Positions 1-64,000 of a stretch of 64,000 bases of DNA are shown here, piece by piece; positions within the stretch are counted from its first letter, which is position 1; each line of letters opens with the position of its first letter. Under the pieces are notes generated by a model, which saw nothing but the letters and a program-made list of their open reading frames with translations, had not been told where the DNA came from and ran no database searches. The position numbers were made by a program, and so were the translations under genes. Origin of the DNA: Chryseobacterium gleum (GTDB lineage Bacteria; Bacteroidota; Bacteroidia; Flavobacteriales_D; Crocinitomicaceae); the NCBI GenBank assembly GCA_945897805.1, contig CAMDFX010000001.1:124001-188000 (forward strand), read 5' to 3'.

Positions 1-1080
1 AAGGTCGTTCAATGCTTGGGTATATTTTTCCCATTTTTGAATAATCTCTTGAAAGCCTGCAGCGAGATTAGAATCAAACTGCATAAATGAATTTGTAATC
101 GGATGTTCAAAGCCTAAAGTTTTGGCATGAAGTGCTTGACCAGGAATCAAATTAAAGCAATTTTCAATGAATTGTTTGTACTTAGTGTGAGTAGTACCTC
201 GTAAAATTGAATCACCACCATATTCATTATCGTTGAATAGTGGATGACCCAAATGTTTCATGTGCGCCCTAATTTGATGTGTTCTACCAGTTTCTAGTTT
301 ACATTCAATTAATGTAACCAATCCAAATCTTTGCAATACTTTGTAATGCGTCACAGCATGTTTTCCATGTTCACCCTCAGGAAAAACGGCCATCATTTGT
401 CTATTTTTCAATGATCTGCCAATGTGGCCTGTAATAGTGCCGGCTTCTTCTTTGACATCTCCCCAAACCAGCGCATGATATCTTCTTTCTGTGGTTCTAT
501 CATAAAATTGTTTGGCAAGATTGGTCAAAACATATTCTGTTTTGGCAATGACCATCAGTCCAGTGGTGTTTTTATCTAATCGATGCACCAAACCAGGTCT
601 TCCGTAATAATCATCAGTTTTGGTAGGTAAATTATTAAAGTGATACATCATTGCATTTACTAATGTTCCTGTGTAATTACCATATGCAGGATGCACGACC
701 ATATTTGAAGGTTTGTTTACAATAGCTAAATATTCATCTTCAAAAACGATTTCTATCGGAATATTTTCTGGTATTAATTCAATTTCTCTAACGGGATATG
801 GCAGAACAACAGAAATTTCATCTCCCGGTTTCACCTTGTAGTTTGGTTTAATTGAATTTTTATTTACCAGGATATTTCCGTTTCTTGCTGCAATTTGAAT
901 TTTGTTTCTTGAAGTATTAGGAAGTCTGTCCAACAAAAATTTATCAATTCTAAGCACTTCTTGACCTCGATCTGCTGTAACGTGGTGATGCTCGAACAAC
1001 TCATCTTCGCCATTTTCAAATTCTTCGCTTTCAAAACCGGTGTCTAAAGGCGTTTCATCAGATATTTCTTGGTCAATCAT
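1..1080 (-). CDS. rluD: RluD-type 23S rRNA pseudouridine synthase (3' end outside window)
   Basis: Open from an ATG at 1080 to the window edge, 360 codons without a stop. An S4 RNA-binding domain lies near residues 45-80 (LRIDKFL...RNKIQIAARNG), followed by the RluA/RluD catalytic domain with the HRLDK motif, in which D169 would be the catalytic aspartate, and the family motif GRTHQIRAHM. Family role: isomerises uridines of 23S rRNA helix 69 to pseudouridine, in the cytoplasm. It begins with an acidic tail (DETPLDTGFESEEFENGEDE) that is longer than in E. coli RluD. A hairpin terminator separates it from the upstream T9SS gene. The RluD assignment within the RluA family is probable, not certain. 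Confidence 0.9.
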   Translation of the reverse strand, partial: MIDQEISDETPLDTGFESEEFENGEDELFEHHHVTADRGQEVLRIDKFLLDRLPNTSRNKIQIAARNGNILVNKNSIKPNYKVKPGDEISVVLPYPVREIELIPENIPIEIVFEDEYLAIVNKPSNMVVHPAYGNYTGTLVNAMMYHFNNLPTKTDDYYGRPGLVHRLDKNTTGLMVIAKTEYVLTNLAKQFYDRTTERRYHALVWGDVKEEAGTITGHIGRSLKNRQMMAVFPEGEHGKHAVTHYKVLQRFGLVTLIECKLETGRTHQIRAHMKHLGHPLFNDNEYGGDSILRGTTHTKYKQFIENCFNLIPGQALHAKTLGFEHPITNSFMQFDSNLAAGFQEIIQKWEKYTQALNDL

Positions 1081-1142
1081 TTTTAATTTCAATTAATTTG
1101 ACGCAAAAGTAATCATTTCAAATTTGATTAATAAAAGCAGAA

Positions 1143-1170
1143 AGCGGGACAAAATCTCTCTTGTCCCGCT
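1143..1170 (-). terminator. Hairpin terminator after the 920-aa T9SS gene
   Basis: A perfect 9-bp stem (agcgggaca at 1143-1151 with tgtcccgct at 1162-1170) and a 10-nt loop. Read on the minus strand it is followed by a T-rich run. It lies 36 nt past the stop of the large T9SS gene and 63 nt before the RluD start. Confidence 0.65.
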
Positions 1171-1205
1171 GTGATAAAGTGTTTATTTCTCAAATATCTG
1201 TCAAA

Positions 1206-3968
1206 TTATTTCCTTTCAATGGTAATATTTCCATGACCTTGAACAGTTTTTCCATTCAAATCTAAAATGATGTATTTATGGAAATATACGCCATCGCTTA
1301 CTTCATTTCCGTTGATTTTTCCATCCCATCTGTCGGTGAAATTTTTCATCTCAAGCATTAAATCTCCCCAACGATTGAAAATTTGCACCTCTATTGTTGC
1401 GGCAAATTTTACATCAATCCAAAAAACATCATTCACGCTATCACCGTTTGGTGTAAAAACATTAGGGATATAAATGATTGGATCTGGAAATGGCAAAACC
1501 GTTATATTAACCAAGGCAGAGTCAGTACAAATGCCATTAGATGCGACTAAAATTACAGGATAAGTTCCAATATTTGTGAAACTATAATTAACAGTTTGAT
1601 TGTTGTCGTTTACAAATGAATTATTGTCAGCAAAATCCCAAAACATTTGGGTTGCATTTGCACTATTGTTTGTGAATGTAACATTTAGGGGAGAATATCC
1701 AATGGTCGTGTCAGCTGAAAAATCTGCCACTGGAACTGGCAGAACCGTGATTGTAACGTTGTCTGTATTTATGCAACCATTTGCATCAGTTCCAGTCACT
1801 GTGTAAGTATTTGTTCCCGTTCCAGGCGCAAAACTTTGCCCGTCATTTACACCATTTGTCCAAATATAGCTTAAGCCACCTGAACCGGAGAGTATTATGT
1901 TTGTTCCGGCACAAATACTTTCGTCCGCTCCCGCATTTATTGTCGGAAGCGGATTAATAGTCACAACTATTTGATCTGTATTTTGACAATTATTTCCGTC
2001 AATCGCCGTCACAGTGAAGGTTTGTGTACTATTTGGAGTAAATGTAACTCCATCATTTATTCCATTGTTCCAAGTATAAGTATTTCCGATACTTCCTGTG
2101 GCAATTAAACTAGTTGAGGATCCGATACAGAAGGTTTGATCTAGACCTGCATTTACCAGTGGGAGCGGATTTACTATAACCGTTACATTGTCTGTATTTA
2201 CACAGCCATTAACATCTGTACCAGTTAATGTGTAGACAGCAGTTGAAGGCGGATTAAAAACCACATTATTGGCAACGCCATTGTCCCAAGAATAACTTAT
2301 TGCACCCGAACCTTGAATGGTTACAGCAGTTCCAGCGCAAATAGTTTGTGCTAAACCTGCATCGACGATTGGAAGTGGATTTACTGTAATGCTAAAAGTA
2401 ATAGGTGTTCCTGTACATACATTTAATGCAGGAGTGACCGTTATCAAAGAAGTTGTAGCCACAGTGGTTGCATTTGTTGCTGTAAAACTCGGAGTATTTC
2501 CAATGCCACCAGAGCCAACTCCCGTTGAAGTACTATTACTACTCCATGAATATGAAGTAGTAGGAAAAACACTTGAAAAAACAACTTCATTTACGGTAGA
2601 CCCAACACATTGAAAAATACTAGAAACTGGATCCATAATTGGCGTTGGAACAACAGAAATAGTGAAAGTAGAAGCAACACCTTCACAACCATTTAAGGTG
2701 GGCGTCACGGTAATTGTGGATTGCAAAACAGCATTGGAAGAATTTGATGCAGTAAAGGCAGGAATATTTCCTGTTCCAGTGGCAGCTAATCCGATTACTG
2801 GATTTGAATTTGTCCATGCATAAGTTGCGCCTGTTGGAATACTTGTCAGTAAAGTTGCTGCAATTGGTGTTTGATTACAAACGGCCATATCAGCTGGTAA
2901 TACTACCGTAGGTGGTTCATAAACAGTTATGGTAGTTGTTGATTCGCAAGTTCCGGAGGCAACAGTTGCTGTTACAGTATAATCGTATGTTCCAGGAATT
3001 GTTGGCGGTGTTATCGACAAAACATTTTGATCAGTAGAACCAAAACCATTTGGCCCTGTCCACGAATAATTTGTTGCGTCTATAACTGTGGTAGCGGTTA
3101 GATTTGCGCTTCCACCAGGGCAAATATTCCCACTATTTGAAGCGGTTATAGTGCAAGTGCAGTTGATTACTTGAACCTGAACATTGGCGGAATTTACAGC
3201 TGGACAGAGTGTGCTTCCAGACCCAGAAGTAACATTATACGTAAATGTGCCTTCGCTGGTAGGAGTAACTGAAACAGATGCGCCAGTGGTAGCAGAAATT
3301 CCATCATTGTTGCCCCAAGTGTAATTTCCATCTCCACCATTTGCAGTGAGTGTTGCGCTTTCGCCCAAACAAATGGTTTGACCACCTGTAATCGAAGACG
3401 TTGCATTTACAGGAAGCAAGGCGCCACTTTGAATTCCGATAATATAATCACAAACATCGCCTCCATAACCATCTATCATAATGTAATAATTATTGCCGGG
3501 CGTTAGGCCTGATGCGGTTACCGCTGTTGGTCCCGCAGTGGCCGTTCCCGGGCTCCAACAGACATAACTAGTTACTGCGCCTGAACAAGCTCCAGCAGAG
3601 GAGAAAACCATGATTTGAATGCCACTTCCATCAGTACTTGTCGTAAGCCAAACATTGAAAGTCATGGTGGTTGCAGAGGCTGTAAAAATTAAAAAAGAGT
3701 TGTTTTCTATCGAACCACAAAAAGCAGTATTCAATTCTGACCAATAATCAGCCGTGTAGGACGCTGAGGTACTGCCGCAATATCCATTTAAATCACAAAT
3801 TGGCGTGGCGGTCGCGCAAGTATTTCCTGCAGGATCGTTCACCGCACAGTTTGGCGCTGGTGATGTTGGATTTCCTAATCCGCCTCCTCCAGTTGAAGCA
3901 AATGCCAAAGAAGCAAAAAATACAAATGGAAAAAATAATAGTAGTTTCTTAATATTCTGCATCTTCAT
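1206..3968 (-). CDS. Large secreted Ig/PKD-repeat protein with T9SS type B sorting domain
   Basis: 920 aa. The first ~24 residues are a signal peptide (LLLFFPFVFFASLAFAS). A Cys-rich N-terminal region is followed by several Ig/PKD-like beta repeats; between about residues 535 and 790 they follow the recurring pattern NPLP-x-VxAGxDxxxC...NGVxDG...TYTVTGTDxNGC. A canonical PKD domain (VADFSADTTIGYSPLNVTF) follows. The last ~85 residues carry the gliding-associated C-terminal domain (PNVFTPNGDSVND, FNRWGD, WDGK), which is the type B sorting signal for the type IX secretion system. Expected role: surface-exposed or released adhesin-like protein; the ligand is unknown. It follows the 124-aa secreted protein after a 20-nt gap, so the two are probably cotranscribed. 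ATGs at 3968 and 3962 are both possible starts. Confidence 0.85.
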   Translation of the reverse strand: MKMQNIKKLLLFFPFVFFASLAFASTGGGGLGNPTSPAPNCAVNDPAGNTCATATPICDLNGYCGSTSASYTADYWSELNTAFCGSIENNSFLIFTASATTMTFNVWLTTSTDGSGIQIMVFSSAGACSGAVTSYVCWSPGTATAGPTAVTASGLTPGNNYYIMIDGYGGDVCDYIIGIQSGALLPVNATSSITGGQTICLGESATLTANGGDGNYTWGNNDGISATTGASVSVTPTSEGTFTYNVTSGSGSTLCPAVNSANVQVQVINCTCTITASNSGNICPGGSANLTATTVIDATNYSWTGPNGFGSTDQNVLSITPPTIPGTYDYTVTATVASGTCESTTTITVYEPPTVVLPADMAVCNQTPIAATLLTSIPTGATYAWTNSNPVIGLAATGTGNIPAFTASNSSNAVLQSTITVTPTLNGCEGVASTFTISVVPTPIMDPVSSIFQCVGSTVNEVVFSSVFPTTSYSWSSNSTSTGVGSGGIGNTPSFTATNATTVATTSLITVTPALNVCTGTPITFSITVNPLPIVDAGLAQTICAGTAVTIQGSGAISYSWDNGVANNVVFNPPSTAVYTLTGTDVNGCVNTDNVTVIVNPLPLVNAGLDQTFCIGSSTSLIATGSIGNTYTWNNGINDGVTFTPNSTQTFTVTAIDGNNCQNTDQIVVTINPLPTINAGADESICAGTNIILSGSGGLSYIWTNGVNDGQSFAPGTGTNTYTVTGTDANGCINTDNVTITVLPVPVADFSADTTIGYSPLNVTFTNNSANATQMFWDFADNNSFVNDNNQTVNYSFTNIGTYPVILVASNGICTDSALVNITVLPFPDPIIYIPNVFTPNGDSVNDVFWIDVKFAATIEVQIFNRWGDLMLEMKNFTDRWDGKINGNEVSDGVYFHKYIILDLNGKTVQGHGNITIERK

Positions 3969-3988
3969 GATGATTAAAAATTTTGCAA

Positions 3989-4363
3989 TTACTTGATTTT
4001 AATTAGTTTCAGTTTTTCAACACGACTGCCTCTAAAAACAGTAATGTAGCAAATGTCATTTTCCTCTTTGTCTAATGAAACAGTAAATCTCGGTTTGTCC
4101 TTTTTTTCAATGCCTTCAAAATATTGCTCCATTAAATAACCTTCAGAATTTTTAGAAATTAATTTATAAGTTCTAATTGATTTTTCGCCACTTAAAAGGG
4201 TATACCCATCATTGGTTATTGCAATTTTATCAAAGTCTCTGACTTCATTTTTGTTTATGGCTTGTACTTTAAAAGTTCCGGAAATCGGAAGTTTGGCTTG
4301 CCCTATGGAATTAAAAGACCAAGTGATTAAAGCAAATAAAAGAATAATTTCTTTGAATTTCAT
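3989..4363 (-). CDS. Small secreted protein of unknown function
   Basis: 124 aa. A clear signal peptide (residues 1-21, ending SIGQA) precedes a ~100-residue beta-rich basic domain with no motif I recognise (ITNDGYTLLSGEKSI, DICYITVFRG). It lies 20 nt upstream of the large T9SS type B gene on the same strand, so it may be cotranscribed with it, but nothing in the protein itself shows a link to secretion. It has no T9SS C-terminal domain and no lipobox, so a periplasmic location is the simplest inference. Confidence 0.6.
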   Translation of the reverse strand: MKFKEIILLFALITWSFNSIGQAKLPISGTFKVQAINKNEVRDFDKIAITNDGYTLLSGEKSIRTYKLISKNSEGYLMEQYFEGIEKKDKPRFTVSLDKEENDICYITVFRGSRVEKLKLIKIK

Positions 4364-4790
4364 TGTGTAGAATTGTTTAAATTAACCTCTTTAGGTTGAT
4401 ATTTATAATTTCGTTAGACGATTTATCTAGCATAAAGTTGCAAATAATTATTGCAATTAGCACTGTTAAACTTAACTTATAACTTTAAAATAAAATGTAA
4501 AACGTTGAAATTTCAACAGGACTTTTGATTGAATAAAGACTGTTAACATTTAAATTTATTGATAATCATTCATTTAATATTCTATTTTGCTTTTTAAATT
4601 TCTTAAACTTCCCACACATGGAGGTTTAAATCGAAGTCAAAAAGTGCTTTTTTTCAATTTCTTAAACCTCAATGCAATTTAATGTCTTTTTTTATTGCAT
4701 CAATACCATAAATTAGGTATTTTTGTAGCGAAATTTAGCTCTATTTATAATTAATCTAAATAGAATGAATCACCAAATTGAAATAAAATT
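4364..4790. other. 427-nt AT-rich divergent intergenic region
   Basis: No coding potential seen. It holds the divergent control regions of the minus-strand secreted protein and the plus-strand suf operon. An inverted repeat (gaggtttaa at 4621-4629, ttaaacctc at 4662-4670) has a 32-nt loop, and a related copy of the motif (ttcttaaact) lies just upstream. The suf promoter is at the right-hand end. Confidence 0.6.
4695..4725 (+). promoter_or_regulatory. Putative Bacteroidota-type promoter of the suf operon
   Basis: TTG at 4695-4697, a 20-nt spacer, then TATTTTTG at 4718-4725, matching the TAnnTTTG -7 consensus. The sufA ATG lies 65 nt downstream of the box, leaving a leader of about 60 nt. Confidence 0.55.
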
Positions 4791-5114
4791 ATGATAAAAG
4801 TTACAGATAAAGCCAAAAAACAAGCAATTCGTTTGATGGAAGATGAAGGTAAGGATGGTTATTTTATCCGAGTTGGTGTTGAGGGTGGCGGATGTTCAGG
4901 ATTGATGTATCAATTGACCTTCGACAACACGGATAAAGAGGGAGACAAGGAATTTATGGACAACGGAATCAAGGTTGTTGTGGATAAAAAAAGCTTTTTG
5001 TACTTAATCGGTACAACCTTGGATTTTTCTGGTGGATTAAACGGTAAAGGTTTTGTATTTAATAATCCAAATGCTGACAGAACCTGCGGTTGCGGAGAAA
5101 GTTTCGCGGTATAA
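4791..5114 (+). CDS. sufA: A-type iron-sulfur carrier protein (SufA/IscA family)
   Basis: 107 aa, full length for the HesB/IscA family. The three cluster ligands are present: C35 in GGGCSG, and C99 and C101 in the C-terminal CGCG. Family role: accepts Fe-S clusters from the SufBCD scaffold and passes them to apo-proteins. It is first in a sufA-sufB-sufC-sufD operon, 43 nt before sufB. No Shine-Dalgarno sequence is seen, which is normal in this phylum. Confidence 0.93.
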   Translation: MIKVTDKAKKQAIRLMEDEGKDGYFIRVGVEGGGCSGLMYQLTFDNTDKEGDKEFMDNGIKVVVDKKSFLYLIGTTLDFSGGLNGKGFVFNNPNADRTCGCGESFAV

Positions 5115-5157
5115 AAATATTCAAATTTGATTTTGATAAAAAAGACACAACAATAAA

Positions 5158-6609
5158 ATGAGTTATACCGAAAACGAATTAGCAAAAGATTTAGAAAATC
5201 AAGAATATAAATTTGGTTTTGTAACCGATATTCAGTCTGATCAAGCTCCTAAAGGTTTGAATGAAGGCATTATTCGATTTATTTCAGCCAAAAAAGAAGA
5301 GCCAGAATGGTTATTGGATTATCGTTTGAAAGCTTTTGCTTCATGGAAAGAAATGACAGAACCTAACTGGGCGCATGTTCATTATAATAAGCCAGATTTT
5401 CAAGACATCATTTATTATTCAGCGCCGAAGCAAACCAAAAAATACGAGAGTTGGGACGATGTTGATCCAGAAATGAAAGCGACAATGGCTAAATTGGGCA
5501 TTTCAATGGAAGAACAACAGCGTTTAACAGGAACAAATATCGCAGTTGATTTTGTGATGGATTCTGTTTCTGTGGCAACTTCCTTCAAAGCAAAATTGGC
5601 TGAATTAGGAATTATTTTTTGCTCTTTTTCAGAAGCAGTAAAAGAGTATCCTGAATTGGTAAAAAAATACATGGGATCCGTTGTTCCAACTACGGATAAT
5701 TTTTATGCCGCGTTAAATAGTGCTGTTTTTACCGATGGCTCTTTTTGTTATATTCCCAAAGGTGTAAGATGTCCGATGGAATTATCGACTTATTTTAGAA
5801 TCAACGAAGGCGGAACTGGTCAATTTGAAAGAACACTTGTCGTGGCTGATGAAGGCGCTTATGTTTCATATTTAGAAGGTTGTACCGCTCCTCAGCGTGA
5901 TGAAAATCAGTTGCATGCAGCGGTTGTGGAATTGGTCGCTTTGGAAAATGCAGAAATTAAATATTCAACTGTTCAAAACTGGTATCCTGGAGATAAAAAC
6001 GGCTTAGGAGGAATTTTCAATTTTGTAACCAAAAGAGGTTTGTGCGAGCGAAACGCAAAAATATCTTGGACGCAGGTTGAAACGGGTTCCGCGGTAACAT
6101 GGAAATATCCTTCCTGCATTTTGAAAGGTGATAATTCTGTCGGAGAATTTTATTCGGTTGCTGTTACCAATAATTATCAGCAAGCGGATACAGGAACCAA
6201 AATGGTGCATTTAGGGAAGAATACTAAAAGCACGATTATTTCAAAAGGAATTTCAGCCGGAAAATCGAATAATTCCTACAGAGGTTTGGTTCAAATTCAC
6301 AAAAGCGCTGACAATGCGAGAAATTTCTCACAATGTGATTCTTTATTAATGACCGACGAATGTGGTGCGCATACTTTTCCATACATCGAATGTAAAAATA
6401 GCTCTGCGAAGATTGAGCATGAAGCAACTACTTCGAAGATTGGTGAAGATCAAATTTTCTATTGTAATCAGCGCGGAATTAGCACAGAAAAAGCAATTAG
6501 TTTGATTGTGAATGGCTATTGCAAGGAAGTTTTGAATCAATTACCAATGGAATTTGCTGTGGAAGCACAAAAATTATTAGCGATTAGTTTAGAAGGATCC
6601 GTCGGATAA
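5158..6609 (+). CDS. sufB: Fe-S cluster assembly scaffold SufB
   Basis: 483 aa, the usual SufB length. Recognised by the conserved [38 protein letters not shown] and EGCTAPQ segments, and by the C-terminal beta-helix end [15 protein letters not shown]. With SufC and SufD it forms the SufBC2D scaffold on which Fe-S clusters are built in the cytoplasm. It lies 24 nt before sufC, in one operon. The assignment is secure because its paralogue SufD is separately encoded downstream. Confidence 0.96.
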
Positions 6610-6633
6610 TTTATCTAGTTTAAAAAGATATTT

Positions 6634-7386
6634 ATGATAAAAATTACAAACTTACACGCCTCAATCGATGGCAAGGAGATATTAAAAGGCTTGAATTTAG
6701 AAGTGAAAGCTGGTGAAGTTCATGCAATTATGGGGCCAAATGGCGCTGGAAAAAGTACCTTGGCGTCAATTCTTGCTGGTCGCGAAGAATATGAAGTAAC
6801 TGAAGGATCTGTTGATTTTGAAGGCAAAGATTTGTTGGAAATGGCAACTGAAGACAGAGCCCGAGAAGGATTGTTTTTGGCTTTTCAATATCCAGTGGAG
6901 ATTCCAGGTGTTTCGAATGTAAATTTCTTGCGTACTGCGCTGAATGAAATTCGTGAATACCGTGGCGAAGAATCTATCTCTGCAAAAGATTTCATGGCAT
7001 TAGTGAAAGAAAAATCTAAAATTGTCGAATTAGACCCAAAATTGGCTTCTCGCTCCGTGAATGAAGGTTTTTCAGGCGGTGAAAAGAAGAGAAATGAAAT
7101 CTTTCAAATGGCGATGTTGAATCCCAAATTATCGATTTTAGATGAAACTGATTCTGGATTGGATATTGATGCGTTGCGCATTGTTGCAAATGGTGTAAAT
7201 ACTTTGAAATCTAAAGACAATGCTTCTATTGTAATCACGCATTATCAGCGTTTGTTGGATTACATTGTGCCAGATTTTGTGCATGTTTTGTATGATGGTC
7301 GCATCGTGAAAACGGGCACGAAAGAACTCGCATTGGAATTGGAAGAAAAAGGATACGATTGGATCAAAGCGGAATTCGCGCAATAA
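6634..7386 (+). CDS. sufC: Fe-S assembly ATPase SufC
   Basis: 250 aa ABC-type ATPase without membrane segments. Walker A GPNGAGKST is at residues 34-42 (K40), the signature FSGGEKKR starts at 146, and Walker B ends at D170-E171 (LSILDETDSGLD, the SufC form of LDEPxSGLD). It powers conformational change of the SufBC2D scaffold. It is embedded between sufB and sufD, with 8 nt to the sufD start. Confidence 0.96.
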   Translation: MIKITNLHASIDGKEILKGLNLEVKAGEVHAIMGPNGAGKSTLASILAGREEYEVTEGSVDFEGKDLLEMATEDRAREGLFLAFQYPVEIPGVSNVNFLRTALNEIREYRGEESISAKDFMALVKEKSKIVELDPKLASRSVNEGFSGGEKKRNEIFQMAMLNPKLSILDETDSGLDIDALRIVANGVNTLKSKDNASIVITHYQRLLDYIVPDFVHVLYDGRIVKTGTKELALELEEKGYDWIKAEFAQ

Positions 7387-7394
7387 GTAAAAAA

Positions 7395-8672
7395 ATGATT
7401 GAAGATTTAAAATTTGAGATTGATAATTTGAACATTGGGTCTGATGTCAGTTTCACTTTACCGATGGTAAATAGAAATCGTGCTGCTGAAATTTTGCAAA
7501 CCTTGGATTATCCAACAACGCGCTTGGAAGCTTGGAAATATACGCGTGTTGCGAAAATCAAAAACACTACTTTTTCAGTTTCCAATAAAGTCAATGAAAA
7601 CCTAGATTTAGCACCTTTTTTGATTCCAAATTTAAAAGGTTCAAAAATCGTTTTTGTCAATGGATTTTACCAAGAAAAACTTTCGGTTTTTGAAGAAGAA
7701 GCAGGGATTTCAATTTCGCCAATGAGTCAAAAGCCAACTTGGACTGCTGCTTATTTGGATTCTATTTTACCAATTGATGGAGAATTTTTCAATGCAATGA
7801 ATTCCTACACTGCGACTGATGGCGTGGCGATTCACATTGCGAAAAAAGCAAATATTCAACAAAGTGTGCAAGTGATTTTTATCAATTCAGGTGAAAATAC
7901 TTACGCTGCAAATAGAAATGTAATCGTTTGTGAAGATTTTGCTTCGGCGCATATTAGCTTAGGATTTTTCTCTGAAAATGCAGTTAATTCTTTTCAAAAT
8001 GTTGTTTCTGAAATTTTTGTAGGTGCTAATGCTAAATTTACAATCGATAAAATTCAGTTGGAAAATGAAAGTTCGTTTACGATTGCAACCGAGCAAGTGA
8101 AACAAGAAAAAGACGTAACTTTCACAATAAATACAATCACTTTAGACGGCGGTTTGGTGCGCAATAATTTGACGATTGCAGTTGACGGACAAAATTCTGA
8201 AACCAATTTATCGGGGGCATATGTTTTGAAAGGAAAGCAACACGTAGATAATCATACCGTTGTGGATCACAAAGTAGCGCATTGCGTTTCGAATGAATTG
8301 TATAAAGGTGTGATGGATGAAAATTCAACTGCTGTTTTCAACGGGAAAGTTTTTGTGCGAAAAGATGCGCAGAAAATCAACGCTTTTCAATCGAATGGAA
8401 ATGTGTTGTTGAGCGACAATGCGACTATCAATTCCAAACCAGAATTGGAGATTTATGCCGATGACGTAAAATGTTCGCACGGTTCTACCACCGGACAATT
8501 GGACGAAGAAGCAGTTTTCTACCTGCGTGCAAGAGGAATTTCAGAAAAATCAGCCCGCGCCTTGATGGTTTCCGCTTTTATCGGGGAAGTATTAGCAAAA
8601 ATTGAAAATGAAACCGTTCGTGATTTTGTCGAACAAAAATTATTAGAAAAATTCGGTTGGGAAATGCAGTAG
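7395..8672 (+). CDS. sufD: Fe-S assembly scaffold subunit SufD
   Basis: 425 aa from the ATG at 7395. An in-frame start at 7359 is less likely because it lies inside sufC. The N-terminal segment LEAWKYTRV and the C-terminal SufB/D beta-helix (INAFQSNGNVLLSD, CSHGSTTGQLDEEAVFYLRARG) are diagnostic. It partners SufB and SufC in the scaffold. It is the last gene of the suf operon here: no SufS desulfurase or SufE follows, so the sulfur donor must be encoded elsewhere. Confidence 0.95.
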   Translation: MIEDLKFEIDNLNIGSDVSFTLPMVNRNRAAEILQTLDYPTTRLEAWKYTRVAKIKNTTFSVSNKVNENLDLAPFLIPNLKGSKIVFVNGFYQEKLSVFEEEAGISISPMSQKPTWTAAYLDSILPIDGEFFNAMNSYTATDGVAIHIAKKANIQQSVQVIFINSGENTYAANRNVIVCEDFASAHISLGFFSENAVNSFQNVVSEIFVGANAKFTIDKIQLENESSFTIATEQVKQEKDVTFTINTITLDGGLVRNNLTIAVDGQNSETNLSGAYVLKGKQHVDNHTVVDHKVAHCVSNELYKGVMDENSTAVFNGKVFVRKDAQKINAFQSNGNVLLSDNATINSKPELEIYADDVKCSHGSTTGQLDEEAVFYLRARGISEKSARALMVSAFIGEVLAKIENETVRDFVEQKLLEKFGWEMQ

Positions 8673-8720
8673 ATTAGATATTAGGATGTTAAGATTTTAA
8701 GACATTAATGCTATTAAAAT
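8670..8720 (+). repeat. Degenerate ~7-nt period repeat at the 3' end of sufD
   Basis: Starting at the sufD stop codon TAG, the sequence runs as loosely repeated TTAGAT/TTAAGA-type words (attagat, attagga, gttaaga, tttaaga). It is degenerate, so this is only a weak repeat call. It resembles in style the tandem spacers at 32179-32324 and 37736-37793. Confidence 0.35.
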
Positions 8721-8726
8721 TCTAAA

Positions 8727-9398
8727 TCACAACATTTTTTTATTGGTTTTCTTTTTAGAATATTTCCCAGTAATCCAACGATTTAATTTATAAGAAAGAA
8801 ACGCAGAACCTGCGCCAACAACTGCGCCTGCTAGGACATCACTTGGATAATGTACGCCTAAATGCATGCGCGAATATCCGACAGCACTTGCCCAGGCAAA
8901 TGAAGGTGTAATTACATACCATTTCGGAAACGCTAAACTCAATGAAGTTGCTGTAGCAAAAGCAGTTGAAGTATGTCCTGAAGGAAAGGAAGGACTTCCA
9001 CCGCTAGCTTGCTGGTGCTTATCTATGATTAAAGGATAGTCTTCTATAGGGCGATTTCGATTGAATGACAATTTCAAAGCGACGGTCAAAAATCCGTTCA
9101 CTGCAAATGTTTCAGCCAAAAATATTCCTTTGTTTTTTAAAGTACTGTCTTTTTGAATTAATCCAACTGAAAAAACTACAATGGGGGCGCCAATACTTAT
9201 TGGACTTGCACTATTTGTAATCAGAATGAAGCCAGGATCCAAGGATTTGTTACGGTCAACATTGATTGATTTTAGCAAATTGATGTCTGGATTTTGGGAA
9301 AATCCAATTTGACTAATTCCCAAGGAGAAAATCACAAAATTAATTACTAGAAGTTGTTTGATTTTTTTTCTAGAAATGAGCCAATTGTGTAATTTCAT
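8727..9398 (-). CDS. PAP2 superfamily membrane phosphatase
   Basis: 223 aa. The three PAP2 phosphatase motifs are present in order: KLSFNRNRP (K-x6-RP), PSFPSGHTS (PSGH) and SRMHLGVHYPSDV (SR-x5-H-x3-D). The N-terminus is a signal-anchor-like hydrophobic stretch (residues 15-34). Family role: dephosphorylates lipid phosphates such as undecaprenyl pyrophosphate or phosphatidic acid on the periplasmic side; the substrate cannot be told from sequence. The gene is monocistronic, convergent with suf and divergent from tlyA. Confidence 0.88.
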   Translation of the reverse strand: MKLHNWLISRKKIKQLLVINFVIFSLGISQIGFSQNPDINLLKSINVDRNKSLDPGFILITNSASPISIGAPIVVFSVGLIQKDSTLKNKGIFLAETFAVNGFLTVALKLSFNRNRPIEDYPLIIDKHQQASGGSPSFPSGHTSTAFATATSLSLAFPKWYVITPSFAWASAVGYSRMHLGVHYPSDVLAGAVVGAGSAFLSYKLNRWITGKYSKKKTNKKML

Positions 9399-9518
9399 GA
9401 ACGTGGGAATTGATATTTAAAAAAGTATTTTATGCTCCAAATGTATTGAAATTCAGTAAAACAATCGCTAGTTTGAGACAATAATTTGAAATCCCCTAGT
9501 TAACAATAGAATTCAACT

Positions 9519-9526
9519 TACCTTTG
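9519..9526 (+). promoter_or_regulatory. Putative -7 promoter box only 4 nt before the tlyA start
   Basis: TACCTTTG matches TAnnTTTG exactly. The ATG at 9531 follows after 4 nt, so the predicted transcript would start at or next to the start codon (leaderless), unless the second ATG at 9540 is used. Confidence 0.5.
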
Positions 9527-9530
9527 CAGC

Positions 9531-10277
9531 ATGGAAAACATGGAAGAAGAACGTCTTGACAAAATCATCATGAAACGTGGATTAATTACTACGCGTGTTC
9601 GTTGCGAAAAAATGATTCAAGAAGTAGGCGTTTTGGTCAATGGGAAATTAATTAACAAACCAGGAAAAAAATTTCCAATCGATATTAAAATAGAATTGAT
9701 TGAAGACGAAATTCCGTGGGTTTCTCGTGGTGCTTTGAAATTGATTCGCGCCAAAGATGCTTGGAATATAGATTTTTCAGGGAAAGTAGTTTTAGATATT
9801 GGCGCTTCAACTGGAGGTTTTTCAGAGGTTGCTTTGCATCACGGATCCACAAAAGTTTTCTGTGTAGATGTTGGTTCTGACCAATTGCACGAAAGATTGA
9901 AAAGCGATGCACGTGCTGTAAACTTGGAAAAAACGCACGTGAGAGAATTGACAATCAATTTGATTACAGAACCGATTGATTTATGTTTAATTGACGTTTC
10001 TTTCATTTCACTTTATAAAATCTTTCCTTTCATTCACGCTTTTTTGAAACCACAATCGCAACTGATTGTATTGGTAAAACCTCAATTTGAAGTCGGCAAA
10101 GAAAACATCGGAAAAGGTGGAATTGTGAAAAATAAATCACTGTATCCCAAAATGATAGAAGACATCAAATCAGAAGCATCGAAGAGCAACCTGAAATATT
10201 TGAAACACATCGAATCGCCAATTTTAGGTGGTGATGGAAATATGGAGTTTTTGATGCTGTTGGAGAAAGTGAATTAA
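9531..10277 (+). CDS. tlyA: TlyA-type rRNA 2'-O-methyltransferase (hemolysin A family)
   Basis: 248 aa. An S4 RNA-binding domain spans about residues 7-60 (LDKIIMKRGLITTRVRCEKM). An FtsJ/RrmJ-like methyltransferase domain follows, with the SAM-binding motif DIGASTGGF at 89-97, and the family segment VKPQFEVGKENIGKGGIV. TlyA methylates ribose 2'-OH in 16S and 23S rRNA; some members were first named hemolysins. Two starts are possible (ATG 9531 or 9540). The -7 box placed 4 nt upstream favours very short or absent leader RNA. Confidence 0.9.
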   Translation: MENMEEERLDKIIMKRGLITTRVRCEKMIQEVGVLVNGKLINKPGKKFPIDIKIELIEDEIPWVSRGALKLIRAKDAWNIDFSGKVVLDIGASTGGFSEVALHHGSTKVFCVDVGSDQLHERLKSDARAVNLEKTHVRELTINLITEPIDLCLIDVSFISLYKIFPFIHAFLKPQSQLIVLVKPQFEVGKENIGKGGIVKNKSLYPKMIEDIKSEASKSNLKYLKHIESPILGGDGNMEFLMLLEKVN

Positions 10278-10319
10278 ATTGATTTTATCGCTCAAATTTC
10301 AAGTTTCCAATCCTTTTTT

Positions 10320-10327
10320 TATCTTTG
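10320..10327 (+). promoter_or_regulatory. Putative -7 box of the nucleotide-sugar operon
   Basis: TATCTTTG, an exact TAnnTTTG match, 45 nt before the first ATG of the operon (10373). No clear TTTG -33 element; TTTC at 10297-10300 is correctly spaced. Confidence 0.5.
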
Positions 10328-10372
10328 TCTCCCTTAGCTTGGCAGACTTTTGCACTATCAATTTGAAAAGAG

Positions 10373-11506
10373 ATGAAGAAAATCCAAATGGTCGACTTAA
10401 AGTCGCAGTATGATCACATAAAAACAGCTGTTGATGCGGCTATTTTGAGTGTAATCGAAAAGACCGAATTTATCAACGGTCCTGAAGTTTCTTCTTTTCA
10501 GCAGGAATTAGAAAATTATTTGAACGTAAAACATGTCATTCCCTGTGCAAACGGCACGGATTCTCTTCAGATTGCTTTGATGGCTATGGGGTTGAAAATT
10601 GGTGATGAGGTAATTACGCCTTCATATACATACATTGCAACCACTGAAGTGATCGCACTTTTGGGCCTAATACCAGTTTTTGTCGATGTTGATTCAAAAA
10701 CATTTTGCATTGATTCGAGTAAAATCGAAGCGGCGATTACATCGAAAACGAAAGCCATTGTGCCGGTGCATTTATACGGTCAATCAGCTGACATGGATTC
10801 GATTATGGCAATTGCAAAAAAGCACAATTTATTTGTTTTGGAAGACAATGCGCAAGCAATCGGTTGCGATTATACACACGAAGACGGACGTGTTTCAAAA
10901 ACAGGAACGATTGGTGATGTTGGCTCAACTTCATTTTTTCCATCCAAGAACTTAGGTTGTTATGGTGACGGCGGAGCGCTTTGTACCAATAATTCTGACT
11001 TGGCAATTGAAATGAAAAAAATTTCCAATCATGGGCAAAAAGTTAAATATGTGCACGAAGTGGTAGGTTGTAATTCTCGATTAGATTCAATTCAAGCAGC
11101 CGTTTTGCGCATCAAATTGCCTCTTTTGGACAGCTATTGCGACGCTCGCAGAAAAGCGGCCGATTTTTACGACAATTATTTCGCTTCAATTGAAGGAATT
11201 ACAACGCCTTTTCGCGACCCAAAATCGAAACATGTTTTTCATCAATATACTTTGCAATTAGATGGAATTGACAGAGACGGTTTAAGTAAATATTTGGCAG
11301 AAAAAGGAATTCCGTCGATGATTTATTATCCGATTCCTGCCCACAAACAAAAAATGTTTGAATCTTTTGGCTGCGAAAATCAAGATTTACCAGTGACGGA
11401 TTGGTTGACAAAAAGAGTGCTTTCATTACCTATACACACAGAATTAGACGAAGAACAATTGAATTATATTTGCGCACAAGTTGCAGAATACGTAAACAAA
11501 AAATAA
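10373..11506 (+). CDS. DegT/DnrJ/EryC1-family nucleotide-sugar aminotransferase (WbpE/WlbC-like)
   Basis: 377 aa PLP enzyme. Family marks: N-terminal MVDLKSQYDHIK, cofactor-region VLEDNAQAIG, and the Schiff-base lysine K192 in FFPSKNLGCYGDGG. In WbpE/WlbC the substrate is UDP-3-oxo-GlcNAcA, giving the 3-amino sugar. The presence of WbpD- and WbpB-like genes downstream supports that role. It is first in an operon of seven genes with junctions of 1 nt or overlaps, starting 1 nt before ugd. Confidence 0.88.
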   Translation: MKKIQMVDLKSQYDHIKTAVDAAILSVIEKTEFINGPEVSSFQQELENYLNVKHVIPCANGTDSLQIALMAMGLKIGDEVITPSYTYIATTEVIALLGLIPVFVDVDSKTFCIDSSKIEAAITSKTKAIVPVHLYGQSADMDSIMAIAKKHNLFVLEDNAQAIGCDYTHEDGRVSKTGTIGDVGSTSFFPSKNLGCYGDGGALCTNNSDLAIEMKKISNHGQKVKYVHEVVGCNSRLDSIQAAVLRIKLPLLDSYCDARRKAADFYDNYFASIEGITTPFRDPKSKHVFHQYTLQLDGIDRDGLSKYLAEKGIPSMIYYPIPAHKQKMFESFGCENQDLPVTDWLTKRVLSLPIHTELDEEQLNYICAQVAEYVNKK

Positions 11507-11507
11507 G

Positions 11508-12827
11508 ATGAATAAAATTGCCGTAATCGGAACAGGATATGTTGGTTTAGTTACAGGAACTTGTTTTGCTGAAACTGGAAATCAGGTAATTTGCGTTGAC
11601 ATTGATGCAAATAAAGTGGAGAAAATGAAAAACGGTGAAATTCCGATTTATGAGCCGCATTTGGATGTCATTTTTGAGCGAAATATCAAAGCAAATCGGT
11701 TGTCATTTACCACAGATTTAGCCGCTGGAATTAAAGATGCTGAAATCATTTTCTTAGCATTGCCAACACCTCCAGGTGAAGATGGATCTGCAGATCTGTC
11801 CTACATTTTGGGTGTAGCTGAACAATTAGGAAAAATGATTACTGATTACAAAGTGATCGTAGATAAAAGCACCGTTCCTGTTGGTACTGCTGAAAACGTA
11901 CATGCAGCAATTGCGAAAAATGCAACTGTTCCTTTTGCCGTTGTTTCCAATCCAGAATTTTTGCGTGAAGGATTTGCAGTGGATGATTTCATGAAACCTG
12001 ACCGCGTTGTGATTGGTACTTCTGATGAGAAAGCCATGAAAGTGATGGAAAGTTTGTACAAACCATTTGTTAGACAGGGAAATCCAATTATTTTCATGGA
12101 TGAGAAATCTGCAGAATTGACAAAATATGCAGCCAACGCATTTCTTGCTACAAAAATCACTTTCATGAATGAAGTGGCAAATTTTTGCGAATTGGTTGGC
12201 GCCAATGTAGACAAAGTGCGCATCGGAATTGGTTCAGATGAGCGAATAGGAAAGCGCTTTTTATTTCCAGGAATTGGTTACGGCGGCTCTTGTTTTCCAA
12301 AGGACGTTCAAGCATTGGTGAAATCCGGGAAAGAACAAAATTTCAATTTTGAGATTTTGGAAGCTGTAATGAAGGTAAATGAAGATCAAAAAACGGTATT
12401 ATTCCCAAAAATTAAGAATTTTTTCAGAGGAAATTTGGAAGGCAAAAAAATCGCTATATGGGGCTTGGCTTTCAAACCAGATACAGACGATATCCGCGAA
12501 GCTCCAGCTTTATATATGATTGAGGAATTGACGAAAGCGGGCGCAGATGTGACAGCATTCGACCCAGAAGCGATGAAAAATGTGCGCAATTTAATTGGCG
12601 ACAAAATCAATTATGCAAACAGCGAATATGAAGCACTTGAAGACGCAGATGCATTGGTAATTTGCACCGAATGGGGAATTTTTAGAAATCCAGATTTCAA
12701 TAGAGTTTCAGAATTATTGAAAGACAAAGTTATTTTCGACGGTCGAAATTTGTTCGATTTAGAAGAAATGTCCGAAAAAGGATATTTTTATGCGAGCATT
12801 GGAAGGAATGCAGTAAATTTATTGTGA
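11508..12827 (+). CDS. ugd: UDP-glucose 6-dehydrogenase
   Basis: 439 aa. The NAD-binding motif GTGYVG is at residues 8-13 and the catalytic cysteine C262 sits in GGSCFPKD. Central and C-terminal UDPGDH domains are complete (WGLAFKPDTDDIREAPA). Oxidises UDP-glucose to UDP-glucuronate in two NAD-dependent steps, providing the substrate of the UDP-xylose synthase two genes downstream of the ATPase pair. The sequence looks like Ugd/TuaD rather than WbpA. Its stop TGA overlaps the ATPase ATG by one base (TGATG). Confidence 0.93.
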   Translation: MNKIAVIGTGYVGLVTGTCFAETGNQVICVDIDANKVEKMKNGEIPIYEPHLDVIFERNIKANRLSFTTDLAAGIKDAEIIFLALPTPPGEDGSADLSYILGVAEQLGKMITDYKVIVDKSTVPVGTAENVHAAIAKNATVPFAVVSNPEFLREGFAVDDFMKPDRVVIGTSDEKAMKVMESLYKPFVRQGNPIIFMDEKSAELTKYAANAFLATKITFMNEVANFCELVGANVDKVRIGIGSDERIGKRFLFPGIGYGGSCFPKDVQALVKSGKEQNFNFEILEAVMKVNEDQKTVLFPKIKNFFRGNLEGKKIAIWGLAFKPDTDDIREAPALYMIEELTKAGADVTAFDPEAMKNVRNLIGDKINYANSEYEALEDADALVICTEWGIFRNPDFNRVSELLKDKVIFDGRNLFDLEEMSEKGYFYASIGRNAVNLL

Positions 12828-13909
12828 TGGAAAAAATTGAAAAACAACATTTAGAATACTTTAAAGTTGAAAATTTTAAAGGACTTGAATCTCTTGAATT
12901 AAATGATATTAAGCAGTTTAATATCATTTTGGGAGATAATAATGTTGGAAAAACAAGTGTTTTGGAAGCACTTTTATTTGATACAATACCATATATTTAC
13001 TTGACTAATCAATTTAGTGTTTTAGCTGCAAAAGGTGATTTAAATAAATATGACCCAAAAGTTAATTATTTTGATTTTTTCTGTGGCTCAATAAATAGTA
13101 AAATAAATTACAATTTTCAGTTCAATAATTCAAAATTAGAGAATCTTAATATCACTGAAGTTGCCAGTAATAGCCTAGAAGTGCATCAAGTTTCAGATTT
13201 TTTGGTCGACACTTTGGTTTCAAAAGATGAATTCCCAGAAAAACTATTACAACATAATCATGCTGGGAAAATTAATTTTGTTTTGCCTGATTTTCGTCGG
13301 CATAGAAATAAATTTGAGGGGAATTATTTTCCATATATTAAATCTGGACTTGTATATCAAAATGATTTAGTTAATTTTTTCTCTAAAAACATCAATACAA
13401 ATCCGAAACTCAAAAAGGAGTTTTTAGAAAATCTCGCTATATTATCTGATGATATCTACGACATTACAATCGATACAACGACCATCCCAGAAAATCAAAT
13501 TTTAGTTGTTCTTTTCAATGATGAGAAGAAACCGCTTCCACTTTTTATGATGGGTGATGGAACAATTCGTTTAGTACGATTGATTTTAGAGATTATTATT
13601 TGTAAAAACAGGCGTTTGATGATTGATGAAATTGACAATGGAATGCATTTTTCAAGAATGAAAAAGGTTTGGGAAGTTTTACTTAAAGTTGCAGATAAAA
13701 ACAACACGCAATTATTTATTACAACTCATGATTCAGAATGCTTGAGAGCTTTTAAGGAAGTTTTAGAAACTGAAGAGTTAAGTAAATTACAAGATAAGAC
13801 AGCTTCGTACACTTTATTTAGAAATAAAAATAACATTGTAGATTCTGTTAAATATGATTTTAATCAATTTGAACATGCTATTGATTATTCCTTAAATGTT
13901 AGAGGATGA
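12827..13909 (+). CDS. AAA ATPase of OLD/PARIS AriA-like type (candidate defence ATPase)
   Basis: 360 aa from ATG 12827; the GTG at 12824 is an unlikely alternative. SMC/OLD-type ATPase: N-terminal YFKVENFKGLESLEL, Walker A GDNNVGKTS at 36-44 (K42), a signature-like region FMMGDGTIRLV, Walker B RLMIDEIDNG (D267, E268), and an H-loop TTHDSE (H301). This is the AAA_15/AAA_21 layout of OLD-family and PARIS AriA ATPases, with no fused TOPRIM domain. Instead a TOPRIM protein follows with ATGA overlap. Hand-counted GC in sampled 60-nt lines of the pair is about 22-30%, against 37-45% in flanking genes, suggesting acquisition. It might instead be an unknown housekeeping pair; function is inference. 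Confidence 0.82.
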   Translation: MEKIEKQHLEYFKVENFKGLESLELNDIKQFNIILGDNNVGKTSVLEALLFDTIPYIYLTNQFSVLAAKGDLNKYDPKVNYFDFFCGSINSKINYNFQFNNSKLENLNITEVASNSLEVHQVSDFLVDTLVSKDEFPEKLLQHNHAGKINFVLPDFRRHRNKFEGNYFPYIKSGLVYQNDLVNFFSKNINTNPKLKKEFLENLAILSDDIYDITIDTTTIPENQILVVLFNDEKKPLPLFMMGDGTIRLVRLILEIIICKNRRLMIDEIDNGMHFSRMKKVWEVLLKVADKNNTQLFITTHDSECLRAFKEVLETEELSKLQDKTASYTLFRNKNNIVDSVKYDFNQFEHAIDYSLNVRG

Positions 13910-14475
13910 TCAGAGTTCAAATATTTGTTGAAGGAATTGCAGATAAAAAGTTTTTAGAAGATTACTTAATACATTTAGGTATAGACAATTGTTTAGTCTC
14001 AGCTGTTGGCGGGAAGGATGAGATTAAACTTTCAAAAGTTGATTTTGAAAAGAACTATAAATTAGGAATAAAGAACGTAATTATATTTGATGCCGACCAA
14101 ATTTCTAAAACGAAATTAGATTTTCAGAGTTATGAATTCATAAATGAATTTGAAATCGACTTTTTTTTCTTTCCAAATAATAGTGAAAATGGAGATTTAG
14201 AAACTATTTTAGAAAATATAATTAATACTGATAATTCTGAGATTTTTGAATGTTGGAGTGCGTATGAAATTTGCCTCGATTCGAAGGTTAAAAACTATAC
14301 TACGCCAGCAAGAAAAACTAAAATATACGCTTATTTGGAAGCTTTATTAGGCGAATCAAAAAGTCAAAAGAAAAAAATTAAAGAAGAAAATCGAAATTAT
14401 TTGACAAAAAATCTTTGGAATTTAGATTCAACTTATTTAGACCAATTGAAAAATTTTATACAAAAATTAAAATGA
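13906..14475 (+). CDS. TOPRIM-fold protein (DUF3226/DUF4435-like), partner of the ATPase
   Basis: 189 aa. The TOPRIM pattern is visible: E9 in [11 protein letters not shown], then the DxD pair D62/D64 in VIIFDADQ, followed by [13 protein letters not shown] (GDLE at 96-99), typical of the DUF3226/DUF4435 group. The C-terminus is Lys-rich ([12 protein letters not shown]). In PARIS the AriB TOPRIM protein is a toxin-like nuclease released by the AriA ATPase; here the analogous role is inferred from family and gene pairing. It overlaps both neighbours by ATGA, so translation is probably coupled to the ATPase and to uxs downstream. At 189 aa it is shorter than typical AriB. Confidence 0.78.
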
Positions 14476-15461
14476 AAAAACGCATATTAATCACCGGGGC
14501 TGCAGGATTTTTAGGTTCTCACTTGTGCGATCGCTTTATCAAGGAAAATTACCACGTGATTGCGATGGACAATTTGATTACCGGACAATTAAAGAATATT
14601 GAGCACCTTTTTCATTTGGAAAACTTTGAATTTTATAACCATGATGTTACGAAATTCATTCATATTCCTGGAAAACTGGATTATATCCTGCATTTTGCCT
14701 CACCTGCAAGTCCAATCGATTATTTGAAAATTCCAATCCAAACCTTGAAAGTTGGTTCACTTGGAATTCACAATTGCTTGGGATTGGCGAAAGAGAAAAA
14801 TGCCCGTGTTTTAATCGCTTCAACTTCTGAAGTTTATGGCGATCCAACGGTGCATCCGCAACCTGAAGAATATTGGGGAAATGTGAATCCTGTTGGTCCT
14901 AGGGGAGTTTACGATGAAGCGAAACGTTTTCAGGAAGCAATCACGATGGCTTACCATACTTACCACGGTTTGGAAACACGTATTGTTCGCATTTTTAATA
15001 CTTACGGTCCAAGAATGCGACTGAATGATGGTCGTGTGTTACCTGCGTTCATCGGTCAAGCATTGCGCGGAGAAGACATTACTATTTTTGGAGATGGTTC
15101 TCAAACGCGTTCTTTTTGCTACGTCGATGATTTGGTGGAAGGAATTTTCAGATTGTTGTTGAGTGATTATGCTGAACCAGTGAATATTGGAAATCCTGAC
15201 GAAATTACAATCAGCGATTTTGCTGAGGAAATTATCAAATTAACTGGGACAGATCAAAAAGTGGTTTACCATGAATTGCCAGTAAATGATCCAAAACAAC
15301 GTCAGCCGGATATCACCAAAGCGAGAGCATTGCTAGGTTGGGAGCCAACGATTGATCGTGCTGAAGGATTGAAAAGAACGTATGCATACTTCTTGAGTTT
15401 AACTTCAGAAGAATTGAATAAAAAAGAACACAACGATTTCGATAAATACATTATCAAATGA
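14472..15461 (+). CDS. uxs: UDP-glucuronate decarboxylase (UDP-xylose synthase)
   Basis: 329 aa from ATG 14472; an upstream in-frame start lies inside the TOPRIM gene. Extended SDR: NAD-binding GAAGFLGS at 9-16, catalytic Y147 and K151 in YDEAK, and the UXS-typical [11 protein letters not shown] and [10 protein letters not shown]. Converts UDP-glucuronate (from Ugd) to UDP-xylose. The start overlaps the TOPRIM stop (ATGA) and the stop overlaps the acetyltransferase start (ATGA), so it is in the same coupled operon. Confidence 0.9.
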
Positions 15462-16039
15462 CAAATTATTTCGCGCACGAAACAGCCATTGTAGATGCTG
15501 GTTGCCATATTGGAAATGGAACTAAAATTTGGCATTTTTCACACATTATGCCAGACTGCACGATTGGAGAAAACTGCAACATTGGACAAAATGTGGTTGT
15601 TTCTCCTGGTGTAATTTTAGGAAAAAATGTCAAAATTCAAAACAATGTTTCGATTTATTCGGGCGTTGAATGCGAAGACGATGTTTTCCTTGGGCCATCC
15701 ATGGTTTTTACCAATGTTATCAATCCCAGAAGTGCGGTAAATCGCCGAGGAGAATATTCTAAAACGGTTGTAAAACGAGGCGCTTCTATTGGTGCAAATG
15801 CTACGATAGTTTGCGGACATGACATCGGTGAATTTGCTTTTATTGGCGCTGGCGCGGTGGTTACAAAACACGTTCCTGCTTTCGCTTTGATGGTCGGGAA
15901 TCCTGCGAGACAAATGGGTTGGATGAGCGAATATGGTATTCGTTTGGAATTTGATGCTGACGGAATGGCAATTTGTCAAGAAAGTGGCGAGAAGTACCAA
16001 CTTTTAAATCAAACGGTTAAAAAAATTGAAAATGCATAA
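15458..16039 (+). CDS. Hexapeptide-repeat N-acetyltransferase (WbpD/WlbB-like)
   Basis: 193 aa. A left-handed beta-helix of hexapeptide repeats runs from about residue 15 to 140 ([38 protein letters not shown]), then [21 protein letters not shown]. The segment [15 protein letters not shown] matches the WbpD/WlbB branch that acetylates UDP-GlcNAc(3NH2)A to the diacetamido sugar using acetyl-CoA. Context (WbpE- and WbpB-like genes in the same operon) supports this over a generic acetyltransferase. ATGA overlap with uxs; 8-nt overlap with the next gene. Confidence 0.87.
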
Positions 16040-17066
16040 AGATCAAAAAATAAAATTCGCAGTTGTTGGTGCTGGACATATTGGCAAACGTCATGCAGAA
16101 ATGATTGCTAGAGATGCTGAAGGTGAATTGGTTGCCATGGTCGATATTCGCAGTGCGGAAGAATGTGATGCGACACATTTCAACGTTCCATTTTTCAAAA
16201 CGGTGGAAGAATTGTTGTCATCAGGATTAGATTTTGATGTTGTGAATGTTTGTACGCCAAATGGTTTACATGCTGCGCAAAGTATTGCTGCTTTGGATGC
16301 GAAAAAACACGTTGTTTGTGAAAAACCAATGGGTTTAACGAAAGATAACTGCGAGCAAATTATTTTCAAATCGCTGCAAATGTCGAAACAAGTATTTTGT
16401 GTCATGCAAAATAGATATTCTCCTCCTTCTGAGTGGGTTAAATCAATCGTTTCAGATGGAATTTTAGGCGATATTTTCATGGTTCAATTGAATTGTTATT
16501 GGAATCGTGACGATAGATATTACAAAAAAGGTGGCTGGAAAGGAACTTCAGATTTAGATGGCGGCACACTTTTTACGCAGTTTTCGCATTTCATTGACAT
16601 CATGTATTGGTTGTTCGGCGACATCGACAATATTCAAGGGAAATTTGCTGATTTTACGCACAAAAATTCAACTGATTTTGAAGATTCAGGTTTCGTGAGT
16701 TTCGATTTCATCAACGGTGGAATGGGTTCAATTAACTATTCAACTTCAGTTGTAGATCAAAATTTGGAATCTTCCATGACGATAATTGGGAGCAAAGGAA
16801 GTGTGAAAATTGGCGGTCAATACATGAATGAAGTGGAAGCTTGCAACATTCCTGGTTATGAAATGCCAGAATTAGCGCCAACAAATCCAGGAAATGATTA
16901 CGGTGCTTACAAAGGATCTGCAGCGAATCATCATTATGTGATTTCCAATGTGATTGACACAATTAAAGGTCGAACGACTTCTACAACCAATGCTTTAGAA
17001 GGTTTAAAAGTGGTGGAAATCATCGAGAGAATTTACAAAGTTAGAAATGCACAATTTGGAGAATAA
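16032..17066 (+). CDS. Gfo/Idh/MocA-family sugar dehydrogenase (WbpB/WlbA-like)
   Basis: 344 aa from ATG 16032; a TTG at 16026 also fits. The Rossmann motif GAGHIG is at 13-18 and the family's EKP motif at 97-99 (VVCEKPMG). WbpB/WlbA oxidises UDP-GlcNAcA at C3, supplying the keto sugar to the aminotransferase at the head of the operon. It is the last gene of the operon, followed by a good terminator. The UDP-GlcNAc 6-dehydrogenase (WbpA) that would feed this branch is not in the window. Confidence 0.87.
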   Translation: MHKDQKIKFAVVGAGHIGKRHAEMIARDAEGELVAMVDIRSAEECDATHFNVPFFKTVEELLSSGLDFDVVNVCTPNGLHAAQSIAALDAKKHVVCEKPMGLTKDNCEQIIFKSLQMSKQVFCVMQNRYSPPSEWVKSIVSDGILGDIFMVQLNCYWNRDDRYYKKGGWKGTSDLDGGTLFTQFSHFIDIMYWLFGDIDNIQGKFADFTHKNSTDFEDSGFVSFDFINGGMGSINYSTSVVDQNLESSMTIIGSKGSVKIGGQYMNEVEACNIPGYEMPELAPTNPGNDYGAYKGSAANHHYVISNVIDTIKGRTTSTTNALEGLKVVEIIERIYKVRNAQFGE

Positions 17067-17090
17067 ATAGCTAATTCGAAATATTTAGTG

Positions 17091-17125
17091 AAGAGGAATT
17101 TGCGCAAAGCTTATTCCTTTTTTGT
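17091..17125 (+). terminator. Terminator of the nucleotide-sugar operon
   Basis: Stem aagaggaat (17091-17099) with attcctttt (17113-17121), 9 bp including one G-U pair, followed by more Ts. It lies 24 nt after the last stop codon of the operon and before mtnC. Confidence 0.65.
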
Positions 17126-17146
17126 TTATTTGTATCTCTTTCAGTT

Positions 17147-17154
17147 TAACTTTA
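17147..17154 (+). promoter_or_regulatory. Putative -7 box 4 nt before mtnC
   Basis: TAACTTTA is one mismatch from TAnnTTTG. A TTTG lies at 17121-17124, 22 nt upstream. The mtnC ATG follows after 4 nt, implying a leaderless or nearly leaderless transcript. Confidence 0.4.
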
Positions 17155-17158
17155 CAGC

Positions 17159-17848
17159 ATGAAAATTTCCAACGTCAAGTTTATTTTAACGGATATTGAA
17201 GGCACGACAACTTCTGTATCTTTCGTTTATGATCAATTATTTCCCTATTTCAGAAAAAACATTTACAAAATAAAAAACTTGATTCATTTAGAGGAGGTTA
17301 AGGAAGCTTTGGAACAAACGCAAAAATTGGCTTCCGAAGAAGATATCATTTTGGAAAACATTGACCAGCAAATTGCACAATTGTTAAAATGGAGTTTGGA
17401 AGACAAGAAAATCACGCCGCTGAAAACTTTACAAGGTGTTTTGTGGGAAGAAGGTTATGTTTCAGGAGAAATCAAAGGGCATGTCTATTCAGATGTGCCG
17501 CAAGCACTGGAAAATTGGCAATCCAATGGAATTGATTTGGGTGTTTTTTCATCTGGTTCTGTAGCTGCGCAAAAATTAATTTTCGGCTACAGTGTAAACG
17601 GAGATTTGACGCCTTATTTCTCAGCTTATTTCGATACCAAAACAGGAGGGAAGCGAGATGTAATTACCTACAGAAAAATCGCAGAAATTTTAGAAATTCA
17701 ACCTGAAACGATTTTATTTTTATCTGATATTGTTGAAGAATTACAAGCCGCGAAAGCCGCAGGTTTGCAAACAATTCAACTCGTAAGACCAGAAAATACT
17801 GCAAATTGGGAAAAATCTGTGCTTGATTTTTCGGAAATTACGTTGTAG
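17159..17848 (+). CDS. mtnC: Enolase-phosphatase E1 of methionine salvage
   Basis: 229 aa HAD-family protein of normal MtnC length. The HAD motif I has the MtnC form DIEGTTTSVSF (D12, E14). Motif II-like VFSSGSVAAQ, a Lys in KTGGKRD, and motif III FLSDIVEELQAA follow. MtnC enolises and dephosphorylates 2,3-diketo-5-methylthiopentyl-1-phosphate, needing Mg2+. No other methionine-salvage gene is nearby, so the rest of the pathway must lie elsewhere. Single gene between a terminator and a convergent neighbour. Confidence 0.9.
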   Translation: MKISNVKFILTDIEGTTTSVSFVYDQLFPYFRKNIYKIKNLIHLEEVKEALEQTQKLASEEDIILENIDQQIAQLLKWSLEDKKITPLKTLQGVLWEEGYVSGEIKGHVYSDVPQALENWQSNGIDLGVFSSGSVAAQKLIFGYSVNGDLTPYFSAYFDTKTGGKRDVITYRKIAEILEIQPETILFLSDIVEELQAAKAAGLQTIQLVRPENTANWEKSVLDFSEITL

Positions 17849-17902
17849 ATTCTGACCTTTTCAGAAGTTCGATTGCAATCAAAGCATTTGTGAAATTCTA
17901 TC

Positions 17903-20398
17903 TTAGAAATTCCATTTCATATTTCTATCGTCTAAAACTGCAAATGAAATTTTCCATGTTGCGGTTGGTTTTATTTGGTTTCCATCGGACAAAACACCGT
18001 AAATCCCAATTCTCAATCGGCGTCTTGAAAACTTGAAATTGCGCTCTAAGCCTGCCAAAACTTCGTAATGTTGGTATTTATATTCTGTTACATACAAAGC
18101 GCCGGCTCCAAAAACCAATCCAACGCCAGTTTTTTTCATAAATGGAATTTTGTTCAGAATTGCTCCATTGTCGTGGTGAATAAAATGTCCTTCAAAAATC
18201 CTGCGGTTGGTTGGCAAAAGCGTATCTAAACCTTGGAAGGAATACAAAGGATTTGAAAACCAAAAAGGATCACTTCGGCGATTAAACTTCATATCAGCAT
18301 CCCTCAATTGTTTTGAATTGATGAAAGTTCCTGTTTTTATGTGGTAGTTTGACGTTCCTAAAGTACCAATTTTGAATGTTTGCATAATTCCAAACAGCAA
18401 ATAATCGTGGTTGATATCACTGCTGAAAATTTTTGGAATTCCCTTTTGATAATAAGTATAAAAAGTTGGCCAACGAGAACCTAAAACAACTTTTCGGTAT
18501 GGTTCGCGCATGTACTTTTGGTTGGGGATATAGCTAACAGTAATTTCAGCCAAAGCCGCCTGGTAGGAAGCGAAAGAAGTTGGATCATCATTATTTAATG
18601 CATTATCCAGAACAGTATTGAATCTGTATCGATTGGTATCCAAACTTCTTCTTTCTGTGAAACTCACTTCAGGATTGACATAAAAACCATTAAAGATTTC
18701 ATATTCTCCAAAAACTTTCATGGAAGTTGTTTCGATGAAATTGGATCGCTTGAAAATTTGAGAAATCGCATCGTAACTTCTGATAGCGTCAAAATCATGC
18801 GAAGCACCAAAACCAATGGTTCCGAGATGAAATGGATCGTAACGATACCGCCACCAAGTTCGTCCTTTAACGTCCTCATTTCTAAAACCATAAGATAATT
18901 CTGTGTACATATCAATGGCGCGTTGGTCTTTCCATTTTTTGAAATAGCTGAACCCAGGAGCAACGCGTGAACCTGCAATATAAACCGGTCTAGAAGATGC
19001 TGCAACGGAGTTGATGGTCCATTGTGTTTGTTTTTCGCGATTGCGGTGATCAATACCAAACCAAACGACTTTCCAAAAAGTGACTTTATTGAAAACAGCA
19101 TCAATTGAATCCAGGTATTCTTTGCGGTTCAATCTATCGCGCAAACTGTCTTTCAAAATGATGAAATCTTGTTCTTCCTGCGTCAAAGTTGTTGTTCTTG
19201 CTGTAGCCCAAAAACTCGTGTCTTTTTCATACGCTTCTTGGGCGGTAATCGCTACCTCGTTGCCGAAAAATTTATTCGAAAATTGTGGGTTAAAAACATA
19301 ATTACTGTAAGTAGCTTCTGTTTTACAAGCTGAGATTTCATCTTTGAATTTTGTTCCGTAGGTCAACACTTGATTTGTCAAAACACAAATGGAATCACCC
19401 GGATGATTGAAAGTTTGCTCAATTTTGAAGTAATCATATTTCAACAAATTGCCTTTTTCCATGGACAATTCTAATTTTTGAATCAACCAAAGTGAATCAA
19501 TCACATAAATATAACCAGACAAAGTAGTGGTGGCCGTGCTGCGCGGAATGATTTTTATTTTGTGGATTTTTTGTCCATTTTCTATCGTTTGAGATTCCAA
19601 TCGGTATTTATAGGAAAGAATCCCCGGACCAGAAATGGGCGAACTTACGGGCGATTGATGCAAGTCGTTCAGGTGCAATAAATTTTCAAAAAAGTTGAAA
19701 TTTGACTTTACAGTTGTCGTGTAATACAATTGTTTGTCGCTTCCGCGCAAGGTGTATGCATTTCTAATTTCTTTGACTTTTGAAGGCGGCGCAAAATTTC
19801 TTTGAATTTGCACTTCTAACAAATTCATTTTATTGGATTCAGCAATAATTTTGCGTCTTTCGGCTTCGAATGGATCTTCAATTTCTTTTCCATTGGTTTT
19901 TTCGTCGTCGTTTTTCTTTCCTTTTTCCTTCCCTGTTTTGGTGATTTTTTCACTTGCTTTGATGTAAACATCCACCGTATGCGGTACATTCCAAGGATTG
20001 ATTTTGTCACGTTTTTCAACCACTTTCAGCATGATTTCTCTCCCAGGATTACTTTTTTTCGTCGTGACTTCAAAACCCTCTAATTCTTGAATTTTGAGCG
20101 GAAAAAGCTGAATATCTCTTTTTGAATCTGCGGGATTTATAACGATATATGATTCTCTGTCTTCATAACCCGTAGCGGAAAAAACCAAGAAATATTCTCC
20201 TTCAAAAAGACGCATTTCGTAGTAGCCATTCACATCCGCTTGCGTTCTTAAATCAGCGCTCGTTTTGACATAAACTTTAGCAAAAGGAATTGGATTCTTT
20301 TTTTCATCCAAAATTTTTCCTGAAAGCAATCGCTGAGAAAAGCCATTGGAAAGCAAAATCAAGCAGATTATAGAAAGAAAGATTTTAAGAAGCTTCAT
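17903..20398 (-). CDS. DUF5686/CarboxypepD_reg-like outer-membrane protein
   Basis: 831 aa. Signal peptide 1-22 (ending NGFSQ), then a carboxypeptidase regulatory-like domain (about 25-110; LSGKILDEKKNPIPFAKVYVKT) as in SusC N-termini. The long DUF5686-type body ends with beta-barrel-like strands and a terminal aromatic (MKWNF). A charged low-complexity stretch (KTGKEKGKKNDDEKTNGKEIED) near residues 153-175 interrupts the body. Family members are Bacteroidota outer-membrane proteins of unclear function. It is alone on its transcript as far as the spacing shows. Confidence 0.82.
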   Translation of the reverse strand: MKLLKIFLSIICLILLSNGFSQRLLSGKILDEKKNPIPFAKVYVKTSADLRTQADVNGYYEMRLFEGEYFLVFSATGYEDRESYIVINPADSKRDIQLFPLKIQELEGFEVTTKKSNPGREIMLKVVEKRDKINPWNVPHTVDVYIKASEKITKTGKEKGKKNDDEKTNGKEIEDPFEAERRKIIAESNKMNLLEVQIQRNFAPPSKVKEIRNAYTLRGSDKQLYYTTTVKSNFNFFENLLHLNDLHQSPVSSPISGPGILSYKYRLESQTIENGQKIHKIKIIPRSTATTTLSGYIYVIDSLWLIQKLELSMEKGNLLKYDYFKIEQTFNHPGDSICVLTNQVLTYGTKFKDEISACKTEATYSNYVFNPQFSNKFFGNEVAITAQEAYEKDTSFWATARTTTLTQEEQDFIILKDSLRDRLNRKEYLDSIDAVFNKVTFWKVVWFGIDHRNREKQTQWTINSVAASSRPVYIAGSRVAPGFSYFKKWKDQRAIDMYTELSYGFRNEDVKGRTWWRYRYDPFHLGTIGFGASHDFDAIRSYDAISQIFKRSNFIETTSMKVFGEYEIFNGFYVNPEVSFTERRSLDTNRYRFNTVLDNALNNDDPTSFASYQAALAEITVSYIPNQKYMREPYRKVVLGSRWPTFYTYYQKGIPKIFSSDINHDYLLFGIMQTFKIGTLGTSNYHIKTGTFINSKQLRDADMKFNRRSDPFWFSNPLYSFQGLDTLLPTNRRIFEGHFIHHDNGAILNKIPFMKKTGVGLVFGAGALYVTEYKYQHYEVLAGLERNFKFSRRRLRIGIYGVLSDGNQIKPTATWKISFAVLDDRNMKWNF

Positions 20399-20545
20399 AA
20401 AGTTGTTAATCCTCGAAAACTAAATTAGAACATATTTTTAGCACTAAAGTTTACCAAAAATAGAGATAATGTGCCATTTCAAAGCAAGATTATGTTCAGT
20501 GTTCAATTCTTCACAAGAAAGTGCTAAAATGATGATAAATGGAAA

Positions 20546-20779
20546 TTACGCTTTGTTGCCGTTTTGTCTATTTTGTTCTTCTAAAAAAAGCAAATGTTTT
20601 TCCATGCGCTTCAACATCCATTTTTTGACAAAAAACATCATCAAAGAAATTGCGCCGAAAAGGTAAAAGTGGTACCATCTTTCAAAACCTGATTTCAAGC
20701 CCATTACTGTTACTCCAATAAAAATAAAAATGGCCATTGCCAGCCAAAAATAGAGCATTACTTTATTATAAATTCCCAT
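20546..20779 (-). CDS. Small two-helix membrane protein, unknown function
   Basis: 77 aa. Two hydrophobic helices, about residues 8-27 (YFWLAMAIFIFIGVTVMG) and 37-51 (FYLFGAISLMMFFVK), then a basic amphipathic tail (KKWMLKRMEKHLLFLEEQ). No family recognised. It lies between the DUF5686 gene and lptC on the same strand, with 90 nt to lptC upstream of it. Confidence 0.55.
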   Translation of the reverse strand: MGIYNKVMLYFWLAMAIFIFIGVTVMGLKSGFERWYHFYLFGAISLMMFFVKKWMLKRMEKHLLFLEEQNRQNGNKA

Positions 20780-20869
20780 AATTTTTTCTCTTATTCTGGC
20801 AAAGTTAAAAACAACTTTTGATTGGTGGTTAATTTGCTAATTATTCAATTGATTAGCTTGAATTTTAAT

Positions 20870-21433
20870 CTACAAATTGTTTTTCATTTTCATTTTTCCT
20901 CGTGGCTGCAGAAATTCGTAGGCTGAAAAATCTTGTTTGGTTCTAATTCCTTTTCCGAAAAGAACGGACTCGGGTGTTTTCACCACAACGGGTTTTTCTG
21001 AGTATATAGATGAATCTCTTTGATTCCAGAATAATTCTTCCGTTTCTAATCTTTGCTTTTTTCCAAAATTGTAAAGTTGAACTGAATCGCGCACAAACAT
21101 GGTTCCTCGTTCCTGCTGAATTTCGCCATAAAGCGCAGTCAATACTGAAACAATTTCCCCATTTTCAGAGAAAAAATTGATTTTTACGCCATCTTTCAAT
21201 TTGATAATAGGTTCTGGTTTGGAATAAGTTTCTGCTAATTTTGCGAAGATTTGCACCCGAGCATAACCGCTGTCAGTATAAAAAACTTCCAAATTAGTTG
21301 TTCTTTCATCAGGGTCAGTGGCTTTGAACGTAATTTTTTTGATTGAATCCAAATCGTTGACACAAGCATTCATTAAAGTGCAAATGCAAGTCAAAAGGAA
21401 GAAATGGAAGCTATTTTTTTGATTAAAAACCAT
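20870..21433 (-). CDS. lptC: LPS export ABC transporter periplasmic protein LptC
   Basis: 187 aa. A lipoprotein-like signal ends at C24 (TLMNACVND). The OstA/LptC beta-jellyroll follows (VKINFFSENGEIVSVLTALYG, MFVRDSVQLYNFGKKQRLETEELFWNQ). In Bacteroidota LptC is commonly a predicted lipoprotein. It bridges LptBFG in the inner membrane to LptA in LPS transport. It follows the coaX - outer-membrane protein pair with a 22-nt gap, an arrangement seen in other flavobacteria from memory. Confidence 0.85.
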   Translation of the reverse strand: MVFNQKNSFHFFLLTCICTLMNACVNDLDSIKKITFKATDPDERTTNLEVFYTDSGYARVQIFAKLAETYSKPEPIIKLKDGVKINFFSENGEIVSVLTALYGEIQQERGTMFVRDSVQLYNFGKKQRLETEELFWNQRDSSIYSEKPVVVKTPESVLFGKGIRTKQDFSAYEFLQPRGKMKMKNNL

Positions 21434-21455
21434 TTGACTTTGCTATTGAAAGAGA

Positions 21456-22811
21456 CTAATCGATTTTAAATTTTCTAAACCATCGGTCGTTTGCTCCTGG
21501 AGAAATTGTTACGCCGAAATTTACTCCTATGTATCGTTCATTGACAGAGCTCAATTCTCCATTTCCTTGTTTTCCAAAAACGAAACCAAAATTTAAAGAG
21601 GATGAAGATCTTTGAGTAGCAAATGGAAGACCAATTCCTGCAGTAAAAGCGGTGTTTGTTTGTTGTTTGTTTTGAATAACAATGGGCAAAGTGGCATATT
21701 GAAATCCTGCGCGGTATCTCATTCTGTATAAAAAGCCTACCGTTTTATCTTTGTAATCGTTGTGAGGAGTAAATTGACTTCCAAAGGCAAAAGCAGTTGT
21801 ATTCGAAAAATTCCCTGCTGCAGTTACAGCGCTAAAAGTAGTGCTGTAATTTGACCAATCAGTAGTTTTAAATTCAGCGCTTAAAGTTAATTGATATATT
21901 TTCTTTGCCTTTTGCGCGCCTTTTGGTCTCATTACATAAGTTGCGCCTAACCCAATCATTGAGGGCATAGCAAAATTTCCTTTTTCGACGGTTGCAGTAT
22001 CTTGGTAAACGTATGTGTTAAAATTATTTACATCATCAGAATAAGCTAAAAATTGGCTTCGGCTCGCAGTTAATTTTTGAGCTGGAGTGTAAGTTGCGGC
22101 TATTATCAACGATTTATTATTGTTTATTTTCCATTGGTAATTCAGCCCAAAATCAGTGTTGAAGGATTTTAAAGTAGATGTTTTATTTTCAACCCCTCCA
22201 GGAATGGCGTCTGTTGAAGCATATTCAGCATTGATGTATGAAATTCTTTCATTTAATGTTGTTCCGAAAACATATCCTAAGTTCGCTCCAATTCCTAATT
22301 TATGGCTTTTATATTCAAATAAATTGGCAGCGAATCCAACAAAAACATGATGTGTACCTCCAGAACCGCGGTAAATGTATTTTATTTCTTGCTGTGAGTT
22401 GATGGTTTGAAGGTCATAAAAATCATAACCTGTTCTCGAAAATGGTTTGATACCAAAAGCCAAACCTAATTTTTTAGCAAAAGGAATCGCTAATGCAAAT
22501 TGTTCAATTCCAATATATTTGGAGTTTGAAAGTGCATCGCCAGATCTGAATTCAGAAAATCTGGATGATATTCCGGTTGAAAAAAGCGGCTGACCATGGG
22601 CCAAAGAGGCGTAGGAGGAAGGATTGTTGATATTTACTATGGTTGAATCTAAATTTGAAACTGAAGTGTTTCCCATTCCACTAAAAATGGCGTTATCCAG
22701 ACCTCCAAATTCTCCAATTCCGTATGAACTGAAAGGTGAATTTGAAAACTTCTGAGCGTTTGTCGAAAGTGCAAAACCAATAAAAATAAACGTCAATAGT
22801 TTAATGTACAT
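21456..22811 (-). CDS. Outer-membrane beta-barrel protein, FadL/OmpP1-like
   Basis: 451 aa. Signal peptide 1-19 (ending STNAQ). The mature start (SNSPFSSYGIGEFGGLDNAIFSGMG) and the INNPSSYASL segment resemble the FadL/OmpP1-like barrels found between coaX and lptC in Flavobacteriia. Alternating aromatic/aliphatic strands fill the rest (GLAFGIKPFSRTGYDFYDL). The substrate is unknown. Its start overlaps the coaX 3' end by 11 bp, so the two are co-translated. Confidence 0.72.
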   Translation of the reverse strand: MYIKLLTFIFIGFALSTNAQKFSNSPFSSYGIGEFGGLDNAIFSGMGNTSVSNLDSTIVNINNPSSYASLAHGQPLFSTGISSRFSEFRSGDALSNSKYIGIEQFALAIPFAKKLGLAFGIKPFSRTGYDFYDLQTINSQQEIKYIYRGSGGTHHVFVGFAANLFEYKSHKLGIGANLGYVFGTTLNERISYINAEYASTDAIPGGVENKTSTLKSFNTDFGLNYQWKINNNKSLIIAATYTPAQKLTASRSQFLAYSDDVNNFNTYVYQDTATVEKGNFAMPSMIGLGATYVMRPKGAQKAKKIYQLTLSAEFKTTDWSNYSTTFSAVTAAGNFSNTTAFAFGSQFTPHNDYKDKTVGFLYRMRYRAGFQYATLPIVIQNKQQTNTAFTAGIGLPFATQRSSSSLNFGFVFGKQGNGELSSVNERYIGVNFGVTISPGANDRWFRKFKID

Positions 22812-23532
22812 GTGCTTGAATTGTAATGAATAAACCCGTTAGGGTCAAATTTTCGTCTACAAAGATGTTGTTTTTTGTTGCGAAATCAAAATACTGAGCA
22901 TCTCCACCGGTAATAAAAATTGTTAATCCTTCATATTTAGCTTGATAATCTTGAATAAAAGCATTGATTTCTGCTTCCGCGCCGAGCATCACGCCAGTGT
23001 GCATACAATCAACGGTAGATTTTCCAATTAATTTTGGCCGTTCTAAATTATTTACCAACGGAAGTCCAGCGGTAAATTGTTGCATGGCTTTGTATCGCAA
23101 TTGAATTCCAGGAGAAATAGATCCACCTTGATAAACGCCATCTTCACTCACGAAATCAAATTTGATGCATGTTCCGATGTCCACTACCAACGCATTTCCT
23201 TTAGCCTTAGTAAATGCTGCAATTGCATTCGCTAATCTATCAGCGCCAAGTGTTTCCGGCGTTTCATAATTCAAACCGATTGGATAATTGGGCAAAGTTT
23301 TGAATAATTTCGCTCCTTGCATCAACTGCAACATCCATTTGGTTTCTTTTTGAGAACGAACGGATGACAAGATAGCTTCGTGAAAACGGTTATTAATCAA
23401 AAACGATTTTAATTGTGCAAGTTCATCACTGGCAAAAAGGTGAATTTCGGCTAGATTATCGTTGTTGTACACAGCGACTTTTATGCGCGTATTGCCTGCA
23501 TCAACAACCAAATACCTTTTATTTTTTACCAT
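22801..23532 (-). CDS. coaX: Type III pantothenate kinase
   Basis: 243 aa from ATG 23532; a TTG at 23541 is less likely given the promoter position. Type III kinase motifs: DAGNTRIK at 11-18 (phosphate loop), GADR at 96-99, VVDIGTCIKFD with D118, and GGSISPGIQLR. Catalyses the first step of coenzyme A synthesis. It is first of the coaX - outer-membrane protein - lptC group. A -7 box lies 6 nt before the start. Confidence 0.93.
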   Translation of the reverse strand: MVKNKRYLVVDAGNTRIKVAVYNNDNLAEIHLFASDELAQLKSFLINNRFHEAILSSVRSQKETKWMLQLMQGAKLFKTLPNYPIGLNYETPETLGADRLANAIAAFTKAKGNALVVDIGTCIKFDFVSEDGVYQGGSISPGIQLRYKAMQQFTAGLPLVNNLERPKLIGKSTVDCMHTGVMLGAEAEINAFIQDYQAKYEGLTIFITGGDAQYFDFATKNNIFVDENLTLTGLFITIQAHVH

Positions 23533-23538
23533 TGCTTG

Positions 23539-23546
23539 CAAAGATA
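23539..23546 (-). promoter_or_regulatory. Putative -7 box 6 nt before coaX
   Basis: On the minus strand this reads TATCTTTG, an exact TAnnTTTG match. Six nt separate it from the coaX ATG at 23532, again implying little or no leader. Confidence 0.5.
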
Positions 23547-23602
23547 CAAGTAAAAAAACGAAAAAAATTCTATTTTTACCACTCCTGATTAAATAAAGTT
23601 GT

Positions 23603-23610
23603 TATATTTG
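23603..23610 (+). promoter_or_regulatory. Putative -7 box of tRNA-Phe
   Basis: TATATTTG, an exact match to TAnnTTTG, 16 nt before the first base of the tRNA. No convincing -33 TTTG. Confidence 0.55.
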
Positions 23611-23626
23611 CACCCACAATTAAGGC

Positions 23627-23699
23627 GGGAACGTAGCTCAGTCGGTAGAGCAAAGGACTGAAAATCCTTGTGTCGGGGGTTCGATTCCCTCCGTTCCCA
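23627..23699 (+). tRNA. tRNA-Phe (GAA)
   Basis: 73 nt cloverleaf. Acceptor arm GGGAACG pairs with CGTTCCC, the D arm is GCTC/GAGC, the anticodon loop CTGAAAA gives anticodon GAA, and the T loop is TTCGATT. The discriminator is A. The full CCA is not encoded (CAG follows), so CCA must be added enzymatically. A terminator hairpin begins 4 nt later. Confidence 0.96.
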
Positions 23700-23702
23700 C
23701 AG

Positions 23703-23734
23703 AAAAAATGCTTCTCGAAAGAGAGGCATTTTTT
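23703..23734 (+). terminator. Terminator after tRNA-Phe
   Basis: Stem aaaaaatgc/gcatttttt (23703-23711 and 23726-23734), extended inside by tctc/gaga around a GAAA tetraloop. The 3' arm supplies a run of six Ts. Confidence 0.75.
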
Positions 23735-23894
23735 GTTTGAAATCACTTTTGCGTACGCTTCTTTTTTGCAAAAAAAACAGTTCAAAAATTCCATAGTTTC
23801 ACAATAATTCCACTAACGATTTTGGTTTTGATGCTGCTATTATCTTTTATTACTTTTTTGCAAACGCTACGTTAGTATGTTCATTTGTTCTAAT

Positions 23895-24788
23895 TCAATA
23901 ATTAATTGGTGGTGTAAATTCTTCTGCAATCATCCATTTTTCGCGCAGGCGGAAGGCGGGAATCGTTTGCCTTTTGGCTTTATTAGCTGCAACATTTGGT
24001 TTAACTCCTTTTTGCGATGCCCAAAGTGCAAGAGGAATTATTTTTTTTGCCGTAAGAATGGTTATTCTTTTGTGCATAGATTCTTGCAACAGTAGCGCAA
24101 ATAACTCTGTGAAATCTCCAAATTTCAATGTAGACTGGTACTTTGTAAACAGCGGATAATATTCAGTATGTTTGCTTTTATTTTGAATGATAATTGGTGG
24201 GAAACCTAAATTTAGTAACTGCAGATTGATAAGTACTCTGCCCAATCTTCCATTTCCGTCCACAAAAGGATGAATGGTTTCAAACTCTGCGTGGAAATGT
24301 GCCACAGCATCTAAAAAATAACTGATTTTATTCTGGTTATAATTGTCGACTAGCTCTTGCATTAGTGATATAACAAACCGTGGATTTGCACCTAAGTGAT
24401 TGCCAACACGCACCCATTCTTTGCCAACTCTAAAACGACCGGCAATATTATCGTCAATGTTGGTAAGCAAAGTTTTATGCAAGTTTAAAATGAGTTTTAA
24501 ATTTAGTCGCGATTTGTTTTTTTCTAGCAAGGATTCAGTAATTTTGGCCAAATTTTTGGCTTCGTAAATTTCTCTCACATTTACTTTTCGCTCTAAAATG
24601 CCTCCAGCAAGAATTTTTTCTGTGTCTTCCAAAGAAAGGGTTGAATTTTCGATAGCGTTTGAGTTATAAACCAGCTCCGGAATTTCGGCTAGGGTTATTT
24701 CCTTTAATACTGATTCATTGCCCTTTGCCAAGTTTAAATATTGAAGGTGCAGTGCCTCAATTTTATGTTTTGTGGTCTGGTTTATCAT
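23895..24788 (-). CDS. Fic-domain protein (probable AMPylase, self-inhibited class II)
   Basis: 297 aa. The catalytic Fic motif is complete: HPFVDGNGRLGR with H173, D177, N179, R181 and R184. An inhibitory-helix motif SNAIEN at residues 43-48 fits [ST]xxxE[GN] and lies N-terminal, which is the class II arrangement; E47 would block ATP gamma-phosphate placement. The C-terminal ~70 residues (KKIIPLALWASQKG...FRLREKWMIAEEF) resemble a winged-helix-like DNA-binding extension. Such proteins AMPylate targets that sequence does not reveal. It lies next to tRNA-Phe, a usual insertion neighbourhood, but I found no att repeat. Confidence 0.87.
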   Translation of the reverse strand: MINQTTKHKIEALHLQYLNLAKGNESVLKEITLAEIPELVYNSNAIENSTLSLEDTEKILAGGILERKVNVREIYEAKNLAKITESLLEKNKSRLNLKLILNLHKTLLTNIDDNIAGRFRVGKEWVRVGNHLGANPRFVISLMQELVDNYNQNKISYFLDAVAHFHAEFETIHPFVDGNGRLGRVLINLQLLNLGFPPIIIQNKSKHTEYYPLFTKYQSTLKFGDFTELFALLLQESMHKRITILTAKKIIPLALWASQKGVKPNVAANKAKRQTIPAFRLREKWMIAEEFTPPINY

Positions 24789-25238
24789 TTCTAGATGCTA
24801 TATTAAGTGTGAAAATACATTCAAATATACATATTTTCACGGTAAATTGATACATTAATGTGTAAATTGCAAGGCTTGATTTTGCTTTATGATGACTTTT
24901 TAATATCGGCATTTAAATAGGTAGATAAACACAAAATTTAACCACTTATTTTTTACTTTATCATAGTTGACTCAGCCGATTTTATGAAAATCATTTAATG
25001 TCCAAAGTAGTCTTTGAAAGTAGAACTTAATTTATTCAAATCTAAAAAAAAGGTTCAAAAACATACCCTCCGAATCCACAGAAAAACCTTTTGATTTTAT
25101 CAGGCGGTTTTTCTATTCCTTTTACTTATTCTTAAGAAAGTCTAAATTAAGAACAAAATTTGATTTCATGGATGGCAAGAAAAATTTGATATTTAAAATA
25201 AATCCTATTTTTACTTTTTTATTCATCATTCTCAAGAC
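24789..25238. other. 450-nt AT-rich intergenic region with an isolated hairpin
   Basis: Upstream region of both the Fic gene (minus) and the VOC gene (plus). No convincing ORF. The only structure I see is the terminator-like hairpin at 25080-25114, which has no gene feeding into it on the plus strand. Confidence 0.5.
25080..25114 (+). terminator. Orphan terminator-like hairpin
   Basis: A perfect 9-bp stem agaaaaacc (25080-25088) with ggtttttct (25106-25114) and a 17-nt loop, followed by a T-rich stretch on the plus strand. No coding gene ends upstream on plus within 1.3 kb except the tRNA, which has its own terminator. It could end a small RNA made from this region. Confidence 0.4.
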
Positions 25239-25724
25239 ATGAAAAAAACAAGCATCATCATCACTGCGCTTTTTGCAGCATTCTTTTTGGGGTCATTTGT
25301 GAGCGGAAATACAATCGTTTACAAAGATAAAACTGAAAAGAAACAAAGAAACTTGAAATTGGGTGCTTTCTCAATGAGTTTGAATGTGAAAGATGTCAAA
25401 ATTTCCAAGAATTTTTATGAAAAACTTGGTTTCACGGTCTTTGGTGGAAGTTTAGAGCAAAAATATTTAATCATGAAAAATGGAAATACTTTGATTGGTA
25501 TTTTTCAAGGAATGTTTGAAGAAAACATGCTCACTTTCAATCCTGGTTGGGACGAAAACGCCAAAAATGTGAAAGATTGGGACGATGTCCGTGTGATCCA
25601 AAAAGAACTAAAAGCCAAAGAAATTACGATTGCGCCAGAAGCTGACGAAAAAACCGATGGACCAGCATACATAATGCTTTCGGATCCAGATGGCAATGTG
25701 ATTTTGATCGATCAACACAGGTAA
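25239..25724 (+). CDS. Exported VOC (glyoxalase/bleomycin resistance)-fold protein
   Basis: 161 aa. A signal peptide (KKTSIIITALFAAFFLGSFVSG) precedes one VOC domain: SMSLNVKDVKISKNFYEKLGF, then MLSDPDGNVILIDQH. VOC proteins are usually cytoplasmic; the export signal is unusual but common enough in Bacteroidota. With a single betaalphabetabetabeta pair it would act as a dimer. No specific substrate can be assigned. It lies 29 nt before the DUF1801-like gene on the same strand. Confidence 0.8.
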   Translation: MKKTSIIITALFAAFFLGSFVSGNTIVYKDKTEKKQRNLKLGAFSMSLNVKDVKISKNFYEKLGFTVFGGSLEQKYLIMKNGNTLIGIFQGMFEENMLTFNPGWDENAKNVKDWDDVRVIQKELKAKEITIAPEADEKTDGPAYIMLSDPDGNVILIDQHR

Positions 25725-25753
25725 AATTAATTTTATTCTAAAACTAAAAACGC

Positions 25754-26398
25754 ATGAATCCACAAGTAGACGAATTCTTCCAAAATGCCAAAAAATGGAA
25801 TGCAGAAATGCAATATTTGCGCAAAATTGTGTTGGAATGTCAGCTTGTTGAAGCGTTGAAATGGAAAGTACCTTGTTATGTTTTTCAGAATGGAAATGTA
25901 GTTTTAATTCACGGTTTTAAAGAATATTGTGCGCTCAATTTTTTCAAAGGCGCGTTGCTGAGCGACACCAATCAAATTTTGCACCAACAAACAGAAAATT
26001 CGACTTCTGCCAGACAAATTCGATTTGCCAATTTACAAGAAATTATCGCACAAGAAAGCGTGATCAAAGCGTATATTTTTGAAGCCATTGAAGTGGAAAG
26101 AGCAGGTTTGAATGTAACTTATAAAAAAGCGGAAGAATTTGTCGTACCGATAGAATTGACCAACAAACTAAACGAAAATCCAACCCTCAAATCTGCTTTC
26201 GAATCATTGACTCCAGGACGAAAAAAGGGCTATTATTTGCATTTTGAAAGCGCCAAACAGCCCAAAACCCGCGAAACAAGAATTGACAATTGCATTCCAA
26301 GAATCCTGAAAGGGAAAGGTTTAAACGATTGCATTTGCGGACTATCGAAGCGCATGCCGAATTGTGATGGATCGCATAAGTTTTTGATTGAGAAGTAG
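25754..26398 (+). CDS. DUF1801/YdeI (OmdA)-like protein with C-terminal CDGSH-type motif
   Basis: 214 aa. N-terminal DUF1801 domain (about 10-110; LRKIVLECQLVEALKWKVPCYVF, LIHGFKEYCALNFFKGALL), then a YdeI/OmdA-like helical part (LNENPTLKSAFESLTPGRKKGY, AKQPKTRETRIDNCIPRIL). The last 25 residues contain CICGLSKRMPNCDGSH, fitting exactly the CDGSH iron-sulfur pattern CxC-x2-S-x3-P-x-CDGSH (C193, C195, C204, H208 as ligands). A 2Fe-2S cluster is therefore predicted. The biological role is unknown. Confidence 0.8.
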   Translation: MNPQVDEFFQNAKKWNAEMQYLRKIVLECQLVEALKWKVPCYVFQNGNVVLIHGFKEYCALNFFKGALLSDTNQILHQQTENSTSARQIRFANLQEIIAQESVIKAYIFEAIEVERAGLNVTYKKAEEFVVPIELTNKLNENPTLKSAFESLTPGRKKGYYLHFESAKQPKTRETRIDNCIPRILKGKGLNDCICGLSKRMPNCDGSHKFLIEK

Positions 26399-26444
26399 TC
26401 TGATTTATTCTAATTTTATCTACACATTTCTATCCAAAAGCTAA

Positions 26445-26475
26445 AAAAGCTGCCTGAAAATATCAGACAGCTTTT
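26445..26475. terminator. Bidirectional terminator between convergent genes
   Basis: Stem aaaagctgcctga/tcagacagctttt, 12 of 13 pairs, with a 5-nt loop; A-run on one side and T-run on the other make it work on both strands. It separates the DUF1801 gene from the yqeY end of the dcw cluster. Confidence 0.75.
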
Positions 26476-26522
26476 AAACAACATCTAGTGAAGTTATTCC
26501 TCACTGGAAAATAAAGCCTAAT

Positions 26523-26969
26523 TTATTTGCTTAACTCTTCTTTAACCATCGCTGAGATGACTTTTCCATCTGCTTTTCCTGCTAATTTAGATGTTAAGAC
26601 GCCCATCACTTTGCCCATTTCTTGTGGTCCTGAAGCGCCGGTTTGAGCGATTGCTGCTTGCACTTCCGCGCGGATCTCGTCTTCTGACAACATCTTTGGA
26701 AGGTAAGCTTCGATGATTTGCGCTTGAAAAATTTCATCATGCGCCAAATCTTCTCTGTTTTGCTCGATATAAAGTGCATAAGTATCCATGCGTTGCTTGT
26801 GCAACTTCATTACAATTTTCATTGCAACTTCTTCGGAAACTTCTCCTGAGCCTGAAGTAGCTTCAAGCATCAGTTTCGACTTAATATCTCTCAAAGCAGC
26901 CAATTTTTCCTTTTCTCTGGCAAGCATGGCCGCTTTAATATCTGCATTGATTCTTTCTGTGAAAGTCAT
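26523..26969 (-). CDS. yqeY: GatB/YqeY-domain protein
   Basis: 148 aa from ATG 26969, 2 nt after the ftsZ stop; a TTG six bases upstream is less likely. Full-length YqeY family: ERINADIKAAMLAREKEKLAALR at the N-terminus and the C-terminal GatB_Yqey helices (GASGPQEMGKVMGVLTSKLAGKADGK). The domain is shared with the tRNA-binding tail of GatB; the function of stand-alone members is not settled. Last gene of the dcw transcript, before a terminator. Confidence 0.9.
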   Translation of the reverse strand: MTFTERINADIKAAMLAREKEKLAALRDIKSKLMLEATSGSGEVSEEVAMKIVMKLHKQRMDTYALYIEQNREDLAHDEIFQAQIIEAYLPKMLSEDEIRAEVQAAIAQTGASGPQEMGKVMGVLTSKLAGKADGKVISAMVKEELSK

Positions 26970-26971
26970 AA

Positions 26972-28585
26972 TCAATCTACGTTATCGTGTAAAAATGAAT
27001 TGTTGCTTCGCAAAGTCGCCGTTCCATTTTGTCCATCTGTCAAACCAAATCTAGAAACAGTTGAATCTGTGCTTGGGTTTGAACTGTCTAAATTGATGTT
27101 TCTTCGAACGAAAGCTGGCTCATTTTCCAACGCGCTGATTCCGTCCGTTTTTCTCAATTTTTGAGTGTACAATTGGATTCTTTCCAAACGCTCTTGCGCC
27201 AATCTTTGTTGCTCTTCAGGTGAAGTTGTTATTCTTGGCGTGCGATTGTTTAATTCTAATTTAGCCTCAACATCATCATCTAAATCAAAAACAACCACGC
27301 TTGGAGTTTCTGTTTTATCTTCTTTTTGAACCGCAGTCGGAGTGATTTCCCAATCTAGTTCTAAGGTTGGTTCCTCTTTTTTGAATTCATTTTTTGATTC
27401 TTCAGTAAAAGAAATGACTGGTTCCGTAATTTCAACTTTCGCTTCCACAGTATTCAAATCTTCTGCTTTCAAATATGGTTCTGGATTTACAGTCGCTTCA
27501 ATTTTTGCTTCAACTGTTGGAGTTGCAGCTTGGGTTGGAGATTGCAACAGCGAAATAATTTCATTCTTTGGCTCTTGGTCCAATGTAATCACTGTGCGCT
27601 CAGGTGCTTTTTCAAATCCAGTAATTGGAGATGATTTGAAACCTGTAGCAATTAAAGTAACACTCAATTTATCACCCAATGTTGGATCATAACCGTGTCC
27701 CCAAATTACATCTGCAGAGGAACCAGCTTCTTGTTGAATGTAATCTGTAATGATTCCGATTTCATCCATTAATACTTCTTTGTCACCATAAGTGATGTTC
27801 AACAATACGTAGTTTGCACCTTCGATATTATTGTCATTCAACAATGGAGAATTCATTGCTCCCTGAACGCATTCCAATGCACGGTTTTCACCTTCAGCAC
27901 TTGCAGAACCCATGATCGCAACACCAGAATTTTTCATTACGGTGTTTACGTCATTGAAATCAACGTTCACTGCACCGGTCACAGAAATTACTTCAGCGAT
28001 TCCTTTTGCAGCCGTTGAAAGCACATTGTCAGCTTGTGAAAAAGCATTTCCAATGGTCAAGTTTCCTGTCATTTCTCGTAAACGTTCATTATTGATTATC
28101 AATAATGTATCTACATTTTGACGCATTCCTTCTAAGCCTTCTTCCGCTTGTTGGCGGCGTTTTCTTCCTTCGAAACTGAAAGGAACCGTCACGATTCCTA
28201 CAGTTAAAATTCCCATTTCTTTGGCAACTTGTGCGATTACAGGCGCGGCACCAGTTCCGGTTCCACCACCCATTCCAGCAGTTACGAAAACCATTTTGGT
28301 TCCGTTGCTTAAAAATTCGCGAATTTCTTCTATATTTTCAATCGCTGCATTTTTCCCGATTTCAGGAATCGCTCCTGCACCGCGTCCTTCTGTCAAACTC
28401 AAACCTAATTGAATTTTAATTGGAACAGGAGAAATATCTAATGCTTGGCGATCTGTGTTACATACGATGAAGTCAACACCTTTGATGCCTTGACTATACA
28501 TGTGGTTAACAGCATTGCTACCGCCACCTCCAACTCCAATCACTTTGATGATTGAAGAAATGTCTTTTGGTAAATCGAATTCCAT
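26972..28585 (-). CDS. ftsZ: Cell division tubulin homologue FtsZ
   Basis: 537 aa. GTP-binding motif GGGTGTG at residues 106-112 (FVTAGMGGGTGTGAAP), the N-terminal VGGGGSNAVNHM, and the T7 synergy loop NVDFNDVNTVM. The polymerising domain ends near residue 330. It is followed by a ~200-residue acidic, P/T/E-rich linker, much longer than in E. coli FtsZ (383 aa in total). A basic segment (RTPRITTSPEEQQRLAQERLERIQLYTQK is the region) lies near residue 460. Forms the cytokinetic ring, anchored by FtsA from the adjacent gene. Confidence 0.97.
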   Translation of the reverse strand: MEFDLPKDISSIIKVIGVGGGGSNAVNHMYSQGIKGVDFIVCNTDRQALDISPVPIKIQLGLSLTEGRGAGAIPEIGKNAAIENIEEIREFLSNGTKMVFVTAGMGGGTGTGAAPVIAQVAKEMGILTVGIVTVPFSFEGRKRRQQAEEGLEGMRQNVDTLLIINNERLREMTGNLTIGNAFSQADNVLSTAAKGIAEVISVTGAVNVDFNDVNTVMKNSGVAIMGSASAEGENRALECVQGAMNSPLLNDNNIEGANYVLLNITYGDKEVLMDEIGIITDYIQQEAGSSADVIWGHGYDPTLGDKLSVTLIATGFKSSPITGFEKAPERTVITLDQEPKNEIISLLQSPTQAATPTVEAKIEATVNPEPYLKAEDLNTVEAKVEITEPVISFTEESKNEFKKEEPTLELDWEITPTAVQKEDKTETPSVVVFDLDDDVEAKLELNNRTPRITTSPEEQQRLAQERLERIQLYTQKLRKTDGISALENEPAFVRRNINLDSSNPSTDSTVSRFGLTDGQNGTATLRSNNSFLHDNVD

Positions 28586-28642
28586 CTTCTTGGCTTTATT
28601 TATTTGTTGTTTTACTTGTTGTTTTATTATAGTTCTGCTTTA

Positions 28643-29944
28643 TTATTCTTCGTCTTCTTTGATAAAATCTTTGGTTGCTTTTAAAATTTTCCCAAAGAAT
28701 CCACCTTTTGTACCATCGTCTTCAGAATGGCCTTTCACACCCGTTGGCGCTGTTTTAACCAATTTTTTATTGGCTGTTTCACTTTTTTCCAGTGATTCAA
28801 AACCTTTCAATACCAAACCAATTCCTGTTGAATAAATTGGGCTTGTCAAGTTTTCGATTGAATTTGTGCTTGCTAAATGTTCAGTTGGATAGCCAATTCT
28901 CGTATCCATTCCGGTTAAATATTCAAACAATTGGGTGATGTGTTTCAATTGAGAACCTCCACCGGTTACCACTATTCCAGCGATCAATTTTTTCTCATAA
29001 CCTGAATTGCGTATTTCATGGTACACATGTTCGATGATTTCCTCCATTCTAGCCTGGATGATACTTGCTAAATTGCGCACAGTAATCTCTTTAGGTCTTT
29101 GTCCTCGGATTCCTGGAATGCAAACAATTTCAGTATCTTGACTTTCACTTGCCAACGCAGAACCGAAACGAACTTTCAGTTTTTCTGCTTGGGGTCTCAT
29201 GATGGTGCAACCGTCTTTGATATCATTTGTAATCACATTTCCTCCAAAAGGAATTACGTGTGTGTGGCGAATAATTCCTTCGTGGAAAATCGCGATATCT
29301 GTCGTTCCACCGCCGATATCAACCAACACAACACCTGCTTCTTTTTCATCTTCCGACAAAACAGCTTCAGCAGATGCCAGAGGCTCCAAAATGGTATCTT
29401 TTACATCCAATCCTGATCTGTGAATGCATTTGTGAATATTCTTCGCAGCCGTTATGTGTCCTGTAATGATGTGAAAATTTGCTTCCAATCTTACACCCGA
29501 CATTCCGATTGGATCTTTTATTCCTTGCTCGAAGTCAACAATATATTCTTGCGGCAAAACGTGGATAATTTCTTCTCCTGGTTGCATCACCAATTTATAC
29601 ATATCGTCGATTAAAGCATCAATGTCTTTTTGAGAAATTTCGTCTTCAACTTCGTTTCTCGTATAACTTCCCCTGTGTTGTAAGCTTTTGATGTGTTGAC
29701 CAGCAATTCCAACATTCACGGTTCTGATGATCAATTGACCATCAACACGTTCTTGCGCTTCAGTAACTGCAGTTTTGATAGATTGAACTGTTCTGTCAAT
29801 ATTTGAAACCATTCCACGTGTCACACCAAGAGAATCACTTTTCCCCATTGATAGAATTTCAATTTTACCGTGTTCGTTTTTAGTTCCAACGAAACAAGCA
29901 ATTTTGGTAGTTCCAATATCCAGTCCAACAATTATATCTGCCAT
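28643..29944 (-). CDS. ftsA: Cell division actin-like protein FtsA
   Basis: 433 aa from ATG 29944 (MADIIVGLDIGTTKIACFVG); an in-frame start 30 nt upstream is unlikely. Actin-fold motifs: phosphate 1 GLDIGTTKIA, phosphate 2 VLVDIGGGTTDIAIF, and adenosine motif VVTGGGSQL. The SHS2 domain 1C is present. The C-terminus carries a basic/hydrophobic helix (GGFFGKILKATKDFIKE) expected to bind the membrane. Tethers FtsZ filaments. Order ftsQ-ftsA-ftsZ is standard. Confidence 0.95.
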   Translation of the reverse strand: MADIIVGLDIGTTKIACFVGTKNEHGKIEILSMGKSDSLGVTRGMVSNIDRTVQSIKTAVTEAQERVDGQLIIRTVNVGIAGQHIKSLQHRGSYTRNEVEDEISQKDIDALIDDMYKLVMQPGEEIIHVLPQEYIVDFEQGIKDPIGMSGVRLEANFHIITGHITAAKNIHKCIHRSGLDVKDTILEPLASAEAVLSEDEKEAGVVLVDIGGGTTDIAIFHEGIIRHTHVIPFGGNVITNDIKDGCTIMRPQAEKLKVRFGSALASESQDTEIVCIPGIRGQRPKEITVRNLASIIQARMEEIIEHVYHEIRNSGYEKKLIAGIVVTGGGSQLKHITQLFEYLTGMDTRIGYPTEHLASTNSIENLTSPIYSTGIGLVLKGFESLEKSETANKKLVKTAPTGVKGHSEDDGTKGGFFGKILKATKDFIKEDEE

Positions 29945-29994
29945 AACACTTTTATTTTTAATGACTAAAATCAAACTTCAAATGAAATTTGACA

Positions 29995-30804
29995 TCATTC
30001 ACTGATTATATTTTTCTTTTTACAAACAATCTGTTTGCTGTATTTTAAGTTGATGACTTCGTATTTGTCCCAACCTTCAAAAGGCAAACCTTCTTTGTAA
30101 AAAACGATTAATTTTTTAAACTTTTCTGCAACATCCTCTTTCGTTCGTGCTGTGCCAAATATTATTTTTTGACCACCAACTTGAGGTATAAGTACAAAAT
30201 CTCCGTTCTTTTCGAGGTTGATTTGACCAATTTGAGCATTCAAGAAAGCATTATTACAAACATAGCTCGAAATTCGATAGATATCATCTAAATTTCGAAT
30301 ACTTATCAAGGTATCATTGTTAATAATTTTTTGCACAGATTCGCTGTTTTTCCTGTCTTTTATGAAGCCTGTAATTACCACAACGCGAGCTGTATAAAGG
30401 TATGATGGAGCCATCGTATTTCCGTCTTCATCGAGGTAGAAATCTTCACCGTAACGGTTAAAAATTCTTGCGATGGGTTTTCTGATGTTCACTTCAATGT
30501 TCCAAGTGCCGCCTAAATTGGTATAAACTTTCGCTTCTTTAACCTCTGTCATTTGCGAAATGTATTTTTCTATTTCGGCAATTTTGAGGTTTTCAATTTT
30601 TTGACCTGGATACACAAATCCTGCGCGCATTAATCTTGTTAATAAATCAGCTTTGGTCAAAAAAACATTTTCACCTTTGATTTTGATGTCAATGTTTGGG
30701 ACTTTCAATTCGGACTCCATTTGCGCCGATTTTGTCAAACTCAGCAACACAAATACCAAAATCGTAAATGCACTCCAAAAAGCTATTTTCAACCATTTTT
30801 TCAT
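29995..30804 (-). CDS. ftsQ: Cell division protein FtsQ
   Basis: 269 aa bitopic membrane protein. One N-terminal membrane helix at residues 6-23 (KIAFWSAFTILVFVLLSL) is followed by a POTRA-like and beta domain (MTEVKEAKVYTNLGGTWNIEVNIRKPIARIF, GEDFYLDEDGNTMAPS). Weakly conserved, so the call rests on fold pattern plus position between murC and ftsA. Start overlaps the murC stop by 4 bp. Confidence 0.88.
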   Translation of the reverse strand: MKKWLKIAFWSAFTILVFVLLSLTKSAQMESELKVPNIDIKIKGENVFLTKADLLTRLMRAGFVYPGQKIENLKIAEIEKYISQMTEVKEAKVYTNLGGTWNIEVNIRKPIARIFNRYGEDFYLDEDGNTMAPSYLYTARVVVITGFIKDRKNSESVQKIINNDTLISIRNLDDIYRISSYVCNNAFLNAQIGQINLEKNGDFVLIPQVGGQKIIFGTARTKEDVAEKFKKLIVFYKEGLPFEGWDKYEVINLKYSKQIVCKKKNIISE

Positions 30805-32162
30805 CGCGTCAATTTTTCTTTAATTGGTTGCACAATTCGGTCAATATCGCCCGCGCCGATGGTCAAAATGATTCCTTCGGTTTGCTCGCTTACTATCGAA
30901 ATGGCGGCTGCCGGAGACAATACTTTTTTGTTGTTTGTAGTGCACATTTCAAGCAAAGCTTCGCTAGTGATTCCCTCCATTGGTTCTTCTCTTGCAGGAT
31001 AGATTGGCAACAGAATTAATTCGTCTATTTTGGATAATTCCTGCGCAAAATCAAGCATGAAATCTTTTGTTCTTGAAAATAAATGCGGTTGAAATATTCC
31101 TGTGATTTTTTGATTTGGATAAATTAATTTTACAGAATCTATCAAGGCTTTTATTTCAGTTGGATGATGCGCATAGTCATCGATAAAGACCAATTTTGAA
31201 GTCCGAATTTGGTATTCAAATCTGCGTTTCACCCCTTTGAATGTTTTCAATCCAAATCTGATTTCAGCTTCCGAAAGTCCTAAAAACAAGCAAAAAGCGA
31301 TACAAGCCAATGCATTTTCCGCATTGTGAATGCCAGGAAGTCCCAATTCTATGTTTTTCCACTGCTGATTTTCTGAAACCAAATCCATGTAAAAAACACC
31401 TGATTCCACTTTCAAATTTTCACCTTTAAAATCCGCGTCTTCATTGATTGCATATGTAATAATCGGTGCTGTTGAAGTTAAATTTAAGCCTTTTCTCAAA
31501 ATCAATATTCCATTTGGATTAATCTGATTGGCGTAATCTTGAAAACCATTTAAAAATGTTTGTGCATCACCATAAATGTCTAAATGGTCGGCATCAGTGG
31601 AAGTAATTATCGACCCAAAAGGTTGCAATTGCAAGAAAGAACGGTCAAATTCGTCAGCTTCAATTACTGTAAATTCAGAAGTTTTCGAGGCAACAAAATT
31701 ACTATTAAAATTGGCTGAAATTCCACCCAAAAAAGCATTGCATTTCAAATGTGATTCATTCAAAATATGTGTCAACATGGTACTTGTGGTTGTTTTTCCA
31801 TGCGTCCCAGCAACCCCCAAACCTTTGGAATTTCTGGTAATTAATCCCAACACTTCGGCGCGTTTCAAAAGTGTGAAATTCTTGCTTTTAAAAAAATCAA
31901 ATTCGCCTAACTTTTTGATTGCGGGCGTATAAACCACCAAAGTTTCAGCTGGATTTGAAAACTGTGAAGCAATCTGATTTCCCAAATCTTCGTAATGAAC
32001 GTAGATTCCTTCGTTTTGTAATTCATTGGTGAGTGGACTAGGAGTTTTGTCGTAACCGGAAACACATAATCCTTTCATATTGAAATACCTCGCCAAAGCG
32101 GACATCCCAATCCCCCCGATACCGAGGAAGTAGATATTTTTATATGTTTCTAATTTTCTCAT
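30801..32162 (-). CDS. murC: UDP-N-acetylmuramate-L-alanine ligase
   Basis: 453 aa. N-terminal Rossmann motif LGIGGIGMSALA and the ATP loop GTHGKTTT at 119-126, plus DDYAHHPTEI near residue 330, all diagnostic of MurC. Adds L-Ala to UDP-MurNAc, the first amino acid of the peptidoglycan stem. Separated from murG by the longest spacer inside the cluster (136 nt), which is filled by an 8-bp tandem repeat. Confidence 0.96.
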   Translation of the reverse strand: MRKLETYKNIYFLGIGGIGMSALARYFNMKGLCVSGYDKTPSPLTNELQNEGIYVHYEDLGNQIASQFSNPAETLVVYTPAIKKLGEFDFFKSKNFTLLKRAEVLGLITRNSKGLGVAGTHGKTTTSTMLTHILNESHLKCNAFLGGISANFNSNFVASKTSEFTVIEADEFDRSFLQLQPFGSIITSTDADHLDIYGDAQTFLNGFQDYANQINPNGILILRKGLNLTSTAPIITYAINEDADFKGENLKVESGVFYMDLVSENQQWKNIELGLPGIHNAENALACIAFCLFLGLSEAEIRFGLKTFKGVKRRFEYQIRTSKLVFIDDYAHHPTEIKALIDSVKLIYPNQKITGIFQPHLFSRTKDFMLDFAQELSKIDELILLPIYPAREEPMEGITSEALLEMCTTNNKKVLSPAAAISIVSEQTEGIILTIGAGDIDRIVQPIKEKLTR

Positions 32163-32178
32163 TCGTATTTTCTTTAAA

Positions 32179-32324
32179 AATTGTCAAATTGTCAAATTGC
32201 AAATTATTTAATTTTCTCCCAATCTGCTAATCTGCTAATTTGCCAATCTGCCAATCTCCTAATTTGCCAATCTCCCAATCTCCCAATCTGCTAATCTACT
32301 AATCTGCTAATTTTTTAATTTTCT
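32179..32324. repeat. 8-bp tandem repeat in the murG-murC spacer
   Basis: An octamer period runs without slippage over most of the tract. Units from 32221 on are aatctgct, aatctgct, aatttgcc, aatctgcc, aatctcct, aatttgcc, aatctccc, aatctccc, aatctgct, aatctact, aatctgct. A second family (aattgtca, aattgtca, aattgcaa) starts at 32179. On the minus strand the unit is AGCAGATT. The repeat enters murG: its last codons (L-A-D-stop) are made of a repeat unit. Confidence 0.85.
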
Positions 32325-33405
32325 CCAATTCATCCACAATCATTTTGCTTGCATTCGGTTTTCCCAATTTGGCTATTGCTTCGCTCAATTCTTTCAATTT
32401 ATTTTCAGAACCAATTAATTCGATTGCTTTCGCCATCAAGTGGTTTTTTGCTTCTGTGTCTTTCACCAAAATCGCCGCATTTTTATTGACCAAAGCCATG
32501 GCGTTTTTGGTTTGATGATCTTCAGCCACATTGGGCGATGGAACCAAAATCGTTGGTTTTTGAATCAAGCACAATTCTGAAACTGAAATCGCTCCTGCGC
32601 GTGAAATAATAATATCTGCCGCTGCGTAAGCCAAATCCATTCTAGCGATAAATTCATTCAAATGAACGCCTTCGTGATTGATTTGACTCAATGTTTCTTT
32701 CATTTTTTCGAAGTAAAATTTTCCGCATTGCCAAAGCACCTGGACTTGATTTTCTTTAATTAATTTCATTCCCTCTAGCACACTTTCGTTCAAGGTGCGC
32801 GCGCCCAAACTTCCGCCGATCACCAAGATTGTCTTTTTGTTTGGATTGAGTCCGAAGAATGAATAAGCTTCCTCTTTTTTTCCTTCGATGGCAATCATTT
32901 CAGCGCGTACAGGATTTCCTGTTTCCACGATTTTTTCCTCGGGAAAGAAGTTTTCTAATCCATCGTAAGCTGTGCAAATTGCATTTACTTTTCCTGACAA
33001 AATCTTGTTTGTTTTGCCAGGAAAAGAATTTTGTTCTTGAATCAATGTTGGAATTCCTGCAAAAATGGCGGCTCTTAATGTTGGTCCACTTGCATAGCCG
33101 CCAACGCCTACAACGACTTCTGGCTTGAAATTCTTCAATATTTTGTATGCTTTGAATAAGCTATTGATCAATTTAAAAGGCAAAATAAAATTAGAGAAAG
33201 TCAATTTTCTTTGAAATCCTGCGATAGGTAAACCTATAATTTTGTAACCTGCAGCAGGCACTTTTTCCATTTCCATTTTCCCCAAGGCGCCCACAAAAAG
33301 AATTTCTGCCTCTGGATTCCGACGCATGATTTCATTGGCAATTGCCAACGCTGGAAAAATATGTCCGCCAGTTCCACCTCCTGATATGATAGCTCTTTTG
33401 ATCAT
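32299..33405 (-). CDS. murG: Undecaprenyl-diphospho-muramoylpentapeptide GlcNAc transferase
   Basis: 368 aa. N-terminal glycine loop SGGGTGGHIFPALAI, donor-site VIGGSLGARTLNE, and RAGAISVSELCLIQKPTILVPSP. Converts lipid I to lipid II on the cytoplasmic face. Start overlaps the ftsW stop by 4 bp. Its final codons are part of the octamer repeat, so the C-terminal three residues may vary between strains. Confidence 0.96.
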   Translation of the reverse strand: MIKRAIISGGGTGGHIFPALAIANEIMRRNPEAEILFVGALGKMEMEKVPAAGYKIIGLPIAGFQRKLTFSNFILPFKLINSLFKAYKILKNFKPEVVVGVGGYASGPTLRAAIFAGIPTLIQEQNSFPGKTNKILSGKVNAICTAYDGLENFFPEEKIVETGNPVRAEMIAIEGKKEEAYSFFGLNPNKKTILVIGGSLGARTLNESVLEGMKLIKENQVQVLWQCGKFYFEKMKETLSQINHEGVHLNEFIARMDLAYAAADIIISRAGAISVSELCLIQKPTILVPSPNVAEDHQTKNAMALVNKNAAILVKDTEAKNHLMAKAIELIGSENKLKELSEAIAKLGKPNASKMIVDELEKIKKLAD

Positions 33406-34607
33406 TCTACAAAATCATTTTGAATTTCGTTGTCCTTTTCTTCTGTTTTATCTTCCTGAATTTGCTGTTTTGTAGCGATACTTTGTACAATACCTAATCC
33501 GACGCAAGTCATTATTAAGGCAGAGCCTCCCATTGCTAAAAGTGGCATATTTTGTCCTGTTACGGGAAAAACACCTGTACAAACTAGCATATTAACTGTT
33601 GCTTGGGACAGCAGTAAAATTCCAATGCCCAGAACTGCATAAGTTTCAAAGAGTTTATCTGTTTTCAATGCAATTTTGATCATTCGATAAAGCAGAATCA
33701 AATAAAGCATGACCAAAATAATGGCTCCTGTGAGTCCAAATTCTTCTACAAAACTGGCAAAGTAAAAATCGGCATAGGCTTCAGGAACATATTCTTTCAC
33801 CTTTCCATCACCAGGTCCTTGGCCGAAAATTCCACCAGCAAAAATCCCTAATTCAGCATTTTTGGCTTGCGCATTGTCAACTACTTCAATTTCGTCAGCA
33901 ATTTCGGGTTTCATGTCTAAACGAGTCAAAACACGATTTTCCCAAGTTTCGTAGCGCGGCAGCAAATTCAAATCGGGCAGTGCTTTGTGGGTAACAACGA
34001 CGAGCGCAAAAAGAATAATTCCACCAATAAATAGGCTCGTCATTTTCAGGAAAGGCACTTTTCCTAAAAATAAAAGAATCAAGCAAATAAAGAAAACAAT
34101 GGCTGCGGTCGAAAAATTGTCTTTAACTATCAATCCACAAATAACAACAATCGGCAGCAATATCGGCCAGAAACCTTGTTTCCATGAGTTTAAAATGTCT
34201 TTCTTTTTAGCGAGCAGCCGTGATACGTATAGTATCAATGACAGTTTTGCGAAATCTGAAGCTTGGAATGTCAGTCCAACAAAAGGAATGGGAATCCATC
34301 TTCCAGCGCCATTTACCTTTTTCACGAAGAAAAAAGTAAAGATCAAGAGGGCGACCGAAGCATAAAAGCTAAATCGTGCTAATTTGGAAAAATAAAGAGG
34401 ATTTTTTTTGTGAATCCAGTACATTGTTGAAAATGCAATCAACACATAAACAACGTGTTTCATTAAATATTTAAAAGGAGTTCCGCCTTCCATCTTCACC
34501 AGAATGGGGACAAAACTATAGACGCTCACCAATGAGAATGCGAGTAATATGAGTGTGATCACCCAAATTACGCGGTCGCCTTTTAGATATTTAAAATATT
34601 TAATCAC
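33402..34607 (-). CDS. ftsW: SEDS-family septal peptidoglycan polymerase FtsW
   Basis: 401 aa with about ten hydrophobic segments. SEDS marks: GAGRWIPIPFVGLTFQASDFAKL, and GIFAGGIFGQGPGDGKVKEYVPEAYADFYFASFVEEFG, the FtsW/RodA/SpoVE signature. FtsW rather than RodA is inferred from its place in the dcw cluster beside FtsI. Overlaps neighbours by 4 bp on both sides. Confidence 0.94.
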   Translation of the reverse strand: MIKYFKYLKGDRVIWVITLILLAFSLVSVYSFVPILVKMEGGTPFKYLMKHVVYVLIAFSTMYWIHKKNPLYFSKLARFSFYASVALLIFTFFFVKKVNGAGRWIPIPFVGLTFQASDFAKLSLILYVSRLLAKKKDILNSWKQGFWPILLPIVVICGLIVKDNFSTAAIVFFICLILLFLGKVPFLKMTSLFIGGIILFALVVVTHKALPDLNLLPRYETWENRVLTRLDMKPEIADEIEVVDNAQAKNAELGIFAGGIFGQGPGDGKVKEYVPEAYADFYFASFVEEFGLTGAIILVMLYLILLYRMIKIALKTDKLFETYAVLGIGILLLSQATVNMLVCTGVFPVTGQNMPLLAMGGSALIMTCVGLGIVQSIATKQQIQEDKTEEKDNEIQNDFVE

Positions 34608-35077
34608 TTGTCTTGGTGTATGTCTAAAAACAATTCTAACTTTTCTTTGTCCTTTTTCCAGTTTTCGCCTTTTCTTGTGAAAAGTAAAATACCATTCTCT
34701 GTTTTGAAGGTTTTTAGCATTTTCAATACTTCGTCTAAATCATTGGCAGCAAAGAAAGTTTCGACCAAATTCTTTGCTTCAAAAGGGAGAGACAAATCTG
34801 CTTTATTGTGACAGCAAATCATTTTCAAGTTTGAAAAACAGGCTGGATTTTCTAGTATCAATGTAGAAATATCTTCAGCATTGGCGATCCACAAAACAGG
34901 AGCCGGAAAACTATTTAAAATATTTTCAATTTCATAATTCTTGGGGTTATACCAGGAAAAAACATCCATTCCCCACAGTTTACCGTGGGCTGATAATACG
35001 CTTTTTTCAACCTGGTCTAGACTTCTATTTCTAGCTTCTAGGAGTTGATTTGCTATTTTACCGACTGATTTTTCCAT
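34604..35077 (-). CDS. Unknown 157-aa dcw-cluster protein, possibly Mur-ligase C-domain-like
   Basis: 157 aa, no signal peptide or membrane helix, no family I recognise. It sits between murD and ftsW, 50 nt after murD and overlapping ftsW by 4 bp, so it is part of the cluster. By eye the segment APVLWIANAED...LKMICCHNK...VETFFAAND...GILLFTRKG lines up with the C-terminal Rossmann-like domain of the neighbouring MurD (TVWIVGGIDKG...VKAIICLGT...VETIVEAGS...TVLLSPACA). The MurD substrate motifs are not kept. A degenerate domain duplicate is the inference; it may be just chance. Confidence 0.6.
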   Translation of the reverse strand: MEKSVGKIANQLLEARNRSLDQVEKSVLSAHGKLWGMDVFSWYNPKNYEIENILNSFPAPVLWIANAEDISTLILENPACFSNLKMICCHNKADLSLPFEAKNLVETFFAANDLDEVLKMLKTFKTENGILLFTRKGENWKKDKEKLELFLDIHQDK

Positions 35078-35127
35078 CGAATTGAAATTGAATTATTTTG
35101 AAATTGTATGCAATTATTCAAATTGAA

Positions 35128-36474
35128 TTACAAAGAACGAACTGCAGCTTTGAATTGATTTCCTCTGTCTTCGTAGTTTTCAAATAAATCAAAACTTGCG
35201 CAAGCTGGAGAAAGTAAAACTGTTTCATCTTTTTTGGCCAATCTGTATCCGTAACCAACTGCGTCCATAGCAGAACCAGCTTCAACAATCGTTTCAACTA
35301 TACCAGAAAAGGCATCGATGATCTTTTGATTGTCAGTTCCCAAGCAAATGATTGCTTTTACTTTTTCGCGCACCAATTCTGTCAATTCAGAATAGTCGTT
35401 TCCTTTATCTATGCCACCAACGATCCAAACCGTTTGGTTTTCCATACTTTCAAGCGCAAACCAAGTTGAATTTACGTTGGTTGCTTTTGAATCGTTGATA
35501 AATTCAATTCCGTGAACTTTTGCGACAAATTCCAAACGGTGTTCTACGTTTACGAAATCCGAGAAACTTTCGCGCACAGAATCTTTTCGGATGTCTAATA
35601 TTCTTGCTCCTAAACCTGAAGCCAACGTATTTTGGGTATTGTGCTTACCCTTCAAAGCTAAATCGTGGATTGACATGGTGAATGTTTCGTTTATGTTAAT
35701 TGTTATTTGTTTATCATCTGCAAAAGCGCCTTGCTCTTGGAATTTTTGTTTTAATGAAAATGGGGCCAATTTTGCCGCTGGTTTTCTCTTGTTTATTTCG
35801 TTGACTATTGTTTCATCGTCCGCATTGTAGATGAACCAGTCAGTGGAAGTTTGATTTTGCAAAATGCGGAATTTTGAGTCCACGTAATTTTGCATTTCAT
35901 AATTGTATCGATCTAAGTGATCTGGTGTAATATTTAGCAACATTGCGATATCCGCTTTGAAATCAAACATATCGTCTAATTGAAAAGAGCTCAATTCAAG
36001 CACGAACCAATCAAAGTTTTCATTCGCCACTTGTTTGGCAAAACTTTTCCCAATGTTTCCAGCCAATCCCACGTTGAAGCCCGCTTTTTTCAAAATGTGG
36101 AAAGTCAACATCGTGGTGGTTGTTTTGCCGTTGCTTCCAGTGATGCAAATTGTTTTCGCAGTGTTGTAATAGCCTGCAAATTCAATTTCAGAAATGATCC
36201 GAATCGATTTGTTTTTCAATTCTTGGATAATCGCTACTTTGTCCGGAATTCCTGGAGATTTAACCACCAAATCAGCCGCCAATATTTTTTCGAAAGTGTG
36301 TTGTCCAGCTTCCCATTCAATGCCGAGTTGATTCAACTCTTCTTGAAATTCTTCTTTTATTTGACCAAAATCTGAAACAAAAACGTTCCAACCTTTTTTC
36401 AAAGCCAAGATTGCTGTACCAACGCCACTTTCGCCAGCGCCCAAAATCACGATATTTTTTCCTTCACCGATCAT
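35128..36474 (-). CDS. murD: UDP-N-acetylmuramoylalanine-D-glutamate ligase
   Basis: 448 aa. Rossmann start ILGAGESGVGTA, ATP loop GSNGKTTT at 113-120, and INDSKATN followed by the C-terminal VWIVGGIDKGNDY and LLSPACASFDLFENYEDRG, all MurD-specific. Adds D-Glu to the muropeptide stem. Start touches the mraY stop (shared base at 36474). Confidence 0.96.
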   Translation of the reverse strand: MIGEGKNIVILGAGESGVGTAILALKKGWNVFVSDFGQIKEEFQEELNQLGIEWEAGQHTFEKILAADLVVKSPGIPDKVAIIQELKNKSIRIISEIEFAGYYNTAKTICITGSNGKTTTTMLTFHILKKAGFNVGLAGNIGKSFAKQVANENFDWFVLELSSFQLDDMFDFKADIAMLLNITPDHLDRYNYEMQNYVDSKFRILQNQTSTDWFIYNADDETIVNEINKRKPAAKLAPFSLKQKFQEQGAFADDKQITININETFTMSIHDLALKGKHNTQNTLASGLGARILDIRKDSVRESFSDFVNVEHRLEFVAKVHGIEFINDSKATNVNSTWFALESMENQTVWIVGGIDKGNDYSELTELVREKVKAIICLGTDNQKIIDAFSGIVETIVEAGSAMDAVGYGYRLAKKDETVLLSPACASFDLFENYEDRGNQFKAAVRSL

Positions 36475-37721
36475 TATCTTAATTTCAGTGTTACGATGGT
36501 GATTACGGCTAATAAAATTGATACAATCCAGAATCGCGCAACAATTTTCGCTTCGTGAATTCCTTTTTTCTGGTAGTGATGATGCAAAGGCGCCATGAGG
36601 AAAATCCTTCTACCCTCGCCGAATCGTTTCTTGGTCAATTTGAAATAGCCAACCTGCAAAATCACGGATAAATTCTCAACCAAGAAAACACCGCAAAGCA
36701 CAGGAATTAGAAGTTCTTTTCTTACCGAAATTGCAAATACGGCGATGATTCCTCCCAAGGCTAAGCTTCCAGTGTCGCCCATGAAAACCTGCGCAGGGTA
36801 GGAGTTGTACCACAAAAATCCGATACAAGCGCCCACAAATGCGGAGATAAAAATCACGAGTTCTTCCGCGTGAGGAATGTACATCACATCTAAGTAATCG
36901 GCGAAGCGCACATTTGAACTTACATAAGCGAAAATTGCCAAAGCAATTCCAATGAAAGCTGAAGTTCCTGTGGCCAATCCGTCTAATCCATCGGTCATGT
37001 TTGCACCATTTGAAACGGCGATTACAATAAAAATCACAATCGGAATAAAGAGCATCCAACCGTATGATTTTTGAGTGTCGCCAATCAACCAATTGTAGTT
37101 GAATTCATTTCCTTTAACAAATGGAACGGTGGTTGTCATGTCACGCGTTTCGATCCACATGTAATTTGAATCTTTTGAAAATTCAGCATGCTTGTGGGTT
37201 ACAACTGTTTCGTCCTGAGTTAATTGATGCGTTACTGGTACTTTTTTATGAACGCGCACATCGTTGTTGAAGTACAAAATGCAACCAACGATTAAGCCCA
37301 CACCAATTTGACCAACGATTTTAAATCTGCCTTTCAGACCTTCCTTGTTTTTCTTGAAAACTTTGATGTAATCATCCAGAAAACCGATTAATCCTAACCA
37401 AATTGTGGCTATTAACATTGTGATTACATAGATGTTATGCAATTTTGCGAATAAAAGTGTTGGAATAAAAATCGCACTTAGAATGATGATTCCACCCATG
37501 GTTGGCGTTCCTGACTTTTCGATTTGACCAGCCAAACCTAAATCTCTTACTGTTTCACCAATTTGTTGGCGTCTCAAAAGATTAATCAATCTCTTTCCAA
37601 AGACGATAGAAACCACCAAAGAAGTAATTAAAGCCAACGCAGCCCTGAAAGAAATAAATTGAAATAATCCTGCCCCAGGAAAATCAATTGAATCTAAATA
37701 ATCAAATAAATAATACAACAT
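36474..37721 (-). CDS. mraY: Phospho-N-acetylmuramoyl-pentapeptide transferase
   Basis: 415 aa polytopic membrane enzyme. MraY marks: [23 protein letters not shown] (Asp-Asp motif), [23 protein letters not shown], and [13 protein letters not shown]. Loads the muropeptide onto undecaprenyl phosphate to give lipid I. A loop of about 60 residues with charged sequence ([20 protein letters not shown]) is longer than in E. coli MraY (360 aa) and is typical of Bacteroidota. Spacer to murE carries a 7-bp tandem repeat. Confidence 0.95.
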
Positions 37722-37735
37722 AATCTATCTTTTAG

Positions 37736-37793
37736 TAATGCCTATTCCCTAATGCCCAGTGCCTAAAATGCCTACTGCCCAAAACCTATTTCC
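37736..37793. repeat. 7-bp degenerate tandem repeat in the murE-mraY spacer
   Basis: Units taatgcc, tattccc, taatgcc, cagtgcc, (taaa)atgcc, tactgcc, caaaacc, tatttcc in register except one 2-nt insertion. The murE stop codon TAG (37786-37788 on minus) is inside the tract, so the repeat begins in the murE 3' end. Confidence 0.65.
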
Positions 37794-39252
37794 CCAACAT
37801 CTCAAACAATTCCTTCACCGTCTTCATATCGTCAAAATCATGTTTCACACCTTTAATTTCTTGGTATTTCTCATGTCCTTTTCCTGCGATTAAAATAATA
37901 TCTCCTGGCTCTGCCATTGCACAAGCCGTTTTGATTGCTTGCGCTCTGTCTTGAATACTCAATGTTTTTTTGAAATATTGACCCTCAACGCCAGCCATCA
38001 TTTCCTCGATGATAATTTCTGGTTCTTCCGAACGGGGATTGTCTGATGTGATGATCACCTTGTCGCTCAATTCACAAGCGATTTTCGCCATCACTGGACG
38101 TTTTGCTTTGTCGCGATCACCGCCACAACCAACAACAGTGAAAACTGTTTCGTTTTTAGTGCGGATATTGGCAATCGTTTTCAGCACGTTTTCCAGTGCG
38201 TCTGGCGTGTGCGCATAATCCACAATGGCAGTAATTCCGCCGTTGCTTCTGATATATTCAAATCGACCTTCCACAGATTCGAGGTTACTCAAGATCGTTA
38301 AAACTTCAATTTTATCTTGTTCAAGTAATTGACTGATGGCGTAAACCGTCAATAAATTATATGCATTAAAATCACCGATCAATCTGGACCAAAGTTCAGT
38401 TCCAGCCATGTTTACGACTAATCCTGAAAATTGATTTTCAATCACTTTTGCTTTGAAATCTGCAGGCGTTTTTAATGCGTATTGGTATTTTTTGGCTTTC
38501 GTATTTTGCAGCATCACCATGCCATTTTTGTCATCCACATTGGTCAAGGCAAAAGCACCTGCTGGCAACATGTCGAAAAATCCTTTTTTGGCTTCGATGT
38601 AAGCTTTGAAAGTTCCATGATAATCCAAGTGGTCGTGCGAAATGTTCGTAAATGCGGCGCCTGCAAATTCAAGACCTGCAATTCTGTGTTGAGAAACTGA
38701 ATGCGAGCTCACTTCCATGAAGCAATATTCACAGCCTTTATCCACCATTTTTGCCAACAATTCATTCAGCTCAACTGGATTTGGCGTGGTGTGTGTGGAC
38801 GCAATTTCAACGCTCCCAATTTTATTCACAACCGTTGAAAGTAAACCCGATTTGTGACCCAATTCCATGAATAGATTATGTAGCAGAGTCGTTGTGGTGG
38901 TTTTTCCGTTTGTACCAGTAATTCCAACCAATTTTAACTGTTGACTTGGGTTGTCGTAAAAGTTTGCAGACATTATTCCCAATGCTTTCGAGGTGTCGTT
39001 GACCACAATTAAATTGACATTTTCTGCCACTTCAATTGCTTTTTGAGCGATAATTGTGGTGCAACCTTGCTCAATAACTTTAGGGATAAAATTATGTGCA
39101 TCAACTGTCGTACCTTCGATTGCAACGAATACTGCGCCTGGTTTTGCTAATCTTGAATCAAAAACTACGGTATCAACAGCTGTATCCATGTTTCCTTTTA
39201 CAGAAACGATAGAAACGCCATACAATATGTCTTTTATAATTTTTGTCATCAA
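37786..39252 (-). CDS. murE: UDP-MurNAc-tripeptide synthetase, meso-DAP type
   Basis: 488 aa. ATP loop GITGTNGKTTTT near residue 105 and the substrate motif DNPR at 404-407, which in MurE marks meso-diaminopimelate rather than lysine. This predicts mDAP-type peptidoglycan. C-terminal AGKGHEKYQEI is also standard. Start overlaps the ftsI stop by 4 bp. Confidence 0.96.
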   Translation of the reverse strand: MMTKIIKDILYGVSIVSVKGNMDTAVDTVVFDSRLAKPGAVFVAIEGTTVDAHNFIPKVIEQGCTTIIAQKAIEVAENVNLIVVNDTSKALGIMSANFYDNPSQQLKLVGITGTNGKTTTTTLLHNLFMELGHKSGLLSTVVNKIGSVEIASTHTTPNPVELNELLAKMVDKGCEYCFMEVSSHSVSQHRIAGLEFAGAAFTNISHDHLDYHGTFKAYIEAKKGFFDMLPAGAFALTNVDDKNGMVMLQNTKAKKYQYALKTPADFKAKVIENQFSGLVVNMAGTELWSRLIGDFNAYNLLTVYAISQLLEQDKIEVLTILSNLESVEGRFEYIRSNGGITAIVDYAHTPDALENVLKTIANIRTKNETVFTVVGCGGDRDKAKRPVMAKIACELSDKVIITSDNPRSEEPEIIIEEMMAGVEGQYFKKTLSIQDRAQAIKTACAMAEPGDIILIAGKGHEKYQEIKGVKHDFDDMKTVKELFEMLGK

Positions 39253-41357
39253 TCTAAAATTAATTCTACTAAACCACCTTTGTATGCTTCAGATCCTGGC
39301 GGAACGGTTTGTTTTGTAACTGTCCCAACCCCTCTAATAATCACGTGCATGCCTGTTTTTTCAATCAGGTAAACAGCATCTTTCGCAGACATTCCAACTA
39401 CATTTGGAATTGTATTTTTGCCAATTACTCTTTTAAAAAACTCAATTTTATTTCCTCCAGCTTTGGTGATTACCCATTCATTTTGTTCATTTTGAGTATA
39501 AGGAATATTCAAGTTTTTCAAAATCACTTTCAAGTCAAAGAAATTTCCATTTTTGGAAGTCGGTGCTTTGTAAATTCTTTGATTTGCCTCGTTAATTGCA
39601 CAGTGATATTTCAAACTTGTTGCATAAACTTTGTTGGCAATCGCAGAGAAAACTTTCCCTGAAACCGTTGATCCATATATGTTATCTCCAACAGCATTTA
39701 CCGAAACGATACAAGTATAAATTGGATTTTTTACTGGAAAATAACCGACGAATGAAGCCAAATATCTTTCTTCATCTTCTTTACCGTATCCTTTTCCGTT
39801 TTCACCTAAGATTCTGGCAGTTCCAGTTTTACCTGCAATCTTGAAATAAGAGGAAGTCAAGTTGCGTCCAGTCCCTTCTTTCATTACGCCTTCTAAACAG
39901 TCTTTTAAAATTCTCAATGTTTGATCGCTGCAAATTTTTTCTTTGATAACAATAGGATAAAATTGCTTTACAACTTCATTTCCACGTCTGATTTCTTTTA
40001 CAAATTGCGGTTTCACAACTTTTCCATTATTGGCAACGGCATTGTAAATTGCCAATGTTTGCATCGGTGTTTGTTGAACTTCATATCCAACTGCCATCCA
40101 TGCAATTGAGCCTGCCCACCAGCTTTTTGAACCAGGTACACAAATGGTAGGTTTTGCTTCACCTTCAATTTCCAATCCCAACGGTTGGTCAATTCCAAAC
40201 GATTTCAAACGGTCGATGAAGGCCTGTGGCTCATTTCTGTAAGCTTTAAAAATCACTCTCGAAATCACATTTGAAGATTTTTCAAATGCTTGCTTGATGG
40301 TGATTCTACCGTAATTAGCACCGTGTGCTTCATTTAATGTTTTTCCGTAATAAGTGTATTTAGGTTGCGCAAGAACAGTGTCTGTGATTTTAATTAATCC
40401 ATCTTCCAAAGCAGCCATTAAGGAAACTAATTTAAAAGTTGAACCAGGAACTTCTTTTGTTCCAATCGCGTGGTTGTATAATTCGTAATATTCGCCATCT
40501 TTTGCCTGTGTAAGGTTCACAATAGCTTTGACAAATCCAGTTTTTACTTCCATTACAATGACAGAGCCACTTGTTGCATTGTTGGTTTTCATTTGCCGTT
40601 GCAATTCAGTGTGTGCAACTTCTTGAATTTCTTTGTCGATGGAAGTGATGATGTCTGCACCTTCAACAGCATCTTTGACCACTTGCCCCGTTTTTTTCCA
40701 GCCAGTTGAAATCTTTTGTTCAACTTCTTCTCCTGCTTCACCTTCCAAATATTTGCGAAATGCGCCTTCAATTCCTACGCTATATTCTTTACTAGTTTTA
40801 GTTTTAGCTTGATAATAACCTAGAGTTCTGCGCATCATGTCGCCGTGTGGTCTTTTTCTTTCAATCTTTTCATCGCTGTCAATGATTCCTCCCTTGTAAC
40901 GGCCTAAGTTGAAAAGTGGCAATTCATTGATTAATCTTCGTTCAGCATTGTTCACTTTCTTTTTAATCAATAAATAACGAGTCTTTACAGCCCTTCCTCG
41001 GCGGATATGAGATTCATATTCTCTAGCACTCATATCAGGGAAAAGTTTCGAAAGTCCGCGACTCAAGTCAGACACATGTTTATCAAAATTTTCTTGCGTT
41101 GGAACCATTGGGTCCATATAAATGTCAAAATTGGAAATAGAGGTGACCAAAGGCGTTCTGTTGGCGTCCAAAATTTCCCCTAATCGTGGCGGTTTTGCGA
41201 CAATGCGCGTTGGAATTCTATCGACTGGCGTTTTAAAAACATTAGATACAACTTCTGATTGTATGGAAATTGTCTTGAAAACAACGACAATCATCGCAAC
41301 AACAAACCCGAAATAAACCAGGTAAGCCCTCCACAATATGCCTTTCTTTTCGTCCAT
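39249..41357 (-). CDS. ftsI: Septal transpeptidase FtsI (PBP3) with a PASTA domain
   Basis: 702 aa. Membrane anchor near residues 12-30. Penicillin-binding motifs are complete: SxxK at S306-K309 (VPGSTFKL), SxN at 361-363 (SSN), KTG at 510-512 (AGKTGTAR). A dimerisation domain lies N-terminal. One C-terminal PASTA domain (about 645-702; IPNVVGMSAKDAVYLIEKTG) follows, absent from E. coli FtsI but usual in Bacteroidota. Cross-links septal peptidoglycan with FtsW. Two nt from the ftsL stop. Confidence 0.95.
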   Translation of the reverse strand: MDEKKGILWRAYLVYFGFVVAMIVVVFKTISIQSEVVSNVFKTPVDRIPTRIVAKPPRLGEILDANRTPLVTSISNFDIYMDPMVPTQENFDKHVSDLSRGLSKLFPDMSAREYESHIRRGRAVKTRYLLIKKKVNNAERRLINELPLFNLGRYKGGIIDSDEKIERKRPHGDMMRRTLGYYQAKTKTSKEYSVGIEGAFRKYLEGEAGEEVEQKISTGWKKTGQVVKDAVEGADIITSIDKEIQEVAHTELQRQMKTNNATSGSVIVMEVKTGFVKAIVNLTQAKDGEYYELYNHAIGTKEVPGSTFKLVSLMAALEDGLIKITDTVLAQPKYTYYGKTLNEAHGANYGRITIKQAFEKSSNVISRVIFKAYRNEPQAFIDRLKSFGIDQPLGLEIEGEAKPTICVPGSKSWWAGSIAWMAVGYEVQQTPMQTLAIYNAVANNGKVVKPQFVKEIRRGNEVVKQFYPIVIKEKICSDQTLRILKDCLEGVMKEGTGRNLTSSYFKIAGKTGTARILGENGKGYGKEDEERYLASFVGYFPVKNPIYTCIVSVNAVGDNIYGSTVSGKVFSAIANKVYATSLKYHCAINEANQRIYKAPTSKNGNFFDLKVILKNLNIPYTQNEQNEWVITKAGGNKIEFFKRVIGKNTIPNVVGMSAKDAVYLIEKTGMHVIIRGVGTVTKQTVPPGSEAYKGGLVELILD

Positions 41358-41359
41358 TT

Positions 41360-41761
41360 TTAATCTTCCTTTTTAACTCTGATTACTTTCGCTGGATTCG
41401 TTGTTTCTTTCAGTCCTCGTGGCCCAAGTTTATCAACCAATTCACTTCTTTTAGTTTCTTCTTCTAATTTTGCTTTTGCCTCCACATATTCAGCCGTTGA
41501 AGCATCTAATTTTTTTTGTGCAGTGTCGATGTCTTTGGTCAATTGGCGGTCGTGATAACCTTTTCCAACCAATAAAAGCATGATTAAAATCAAGAAAAAA
41601 ACAAAAGGCAAATTTTTGATTACAAAGTCTTTAATTAAAAATTCTCCGTTCAAAATTTGCACAAACGCATTTGGTTTGGCACGTCTTTCTGCTTTATTAG
41701 CTTGCTTCGATTTTACTTTTTCTTTCTCAGCAGCCTCTTCTTTTTCAATGAATTCATTCAT
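41360..41761 (-). CDS. ftsL: FtsL-like division protein
   Basis: 133 aa bitopic protein: a charged Lys/Glu-rich cytoplasmic N-terminus (EKEEAAEKEKVKSKQANKAE), a membrane helix at about 52-68 (PFVFFLILIMLLLVGKG), and a heptad-like periplasmic coiled coil (DIDTAQKKLDASTAEYVEAKAKL). This is the FtsL/DivIC layout and the position between rsmH and ftsI is that of ftsL. Sequence identity in this family is too low for a motif-based call. Overlaps rsmH by 8 bp. Confidence 0.85.
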   Translation of the reverse strand: MNEFIEKEEAAEKEKVKSKQANKAERRAKPNAFVQILNGEFLIKDFVIKNLPFVFFLILIMLLLVGKGYHDRQLTKDIDTAQKKLDASTAEYVEAKAKLEEETKRSELVDKLGPRGLKETTNPAKVIRVKKED

Positions 41762-42674
41762 GATTACGTTCTGCTATTCTGAGTTTTGCACTTCTTGCTC
41801 TCGAATTCAAAGCGATTTCTTCCTCCGATGGGGCAATTGGTTTTCTAGTTATTTCTGTCAAAGGTTTCAAGACATTTCCAAAGAAATCTTTTTCAATCGA
41901 ACCGTCTAGATGACCTCTTTTCATGAAGTTTTTCACCAATCGATCTTCCAAAGAGTGGTACGACATCACCACCAATCTTCCGCCTGGGACAAGCACGTCT
42001 GGACATTGAATCAGAAATTTTTCCAATACATCCATTTCATTGTTAACTTCAATTCTCAATGCTTGAAAAACTTGTGCAAAAAATTTGTGGTCTTTGAATT
42101 TTGGTGCGATTGGAAACAAAATGTCCATCAATTCGCCAGTTGTATTGATTGGCGCTTTTTGTCTTCCTCTGCAAATGGTGCCAGCAATTTTTCCAGGAGA
42201 AGTCAATTCACCGTATTTTCTTAAGATTTTGATGAGGTCTTCTTCTTCGTATTCGTTTACCACGTTGAAAGCAGAAAATTCACCTTTCTGATTCATGCGC
42301 ATATCCAAAGGATCGTTGGTGCGAATAGAAAAACCGCGGTTTCCAGCATCAAATTGATGAGAAGAAACCCCTAAATCAGCCAGTATTCCATCCACTTTTT
42401 CGATTTTCATCATGCGCAAGTGATTCTTCAAAAACGAAAAATTAGCTGCGATAAAATGAAAATTGGGTGCTTCCCACGCATTGGCTAAAGCGTCAGGATC
42501 TTGGTCAAAAACAATCAGTTTTCCGGCTGGAGAAAGTTGTTTGAAAATTTCGCGTGAATGTCCACCGCCACCGAAAGTGACATCAATATATGTTCCGTCG
42601 GGACGAATATTTAATCCATCCAAACAAGGCTGCAACATTACAGGAACGTGGTATGTTTCTTCGTTATTCGTCAT
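41754..42674 (-). CDS. rsmH: 16S rRNA (cytosine-1402-N4)-methyltransferase
   Basis: 306 aa, normal length. MraW marks: YHVPVMLQPCLDGL, DVTFGGGGHS, GILADLGVSSHQFD, and VMSYHSLEDRLVKNFM. Methylates N4 of C1402 in the ribosomal P site with SAM. Second gene of the dcw cluster; its start overlaps the mraZ 3' end by 11 bp. Confidence 0.96.
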   Translation of the reverse strand: MTNNEETYHVPVMLQPCLDGLNIRPDGTYIDVTFGGGGHSREIFKQLSPAGKLIVFDQDPDALANAWEAPNFHFIAANFSFLKNHLRMMKIEKVDGILADLGVSSHQFDAGNRGFSIRTNDPLDMRMNQKGEFSAFNVVNEYEEEDLIKILRKYGELTSPGKIAGTICRGRQKAPINTTGELMDILFPIAPKFKDHKFFAQVFQALRIEVNNEMDVLEKFLIQCPDVLVPGGRLVVMSYHSLEDRLVKNFMKRGHLDGSIEKDFFGNVLKPLTEITRKPIAPSEEEIALNSRARSAKLRIAERNHE

Positions 42675-43122
42675 TTCCTAAATCACCCATTACTTCATCC
42701 GCTAAATCAGCGAAGTCCGTCATGTTTCCTTCGATCAATTCGAAGTATATGGTTTTATCCCAAATTTCAATGCGGTCATTGTAGGCGATGAGCATCACGT
42801 CTTTGTTCAATCCAACGCGTTCCATGTGTGTCACAGGAATCAATATTCTGCCAGCACTATCAAGTGCCAATGCTTTTGCTCCTTGGTGAAACAAACGGTA
42901 GAACATTCTGTTTTTGGGCTTGAACAAATTCATTTTAGACAATTTTTCACTCAATTTTTCCCATTCATTCATAGGATAAAGTGTCAAACAGTCCTCAAAA
43001 CCTTTGTTGAGCATGAAATTTTCTTGGGCAGCAGGAGAAAGCTGTTTCCTCAAACTTGATGGAAACAAGAAACGTCCTTTGACGTCTAACTTTACTTCAT
43101 ATTCTCCTACTAAACCTGCCAT
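42664..43122 (-). CDS. mraZ: Transcriptional regulator MraZ
   Basis: 152 aa from ATG 43122, the usual MraZ length; a start at 43161 would lie upstream of the -7 box. Two AbrB-like swapped-hairpin domains: GEYEVKLDVKGRFLFPSSLRKQ and LALDSAGRILIPVTHMERVG. Binds tandem repeats upstream of its own gene and controls the dcw operon. Candidate boxes with a 10-bp period lie at 43155-43172. Confidence 0.95.
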   Translation of the reverse strand: MAGLVGEYEVKLDVKGRFLFPSSLRKQLSPAAQENFMLNKGFEDCLTLYPMNEWEKLSEKLSKMNLFKPKNRMFYRLFHQGAKALALDSAGRILIPVTHMERVGLNKDVMLIAYNDRIEIWDKTIYFELIEGNMTDFADLADEVMGDLGNDE

Positions 43123-43137
43123 AACGGTAATAATGGG

Positions 43138-43145
43138 TAAAAATA
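43138..43145 (-). promoter_or_regulatory. Putative -7 box of the dcw operon
   Basis: On minus this reads TATTTTTA, one mismatch from TAnnTTTG, 15 nt before the mraZ ATG. The MraZ boxes lie immediately upstream, where they would meet RNA polymerase. Confidence 0.4.
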
Positions 43146-43154
43146 AGGAGAAAA

Positions 43155-43172
43155 CTTCCACTTTTTACCACT
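43155..43172 (-). promoter_or_regulatory. Candidate MraZ boxes, 10-bp period
   Basis: Minus strand AGTGGTAAAAAGTGGAAG: two AGTGG words spaced exactly 10 bp, 33-50 nt before the mraZ ATG. Known MraZ operators are GTGG/TGGG-type words in direct repeat with 10-bp period. A near-identical copy in opposite orientation lies at 43275-43292. Confidence 0.6.
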
Positions 43173-43274
43173 AATGATTACTATGTTGATAACTTCTTAC
43201 TGTATTTGGTTTGATAAGGTTACAAAAAGGTTTAAAAAGTATTGATTTTATTGAATTTAGTCTAAAAATACACT

Positions 43275-43292
43275 TGTGGTAAAAAGTGGTAG
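43275..43292 (+). promoter_or_regulatory. Second, inverted copy of the MraZ-like boxes
   Basis: Plus strand TGTGGTAAAAAGTGGTAG: GTGG words again 10 bp apart, matching the mraZ-proximal site at 13 central bases but inverted, and centred about 120 bp further upstream. The rest of the 401-nt region 43123-43523 is AT-rich with no ORF and no recognisable riboswitch ahead of the TerC gene. Confidence 0.5.
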
Positions 43293-43523
43293 AAAATGTT
43301 TTGATGTGGATAATTTTTGAGTGAATGTTAAAAACCGAGGATAATTGATAGGTATCTTTTAAATCCTATTTTACTGTTTTGAATTTTTCAAAAAGTTTTA
43401 AATGCCATCGTAAAAAGAATTGTAAATAAATTTGATTTTGCTATTTCCCTTCAAAACCCTTAATTTTACGCTCAACTTCTAAAGTTCCAATTTGGAATTT
43501 CAAAAACGAAAACATTATTCAAC

Positions 43524-44525
43524 ATGCTCGATCATCCTTTATTAATTGCAGGTTTTTCAATTGTTGTGGTCGCGATGTTGTTGCTCGATTTGGGGATTTT
43601 CAATAAAAAAGGGCATATTATTTCCAACAAAGAAGCGGTCATTTGGTCGCTGGTTTGGATTGGATTGTCAATGGCATTCAGTGCATTAATTTATTTCACT
43701 TTCGGATATGAAAATGGAATAAATGTAGGTCTAGAAAAATTTTCACAATTTCAATCTGCTTATTGGATAGAGAAATCACTTTCGGTGGATAATTTATTTG
43801 TTTTTATCCTCGTTTTTGGCTTTTTTCAAGTGCCGAAAGAAAACCAACACAAAGTCCTTTTTTGGGGGATTATAGGTGCGTTGCTCTTGCGCGCGTTCTT
43901 TATTTTTGCTGGTATTGGATTGATAAAATTGACTTATTTACCTGATTTCAATTTGTTTGGAGTTTTGTTCCAAAAAGTGAATGTGGTGTTGACTTTGTTC
44001 GGTTTGTTTTTGATTTATGCAGGAATCAAGTCTTGGTTTGCGCATGATGATTCCGATGAGGAAAAAGATTTCACCAAAAGTGCGGGTGCAAAATTTATTT
44101 ACCGCTTTTTTAAAGTGAGCAAAAACTACGACGGCGATCGTTTTTTCACCATCGAAAACGGATTGAAGGTCGCAACGCCCATGTTGGTAGTGATTGGCGT
44201 GATTGAATTTACAGATTTACTTTTCGCCGTGGATTCCATTCCAGCAATTTTTGCCATTGCGCCTGATGATCCATTCATACTTTACACCTCCAATATTTTT
44301 GCCATTTTGGGCTTGCGTTCTTTGTATTTTATCTTGGCGAATTTCATTCACATGTTCAGCAAATTGCAATACGGCTTGGCGATTATTTTGTCTTTCATTG
44401 GATTGAAAATGGTGATTTCACCTTTCTTCCACATCAGTTCCGCGCATTCTTTGATTGTGGTGGCAGGTGTTTTGCTTTTGTCGGTGGTGGTTTCGCTGCT
44501 TTTTCCCGAGAAGAAAGGGGAGTAG
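43524..44525 (+). CDS. TerC/Alx-family membrane protein
   Basis: 333 aa with about nine membrane segments. TerC marks: acidic residues in the membrane helices such as LLDLGIFNKKGH, EKSLSVDNLFVFILVFGFF, and EFTDLLFAVDSIPAIFAIAPDDPFILYTSN. Family members act in Mn2+/metal efflux or envelope metalation and tellurite resistance. No yybP-ykoY (Mn) riboswitch is visible upstream. The next gene, engB, starts 58 nt downstream on the same strand. Confidence 0.9.
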   Translation: MLDHPLLIAGFSIVVVAMLLLDLGIFNKKGHIISNKEAVIWSLVWIGLSMAFSALIYFTFGYENGINVGLEKFSQFQSAYWIEKSLSVDNLFVFILVFGFFQVPKENQHKVLFWGIIGALLLRAFFIFAGIGLIKLTYLPDFNLFGVLFQKVNVVLTLFGLFLIYAGIKSWFAHDDSDEEKDFTKSAGAKFIYRFFKVSKNYDGDRFFTIENGLKVATPMLVVIGVIEFTDLLFAVDSIPAIFAIAPDDPFILYTSNIFAILGLRSLYFILANFIHMFSKLQYGLAIILSFIGLKMVISPFFHISSAHSLIVVAGVLLLSVVVSLLFPEKKGE

Positions 44526-44583
44526 CGACAAGTCACCGTTTGCAACAACAAAGTTTATCCGTAACTTCGCCAAAAATTTTACC

Positions 44584-45192
44584 ATGAATATCAAATCCGC
44601 AACATTTGTTGTAAGTAACAATGACCACAAACTTTGTCCTACGGATGGAAAACCAGAATTTGCGTTTATTGGTCGCTCGAATGTTGGAAAATCGTCTTTG
44701 ATTAACATGTTGACCAACCAAAAAAAGTTGGCAAAAACTTCATCCACACCGGGAAAAACGCAATTAATCAATCATTTTGAAATCAACAAAGATTGGTATT
44801 TGGTCGATTTGCCGGGTTATGGTTTTGCGAAAGCTTCGAAGGTAGCACGATTGAAATGGGAGAAATTTATCGCTGAATATTTGACGCAACGTCAACCGTT
44901 AATGAATATTTTTGTTTTGATCGATTCTCGCCTTGAGCCGCAACAAATTGACATAGAATTCATGAACTGGTGCGGTGAAAAAGGATTGCCATTTTCGATG
45001 GTTTTTACCAAAATTGACAAACTTTCTTCTTCCGCATTGCAAAAGAATTTGGCTGCTTACAAAAAGGAAATGATGAAATTCTGGGATGATTTGCCACCAG
45101 TATTCACCACCTCAAGCGAATCTAAATTCGGGCAAGAAAAATTATTGAATTATATTGATGAGATTTTGAAATCATTGAAAGAGGCGAAGTAA
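44584..45192 (+). CDS. engB: Ribosome biogenesis GTPase EngB (YsxC/YihA)
   Basis: 202 aa from ATG 44584; earlier in-frame starts lie in the terC gene and do not belong to the family. GTPase motifs: G1 GRSNVGKSS at 30-38, G2 TPGKTQ, G3 DLPGYGFA, G4 TKID. Needed for assembly of the 50S subunit in the family. Confidence 0.95.
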   Translation: MNIKSATFVVSNNDHKLCPTDGKPEFAFIGRSNVGKSSLINMLTNQKKLAKTSSTPGKTQLINHFEINKDWYLVDLPGYGFAKASKVARLKWEKFIAEYLTQRQPLMNIFVLIDSRLEPQQIDIEFMNWCGEKGLPFSMVFTKIDKLSSSALQKNLAAYKKEMMKFWDDLPPVFTTSSESKFGQEKLLNYIDEILKSLKEAK

Positions 45193-45219
45193 AACCTTTT
45201 TAGTTGAAAAAACAAATCT

Positions 45220-45492
45220 TCATCTATATCTAGCTTCTTTTTTCAATCTTTTGTTATTTCTTTTGATTCTGTTTTTCGCTTCTTTGGTTTGCATGCTCCA
45301 ATAACGATTGTAAGCGGCTTTTTGTGCTTTTTTATTTATTTTTGCTTGTTTTTTCTTTTGTTTGGCAAGTTGTTCTTCCGCCTCTTTAACCGATGCTGGA
45401 AGGTTACTTCCTGGAGCACTGGTCGATTTACAGGAAGAAATTCTTACTGTAAAAAGCAATAATAAAATAAAAATTATCGTTTTGGATTGCAT
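45220..45492 (-). CDS. Small basic lipoprotein, unknown function
   Basis: 90 aa from ATG 45492; an in-frame ATG at 45510 is possible. Lipoprotein signal ending at C21 (VRISSCKST), then a very Lys/Arg/Gln-rich helix (KQKKKQAKINKKAQKAAYNRYW, RIKRNNKRLKKEARYR). No family recognised. Such basic, short lipoproteins are frequent in Bacteroidota genomes. Confidence 0.6.
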   Translation of the reverse strand: MQSKTIIFILLLLFTVRISSCKSTSAPGSNLPASVKEAEEQLAKQKKKQAKINKKAQKAAYNRYWSMQTKEAKNRIKRNNKRLKKEARYR

Positions 45493-45518
45493 AACTTTGT
45501 AATTATCCATTCAATGAT

Positions 45519-45941
45519 ATGAAGATACGATTTTTTTTATTCGCCGCTTTGTTATTTGTTTTTTCTTGCAATAAAAACAAAAATCATCCAGTACCAAGTA
45601 TTCCTTTTGACATCACAATCAATATCAGCTTGCCCAGTTACGCTGATTTACAAAGTGTAGGAAGTTGGACTTACGTAACCGGCGGAGCTAAAGGAATTAT
45701 TGTCTACAGAAAATCTTTCGATCAATTTGTAGCTTTCGACAGACAATCTCCCGCTGATGGAGGCGCTGATTGTGCGACGCCTTTGACGCCCGATTCCACT
45801 AATTTTTTGCAATTGAATGACATTTGCTCAGGTGCTCAATTTTCATTGTATGACGGTTCACCAATGTCTGGCTCAGATTTCGGATTGCGCCAATATCAGG
45901 TTGTTTGGGACGGAAATTTTATAGTCAGAATCTATAATTAG
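45519..45941 (+). CDS. Lipoprotein with Rieske-like fold pattern lacking the ligands
   Basis: 140 aa. Lipobox cysteine C17 (FVFSCNKNK). The C-terminal part (GAQFSLYDGSPMSGSDFGLRQYQVVWDGNFIVRIYN spans residues 105-140) follows the strand order of Rieske domains (F-x-DG...GP...L..Y.V..GN.I.I). But only C85 and C103 remain where CxH and CxxH would be; both histidines are missing. The call of a degenerate Rieske fold is inference. The 3' end overlaps the convergent glycosyltransferase stop. Confidence 0.6.
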   Translation: MKIRFFLFAALLFVFSCNKNKNHPVPSIPFDITINISLPSYADLQSVGSWTYVTGGAKGIIVYRKSFDQFVAFDRQSPADGGADCATPLTPDSTNFLQLNDICSGAQFSLYDGSPMSGSDFGLRQYQVVWDGNFIVRIYN

Positions 45942-47548
45942 TGCGCTTTTGTTTTCCAAACTTCGATGTATTGATTCGTGTTTTTGGGATTCAATGTAAA
46001 TAAAATTTTGTCAATCAAACTGGGGTCGCACTGACTAAATTTATACATTTTAGGATAAATTGCTTTGTAAGCACCAATTCTTTTATTTAAATCATCCTCT
46101 CCAAAAAATAAGATGTAATCATATTTATCACGTAGCATCAAAGGTTCGTTTGGTTCTTCTCTTTGCGCGAAATCGCTATACCAATTTTTCGAGTAAAACT
46201 TTGGCATCAGAGAAGTACTAGATTTTCCTGAAGCCTCTAATAAAATCGTTTTATGGAAAAGGTTTTCGTTGCGCAAAGAATACATGGCGTCAATTCTTGA
46301 TTTTTTAGAAGAAGCGACTGTAAAAAACAACAGTAAGGGAATATTTAAAGCCCAAAAGGCAATCCATGAAAATCGCCAGGTTTTGTTCCAAAATTCACTT
46401 TTTCTTAAGCTTTCAAATCCGACCACTCCAACAATTATGACCAATGGCAAAACCGTCAGCACAAATCTTTCTTGTCTATTAGGATAAAAAGTGTGAAACA
46501 AAATAAATAAAATCGTTGGCAAATATATAATCCAAAGTGGTTGAATATTTTTCAATTTTCCTAAAAGTGAAGCTATAATCAAAGCTAAAAAGACAATCAA
46601 AATCCACCAAATTTGCAAGCTAGGAAGAAAAATATGTAGTAATAACATCACGCCCGCAGGCACAATTACTAGCCATTGTTGTTTGGGTGATTTGAAAAAC
46701 CCGATGGCGATTAAAATTCCCAGAGGAACGAGCAAGACACCAAAAAGCACATAGAAATACATGAAATAATTGGTATTAGCCATGTATTCAGTGCCTTCGT
46801 GCATATTGTAAACGATATATCCAGCCAATTCAGCGAATGGATATCCCCAAATGCAAAAATCGACCAAACCTTGGGTGATGCAAAAAGTGATTGCAGTGCC
46901 TAAGCTGAAAAGGAAGAATTTTTTCCATTCCAATTTAAAAAAGTAAAAAGCGGCAATTCCAATCGCAAAAATTCCTACTTGAAATCTGAATGAAACCGCC
47001 ATGCCGATCAATAATCCTGCGAAAAGTAATTCCAATTTGTGCGTGTCTTTAATTGTCAACCAAACGCCCCAAATTAAAAATGGAATACTCGCCATTTCAA
47101 CTAGGTTTCTGACAGAAAGAAAGGGTAAAACCCACAGAATTGCTAAAATCCATCCGACACTAACAGCATTTTTTCGATTGGATACTTTTTCAGTGATTTT
47201 AATACCAAAATGAACAACTAGCAAGGAAATCAAGCCGTGAATCAGTCGATTAAAAATCATTAATATTTTGGGATCGGTAATTCCTAAGAATTTGAAAATG
47301 ACAAAAAAGACGTAGTTCAGACCAACATAAGTGAAGCTGTGACCTTCTGGCGATCCCGTATTTTCTGGCGACCAAGGCAACCAATGATTGTAGTCAAAAC
47401 CATCAGCCCAGGAGGACGCGGCTTCGACAATCAAGAAATGATCGTCGTGCATTCCGTAACCTTCTGAAAAAATTGCCGCAATTAATCTGAATATTAACGC
47501 AAAAAACAAGATGGTTTTATAGGAAGTGAAATCGATTTTTTTTAACAT
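45938..47548 (-). CDS. Polytopic membrane glycosyltransferase (ALG9/GT22- or GT39-like)
   Basis: 536 aa from ATG 47548. About ten or more hydrophobic segments. N-terminal LIFRLIAAIFSEGYGMHDDHFLIVEA holds an acidic pair in the first external loop, as in GT-C enzymes (GT22/GT39). C-terminal periplasmic part (YDYILFFGEDDLNKRIGAY). Expected to transfer a sugar from a polyprenyl-phosphate donor; acceptor unknown. Family placement between GT22 and GT39 is not decided by eye. Confidence 0.75.
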   Translation of the reverse strand: MLKKIDFTSYKTILFFALIFRLIAAIFSEGYGMHDDHFLIVEAASSWADGFDYNHWLPWSPENTGSPEGHSFTYVGLNYVFFVIFKFLGITDPKILMIFNRLIHGLISLLVVHFGIKITEKVSNRKNAVSVGWILAILWVLPFLSVRNLVEMASIPFLIWGVWLTIKDTHKLELLFAGLLIGMAVSFRFQVGIFAIGIAAFYFFKLEWKKFFLFSLGTAITFCITQGLVDFCIWGYPFAELAGYIVYNMHEGTEYMANTNYFMYFYVLFGVLLVPLGILIAIGFFKSPKQQWLVIVPAGVMLLLHIFLPSLQIWWILIVFLALIIASLLGKLKNIQPLWIIYLPTILFILFHTFYPNRQERFVLTVLPLVIIVGVVGFESLRKSEFWNKTWRFSWIAFWALNIPLLLFFTVASSKKSRIDAMYSLRNENLFHKTILLEASGKSSTSLMPKFYSKNWYSDFAQREEPNEPLMLRDKYDYILFFGEDDLNKRIGAYKAIYPKMYKFSQCDPSLIDKILFTLNPKNTNQYIEVWKTKAH

Positions 47549-47649
47549 AAACCTTTCAAGTTGAAAACTTAAATGGCAAGATAATTCTTGCATTATCTGC
47601 AAAATTAGCCAAAAAAAATCGATTTCCTTTTTTATTGGAAATATCGGGA

Positions 47650-47967
47650 TTAATACTTTTGAATTTTAACTCTTTTTGTTTCAGTTCCAATTTTTAATTC
47701 AATGAAATAGTAGCCAATTGGCATATCTATTAAAGAAATAATTTGCGCGTTGCTAATACCTGTTTGCACAATTTTTCCTTGAAAATCAAAGATTTGATAA
47801 GAATCAATCATTTCCCCATTTTTTATAAAAATAATTTCACTGGTTGGATTTGGGAATAATTGAATTTCTTCGAATACAGAAGTTTCTTCAATTTTTTTCG
47901 GGTCAGTTTCTTGCGCAGTCAATTGAAAGGCAAAAAACAAAAACGGAAGGAGAGCGAACGTTTTCAT
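47650..47967 (-). CDS. T9SS type A sorting-domain mini-protein with almost no cargo
   Basis: 105 aa. Signal peptide 1-19 (ending LTAQ) and a T9SS type A C-terminal domain from about residue 35 to the end (LFPNPTSEIIFI, YQIFDFQGKIVQTG, MPIGYYFIEL, RVKIQKY). Only ~15 residues lie between signal peptide and CTD. The C-terminal KIQKY is the normal CTD end. It is either a CTD-only protein or the remainder of a longer one; I see no coding continuation upstream. Confidence 0.8.
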   Translation of the reverse strand: MKTFALLPFLFFAFQLTAQETDPKKIEETSVFEEIQLFPNPTSEIIFIKNGEMIDSYQIFDFQGKIVQTGISNAQIISLIDMPIGYYFIELKIGTETKRVKIQKY

Positions 47968-48077
47968 GGTTTCTGGTTTTTTTAATGAAACGCAGGTTTG
48001 TTTGCAGGTTACAGTTTTTGAAAATTTATTTTTTTGGTTAGTATTGTTTGCCTAATTTTAGAAACTCAACTACGAAT

Positions 48078-48431
48078 ATGATTCTAAAATTATCCGAAAA
48101 AAACAAAGATTTCATTGACCATGTGTATGAAGTTGTGCGCTTGATTCCTTCTGGTCGGGTCACTTCTTATGGTGCTATTGCCAATTATTTGGGAACAAAA
48201 AGTGGTTCTAGAATGGTTGGTTGGGCAATGAACGCAGCGCATTCCTTGCCTGATGTGCCAGCACATCGTGTTGTGAATCGAAATGGATTATTGACAGGAA
48301 AAATGCATTTTTCAGATGAAAATGAAATGGAAAGATTACTTGAAAATGAAGGGGTTTTGATAGAAAAAGACCAAGTCACAGATTTCAAAATTTTATTCTG
48401 GGATCCAATGACAGAATTATCAATAAAGTAA
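48078..48431 (+). CDS. Alkyltransferase-like (ATL) protein, MGMT fold without the reactive Cys
   Basis: 117 aa from ATG 48078. MGMT/Ada C-terminal domain: VYEVVRLIPSGRVTSYGAIA, SRMVGWAMNA, and VPAHRVVNRNG. The reactive-site PCHR motif is PAHR here, with A62 replacing the alkyl-accepting cysteine. This is the hallmark of ATL proteins, which bind O6-alkylguanine without reversing it and hand it to nucleotide excision repair. Stand-alone gene, convergent with the small lipoprotein. Confidence 0.9.
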   Translation: MILKLSEKNKDFIDHVYEVVRLIPSGRVTSYGAIANYLGTKSGSRMVGWAMNAAHSLPDVPAHRVVNRNGLLTGKMHFSDENEMERLLENEGVLIEKDQVTDFKILFWDPMTELSIK

Positions 48432-48436
48432 TTGAA

Positions 48437-48685
48437 TCAATTGTCCCAAATTTCTTCTAGGAAAAGTTGCTCATTTCCCGACACAGTTGCATGGAAACGT
48501 ATTTCTTTTCTGATTGCACTTAATTGTGTAATCAAATTTGGATTTTTAGAATTTTGTATATGCAAATGCACTTTTTGATATTCTTTTTTTAGCTGAAGTG
48601 CTTTTTTCATTCTCTCTCCATATTCTGACTGACATGAAGTCACCAAAATTCCCAGAACTACAATAATTAAACTAATTTTTTTCAT
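48437..48685 (-). CDS. Small lipoprotein, unknown function
   Basis: 82 aa from ATG 48685, chosen because it gives a clean lipoprotein signal ending at C18 (LVTSCQSEYGER). The mature part is a charged helix (KKALQLKKEYQKVHLHIQNS). No family recognised. Confidence 0.55.
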   Translation of the reverse strand: MKKISLIIVVLGILVTSCQSEYGERMKKALQLKKEYQKVHLHIQNSKNPNLITQLSAIRKEIRFHATVSGNEQLFLEEIWDN

Positions 48686-48909
48686 ACTTGTCTCAAAAGT
48701 AAGAATACGATTGTCATTTTTTGACATTTTTTTAACATTTCTTTCATATTCCACTTGCAGTTGAATATTTCTATATTTTCAGCAAACATTCAGTAGTAGA
48801 GTGTTTTGTGTAACTTAGGTTGCTTTTTTACGCCTACAAAATTAGTTAATTAGTAAATTTTGGCTTTTTTCTGGCTCAAATCAAACTTTAGTACCTTATC
48901 TTAGTACCC

Positions 48910-49920
48910 ATGATTTTTGTCACGGGAGGAACAGGACTTTTAGGAGGTCATTTACTTTACAATTTGTGTCAGCAAGATGTTGCTATTCGTGCAATTTTTC
49001 GTGACCAAACTAAAATCAAATTGACTTTCAAAATATTTCAATTTTATTCACCTGAAAATGCTGAATCGCTTTTCTCTAAAATTGAATGGGTCAACTGCGA
49101 TGTTTTGGATGTTGTTACCTTAGAGGAATACATGCAAGGTTGCAAAACCGTCTATCATTGTGCAGCGATCGTGTCCTTTGCGCGGAAAGATTTTTTCAGA
49201 ATGATGAAAATTAACCGACAAGGAACTGCAAATATTGTCAATTTAGGACTTGATTTAGGACTTAAAAGGCTTTGTTTTGTTTCTTCAACTTCAGCGGTTT
49301 CTTCAGATATTGATCATCCTGAAAATCCATTGATAGAAAAGAATAAATGGGTACAAACGCCGGAAACAAGTGGTTATGCCATTTCAAAATATTCTTCAGA
49401 AAAAGAAGTTTGGCGCGGAATTGAGGAGGGCTTAGATGCAATCATTGTAAATCCAAGTATGATTATCGGTCCAGGTAATTGGGACGAAAGTTCATTAAAG
49501 ATTTTAAGAACGATTTCCAATGGCTTTAAGTTCTATACCGCCGGAAGCAACGCATTTGTGGATGCAAGAGATGTGGCATCTGTCATGGTGCGCTTGATGA
49601 ATTCTGAAATCAAAAATGAAAGATTTTTAGTTACAGGAACAAATATCAGTTTCAAATCATTTTTCGATAAAGTAGCCATGCAACTTGGAGTAAAAGCGCC
49701 CTCGATTTTAGCTGGCCCATTTTTGAGCGCTTTTGCTTGCAATTTATCTTGGTTTATGAGTTTGTTTACGGGAAAACGCACACTGACGAAAGATTCAGTT
49801 CGAAGTGCACAAGCAAATACGATTTACAGCAGTGAAAAACTATTACATGCCTTGGAAGATTTTCAATTTAGATCCATCGATGATACGATTGAAAATGCTA
49901 TAAAAGGACGAGTGAAATAG
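48910..49920 (+). CDS. Extended SDR (NAD-dependent epimerase/3-beta-HSD-like)
   Basis: 336 aa. N-terminal nucleotide-binding GGTGLLGGHL, catalytic YAISKYSSE (Y-x3-K), VNPSMIIGPG, and a C-terminal hydrophobic stretch (FLSAFACNLSWFMSLFTG). Extended SDRs of this type act on nucleotide sugars, sterols or flavonol-like substrates; the sequence does not show which. A TACCTTAT element lies ~10 nt before the ATG. Confidence 0.85.
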   Translation: MIFVTGGTGLLGGHLLYNLCQQDVAIRAIFRDQTKIKLTFKIFQFYSPENAESLFSKIEWVNCDVLDVVTLEEYMQGCKTVYHCAAIVSFARKDFFRMMKINRQGTANIVNLGLDLGLKRLCFVSSTSAVSSDIDHPENPLIEKNKWVQTPETSGYAISKYSSEKEVWRGIEEGLDAIIVNPSMIIGPGNWDESSLKILRTISNGFKFYTAGSNAFVDARDVASVMVRLMNSEIKNERFLVTGTNISFKSFFDKVAMQLGVKAPSILAGPFLSAFACNLSWFMSLFTGKRTLTKDSVRSAQANTIYSSEKLLHALEDFQFRSIDDTIENAIKGRVK

Positions 49921-49950
49921 ATATTTCCCTTAATTTTTTGCGAAAAAAAA

Positions 49951-49977
49951 AAACGGAATACCCTAAGCACCCCGTTT
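49951..49977. terminator. Hairpin terminator between convergent genes
   Basis: aaacgg (49951-49956) and ccgttt (49972-49977), a 6-bp stem with A-run before and T-rich sequence after, between the SDR stop (49920) and the T9SS protein stop (49996). Confidence 0.55.
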
Positions 49978-49995
49978 CTTTATGAATTGATTCTT

Positions 49996-51723
49996 CTAGT
50001 TTCTTACCACTCTTAAAATCGAAGTTCCTTGTTCTGTTGCCACATGAATCAGGTAAACTCCATTAGGATTATTACTCAAATCAATGGTAGCAACGTTTTG
50101 AACATTGTTGTAATTTGCAATCACTTTTCCTAAAGCATTGTAAATAGAAACGTTTGCTTGCTCAGTTGGAATTGTCAAATTAACTTTTCCTTTCGTTGGA
50201 TTTGGAAAAACAGAAATAGAAGCTTCTGCATTATTTTCGTTGATTCCGACAACGCTAATAATTACACAATTTGAAGTGCTTGAACATCCAAAAGAATTTG
50301 TAACCTCAACAGCATAACTTCCATTCGCAGTCGCTGTGTAAGAAGCATTTGTCGCACCGTTTACTGGCTGATCGTTTACACAATTGATCCATTGGTAATC
50401 TTGTCCTGCTGGCCCTGCAATTAGTGTTGTTGTAGTTGAAGGAGAAGCTGTTGCTGTTGGCACAGGATTTACATTAACAATTACTTGATCAGTATTTGTG
50501 CATAGATTTGCATCAGTTCCCGTAACCGTGTAAGTGTTTGTAACTGTTGGTAAAAAGGAAGTTCCATCTATTACGCCATTATTCCATGATAAATTCGTTA
50601 CCCCTGAACCATTCAAAGTAACTGAAGATCCTGCACAAACTGTTTGATCAGCTCCTGCACTAACAGTTGGAAGTGGATTCACAGTTACCAAAACTTGGTC
50701 TGTATTTGAACATGCGCCACTAGTCAAAGTTATGGTGTAATTAGTTGTGGCTGTCGGAACAAATCCTGCTCCATCTGCAACACCATTATTCCAAGAAATT
50801 GTTCCTGTTCCTGTGGCTGTTAATGTTACACTTTCACCAGCACAAACAGTTTGGTCAATTCCGGCATTGACATTTGGAGCAACACCAGAAACATTTACAA
50901 CAACTTCCGTTCTTGGACTTGGAGGACAACCTGTAACCGCTTCTTCAACCCAAAAAGAGGTAGTTGCATTCAATACACTTGTTGTGTAAGAAGCGCCAGT
51001 CCCCACCTCAGTTCCATTCGTTGCAACATCAAACCAGTATAAAGTGCTGTTCGTTTCACTTGCAGTTGCACTAATCGTTGCAGTTGCACCGCCGCAAATT
51101 GTTGCATTTAGAGCAACAGGCGCACTGATTGTTGCACAAGGAAGCGTGCCGCAATTGGCGGTATGAACGCCTAAATTGGTAATATCATCTACAGCACCAA
51201 CAATCCATTCCGAAGAGGCAGCATCAGTTCCTGAAGAAATTGTCCAATCAGCATTTGGAGAACAAACGCTTGGTTTTCTGATTAACGTTTTATTAAGAGA
51301 ACCTTCCAAATCACCTGCAACAGTCCAAGAAAGTCCAGGATCAGTTCCCACAACACCAATCACATCAATTACTGCGCTATTTTTTTCCAAAATGACGGCA
51401 TCGTCTCCATTAAAACCTGCTACATTTGAGTTGGCATCAGCCAAGGCCAAAATTGCAGCACTTGCTGAAGCGTTTGAAACGATATACACTGCTTGATCAG
51501 CCAATGTTCCTGAAAGTGCAAAAGTCACATTTGGAGTCAATGCACCATTATTATATAATTTCAAGCTATAAGCAGTTAAGTCTACTGAAGCGCCCGTGCC
51601 ATTGTAGATTTCAATGTATTTATTGTTGGCCGTTCCTTCTCCATATTGAGAGATAAACAAGTCTGTTGTTTGAGAAAATCCTATAAAAGGAAATAAAAGC
51701 AAAAGTGATGTAAAAATTTTCAT
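49996..51723 (-). CDS. Lamin-tail-domain secreted protein with T9SS type A sorting domain
   Basis: 575 aa. Signal peptide 1-18 (ending GFSQ). Lamin tail domain about 20-130 (LFISQYGEGTANNKYIEIYNG, GDDAVILEKNSAVIDVIG). Cys-containing Ig-like repeats follow, two of them with the pattern NPLPTVSAGADQTVC...NNGVIDG...TYTVTGTDANLC shared with the 1206-3968 protein. A T9SS type A domain ends it (SISVFPNPTKGKVNL...SILRVVRN). Likely surface or extracellular; activity unknown. Confidence 0.85.
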   Translation of the reverse strand: MKIFTSLLLLFPFIGFSQTTDLFISQYGEGTANNKYIEIYNGTGASVDLTAYSLKLYNNGALTPNVTFALSGTLADQAVYIVSNASASAAILALADANSNVAGFNGDDAVILEKNSAVIDVIGVVGTDPGLSWTVAGDLEGSLNKTLIRKPSVCSPNADWTISSGTDAASSEWIVGAVDDITNLGVHTANCGTLPCATISAPVALNATICGGATATISATASETNSTLYWFDVATNGTEVGTGASYTTSVLNATTSFWVEEAVTGCPPSPRTEVVVNVSGVAPNVNAGIDQTVCAGESVTLTATGTGTISWNNGVADGAGFVPTATTNYTITLTSGACSNTDQVLVTVNPLPTVSAGADQTVCAGSSVTLNGSGVTNLSWNNGVIDGTSFLPTVTNTYTVTGTDANLCTNTDQVIVNVNPVPTATASPSTTTTLIAGPAGQDYQWINCVNDQPVNGATNASYTATANGSYAVEVTNSFGCSSTSNCVIISVVGINENNAEASISVFPNPTKGKVNLTIPTEQANVSIYNALGKVIANYNNVQNVATIDLSNNPNGVYLIHVATEQGTSILRVVRN

Positions 51724-51804
51724 AAGCTATTTTTAAGTATCGACTATAAAGATAATTCAACATTCCGGAACTTAAAAAAAATCAAGGCAAATTTTGTATT
51801 TTTG

Positions 51805-52374
51805 TCAAGGATTTAATCTTTTATTAACATATAGATTCACTCTTTCGTAAAACTGAAAAGGCGAAAAAGTGCGCCATTCTATCTCCTCTAATTCTCCACC
51901 CATTACAAAATAACTGTCAATGTGGATTCGTTCAAATTCTTTGACTACATGGTCGTGAAAATTTATCATTGCTATCCAGCCATCTTCTACTTCTTCAAAC
52001 CATTCTTCATAATAACAATCATCAGAGTAGTGAAAATTCAAGACATTTTCGCCAATTAACAGAAATTTAGTTATACCATGATCCAACAGCGGTTCTATAA
52101 TTTCTCGTTTGAAAGTCATGATGTCATTTTCAATTGCGTCATTCCATTCGCCAAACATTTCGATGATTGCATAAGATTCGTCGTATTCAACAAACAAAAT
52201 TTTTATTACCAAAGTACGCGAACCTATATTGTCCCATTGAGGGTGAATCAAGTAATTGTAAATTCGATCCGTAAATTCAAATTCGCTGTAATCCCTGTTG
52301 AAAAAAGGTGAGGAAGGATCTTCTGATGCGATGTAAAAATCTCGCCAATGGTAATATGGTTCTATAAAATGCAT
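51805..52374 (-). CDS. Conserved-looking hypothetical protein, acidic/aromatic rich
   Basis: 189 aa, no signal peptide or membrane helix. Rich in W, Y, F, D and E (YYHWRDFYIASEDPSSPFF, DDCYYEEWFEEVEDGWIAM). An alpha/beta pattern appears in the middle (TLVIKILFVEYDESYAIIEMFGE, KFLLIGENVLNF). No family recognised by name. Lone gene between the lamin-tail protein and the DUF4836 lipoprotein. Confidence 0.6.
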   Translation of the reverse strand: MHFIEPYYHWRDFYIASEDPSSPFFNRDYSEFEFTDRIYNYLIHPQWDNIGSRTLVIKILFVEYDESYAIIEMFGEWNDAIENDIMTFKREIIEPLLDHGITKFLLIGENVLNFHYSDDCYYEEWFEEVEDGWIAMINFHDHVVKEFERIHIDSYFVMGGELEEIEWRTFSPFQFYERVNLYVNKRLNP

Positions 52375-52498
52375 CGTTTTCTTTTTTGTACTTTTTAAAT
52401 TTGGAATAGAATTTGCAAATAAATTGTAAAATATATCAAGTAGCTTGAACGTTCTTAATTTTCAATTACTTTTGAGTACGAATTTTAAATACAAAAAT

Positions 52499-53929
52499 AT
52501 GTCTTTGAAACAGATTTTGCCAATTTTAGTAGGCTTTTTATTCTTAGTTGCTTGCTCAGGAAATAATGATCGTCCGATAAAGGAATGTGTTTCCGCTTTT
52601 ATGCATGACAATGAGTTAATTATTGCTTTTGGATCACTCAATTACAGTCAAATTCTCGAAAAAGCAGAATACAAGAAAATAGAGAAATTAGGTAGCTTGA
52701 TTGAAGAAAGATTAGCTGATGCGCTAAATCCAGAATCGCCAGTTTATTTTGCGATAGAAGGACCATTTGATAGTAATGGAAATCCAACAGCAACGTATGT
52801 TTTCCTGGATGTTCAAAATAAAGATACCTTGGAAGATCGCCTCGCCTCTTCAGGACTTTTTATAGAAGAGGCTGGCGATATGAAATATTCCCTAAATGAT
52901 GATTTGAGCGTCGGAATCAAAGGAAATTTGGCAATCGTTGTAATTAAAAAAGAAGATTACGATGGAAAATTAATTCTTGAGGGAGCTTTCAATAAAACTA
53001 AAGGAGAACTATCTGGCGGCAAAACAGATGAACTTTTGAGTAAAAACAATGATATCGCGCTCAATGCTAATTTGGAGAATTTATACAGTACTTCAAACAC
53101 AAGTTTATCTAAACTTAGCAAACCGAAACAAAAGGAATTGACTGAAATGGTGAAAGATTCTTATGTTCACGCCTCCATAAATTTCGAAAACGGAAAAATG
53201 CTTTTTAAAACGGAAAATCTTTTTTCAGCAGCATTAGAAAACCGCATGTTTTTCAAAGATGATGCCCGTGCAAGCGTTTTGTCAAATCTTGGAAAAGGGA
53301 AGGCAAGAATCGGTATTGCTGCGAGCATTGATATGAAAAAAGCAGAAAGTTTTATTGATGATTTTGCGGCTGATTTCAAAGAAAAAATGATCAATAGCGA
53401 CACAAAATCTGCCTTGGCTGTGATGCTTTTGGGTGACGGGCCTTTAAATAAAGTTTTCAGCGGAGTTGCTGGTTTGGTTTTGGTTGGTGAACCACAAATA
53501 ATGGGTTTTGTTCCGGAATTGAATTTTAATGTCGGCATCGGAAAAGAGGGAAAACCATTGTTCGAAATTTGGGCTGCAAGTAAAAGTGGCGATCGATTTA
53601 AATATACCATTACCGATAAAAATTTAATTGGTTCTTCACCAAACGCTGGCGTTGGAATGTCTTCATTGCTAATTCCAAGTTGTGGAAAAGACTTTGGCAA
53701 AAAAGGAATTTCAGGTTTCATCGATTTTCAAGGCCTAGATGTTGAATCATTTTATTTACCAGGCGCTTACAAGTCAATCAACGTAATAAAAAATATCACC
53801 TTTAAAGTTGACAACAAAGGAAGTGAAATGGTAATCAATACAACAAAGCCAAATCAAAATATCTTGAAACAAATCATCGATTTGAATACCGAAGATTTGA
53901 AAGACATGATGGGTAATATGGCGATTTAA
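52499..53929 (+). CDS. DUF4836-like lipoprotein
   Basis: 476 aa from ATG 52499, which gives a lipoprotein signal ending at C19 (LFLVACSGNND). Body of repeated alpha/beta units: NYSQILEKAEYKKIEKL, PVYFAIEGPFD, LGKGKARIGIAASIDMKKAESFIDDF. The layout matches DUF4836 lipoproteins of Bacteroidota, whose function is unknown. Confidence 0.65.
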   Translation: MSLKQILPILVGFLFLVACSGNNDRPIKECVSAFMHDNELIIAFGSLNYSQILEKAEYKKIEKLGSLIEERLADALNPESPVYFAIEGPFDSNGNPTATYVFLDVQNKDTLEDRLASSGLFIEEAGDMKYSLNDDLSVGIKGNLAIVVIKKEDYDGKLILEGAFNKTKGELSGGKTDELLSKNNDIALNANLENLYSTSNTSLSKLSKPKQKELTEMVKDSYVHASINFENGKMLFKTENLFSAALENRMFFKDDARASVLSNLGKGKARIGIAASIDMKKAESFIDDFAADFKEKMINSDTKSALAVMLLGDGPLNKVFSGVAGLVLVGEPQIMGFVPELNFNVGIGKEGKPLFEIWAASKSGDRFKYTITDKNLIGSSPNAGVGMSSLLIPSCGKDFGKKGISGFIDFQGLDVESFYLPGAYKSINVIKNITFKVDNKGSEMVINTTKPNQNILKQIIDLNTEDLKDMMGNMAI

Positions 53930-54024
53930 AGTAAAAGTGTGAATTGAATTTAAAAGTTTGTTTTGGCATTGCTGAGACAAACTTTTTTGTACCTTTATTA
54001 TACTAACTTTAAAACTGAACCAAA

Positions 54025-54378
54025 ATGAAAAGTGGTTGGATGTATATTTTAATTTGTAACGATGGCAGTTATTATACTGGCAGCACAATCGATATAAATA
54101 GGAGGTTAAATCAGCACCAATTGGGACAAGGCGCAAATCACACAAAAAAGCGCTTGCCAGTAGAATTGATTTATTATGAAGAATATAGCAGAGTTTCAAC
54201 AGCATTTTATCGCGAAAAGCAAGTTCAAGGCTGGAGTCGCAGGAAAAAAGAAGCATTGATTAGGGGAGAATATGAAAAATTGCCAGAGTTGTCAAGAGCC
54301 TACAGGGACGTTGACTTCGACAAGCTCAGTCAACCCGACAAGCTCAGTCAAAATGATAAAAGTGCAGATGCAGACTGA
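54025..54378 (+). CDS. GIY-YIG nuclease-fold protein with repeat-encoded C-terminus
   Basis: 117 aa. GIY-YIG domain over residues 5-80: WMYILICNDGSYYTGSTIDINRRL (degenerate GIY as MYI, YIG as YTG), R26, RLNQHQLGQGANHTK, Y51-E52, YREKQVQGWSRRKK. This is the UPF0213/YhbQ-type single-domain group, usually ~90 aa. The extra residues 96-117 (VDFDKLSQPDKLSQNDK) are encoded by two direct repeats of gacaagctcagtcaa, and two inverted copies follow after the stop. Cellular role of the group is unknown. Confidence 0.85.
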   Translation: MKSGWMYILICNDGSYYTGSTIDINRRLNQHQLGQGANHTKKRLPVELIYYEEYSRVSTAFYREKQVQGWSRRKKEALIRGEYEKLPELSRAYRDVDFDKLSQPDKLSQNDKSADAD

Positions 54379-54416
54379 GGCACTCGAAGTCAGCATCTGG
54401 CACTCGAAGTCAGCAA
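54310..54416. repeat. REP-like palindromic repeat cluster at the GIY-YIG 3' end
   Basis: Two direct repeats on plus (ttgacttcgacaagctcagtcaa at 54311-54333 region, and gacaagctcagtcaa again at 54337-54351), followed by two inverted-orientation copies (ggcactcgaagtcagca at 54379-54395 and again at 54399-54415). The core TGACTTCGA (54312-54320) is the exact complement of TCGAAGTCA at 54384-54392 and 54404-54412. Two inward-facing arms could fold as a long hairpin. Confidence 0.8.
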
Positions 54417-54474
54417 TCAAACCTTTTCCATTCTAAACTGTTAACCATACAAACATCCAAACAAATCCAAAATC

Positions 54475-54846
54475 ATGTTAGACAAATCGAATTTCAACAA
54501 TTTAACACCTGAAGAGAAAAGAGTAATACTCAATAAAGGAACTGAAATGCCATTCACTGGAGAATTCAATTCCTGGAAAAAGGCGGGAACTTTTATTTGT
54601 CGCCAATGCGAAGCACCACTATATCATTCAGATTCGAAATTTGATTCTGGTTGCGGTTGGCCTTCTTTCGATGACGAGATTTCTGGAGCCGTAAGACAAG
54701 TTCCTGATGCTGATGGACGCAGGATCGAAATTGTTTGCAACCATTGCGAAGGACATTTAGGACATGTTTTTGTTGGGGAGCGATTCACAGCCAAAAACAC
54801 ACGACACTGCGTCAATTCAATTTCTTTGAAGTTTATTGAAGATTGA
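54475..54846 (+). CDS. msrB: Peptide-methionine (R)-S-oxide reductase
   Basis: 123 aa. MsrB marks: [16 protein letters not shown], the zinc sites CRQC and CNHC, GHLGHVF, and the catalytic cysteine in RHCVNS (usually RYCVNS). Reduces methionine-R-sulfoxide in damaged proteins. Single gene, convergent with the lytic transglycosylase gene (1 nt between stops). Confidence 0.93.
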
Positions 54847-54847
54847 T

Positions 54848-55789
54848 TTATTCCACGCAATCAAACAATTTTACACATTCACTTTTTGTCATGTCGTGCA
54901 AAATGAATTGCGAAGCCAAAGCCAATTGCGTATAGTTTTGGGATGAATTTCCAAAGGAAGCCGCGTGCGTTTGCCACATGGCTTTGATTAAACTTTGTCC
55001 GCCTTCTGTTGGATTGATTTTATTGACCACAGCGCGCACATTCATCGAACCAGCGTGATATACATGCAACACAAACAAGCGAAACCACAAATCTGATTCA
55101 TCGTAAACAATATTGTGGTCGTTCAAAATTCTCTTTGCCTCTGGAATACAAATTCTATTGATTAATCGCGCAGCGCCGAAAGCAGATTTATTGAAATCTT
55201 TGCGTTCGTCGGTTGTTTTATTAACAATCAATCCTTGCGCCCGTGCAACTCCCGGCATCAATTGAAATGCGCCATAAGCTCCTGCAGAAGATTTTTTTAA
55301 TTGACCTGGACTTTCGATCAATAAAATAGCTTGCGCATACCAAGGATCAACGCCTTGACTTTCAAAAGCTAAAATGCCATTTGAAATGCTTGGATAAACT
55401 TCGTTGAATTTGTAAAAATCATTTTTTCCCGTGGTCACAAATATTTTGTCGGTTGAATCGACAGCGTTTGCCAATTTGATGCTGTCTTTGAAAATCGTTT
55501 TGTGTGCTTCTGTCTGTTTTGACCAATCTTTGTTTGACATTTTCAATAAAATTTGTCTATTTGAAGCAACATTAATCAAACAAGAATCTGGCGACAATTT
55601 CATGATTTCTTTCCAAAACGCAGGTTGAGGCAAAGTGTCCCATAAACCATCGAACAACGGTTGGGAATTCATCAAAATGCCACTTTTTTCTGGATTGGTG
55701 ACTTCAACCAATTCATGGTCCCAACTTGGAAGTTGCGCATAAAATGGCGCGAAAAATGCGGAGAAAACTAACATTAAAAAATATCGCAT
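54848..55789 (-). CDS. Lytic murein transglycosylase (SLT domain)
   Basis: 313 aa. Signal peptide 1-18 (ending FYAQ). SLT/lysozyme-like domain: catalytic Glu in LLIESPGQLKKSSAGAYGAFQLMPGVA, and the C-terminal VYHAGSMNVRAVV. Cleaves the MurNAc-GlcNAc bond of peptidoglycan leaving a 1,6-anhydro end. The S-P-G-Q sequence after the Glu differs from the usual ES-x-(F/Y)-x-P, so the exact subfamily is unsure. Confidence 0.85.
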   Translation of the reverse strand: MRYFLMLVFSAFFAPFYAQLPSWDHELVEVTNPEKSGILMNSQPLFDGLWDTLPQPAFWKEIMKLSPDSCLINVASNRQILLKMSNKDWSKQTEAHKTIFKDSIKLANAVDSTDKIFVTTGKNDFYKFNEVYPSISNGILAFESQGVDPWYAQAILLIESPGQLKKSSAGAYGAFQLMPGVARAQGLIVNKTTDERKDFNKSAFGAARLINRICIPEAKRILNDHNIVYDESDLWFRLFVLHVYHAGSMNVRAVVNKINPTEGGQSLIKAMWQTHAASFGNSSQNYTQLALASQFILHDMTKSECVKLFDCVE

Positions 55790-55970
55790 GGAGAGTGCTT
55801 TACGTTTGAAATCCTAAGGTATGGTTTTTTATCGAAAAATGAAGGGTTTTATTCGGTTTTAACGTTTTTAACTCCTTTTTGTGCCCTTTTTTAACGGAAA
55901 AAGTGATTTTTTAGAAAGTTAACTTGAAAACGATTTCAGAGTAATTTAATAATTCTAATTTCAAAAGTCG

Positions 55971-55978
55971 TACTTTTA
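55971..55978 (+). promoter_or_regulatory. Putative -7 box 4 nt before yidD
   Basis: TACTTTTA, one mismatch from TAnnTTTG, with 4 nt to the GTG start at 55983. Same geometry as tlyA and mtnC. Confidence 0.4.
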
Positions 55979-55982
55979 GCCT

Positions 55983-56234
55983 GTGAAAATCATTCGAAAA
56001 ATTATCCAATTTCCACTGATTCTATTGGTTAAAATTTATCAATGGATAATTAGTCCGCTATTTCCCACAGTTTGCAGATACGAGCCAACTTGCTCCAATT
56101 ACATGATTGAAGCGATTCAAATTTGGGGAATTTTTAAAGGAACTTATTTGGGAATAAAACGCATCGCTTCATGTCATCCTTGGGGCGGACATGGACATGA
56201 TCCTGTGCCGAAACGGAAAATGAAAAATCTTTAA
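55983..56234 (+). CDS. yidD: Membrane protein insertion efficiency factor YidD
   Basis: 83 aa with a GTG start. Typical YidD: amphipathic N-terminus ([38 protein letters not shown]) and [17 protein letters not shown], with three conserved cysteines. Aids YidC in membrane protein insertion. Ends overlap the convergent OsmC gene by 4 bp. Confidence 0.95.
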
Positions 56235-56635
56235 TAACTAAAACTAAATTCAACCTCCACATTATCACCCAAGGTTTTCGCAACGGGACAAGCTTTTCCT
56301 GCGGCAATCACTTTTTGCGTTTGGTGTTCATCCCAATCATTTCCGCTTAAATCCATTTCAATCACTATTTTTTGGATTCTTCTCGGACTTTCGCCCATGA
56401 TTTTGGTAATCGTCGCATCGGCTTTTTTAAGTAAAAGTCCGTGATTGTTGCAGTAAATTCCCATGATGGTAATCATGCAGGAAGCATAGGAAGTGGCAAC
56501 CAAATCTGTGGGAGAAAAAGCTTCTCCTTTGCCGTTGTTGTCGATGGGTGCATCGGTGAAAATCGTCGTTCCTGATGCCAAATGTTCACAGGAAGTTCGT
56601 AAATCGCCGAGATATGTTACTTTGGATGTTGCCAT
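56231..56635 (-). CDS. OsmC-family peroxiredoxin-like protein
   Basis: 134 aa from ATG 56635. OsmC motifs with the two active-site cysteines: C53 in ATSYASCM and C116 in GKACPVAK. Family members reduce organic hydroperoxides with lipoyl-type thiols as reductant; lipoyl synthase is encoded 0.9 kb away. Convergent, 4-bp overlap with yidD. Confidence 0.9.
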
Positions 56636-56751
56636 TGCTTTTTGGTTTGAAAAGTAAAGGTAGGAAAAAACGACTGACAATGAATTGAGACTGCATTTTT
56701 ATTCCTTTAGACGAACTAAAAAGTTGTATTTTTGTTCTATATTTTAGTAAA

Positions 56752-57498
56752 ATGTTTCCAAAATTCGCACTTCTGCTTTCATTGATTTTTCCGTTCTTTT
56801 CGAATGGACAAAATGTCGTGGATAAAAGTCTCGGAGCGGTTTACAAAAAGCAGTTTGGAGGTGGTGTTATGTTGGCTACTACTGGGGTTGGCGCCGAGGG
56901 ATTTTATGGATTTCAAAAGCAAAAGAAAACCACTTGGTTGATCAGTTTGGCTGTTGGGAACTTGAAAAGTGAAAAGCAATCGAAACTTTACAACAACAAT
57001 TACAAAGATGCGCGCGGCTATTATTTTGGAAAAATCAATAGTTTGTTTTATTTGAACGCATCTTTTGGAGCTTCACATCTTTTGTATGAAAGTCAAAGAA
57101 TACAGGGCGTGGAGATTAGCGGAGTTTGGAGTGCAGGACTTAACCTGGCTTATTTGAAACCGATTTTTCTGATGATTCGAGAACCTTACATTGGTGGTCA
57201 AGGATATGAAGAGCCTGTCAATGTGCGATATGACCCTGAAATTCATTACGAGGAGAATATTTACGGTAAATCTCCTTTTTTCACCGGGATAAAGGAAGGA
57301 AAATTTACTTCAGGAATGCAATTAAAAGCGGGAGTTTTGTTCAATTTGAGTAAATTTGACCAATCAATTAGAGGAATCGAAATCGGAACCAAAATAGATT
57401 ATTTCTTCAAACCAGTAGATTTAATGTATGCTTCACCCTCGAAATCTTTATTTAATACTTTGTATGCCAAATTTTTAATTGGTACTAAAAGAACTTAG
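56752..57498 (+). CDS. Outer-membrane beta-barrel-like protein upstream of lipA
   Basis: 248 aa. Signal peptide 1-20 (ending FSNGQ). Alternating aromatic-rich strands ([48 protein letters not shown]) suggest a small outer-membrane barrel. 2 nt before lipA on the same strand. In other flavobacteria a similar gene is found next to lipA (recollection, not checked). Function unknown. Confidence 0.7.
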
Positions 57499-57500
57499 TT

Positions 57501-58382
57501 ATGAGTGAAATCATTGAAAAAGATAACAATTCTGTAAGAATTAAAAAGCCAAAATGGTTGCGTGTAAAATTGCCAACAGGCGAAAATTACCGCAAAGTGC
57601 GTGCTTTGGTGGACGAACATAAATTGCACACGATTTGCGAAAGCGGAAGTTGTCCAAACATGGGCGAATGCTGGGGTGAAGGAACAGCAACTTTCATGAT
57701 TTTGGGAAATATTTGTACCCGAAGTTGTGGTTTTTGTGCGGTTCAAACCGGCAGACCGTTAGAAGTTGACATTTATGAGCCGGGAAGAGTGGCGCACAGT
57801 GTCAAAACAATGGGTGTAAAACATGCCGTTTTGACTTCTGTTGACCGCGACGATTTGAAAGACGGTGGTTCCGAAATTTGGGTGCAAACGGTGAAAGCCA
57901 TCAGACATCAATCGCCGCAAACGACCATGGAAACCTTGATTCCAGATTTTGCTGGGAAATGGGAAAATTTGCAAAATATCATTGATGTTGCACCAGAAAT
58001 TGTATCGCACAACTTGGAAACTGTGCGTCGATTGACCAAACAAGTGCGCATTCAAGCAAAGTATGACCGAAGTTTGGAAGTTTTGTTTCGCTTGAAAAAA
58101 GGAGGAATGAGAACCAAATCAGGCGTCATGTTGGGCTTGGGAGAAACGCACGAAGAAGTCTTGGAAACAATGGAAGATTTGCGAAGTGTGAATGTTGATA
58201 TTTTGACTTTAGGACAATATTTGCAGCCAACGCCAAAGCACTTGCCAATTCATGAATTTATCACGCCAGAAAGATTCGAAGAATATAGGATAAAAGGTAT
58301 GGAAATGGGATTTCGATATGTCGAAAGTGGTCCTTTGGTGCGCTCTTCTTATCATGCTGAAAAACACATCTTTGATTTATAA
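57501..58382 (+). CDS. lipA: Lipoyl synthase
   Basis: 293 aa. Radical SAM enzyme with the auxiliary cluster [12 protein letters not shown] (C46, C51, C57) and the radical [11 protein letters not shown] (C72, C76, C79). Inserts two sulfurs into octanoyl chains of lipoyl-dependent proteins. Needs Fe-S supply, consistent with the suf operon at 4.8-8.7 kb. 8 nt before the ABC exporter gene. Confidence 0.96.
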
Positions 58383-58390
58383 GTTTTTCA

Positions 58391-60154
58391 ATGTCAGAAC
58401 AGTCCAAGTTAGATTTTAAAGTTTTTAAAAGATTGATGTTTTTTGTAAAATCTTACAAGAAATTCTTGCTTTTTTCGCTGTTTTGTACCTTGACTTTGTC
58501 CGCCTTGACTCCTTTGCGACCGATGTTAATTGGGTCAATGGTGAGCGATTTCATCATCAACACCCAAAACGAATCTGCGCTATTCAAATGGTTCATGATT
58601 TTGTTGGCCTTGCTTTTAGTCGAAGGTGTTTTTCAATTCATGAATTCCTATTTCAGTAATTTATTGGCGCAAACTGTCATTAGCGACATTAGAAATAGAT
58701 TGTTTGAACATTTTATTTCATTCAGAATGAAGTATTTTGATCAAACGCCAATCGGAAATCTGGTAACACGCTTGGTTTCTGATATTGAAGCAATTTCCGA
58801 GGTTTTTTCTTCTGGATTGATCGAAATTCTAGGCGATTTAATGATGTTGATTTTTATCATAATCATTATGCTGATAACCAATTGGCAGTTGACATTGATG
58901 ACTTTGATTCCGATTCCTTTATTGATTTTAGCGACCAGAATTTTTGCCCGCGCAATGCGTAATTCCTTTCAATCTGAACGTTTGCAAGTGACACGATTGA
59001 ATACTTTTGTGCAAGAACACATTTCTGGAATGTCGATTGTGCAACTTTTCAATAGAGAAAAGCAAGAGCAAAAGGAGTTTGAGTCGATCAACAACGACCA
59101 CAAACAAGCGCAAGTAAATGCTATTTGGGCCTTTTCAATTTTCTTTCCAGTGGTTGAAATTTTGTCTTCTCTTTCCATCGCTTTGATGTTGGTTTGGGGC
59201 GCATTTCAGTTTTTGGGAGATAATACGCCTGAGCCAGCGAAATTGTATGAGCAGATATTTGCTTTTACTTTGTGGATCAACATGTTGTTTCGCCCAATCA
59301 GACAGTTGGCAGATAAATTCAATATTTTACAGCGTGGAATTGTTCGTGCAGAAAGGGTTTTTGAAGTATTAGACATGCACGAAGATGTGCAAATTGAAGG
59401 TGAAATTAAAGACATCAATTTCAGTCAAGACATTCATTTTAAAGACATTTATTTCGCTTATAAGGACGAAGATTGGGTGTTAAAAAACATTAACTTGACG
59501 ATTGAAAGCGGAAAAACGGTGGCATTTGTTGGCGCAACTGGTGCTGGAAAATCTTCGATAGTGAATTTACTCGGAAGGTTTTATGAATTCCAAAAAGGAA
59601 CAATTTCTTTAGGAGAAACAGATATCAAAGAGCTTGAGTTGAGTTATTTGAGAAAAAATATTGCGATTGTTTTACAAGATGTATTTTTATTTTCCGGGAC
59701 GATTTTTGAAAATATCACTTTGGGCGATCCTTCCATTACCAAAGAGCAAGTGATTGAAGCTGCAAAAGCGGTGAGTGCGCACGATTTTATCAATAAATTG
59801 CCACAAGGTTATGACTATGAAGTAGGTGAACGAGGCGGCGTTTTATCTGTAGGTCAGCGACAATTATTGGCATTTATACGCGCTTATGTTTACAATCCAC
59901 ACATTTTGATTTTGGATGAAGCAACCTCAAGTGTGGACAATGAATCTGAAGAATTGATTCAAAAAGCCACTGAAAAATTGACGCAAGGAAGAACTTCCAT
60001 TGTGATTGCACACCGTTTATCTACGATTCAAAATGCAGATAAAATCGTGGTGATGGACCATGGAGAAATTATAGAAAAAGGCACGCATAATGAATTACTT
60101 GCTTCTGAAGGTTATTACCGCAGATTGTATGACATTCAATTTGCTGACAAATAA
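58391..60154 (+). CDS. ABC exporter, fused membrane and ATPase domains
   Basis: 587 aa. Six-helix membrane domain (about 20-310), then an ATPase domain with Walker A GATGAGKSS (K387), signature LSVGQRQ (degenerate from LSGGQ), Walker B LILDEATSS and H-loop IAHRLST. Half-transporter of the MsbA/multidrug/lipid export class, working as homo- or heterodimer. Substrate not deducible. Confidence 0.92.
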   Translation: MSEQSKLDFKVFKRLMFFVKSYKKFLLFSLFCTLTLSALTPLRPMLIGSMVSDFIINTQNESALFKWFMILLALLLVEGVFQFMNSYFSNLLAQTVISDIRNRLFEHFISFRMKYFDQTPIGNLVTRLVSDIEAISEVFSSGLIEILGDLMMLIFIIIIMLITNWQLTLMTLIPIPLLILATRIFARAMRNSFQSERLQVTRLNTFVQEHISGMSIVQLFNREKQEQKEFESINNDHKQAQVNAIWAFSIFFPVVEILSSLSIALMLVWGAFQFLGDNTPEPAKLYEQIFAFTLWINMLFRPIRQLADKFNILQRGIVRAERVFEVLDMHEDVQIEGEIKDINFSQDIHFKDIYFAYKDEDWVLKNINLTIESGKTVAFVGATGAGKSSIVNLLGRFYEFQKGTISLGETDIKELELSYLRKNIAIVLQDVFLFSGTIFENITLGDPSITKEQVIEAAKAVSAHDFINKLPQGYDYEVGERGGVLSVGQRQLLAFIRAYVYNPHILILDEATSSVDNESEELIQKATEKLTQGRTSIVIAHRLSTIQNADKIVVMDHGEIIEKGTHNELLASEGYYRRLYDIQFADK

Positions 60155-60224
60155 ACAAAGCAATCTAAAAAAGTGAATTGAATCATTTATAAATTTGTAC
60201 TTCACATCTTCACTCTAATCAGGT

Positions 60225-61127
60225 ATGGAAATTTCTTCCACTTCAAGTCAACCCAATTTTTCGCGAATTATTCATGGTCATTGGCGTTTGCTTGAATGGA
60301 ATTTATCACCGCAAGCATTGTTGACTTTGGTTTCTCAAGCTCTGGAATTGGGCATTTCAACCATCGATCAGGCGGATATATATGGCGGTTACCGTTGCGA
60401 AGCTATTTTGGGAGAAGCTGTGTCCATTCAGCCAGGATTGAGAAAAGATTTGCAATTGGTTTCAAAATGTGGAATCAAGTTGATGTCTGAAAAATTTCCT
60501 GAGCGACAAATCAAACACTACGATTACAGCAAAAAGTACATCAATCAATCGGTTGAAAATTCACTTTCTAATTTGCACACGGATTACCTCGACGTTTTAT
60601 TATTGCATCGACCATCGCCATTTTTCAATGCGGAGGAAGTCGCTGAAACATTTGCTGAATTAAAGCAAAGCGGAAAAGTATTGCAATTTGGCGTATCTAA
60701 CTTTTGGTCACATCAAATGGATTTATTGAACTCCTTTTTGCGTGATCCGTTGGTGACCAATCAAGTGGAAATTTCTCCCTTTTGTTTGGATTATTTCCAA
60801 AATGGAACGGTTGAAATGATGCAGAAAAATCAAGTTTCACCCATGGCTTGGTCGCCTTTGGCAGGAGGGAAATTGATGAATCCACAAGACGAAAAGGGAA
60901 ATCGAATTTTCAAATCACTGCAAGATGTTGCGCATGAATTGAATGAAGATTCCATCGAAAAAGTGGTTTACGCTTGGTTGATGAAACATCCGTCCAAAAT
61001 TTTGCCTGTTGTCGGAACTGGGAAAATTGAAAGACTGAAATTGGCAGTCGAAGCGCAAGAGCTGGAAATATCGCTTGAGCAGTGGTTTAAAATTTATGTC
61101 GCAGGATTAGGAAATTCTTTGCCTTGA
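60225..61127 (+). CDS. Aldo/keto reductase
   Basis: 300 aa TIM-barrel AKR. Catalytic tetrad visible: D and Y in STIDQADIYGGYRCE, K in LVSKCG, H in VLLLHRPSPF. NADPH site in SNFW and PLAGGKLM. Reduces carbonyl compounds; substrate unknown. Monocistronic, convergent with the methyltransferase. Confidence 0.9.
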   Translation: MEISSTSSQPNFSRIIHGHWRLLEWNLSPQALLTLVSQALELGISTIDQADIYGGYRCEAILGEAVSIQPGLRKDLQLVSKCGIKLMSEKFPERQIKHYDYSKKYINQSVENSLSNLHTDYLDVLLLHRPSPFFNAEEVAETFAELKQSGKVLQFGVSNFWSHQMDLLNSFLRDPLVTNQVEISPFCLDYFQNGTVEMMQKNQVSPMAWSPLAGGKLMNPQDEKGNRIFKSLQDVAHELNEDSIEKVVYAWLMKHPSKILPVVGTGKIERLKLAVEAQELEISLEQWFKIYVAGLGNSLP

Positions 61128-61134
61128 ATTAACC

Positions 61135-62460
61135 TTAAATCTTCATTCTAATCCGCCATTCTTTTGGATACAAATTATTGAAGCGATTCCCTATATGTTT
61201 GATCCATCCCAAAGGTTCATTTTGGAATTGCATGACATTGAATCCATGTTTTCCTTCGATTGAAAAAGTATCGCCATGAAGATACGATAACGCTTGATTT
61301 AAATCTAATTCTATTTTGGGTAAATCTTGGCGCAACAATTTCGGATTCAGCACCAAAGCTTCATGTGGAATCAATCCTTTTTTGGCAATTTCGCCCAATT
61401 CTGTTCCCATTTTGATGACACGCATTTGGTTTTGCAAATAGATGATTTCCTCAGTAAATTGTGCAGGAACCGCAAACGAATAATTGGTCCACTGAATTGC
61501 TTTCATTTCATTTAAATCAGCAAATTCTGTCAGTGGGGAAATGTCTTTGATGGCTGTGACTTCTGCTTTTTTGTTCAACCTCAATTTGAGTTGATTTCTC
61601 GTTCCTTCTTTTTGCAAAACACAAATGAAAAAGCCTTCAGTTTCCACCAACGAAGGCAAAGCGTAATTGCCAACATCGTTTCTGCCTTTTTTGAAATGCG
61701 TTGTTTCTATCGGAACAATTTCTGCTTGCAATTCATTCAAAAGCCAAGCGATATTTTCTTCGTTTTCTTGCGTGTTGAAAGTGCAAGTGGAGTAAACCAA
61801 AAATCCTCCCGGTTGCAAACTTTCCCAAACATCCATCACGATGCGTTTTTGGCGTGCGGCACACAAATCAACATTCGATTGCGACCATTCATTGCGTGAA
61901 GCGTGATCTTTGCGAAACATTCCCTCGCCAGAGCAAGGCGCATCCACGACAATCAAATCGAAAAAATCAGGAATGCGCTGAAAATCTGCTGGGTCGTTGT
62001 TGGTGACAATTGAATTTGAATAGCCCCATTTGGTCATGTTTTCCTTCAAAATTTTGGAACGCGCTTGAATCACTTCGTTGGAAACGAGCAATCCTTCGTT
62101 GGTTAAAAAGCGGGCAATCAAAGTGCTTTTTCCACCCGGCGCAGCACATAAATCCAATACAAATGGATTTTCTGGCAAAGGAAGTTGATTCAAAACGGTT
62201 TCTAAAAACATTGAGCCTGCTTCTTGCGGATAATATGTTCCTGCGTGAAACATTGGGTCTTTGGTGAAAAATGGCCTTTCGGTCAAATAAAAAGCATTTG
62301 TACACCACGGAATTTCTTTCAAAATCGGTAATTCAACTTCGGTCTTCAGAGGATTTCTGCGAATCGAAACGGGCGAATCAGTTTCCAGGGCTGTCAATAA
62401 TTCAACACCCAAAAAGGCATCATTTTCAACACGTTTTTTAAAATCTTCCGGAAGTGACAT
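61135..62460 (-). CDS. RsmF/NOL1-NOP2-family RNA (cytosine-5) methyltransferase
   Basis: 441 aa. SAM-binding motif DLCAAPGGKST, the two catalytic cysteines in DAPCSGEGMFR and YSTCTFN, and a C-terminal PUA-like region (GDTFSIEGKHGFNVMQFQNEPLGWIK). Methylates cytosine 5 of rRNA or tRNA; the C-terminal layout resembles RsmF (YebU). Target not certain. Confidence 0.9.
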   Translation of the reverse strand: MSLPEDFKKRVENDAFLGVELLTALETDSPVSIRRNPLKTEVELPILKEIPWCTNAFYLTERPFFTKDPMFHAGTYYPQEAGSMFLETVLNQLPLPENPFVLDLCAAPGGKSTLIARFLTNEGLLVSNEVIQARSKILKENMTKWGYSNSIVTNNDPADFQRIPDFFDLIVVDAPCSGEGMFRKDHASRNEWSQSNVDLCAARQKRIVMDVWESLQPGGFLVYSTCTFNTQENEENIAWLLNELQAEIVPIETTHFKKGRNDVGNYALPSLVETEGFFICVLQKEGTRNQLKLRLNKKAEVTAIKDISPLTEFADLNEMKAIQWTNYSFAVPAQFTEEIIYLQNQMRVIKMGTELGEIAKKGLIPHEALVLNPKLLRQDLPKIELDLNQALSYLHGDTFSIEGKHGFNVMQFQNEPLGWIKHIGNRFNNLYPKEWRIRMKI

Positions 62461-62488
62461 AAGCTAAAATTACAATTATTGCTTTGAT

Positions 62489-63511
62489 TTAAAATTCCAT
62501 TCTTGCTTGTGCGCTGACACTTTGATCAGTAAACATTTTTTCTTGATACATAAAATAACCAGTCATGGCAATCATTGCGGCATTGTCTGTGCAAAATTCA
62601 AACTTCGGAATATACACGTCCCAACCATTTATTTTTCCAATTTCTTGCAATTTATTACGCAAACCAGAATTCGCAGAAACACCACCTGCAATGGCAATTT
62701 GTTTTATATTTAAGTCCTTACTCGCTTTCAATAATTTCACAAACAAAATATTTAAAATCGATTTTTGAACAGAAGCGCAAATATCGTTCAATTCAGTTTC
62801 CATGAAATCAGCTTGAATTTTGGTTTGTTTTTGCAAAAAATAGAGAATGGACGTTTTCAATCCGCTGAAACTAAAATCGTAATTCGGCATATTCGGTTTC
62901 GCAAATTCAAAACGATTTTCATTTCCCAATTGCGCATATTTGTCAATTAAAGGACCGCCAGGATAGGGCAAACCGAGAATTTTGGCAGTTTTGTCAAAAG
63001 CTTCTCCTGCGGCATCGTCAATGGTGGTTCCAATGATTTCCATTTCTAAGTGATTTTTCACCAAAACGATTTGCGTATGTCCGCCAGAAACGGTCAAACA
63101 CAAAAATGGAAACTGAGGTTTGGATTGATTTTCTTGGTCGATAAAATGTGCCAAAACGTGCCCATGCATGTGATTCACGTCAATCAAAGGAATGTTTTTT
63201 GCCATCGCAAAAGCTTTCGCAAAGGATGTCCCAACGACCAGCGAACCGAGTAATCCTGGACCTCTTGTAAAGGCAATTGCATCAATATCATCTGCAGAAA
63301 TTCCAGCTTGTTTTATCGCTGCGTCCACCACTGGAATGATGTTTTGTTGATGCGCCCGTGAAGCCAATTCAGGAACAACGCCACCATATTTTTCATGAAT
63401 CGCTTGGCCTGCAATTACGTTTGATAAAATGGTGCTATTTTTGATTACAGCTGCCGAAGTATCGTCGCAAGATGACTCAATGCCTAAAATGATAGTATGA
63501 TTATTGCCCAA
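62489..63511 (-). CDS. tsaD: tRNA N6-threonylcarbamoyltransferase TsaD
   Basis: 340 aa if a TTG at 63511 is the start; a TTG at 63550 gives 353 aa, but that start would overlap the divergent gene. Family length (about 337) favours the shorter form. Motifs: ILGIESSCDDTSA, the iron-binding HMHGHVLAH, GASGG-type VSGGHTQI, and AIAGGVSANSGLR. With TsaB/TsaE it transfers threonylcarbamoyl to A37 of tRNAs reading ANN codons. No ATG start is available. Confidence 0.94.
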   Translation of the reverse strand: MGNNHTIILGIESSCDDTSAAVIKNSTILSNVIAGQAIHEKYGGVVPELASRAHQQNIIPVVDAAIKQAGISADDIDAIAFTRGPGLLGSLVVGTSFAKAFAMAKNIPLIDVNHMHGHVLAHFIDQENQSKPQFPFLCLTVSGGHTQIVLVKNHLEMEIIGTTIDDAAGEAFDKTAKILGLPYPGGPLIDKYAQLGNENRFEFAKPNMPNYDFSFSGLKTSILYFLQKQTKIQADFMETELNDICASVQKSILNILFVKLLKASKDLNIKQIAIAGGVSANSGLRNKLQEIGKINGWDVYIPKFEFCTDNAAMIAMTGYFMYQEKMFTDQSVSAQARMEF

Positions 63512-63517
63512 TTTCCT

Positions 63518-63525
63518 TAAATTTG
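63518..63525 (+). promoter_or_regulatory. Putative -7 box of the TamB-like gene
   Basis: TAAATTTG, an exact TAnnTTTG match, 8 nt before the ATG at 63534. It lies upstream of, and next to, the divergent tsaD start. Confidence 0.5.
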
Positions 63526-63533
63526 TAATTAGA

Positions 63534-64000
63534 ATGTCAAAATTACTCAAAATTGTAGGAAGAATAACGGGCGGACTCTTGGAGTGGTTCTTAATTCTTT
63601 TTATATTTTTTGCTTTTGCGATTAGAACCAGTCCTGTACAAACTTATTTGGCACAACAAGTGACCAAATATCTTTCTAAAGAACTCAAAACCAAATTTAA
63701 AGTTGACAAAGTTTCAATTATTTTCTTCAATAAAGTCGCTTTAGATGGTGTTTTTGTATTGGATCAGAAAAAAGACACGTTGGCTTCCATCAATTCGGTT
63801 TTTGTAACGCTTAAATCTTTCAATCAATACAGCAGAAAAATTGCTTTAGACGAACTGAAATTGCAAGGTGGAATTGTCAAATTGAGTCGCGAAAAAGTGA
63901 CTGGTGATTACAATTATGGTTTTATTGTAGATTATTTTGACTCTGGAAAAAAGTCAACCAAAAGCACGCCTTTTCAAATCACTTTAGACAATATTGGCCT
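63534..64000 (+). CDS. tamB: TamB/AsmA-like envelope protein (5' part only)
   Basis: Open from ATG 63534 to the window end, 155 codons. A membrane anchor at about residues 15-30 (LLEWFLILFIFFAFAIRT), followed by PVQTYLAQQVTKYLSKELKTKFKVDKVSIIF, the typical Bacteroidota TamB (translocation/assembly module) start, then beta-rich segments (LDGVFVLDQKKDTLASINSVFVTL). Full-length members exceed 1400 aa and span the periplasm to move lipids or outer-membrane proteins. Only the N-terminus is seen, so the name is probable. Confidence 0.78.
   Translation, partial: MSKLLKIVGRITGGLLEWFLILFIFFAFAIRTSPVQTYLAQQVTKYLSKELKTKFKVDKVSIIFFNKVALDGVFVLDQKKDTLASINSVFVTLKSFNQYSRKIALDELKLQGGIVKLSREKVTGDYNYGFIVDYFDSGKKSTKSTPFQITLDNIG

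Follow-up and report, generated by a model that had tools for sequence, protein, structure and literature searches.

Small GIY-YIG nucleases paired with palindromic repeats as a candidate REP-like module

Introduction

Many bacterial genomes contain large numbers of small palindromic repeats. An enzyme is known for the repetitive extragenic palindromes (REPs) of the GTAG class, and RAYT systems are described as a small gene flanked by palindromes, with scattered repeats, co-diversification of enzyme and repeat, and a repeat copy number that is on average higher where the gene is present (PMC2817692, PMC8049555). A survey from 2013 distinguished a GTAG from a CGTC class of REPs, treated the CGTC REPs as the same as dRS3 and RPE-4/RPE-6, and named no enzyme for them, stating that they "apparently lack a dedicated transposase"; the term GIY-YIG has 0 occurrences in it (PMC3733652). 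The terms RAYT, nuclease and transposase likewise occur 0 times in the main text of the RepRanger paper (PMC12306157). UPF0213-type GIY-YIG proteins have been described as predicted repair nucleases (PMC1564403) and as relatives of Slx1 (PMC7017083). A search of a PubMed Central subset, with subscription literature and bioRxiv mostly outside it, found no paper linking GIY-YIG to REP-type repeats, which does not prove priority.

Here we analyse a GIY-YIG gene that runs into palindromic repeats in a stretch of DNA of 64,000 nucleotides (the window), together with its relatives in other genomes, on plasmids and on viral contigs.

Results

The window gene and its palindromic 3' end

The gene and the palindromes at its 3' end are arranged as follows (positions of the window).

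54025..54378, plus strand: GIY-YIG nuclease ORF, 117 aa, stop included
54025..54300, plus strand: folded nuclease domain, residues 1-92 (model, structure relatives, residue conservation)
54310..54334, plus strand: complete palindromic element of C loop type, GTTGAC-TTCGA-CAAG-CTCA-GTCAAC, coding (sequence reading)
54337..54351, plus strand: tandem copy of the element's 3' half, GACAAG-CTCA-GTCAA (sequence reading)
54365..54399, minus strand: inverted element of G loop type, core 54373-54391 = GACTTCGA-GTGC-CTCAGTC
54399..54411, minus strand: partial inverted copy, GGCACTCGAAGTC (sequence reading)

Pfam matches the window protein to PF01541 (GIY-YIG; residues 4-75, E=1.5e-18) and to nothing else; an HUH Y1 tyrosine transposase domain was not found. 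Y7, Y17, R27 and E64, which we take to be the catalytic Tyr, Tyr, Arg and Glu of the domain, are invariant in 81 of 81 homologues, and comparison with the orthologue in the sister genome G118 gives a dN of 0.025, a dS of 0.75 and a dN/dS of 0.033. The active site is conserved and purifying selection on the nuclease is strong. The sequence-only reading had placed the end of the nuclease fold near residue 92, and the model agrees, with a pLDDT of about 96 over the domain and about 46-55 over the repeat-coded tail, which is modelled unfolded. The nearest solved structures are UPF0213 proteins (1zg2, 1ywl), followed by Slx1, a branched-DNA nuclease; the window gene encodes a compact UPF0213/Slx1-like GIY-YIG nuclease. 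NCBIfam gave no match for any of five proteins, and the defence-system search with PADLOC none for the window protein.

The last approximately 20 codons and the stop lie within palindromes with the core TTCGA-N4-CTCA. Two copies of gacaagctcagtcaa, at 54319-54333 and 54337-54351, encode DKLSQ at residues 99-103 and 105-109. Two direct repeats had been read as encoding residues 96-117; this is right for the two pentapeptides, while 96-117 is the whole tail. Inverted copies directly adjoin these repeats, as had been noted: the G-type element at 54365-54399 contains the TGA stop codon (54376-54378) and has an imperfect outer stem (CAGATGC/GCATCTG), the same element being a perfect palindrome in a sister species (L037), and the partial copy follows. 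Within the window, repeats lie downstream of the gene only. A terminator-like hairpin (AAGTTTG...CAAACTTTTTT, 53951-53992), situated between the upstream gene and the GIY-YIG unit, is also present in both filled sister genomes. Rfam, at gathering scores, had no match in 53000-55500.

Repeats at homologous genes

As homologues we took the best 80 of 455 relatives from titled genome contigs, each together with flanks of up to 10 kb, and defined a strict element as TTCG[AG]-N2-22-CTCA within at least 5 perfect pairs, overlapping readings being merged. At these best 80 of 455 loci, 109 strict elements lie in the 400 bp downstream, counted from the nuclease domain (3.6/kb), 59 in the 400 bp upstream of it (1.9/kb) and 60 in the remaining 1.17 Mb (0.05/kb); the reversed motif occurs once, and the unmerged counts are 118, 60 and 62. 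Strict elements are found downstream in 60 of the best 80 of 455, upstream in 33 and on both sides in 28; the other 20 of these 80 lack one downstream. When only at least 3 pairs are required, 78 of the same best 80 of 455 have a classifiable element within 400 bp, the exceptions being L051 and L089, which were left out of the tree count given below. A motif-free test gives the same picture: 10-mers recurring directly or inverted inside 300-bp windows cover a mean of 84 bases downstream and 65 upstream, compared to 5.7 in the control. The nearest copies are inverted in 28 of the 50 TTCGA/CTCA loci with elements on both sides. No strict element was found near any of 23 distant GIY-YIG genes, and in each set the reversed motif or control tag is counted 0-5 times near the genes. 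The association of the GIY-YIG gene with palindromes is beyond doubt, and the clustering at GIY-YIG 3' ends that the sequence-only reading had proposed to look for is found, on the upstream side as well.

These loci also bear on the C-terminus, on which that reading had placed its emphasis, with the statement that similar flavobacterial GIY-YIG genes appear to end in repeat-derived tails. Among the best 80 of 455, the ORF contains the first plus-strand core in 36, in keeping with that statement, whereas the stop precedes the core in 26 and 18 have no such core; in-ORF cores are read in two frames (28 and 8 homologues). A functional peptide was considered and rejected as the main reading of the tail, given the two frames, the 26 of 80 stops before the repeat and the low pLDDT. 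The tail is best read as incidental, a gene running into an adjacent repeat, because two frames are used, the pLDDT is low and repeats occur upstream too; the emphasis on the C-terminus is therefore misplaced.

Element structure and co-diversification

Cores of the form TTCGA-N4-CTCA, with no stem required, number 310 near the genes and 121 elsewhere. Over 149 distinct arms, outer-stem positions are paired in 66% of cases, compared to 39% (maximum 43%) when arms are shuffled, and 20 different fully paired 6-bp arms are present. The stems are compensatory, and they vary around a conserved core. In DNA folding, G-type elements form an outer stem together with T-A, a TC bulge and an inner stem GAG-CTC, and C-type elements have an open loop. 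Tandem half-elements are frequent, mostly 18-21 bp apart, and the second copy in the window is one of them. Orphan 3' halves (65 in 30 loci) outnumber orphan 5' halves (30 in 19 loci) in the best 80 of 455, and as a pointer to the cut site such asymmetric growth is suggestive only.

By loop class, the 78 labelled loci (from the best 80 of 455) comprise 49 G, 21 C, 6 long TAC and 2 CG5, nine loci with more than one class being labelled by the commonest; the window adds one C-type locus. Repeat type changes 12 times on the nuclease tree, which is built on 89 columns and poorly resolved, compared to a shuffled mean of 26.7, and 0 of 200 shuffles gave a number as low. Since related proteins come from related taxa, the tree signal alone is no proof of recognition. 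Enzyme and repeat co-evolve, with shared host ancestry perhaps contributing part of the signal, and specific recognition of the repeat by the nuclease is likely.

Pairing of nuclease subfamilies and repeat families

The pairing was explored with 54 GIY-YIG genes (53 from 120 genomes of the order, plus the second small gene of the window's genome), flanked where the contig was long enough by approximately 1.5 kb per side. We distinguished a short TTCGA/CTCA element (F1), a long TTCGATAC/ACTC element (F2) and a TGTCAT-type repeat (F3); F2, F3 and the tail classes were derived on these same 54 loci, so this count is exploratory. The 17 closest genes have F1 in 15 cases and F2 in 2. The class with a KKF tail has F2 in 12 of 13 and F1 in 0 of 13, the nine AFxxKR-tail genes together have a single F1 match, and NPxW-tail genes have F3 in 3 of 5. 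F1 or F2 is found near 30 of the 31 genes scoring above 60 bits (L158 has none), compared to 4 of 23 below 60 bits.

For the follow-up, motifs and predictions were fixed before 99 phylum-wide genomes were searched, three of which (G000, G008, G009) had been searched earlier; the window's own gene (L216) was dropped from the count. With the NPxW query, F3 lies near 15 of 30 genes, F1 near 3 and F2 near none, and F3 copies number 48 near the genes (30.4 kb) versus 9 far from them (62.7 kb). With the KKF query, F1 is near 13 of 29, F2 near 9 and F3 near 3, and 8 of the 29 have none of the motifs. The written prediction of "few F1" for this query did not come true literally (13 of 29), as genes of several subfamilies were retrieved; once the genes were grouped according to their tails, by eye and after the counts, F2 is near 9 of 9 genes with KKF-like tails and 0 of 20 others, 12 of which have F1. 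Phylum-wide, reversed motifs amount to 0-1 per count. Different GIY-YIG subfamilies thus sit in different repeats.

Of eight further plasmid-collection regions, six were read by eye only (L133-L136, L138, L140). At two Methylobacterium loci (L133, L134) and a Sphingomonas locus (L135), with GIY-YIG genes 42-47% identical, the gene is flanked upstream and downstream by TTCGAGG..CCTCAGGATGAGG and CTTCGACTTCGCTCAG palindromes; at L135 the gene also overlaps an RNA methyltransferase gene by a few bases. The other three of the six had no flanking repeats by eye.

CGTC-tagged REPs and the NPxW branch

For CGTC REPs, the finder required the tag [CT]GTC and a perfect stem of at least 7 bp within 400 bp of the gene. 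It was applied to 15 plasmid loci: 13 picked from 33 plasmid records so as to spread over genera, plus L137 and L139, whose records recur among the 33. CGTC REPs lie near the GIY-YIG gene in 12 of the 15 (Novosphingobium, Sphingobium twice, Sinorhizobium, Aeromonas, Azospirillum, Rhizobium, Shinella twice, Photobacterium, Neorhizobium and Neisseria), with 0 for the control tag. The protein tail is NPxW in 14 of 15, the Neisseria protein having NVSW. In Planktothrix and Spirosoma, TGTCAT forms whose longer loops escape the finder are seen by eye; the Rhizobium tumorigenes protein (L271) ends in an NPxW tail, but no CGTC REP lies near its gene. In four 40-kb stretches there are 10 CGTC REPs near the gene (2.3/kb) versus 12 far from it (0.077/kb), with 7 control tags in total, and the nearest copies are inverted in 8 of 10 plasmid loci. 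Many copies (in Azospirillum, Rhizobium and Aeromonas, for instance) have a stem starting with AT and a CCA tail; in Sphingobium the start is AC and the end ccc, in Novosphingobium GC and ttg.

On viral contigs, the finder was fixed beforehand for single-protein queries, and 69 loci from an alignment query were added later and split by similarity into 49 and 20 distant GIY-YIG genes. Near the genes there are 61 CGTC REPs, in 24 of the 49 loci, at 1.19/kb versus 0.109/kb far away; control tags number 1 near and 14 far. Near-duplicates, such as L355/L356 and L367/L368, appear to be present among the 49 and were counted separately. Strict CGTC REPs are near 0 of the 20 distant genes. The arrangement is + gene - in 10 of 12 loci, and a loose pattern detects an NPxW-like tail in 45 of the 49. 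With the fixed finders, 22 of the 49 have neither CGTC nor F3 repeats; ten missed loci that were inspected show imperfect CGTC/TGTC repeats by eye, and a wider motif, made afterwards, is near 41 of the 49 and 2 of the 20. The single NPxW query gave two loci, one with strict CGTC REPs (L320, which is again among the 49) and one with a variant tag by eye; a single scan with the window-type protein gave no match. The NPxW branch would be a candidate enzyme partner for CGTC REPs, a class reported to lack one. This pairing, the furthest-reaching part of the analysis, lies outside the window coordinates.

Repeats away from the gene

The 13-mer GACAAGCTCAGTC occurs twice in the 3.19-Mb genome of the window, both times at the window gene, and its backward pattern 0 times. 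The full form GACTTCGA-N4-CTCAGTC has four exact copies, two at the window gene and two on contig C22. With 3 mismatches there are 38 matches versus 41 for the backward control, and in the absence of any excess only near-exact forms are meaningful. YTTCGASNRSCTCAR has 10 matches across the genome (control 0), and core-sharing variants such as CACTTCGACARGCTCAGTG lie on C1, C4, C11 and C17. The 15-nt unit that the sequence-only reading had treated as a repeat family is thus not dispersed in its exact form, whereas core-sharing variants are, and the genome has few repeat copies overall. On C22, the two exact full forms are accompanied by partial copies. A 55-bp piece of it shares 95% identity with the block that follows a sister species' GIY-YIG gene; when the cluster is compared with four sister genomes, 55 bp match the blocks at the G118 and G307 GIY-YIG genes and 28 bp match in G204, while the cluster has no match in G398 and its flanks have no counterpart in any of the four.

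Across the order, genomes with a close homologue have a mean of 7.4 repeat copies (17 genomes) versus 2.6 in those without (91 genomes), a modest difference that includes copies at the gene itself. The rank test on the 17 and 91 genomes gives p=2.5e-5, confounded by those copies, with the reversed control not significant; 12 of the 120 genomes, in the mid-range (mean 4.4), were left out. At least 5 copies are present in 12 of the 91 genomes without a close homologue. A clear exception to the link between gene and repeat abundance is the complete genome G009, with 42 TTCGA/CTCA copies and no GIY-YIG match at E<=1e-3. In the stretches inspected (on C18, C23, C36, C40 and C43; L310-L318), its copies are mostly intergenic and often in inverted pairs, and one 22-bp tandem array of repeats is present.

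Presence, absence and neighbourhood of the unit

The gene downstream of the window unit is one we take to be msrB-like, and comparison with sister genomes delimits the interval:

53930..54474: stop of the upstream gene to the msrB-like start, 545 bp, holding the whole unit (sister comparison)

At the same junction in five genomes of the genus, the unit is present in G000, G118 and G307 and absent from G204 and G398 (the latter 73% complete). Neither a GIY-YIG gene nor a recognisable repeat is found at the junction in G204 or in both matching stretches of G398; at these empty sites of the two genomes the interval is about 20-55 bp (read by eye) versus 545 bp in the window. An empty junction can reflect loss as well as absence of gain. 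A search for empty sites that used a Chryseobacterium junction as query, with gene names as we presume them, matched 314 of 399 genomes; among the matches listed, only the downstream gene and the edge are covered. In Azospirillum lipoferum 4B, an NPxW gene with its CGTC REPs lies between sufB and sufC.

Neighbourhoods differ even for very similar genes. The L065 and L070 proteins are 98.9% identical and have no common neighbour in the DNA compared. In pairs without shared neighbours, DNA similarity stops 3-99 bp before and 10-106 bp after the gene; for L065/L070 it reaches further before the gene, 234-239 bp. The downstream block is repeated directly upstream of the gene in 48 of 73 loci (from the best 80 of 455; 7 of the 80 with less than 150 bp of flank are omitted), and at L050 a 119-bp direct repeat of 97% identity includes part of the 3' end of the gene itself. 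An earlier paper noted the recent insertion of a GIY-YIG domain into an HsdR gene (PMC1564403), which agrees with these observations.

Several neighbourhoods were recorded by eye. At ten loci, chosen in this way and implying no rate (L044, L045, L053, L071, L075, L077, L084, L101, L104, L106), the unit lies shortly before a gene that we take to be the hsdS of a type I restriction system. The GIY-YIG frame continues directly into this hsdS-like gene at L106, and its start is also found upstream of the unit at L044 and L071. In two natural fusions (L087, L090), the GIY-YIG frame reads through the repeats into a second protein, presumably resembling a GHMP-type kinase. Another group of GIY-YIG genes (L198, L191, L195, L034) adjoins tRNA genes or tRNA-like partial copies: at L198 a tRNA-like sequence is accompanied by a partial copy that lies downstream of the gene, L195 has two GIY-YIG genes in tandem, and the second small gene of the window's genome (L034, C5:178573-181767) is followed by a piece like a tRNA 3' end. 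Two genes of the low-scoring group (L196, L172) lie between long direct repeats of yet other kinds.

Discussion

We consider it probable that these loci are REP-like modules in which a structure-specific hydrolytic nuclease stands in for RAYT, cutting and host repair together mobilising the repeats. The module would consist of a compact Slx1-type GIY-YIG nuclease and its cognate hairpin repeat, which flanks the gene on one side or on both and in certain genomes is also scattered between genes. The nuclease would recognise its palindrome as a hairpin or cruciform, via outer stem, TC bulge and short inner stem, and cut it; host repair and replication would then copy the repeat in tandem and into other sites, sometimes with the gene. 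GIY-YIG enzymes are hydrolases and are not known to join strands, so that spread would need host repair. Binding, cutting and cutting-driven spread are what we infer from the sequence comparisons, as is the mobilisation or maintenance of the repeats by the protein that the sequence-only reading had suggested. The NPxW subfamily would fit the same scheme as the missing enzyme of CGTC-tagged REPs. The broader proposal is a categorically new repeat-mobilising class of single-domain Slx1-type GIY-YIG enzymes with at least three matched lineages (TTCGA/CTCA, TTCGATAC/ACTC and CGTC), spreading hairpin repeats via host repair instead of a transposase and including the enzyme of CGTC REPs, dRS3 and, if the published synonymy carries over, RPE-4/RPE-6; in our judgement it stands evenly balanced between right and wrong.

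A free-standing homing endonuclease could instead target a palindrome spread by something else, with repair copying the gene in and leaving a repeat-gene-repeat arrangement. The recurrence of the downstream block directly upstream (48 of 73 loci, from the best 80 of 455), as in the 119 bp at 97% of L050, speaks for this, as do near-identical proteins without shared neighbours (L065/L070) and DNA similarity ending close to the gene in such pairs; insertion sequences targeting REPs are known (PMC1525189). Against homing, enzyme subfamily predicts repeat family, which suggests long co-diversification, and the empty junctions of the window's genus have no recognisable repeat, so that insertion into a visible pre-existing repeat is not how the gene arrived there. 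We regard homing as unlikely.

A domesticated housekeeping role, in which the nuclease resolves or trims repeat cruciforms and protects replication without spreading anything, would suit the strong purifying selection, a fold nearest to UPF0213 and to the branched-DNA nuclease Slx1, and the orphan population of intergenic repeats that exists without the nuclease. It leaves unexplained why repeats concentrate at the gene itself, as well as the presence and absence of the unit and its differing neighbourhoods, and we find it improbable. It is very improbable that the hairpins act as ordinary terminators of transcription, or as mRNA elements, for a short gene: they do form at the 3' end, but repeats are also upstream, the core is conserved inside changing stems, density falls to 0.05/kb away from the gene and strict elements are near 0 of 23 distant GIY-YIG genes. 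The probability of chance or an annotation artefact is negligible, with reversed-motif or control-tag counts of 0-5 near genes in every set and nothing in its favour after controls.

The pairing names a candidate enzyme for the CGTC class and for the Bacteroidota TTCGA/CTCA repeats, and it explains the odd repeat-derived ends of many GIY-YIG genes. If the enzyme only hydrolyses DNA, this would be a way to spread repeats without a transposase. The question is directly testable, with a protein of approximately 10 kDa and hairpins of approximately 25 nt.

Among known systems, free-standing phage GIY-YIG homing endonucleases are likewise small nuclease genes apparently moving as a unit, but no strict CGTC REP lies close to any of the 20 distant GIY-YIG genes from viral contigs. 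UPF0213 and prokaryotic Slx1-like proteins (YhbQ, YazA) share domain, active-site residues and fold; their descriptions mention no repeat partner in the accessible text (PMC1564403, PMC7017083). CGTC-tagged REPs (dRS3 of Neisseria; RPE-4 and RPE-6 of Rickettsia) are described (PMC3733652) with the tag and stem that the NPxW-flanking repeats have, and with the CCA tail seen in many of their copies, whereas the window's own repeat is of the TTCGA/CTCA kind. The closest parallel is the one the sequence-only reading had drawn, with REP/BIME and RAYT (TnpA-REP), and it is well supported by two-sided repeats in many relatives, co-diversification, subfamily-specific pairing and intergenic copies elsewhere. 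Both have a single small gene flanked by palindromic repeats, intergenic repeats in inverted pairs, and an enzyme and repeat that diversify together; the copy number here is also higher on average with the gene, but modestly so and with copies at the gene itself counted in, and G009 is a clear exception. Unlike in RAYT systems, the window repeat has the conserved core TTCGA...CTCA and no GTAG head, the layout around the gene is looser (inverted in 28 of the 50 loci that have repeats on either side), and the enzyme is GIY-YIG/Slx1-like, not an HUH Y1 transposase. The module resembles REP/RAYT without being a member of it, because the enzyme class differs.
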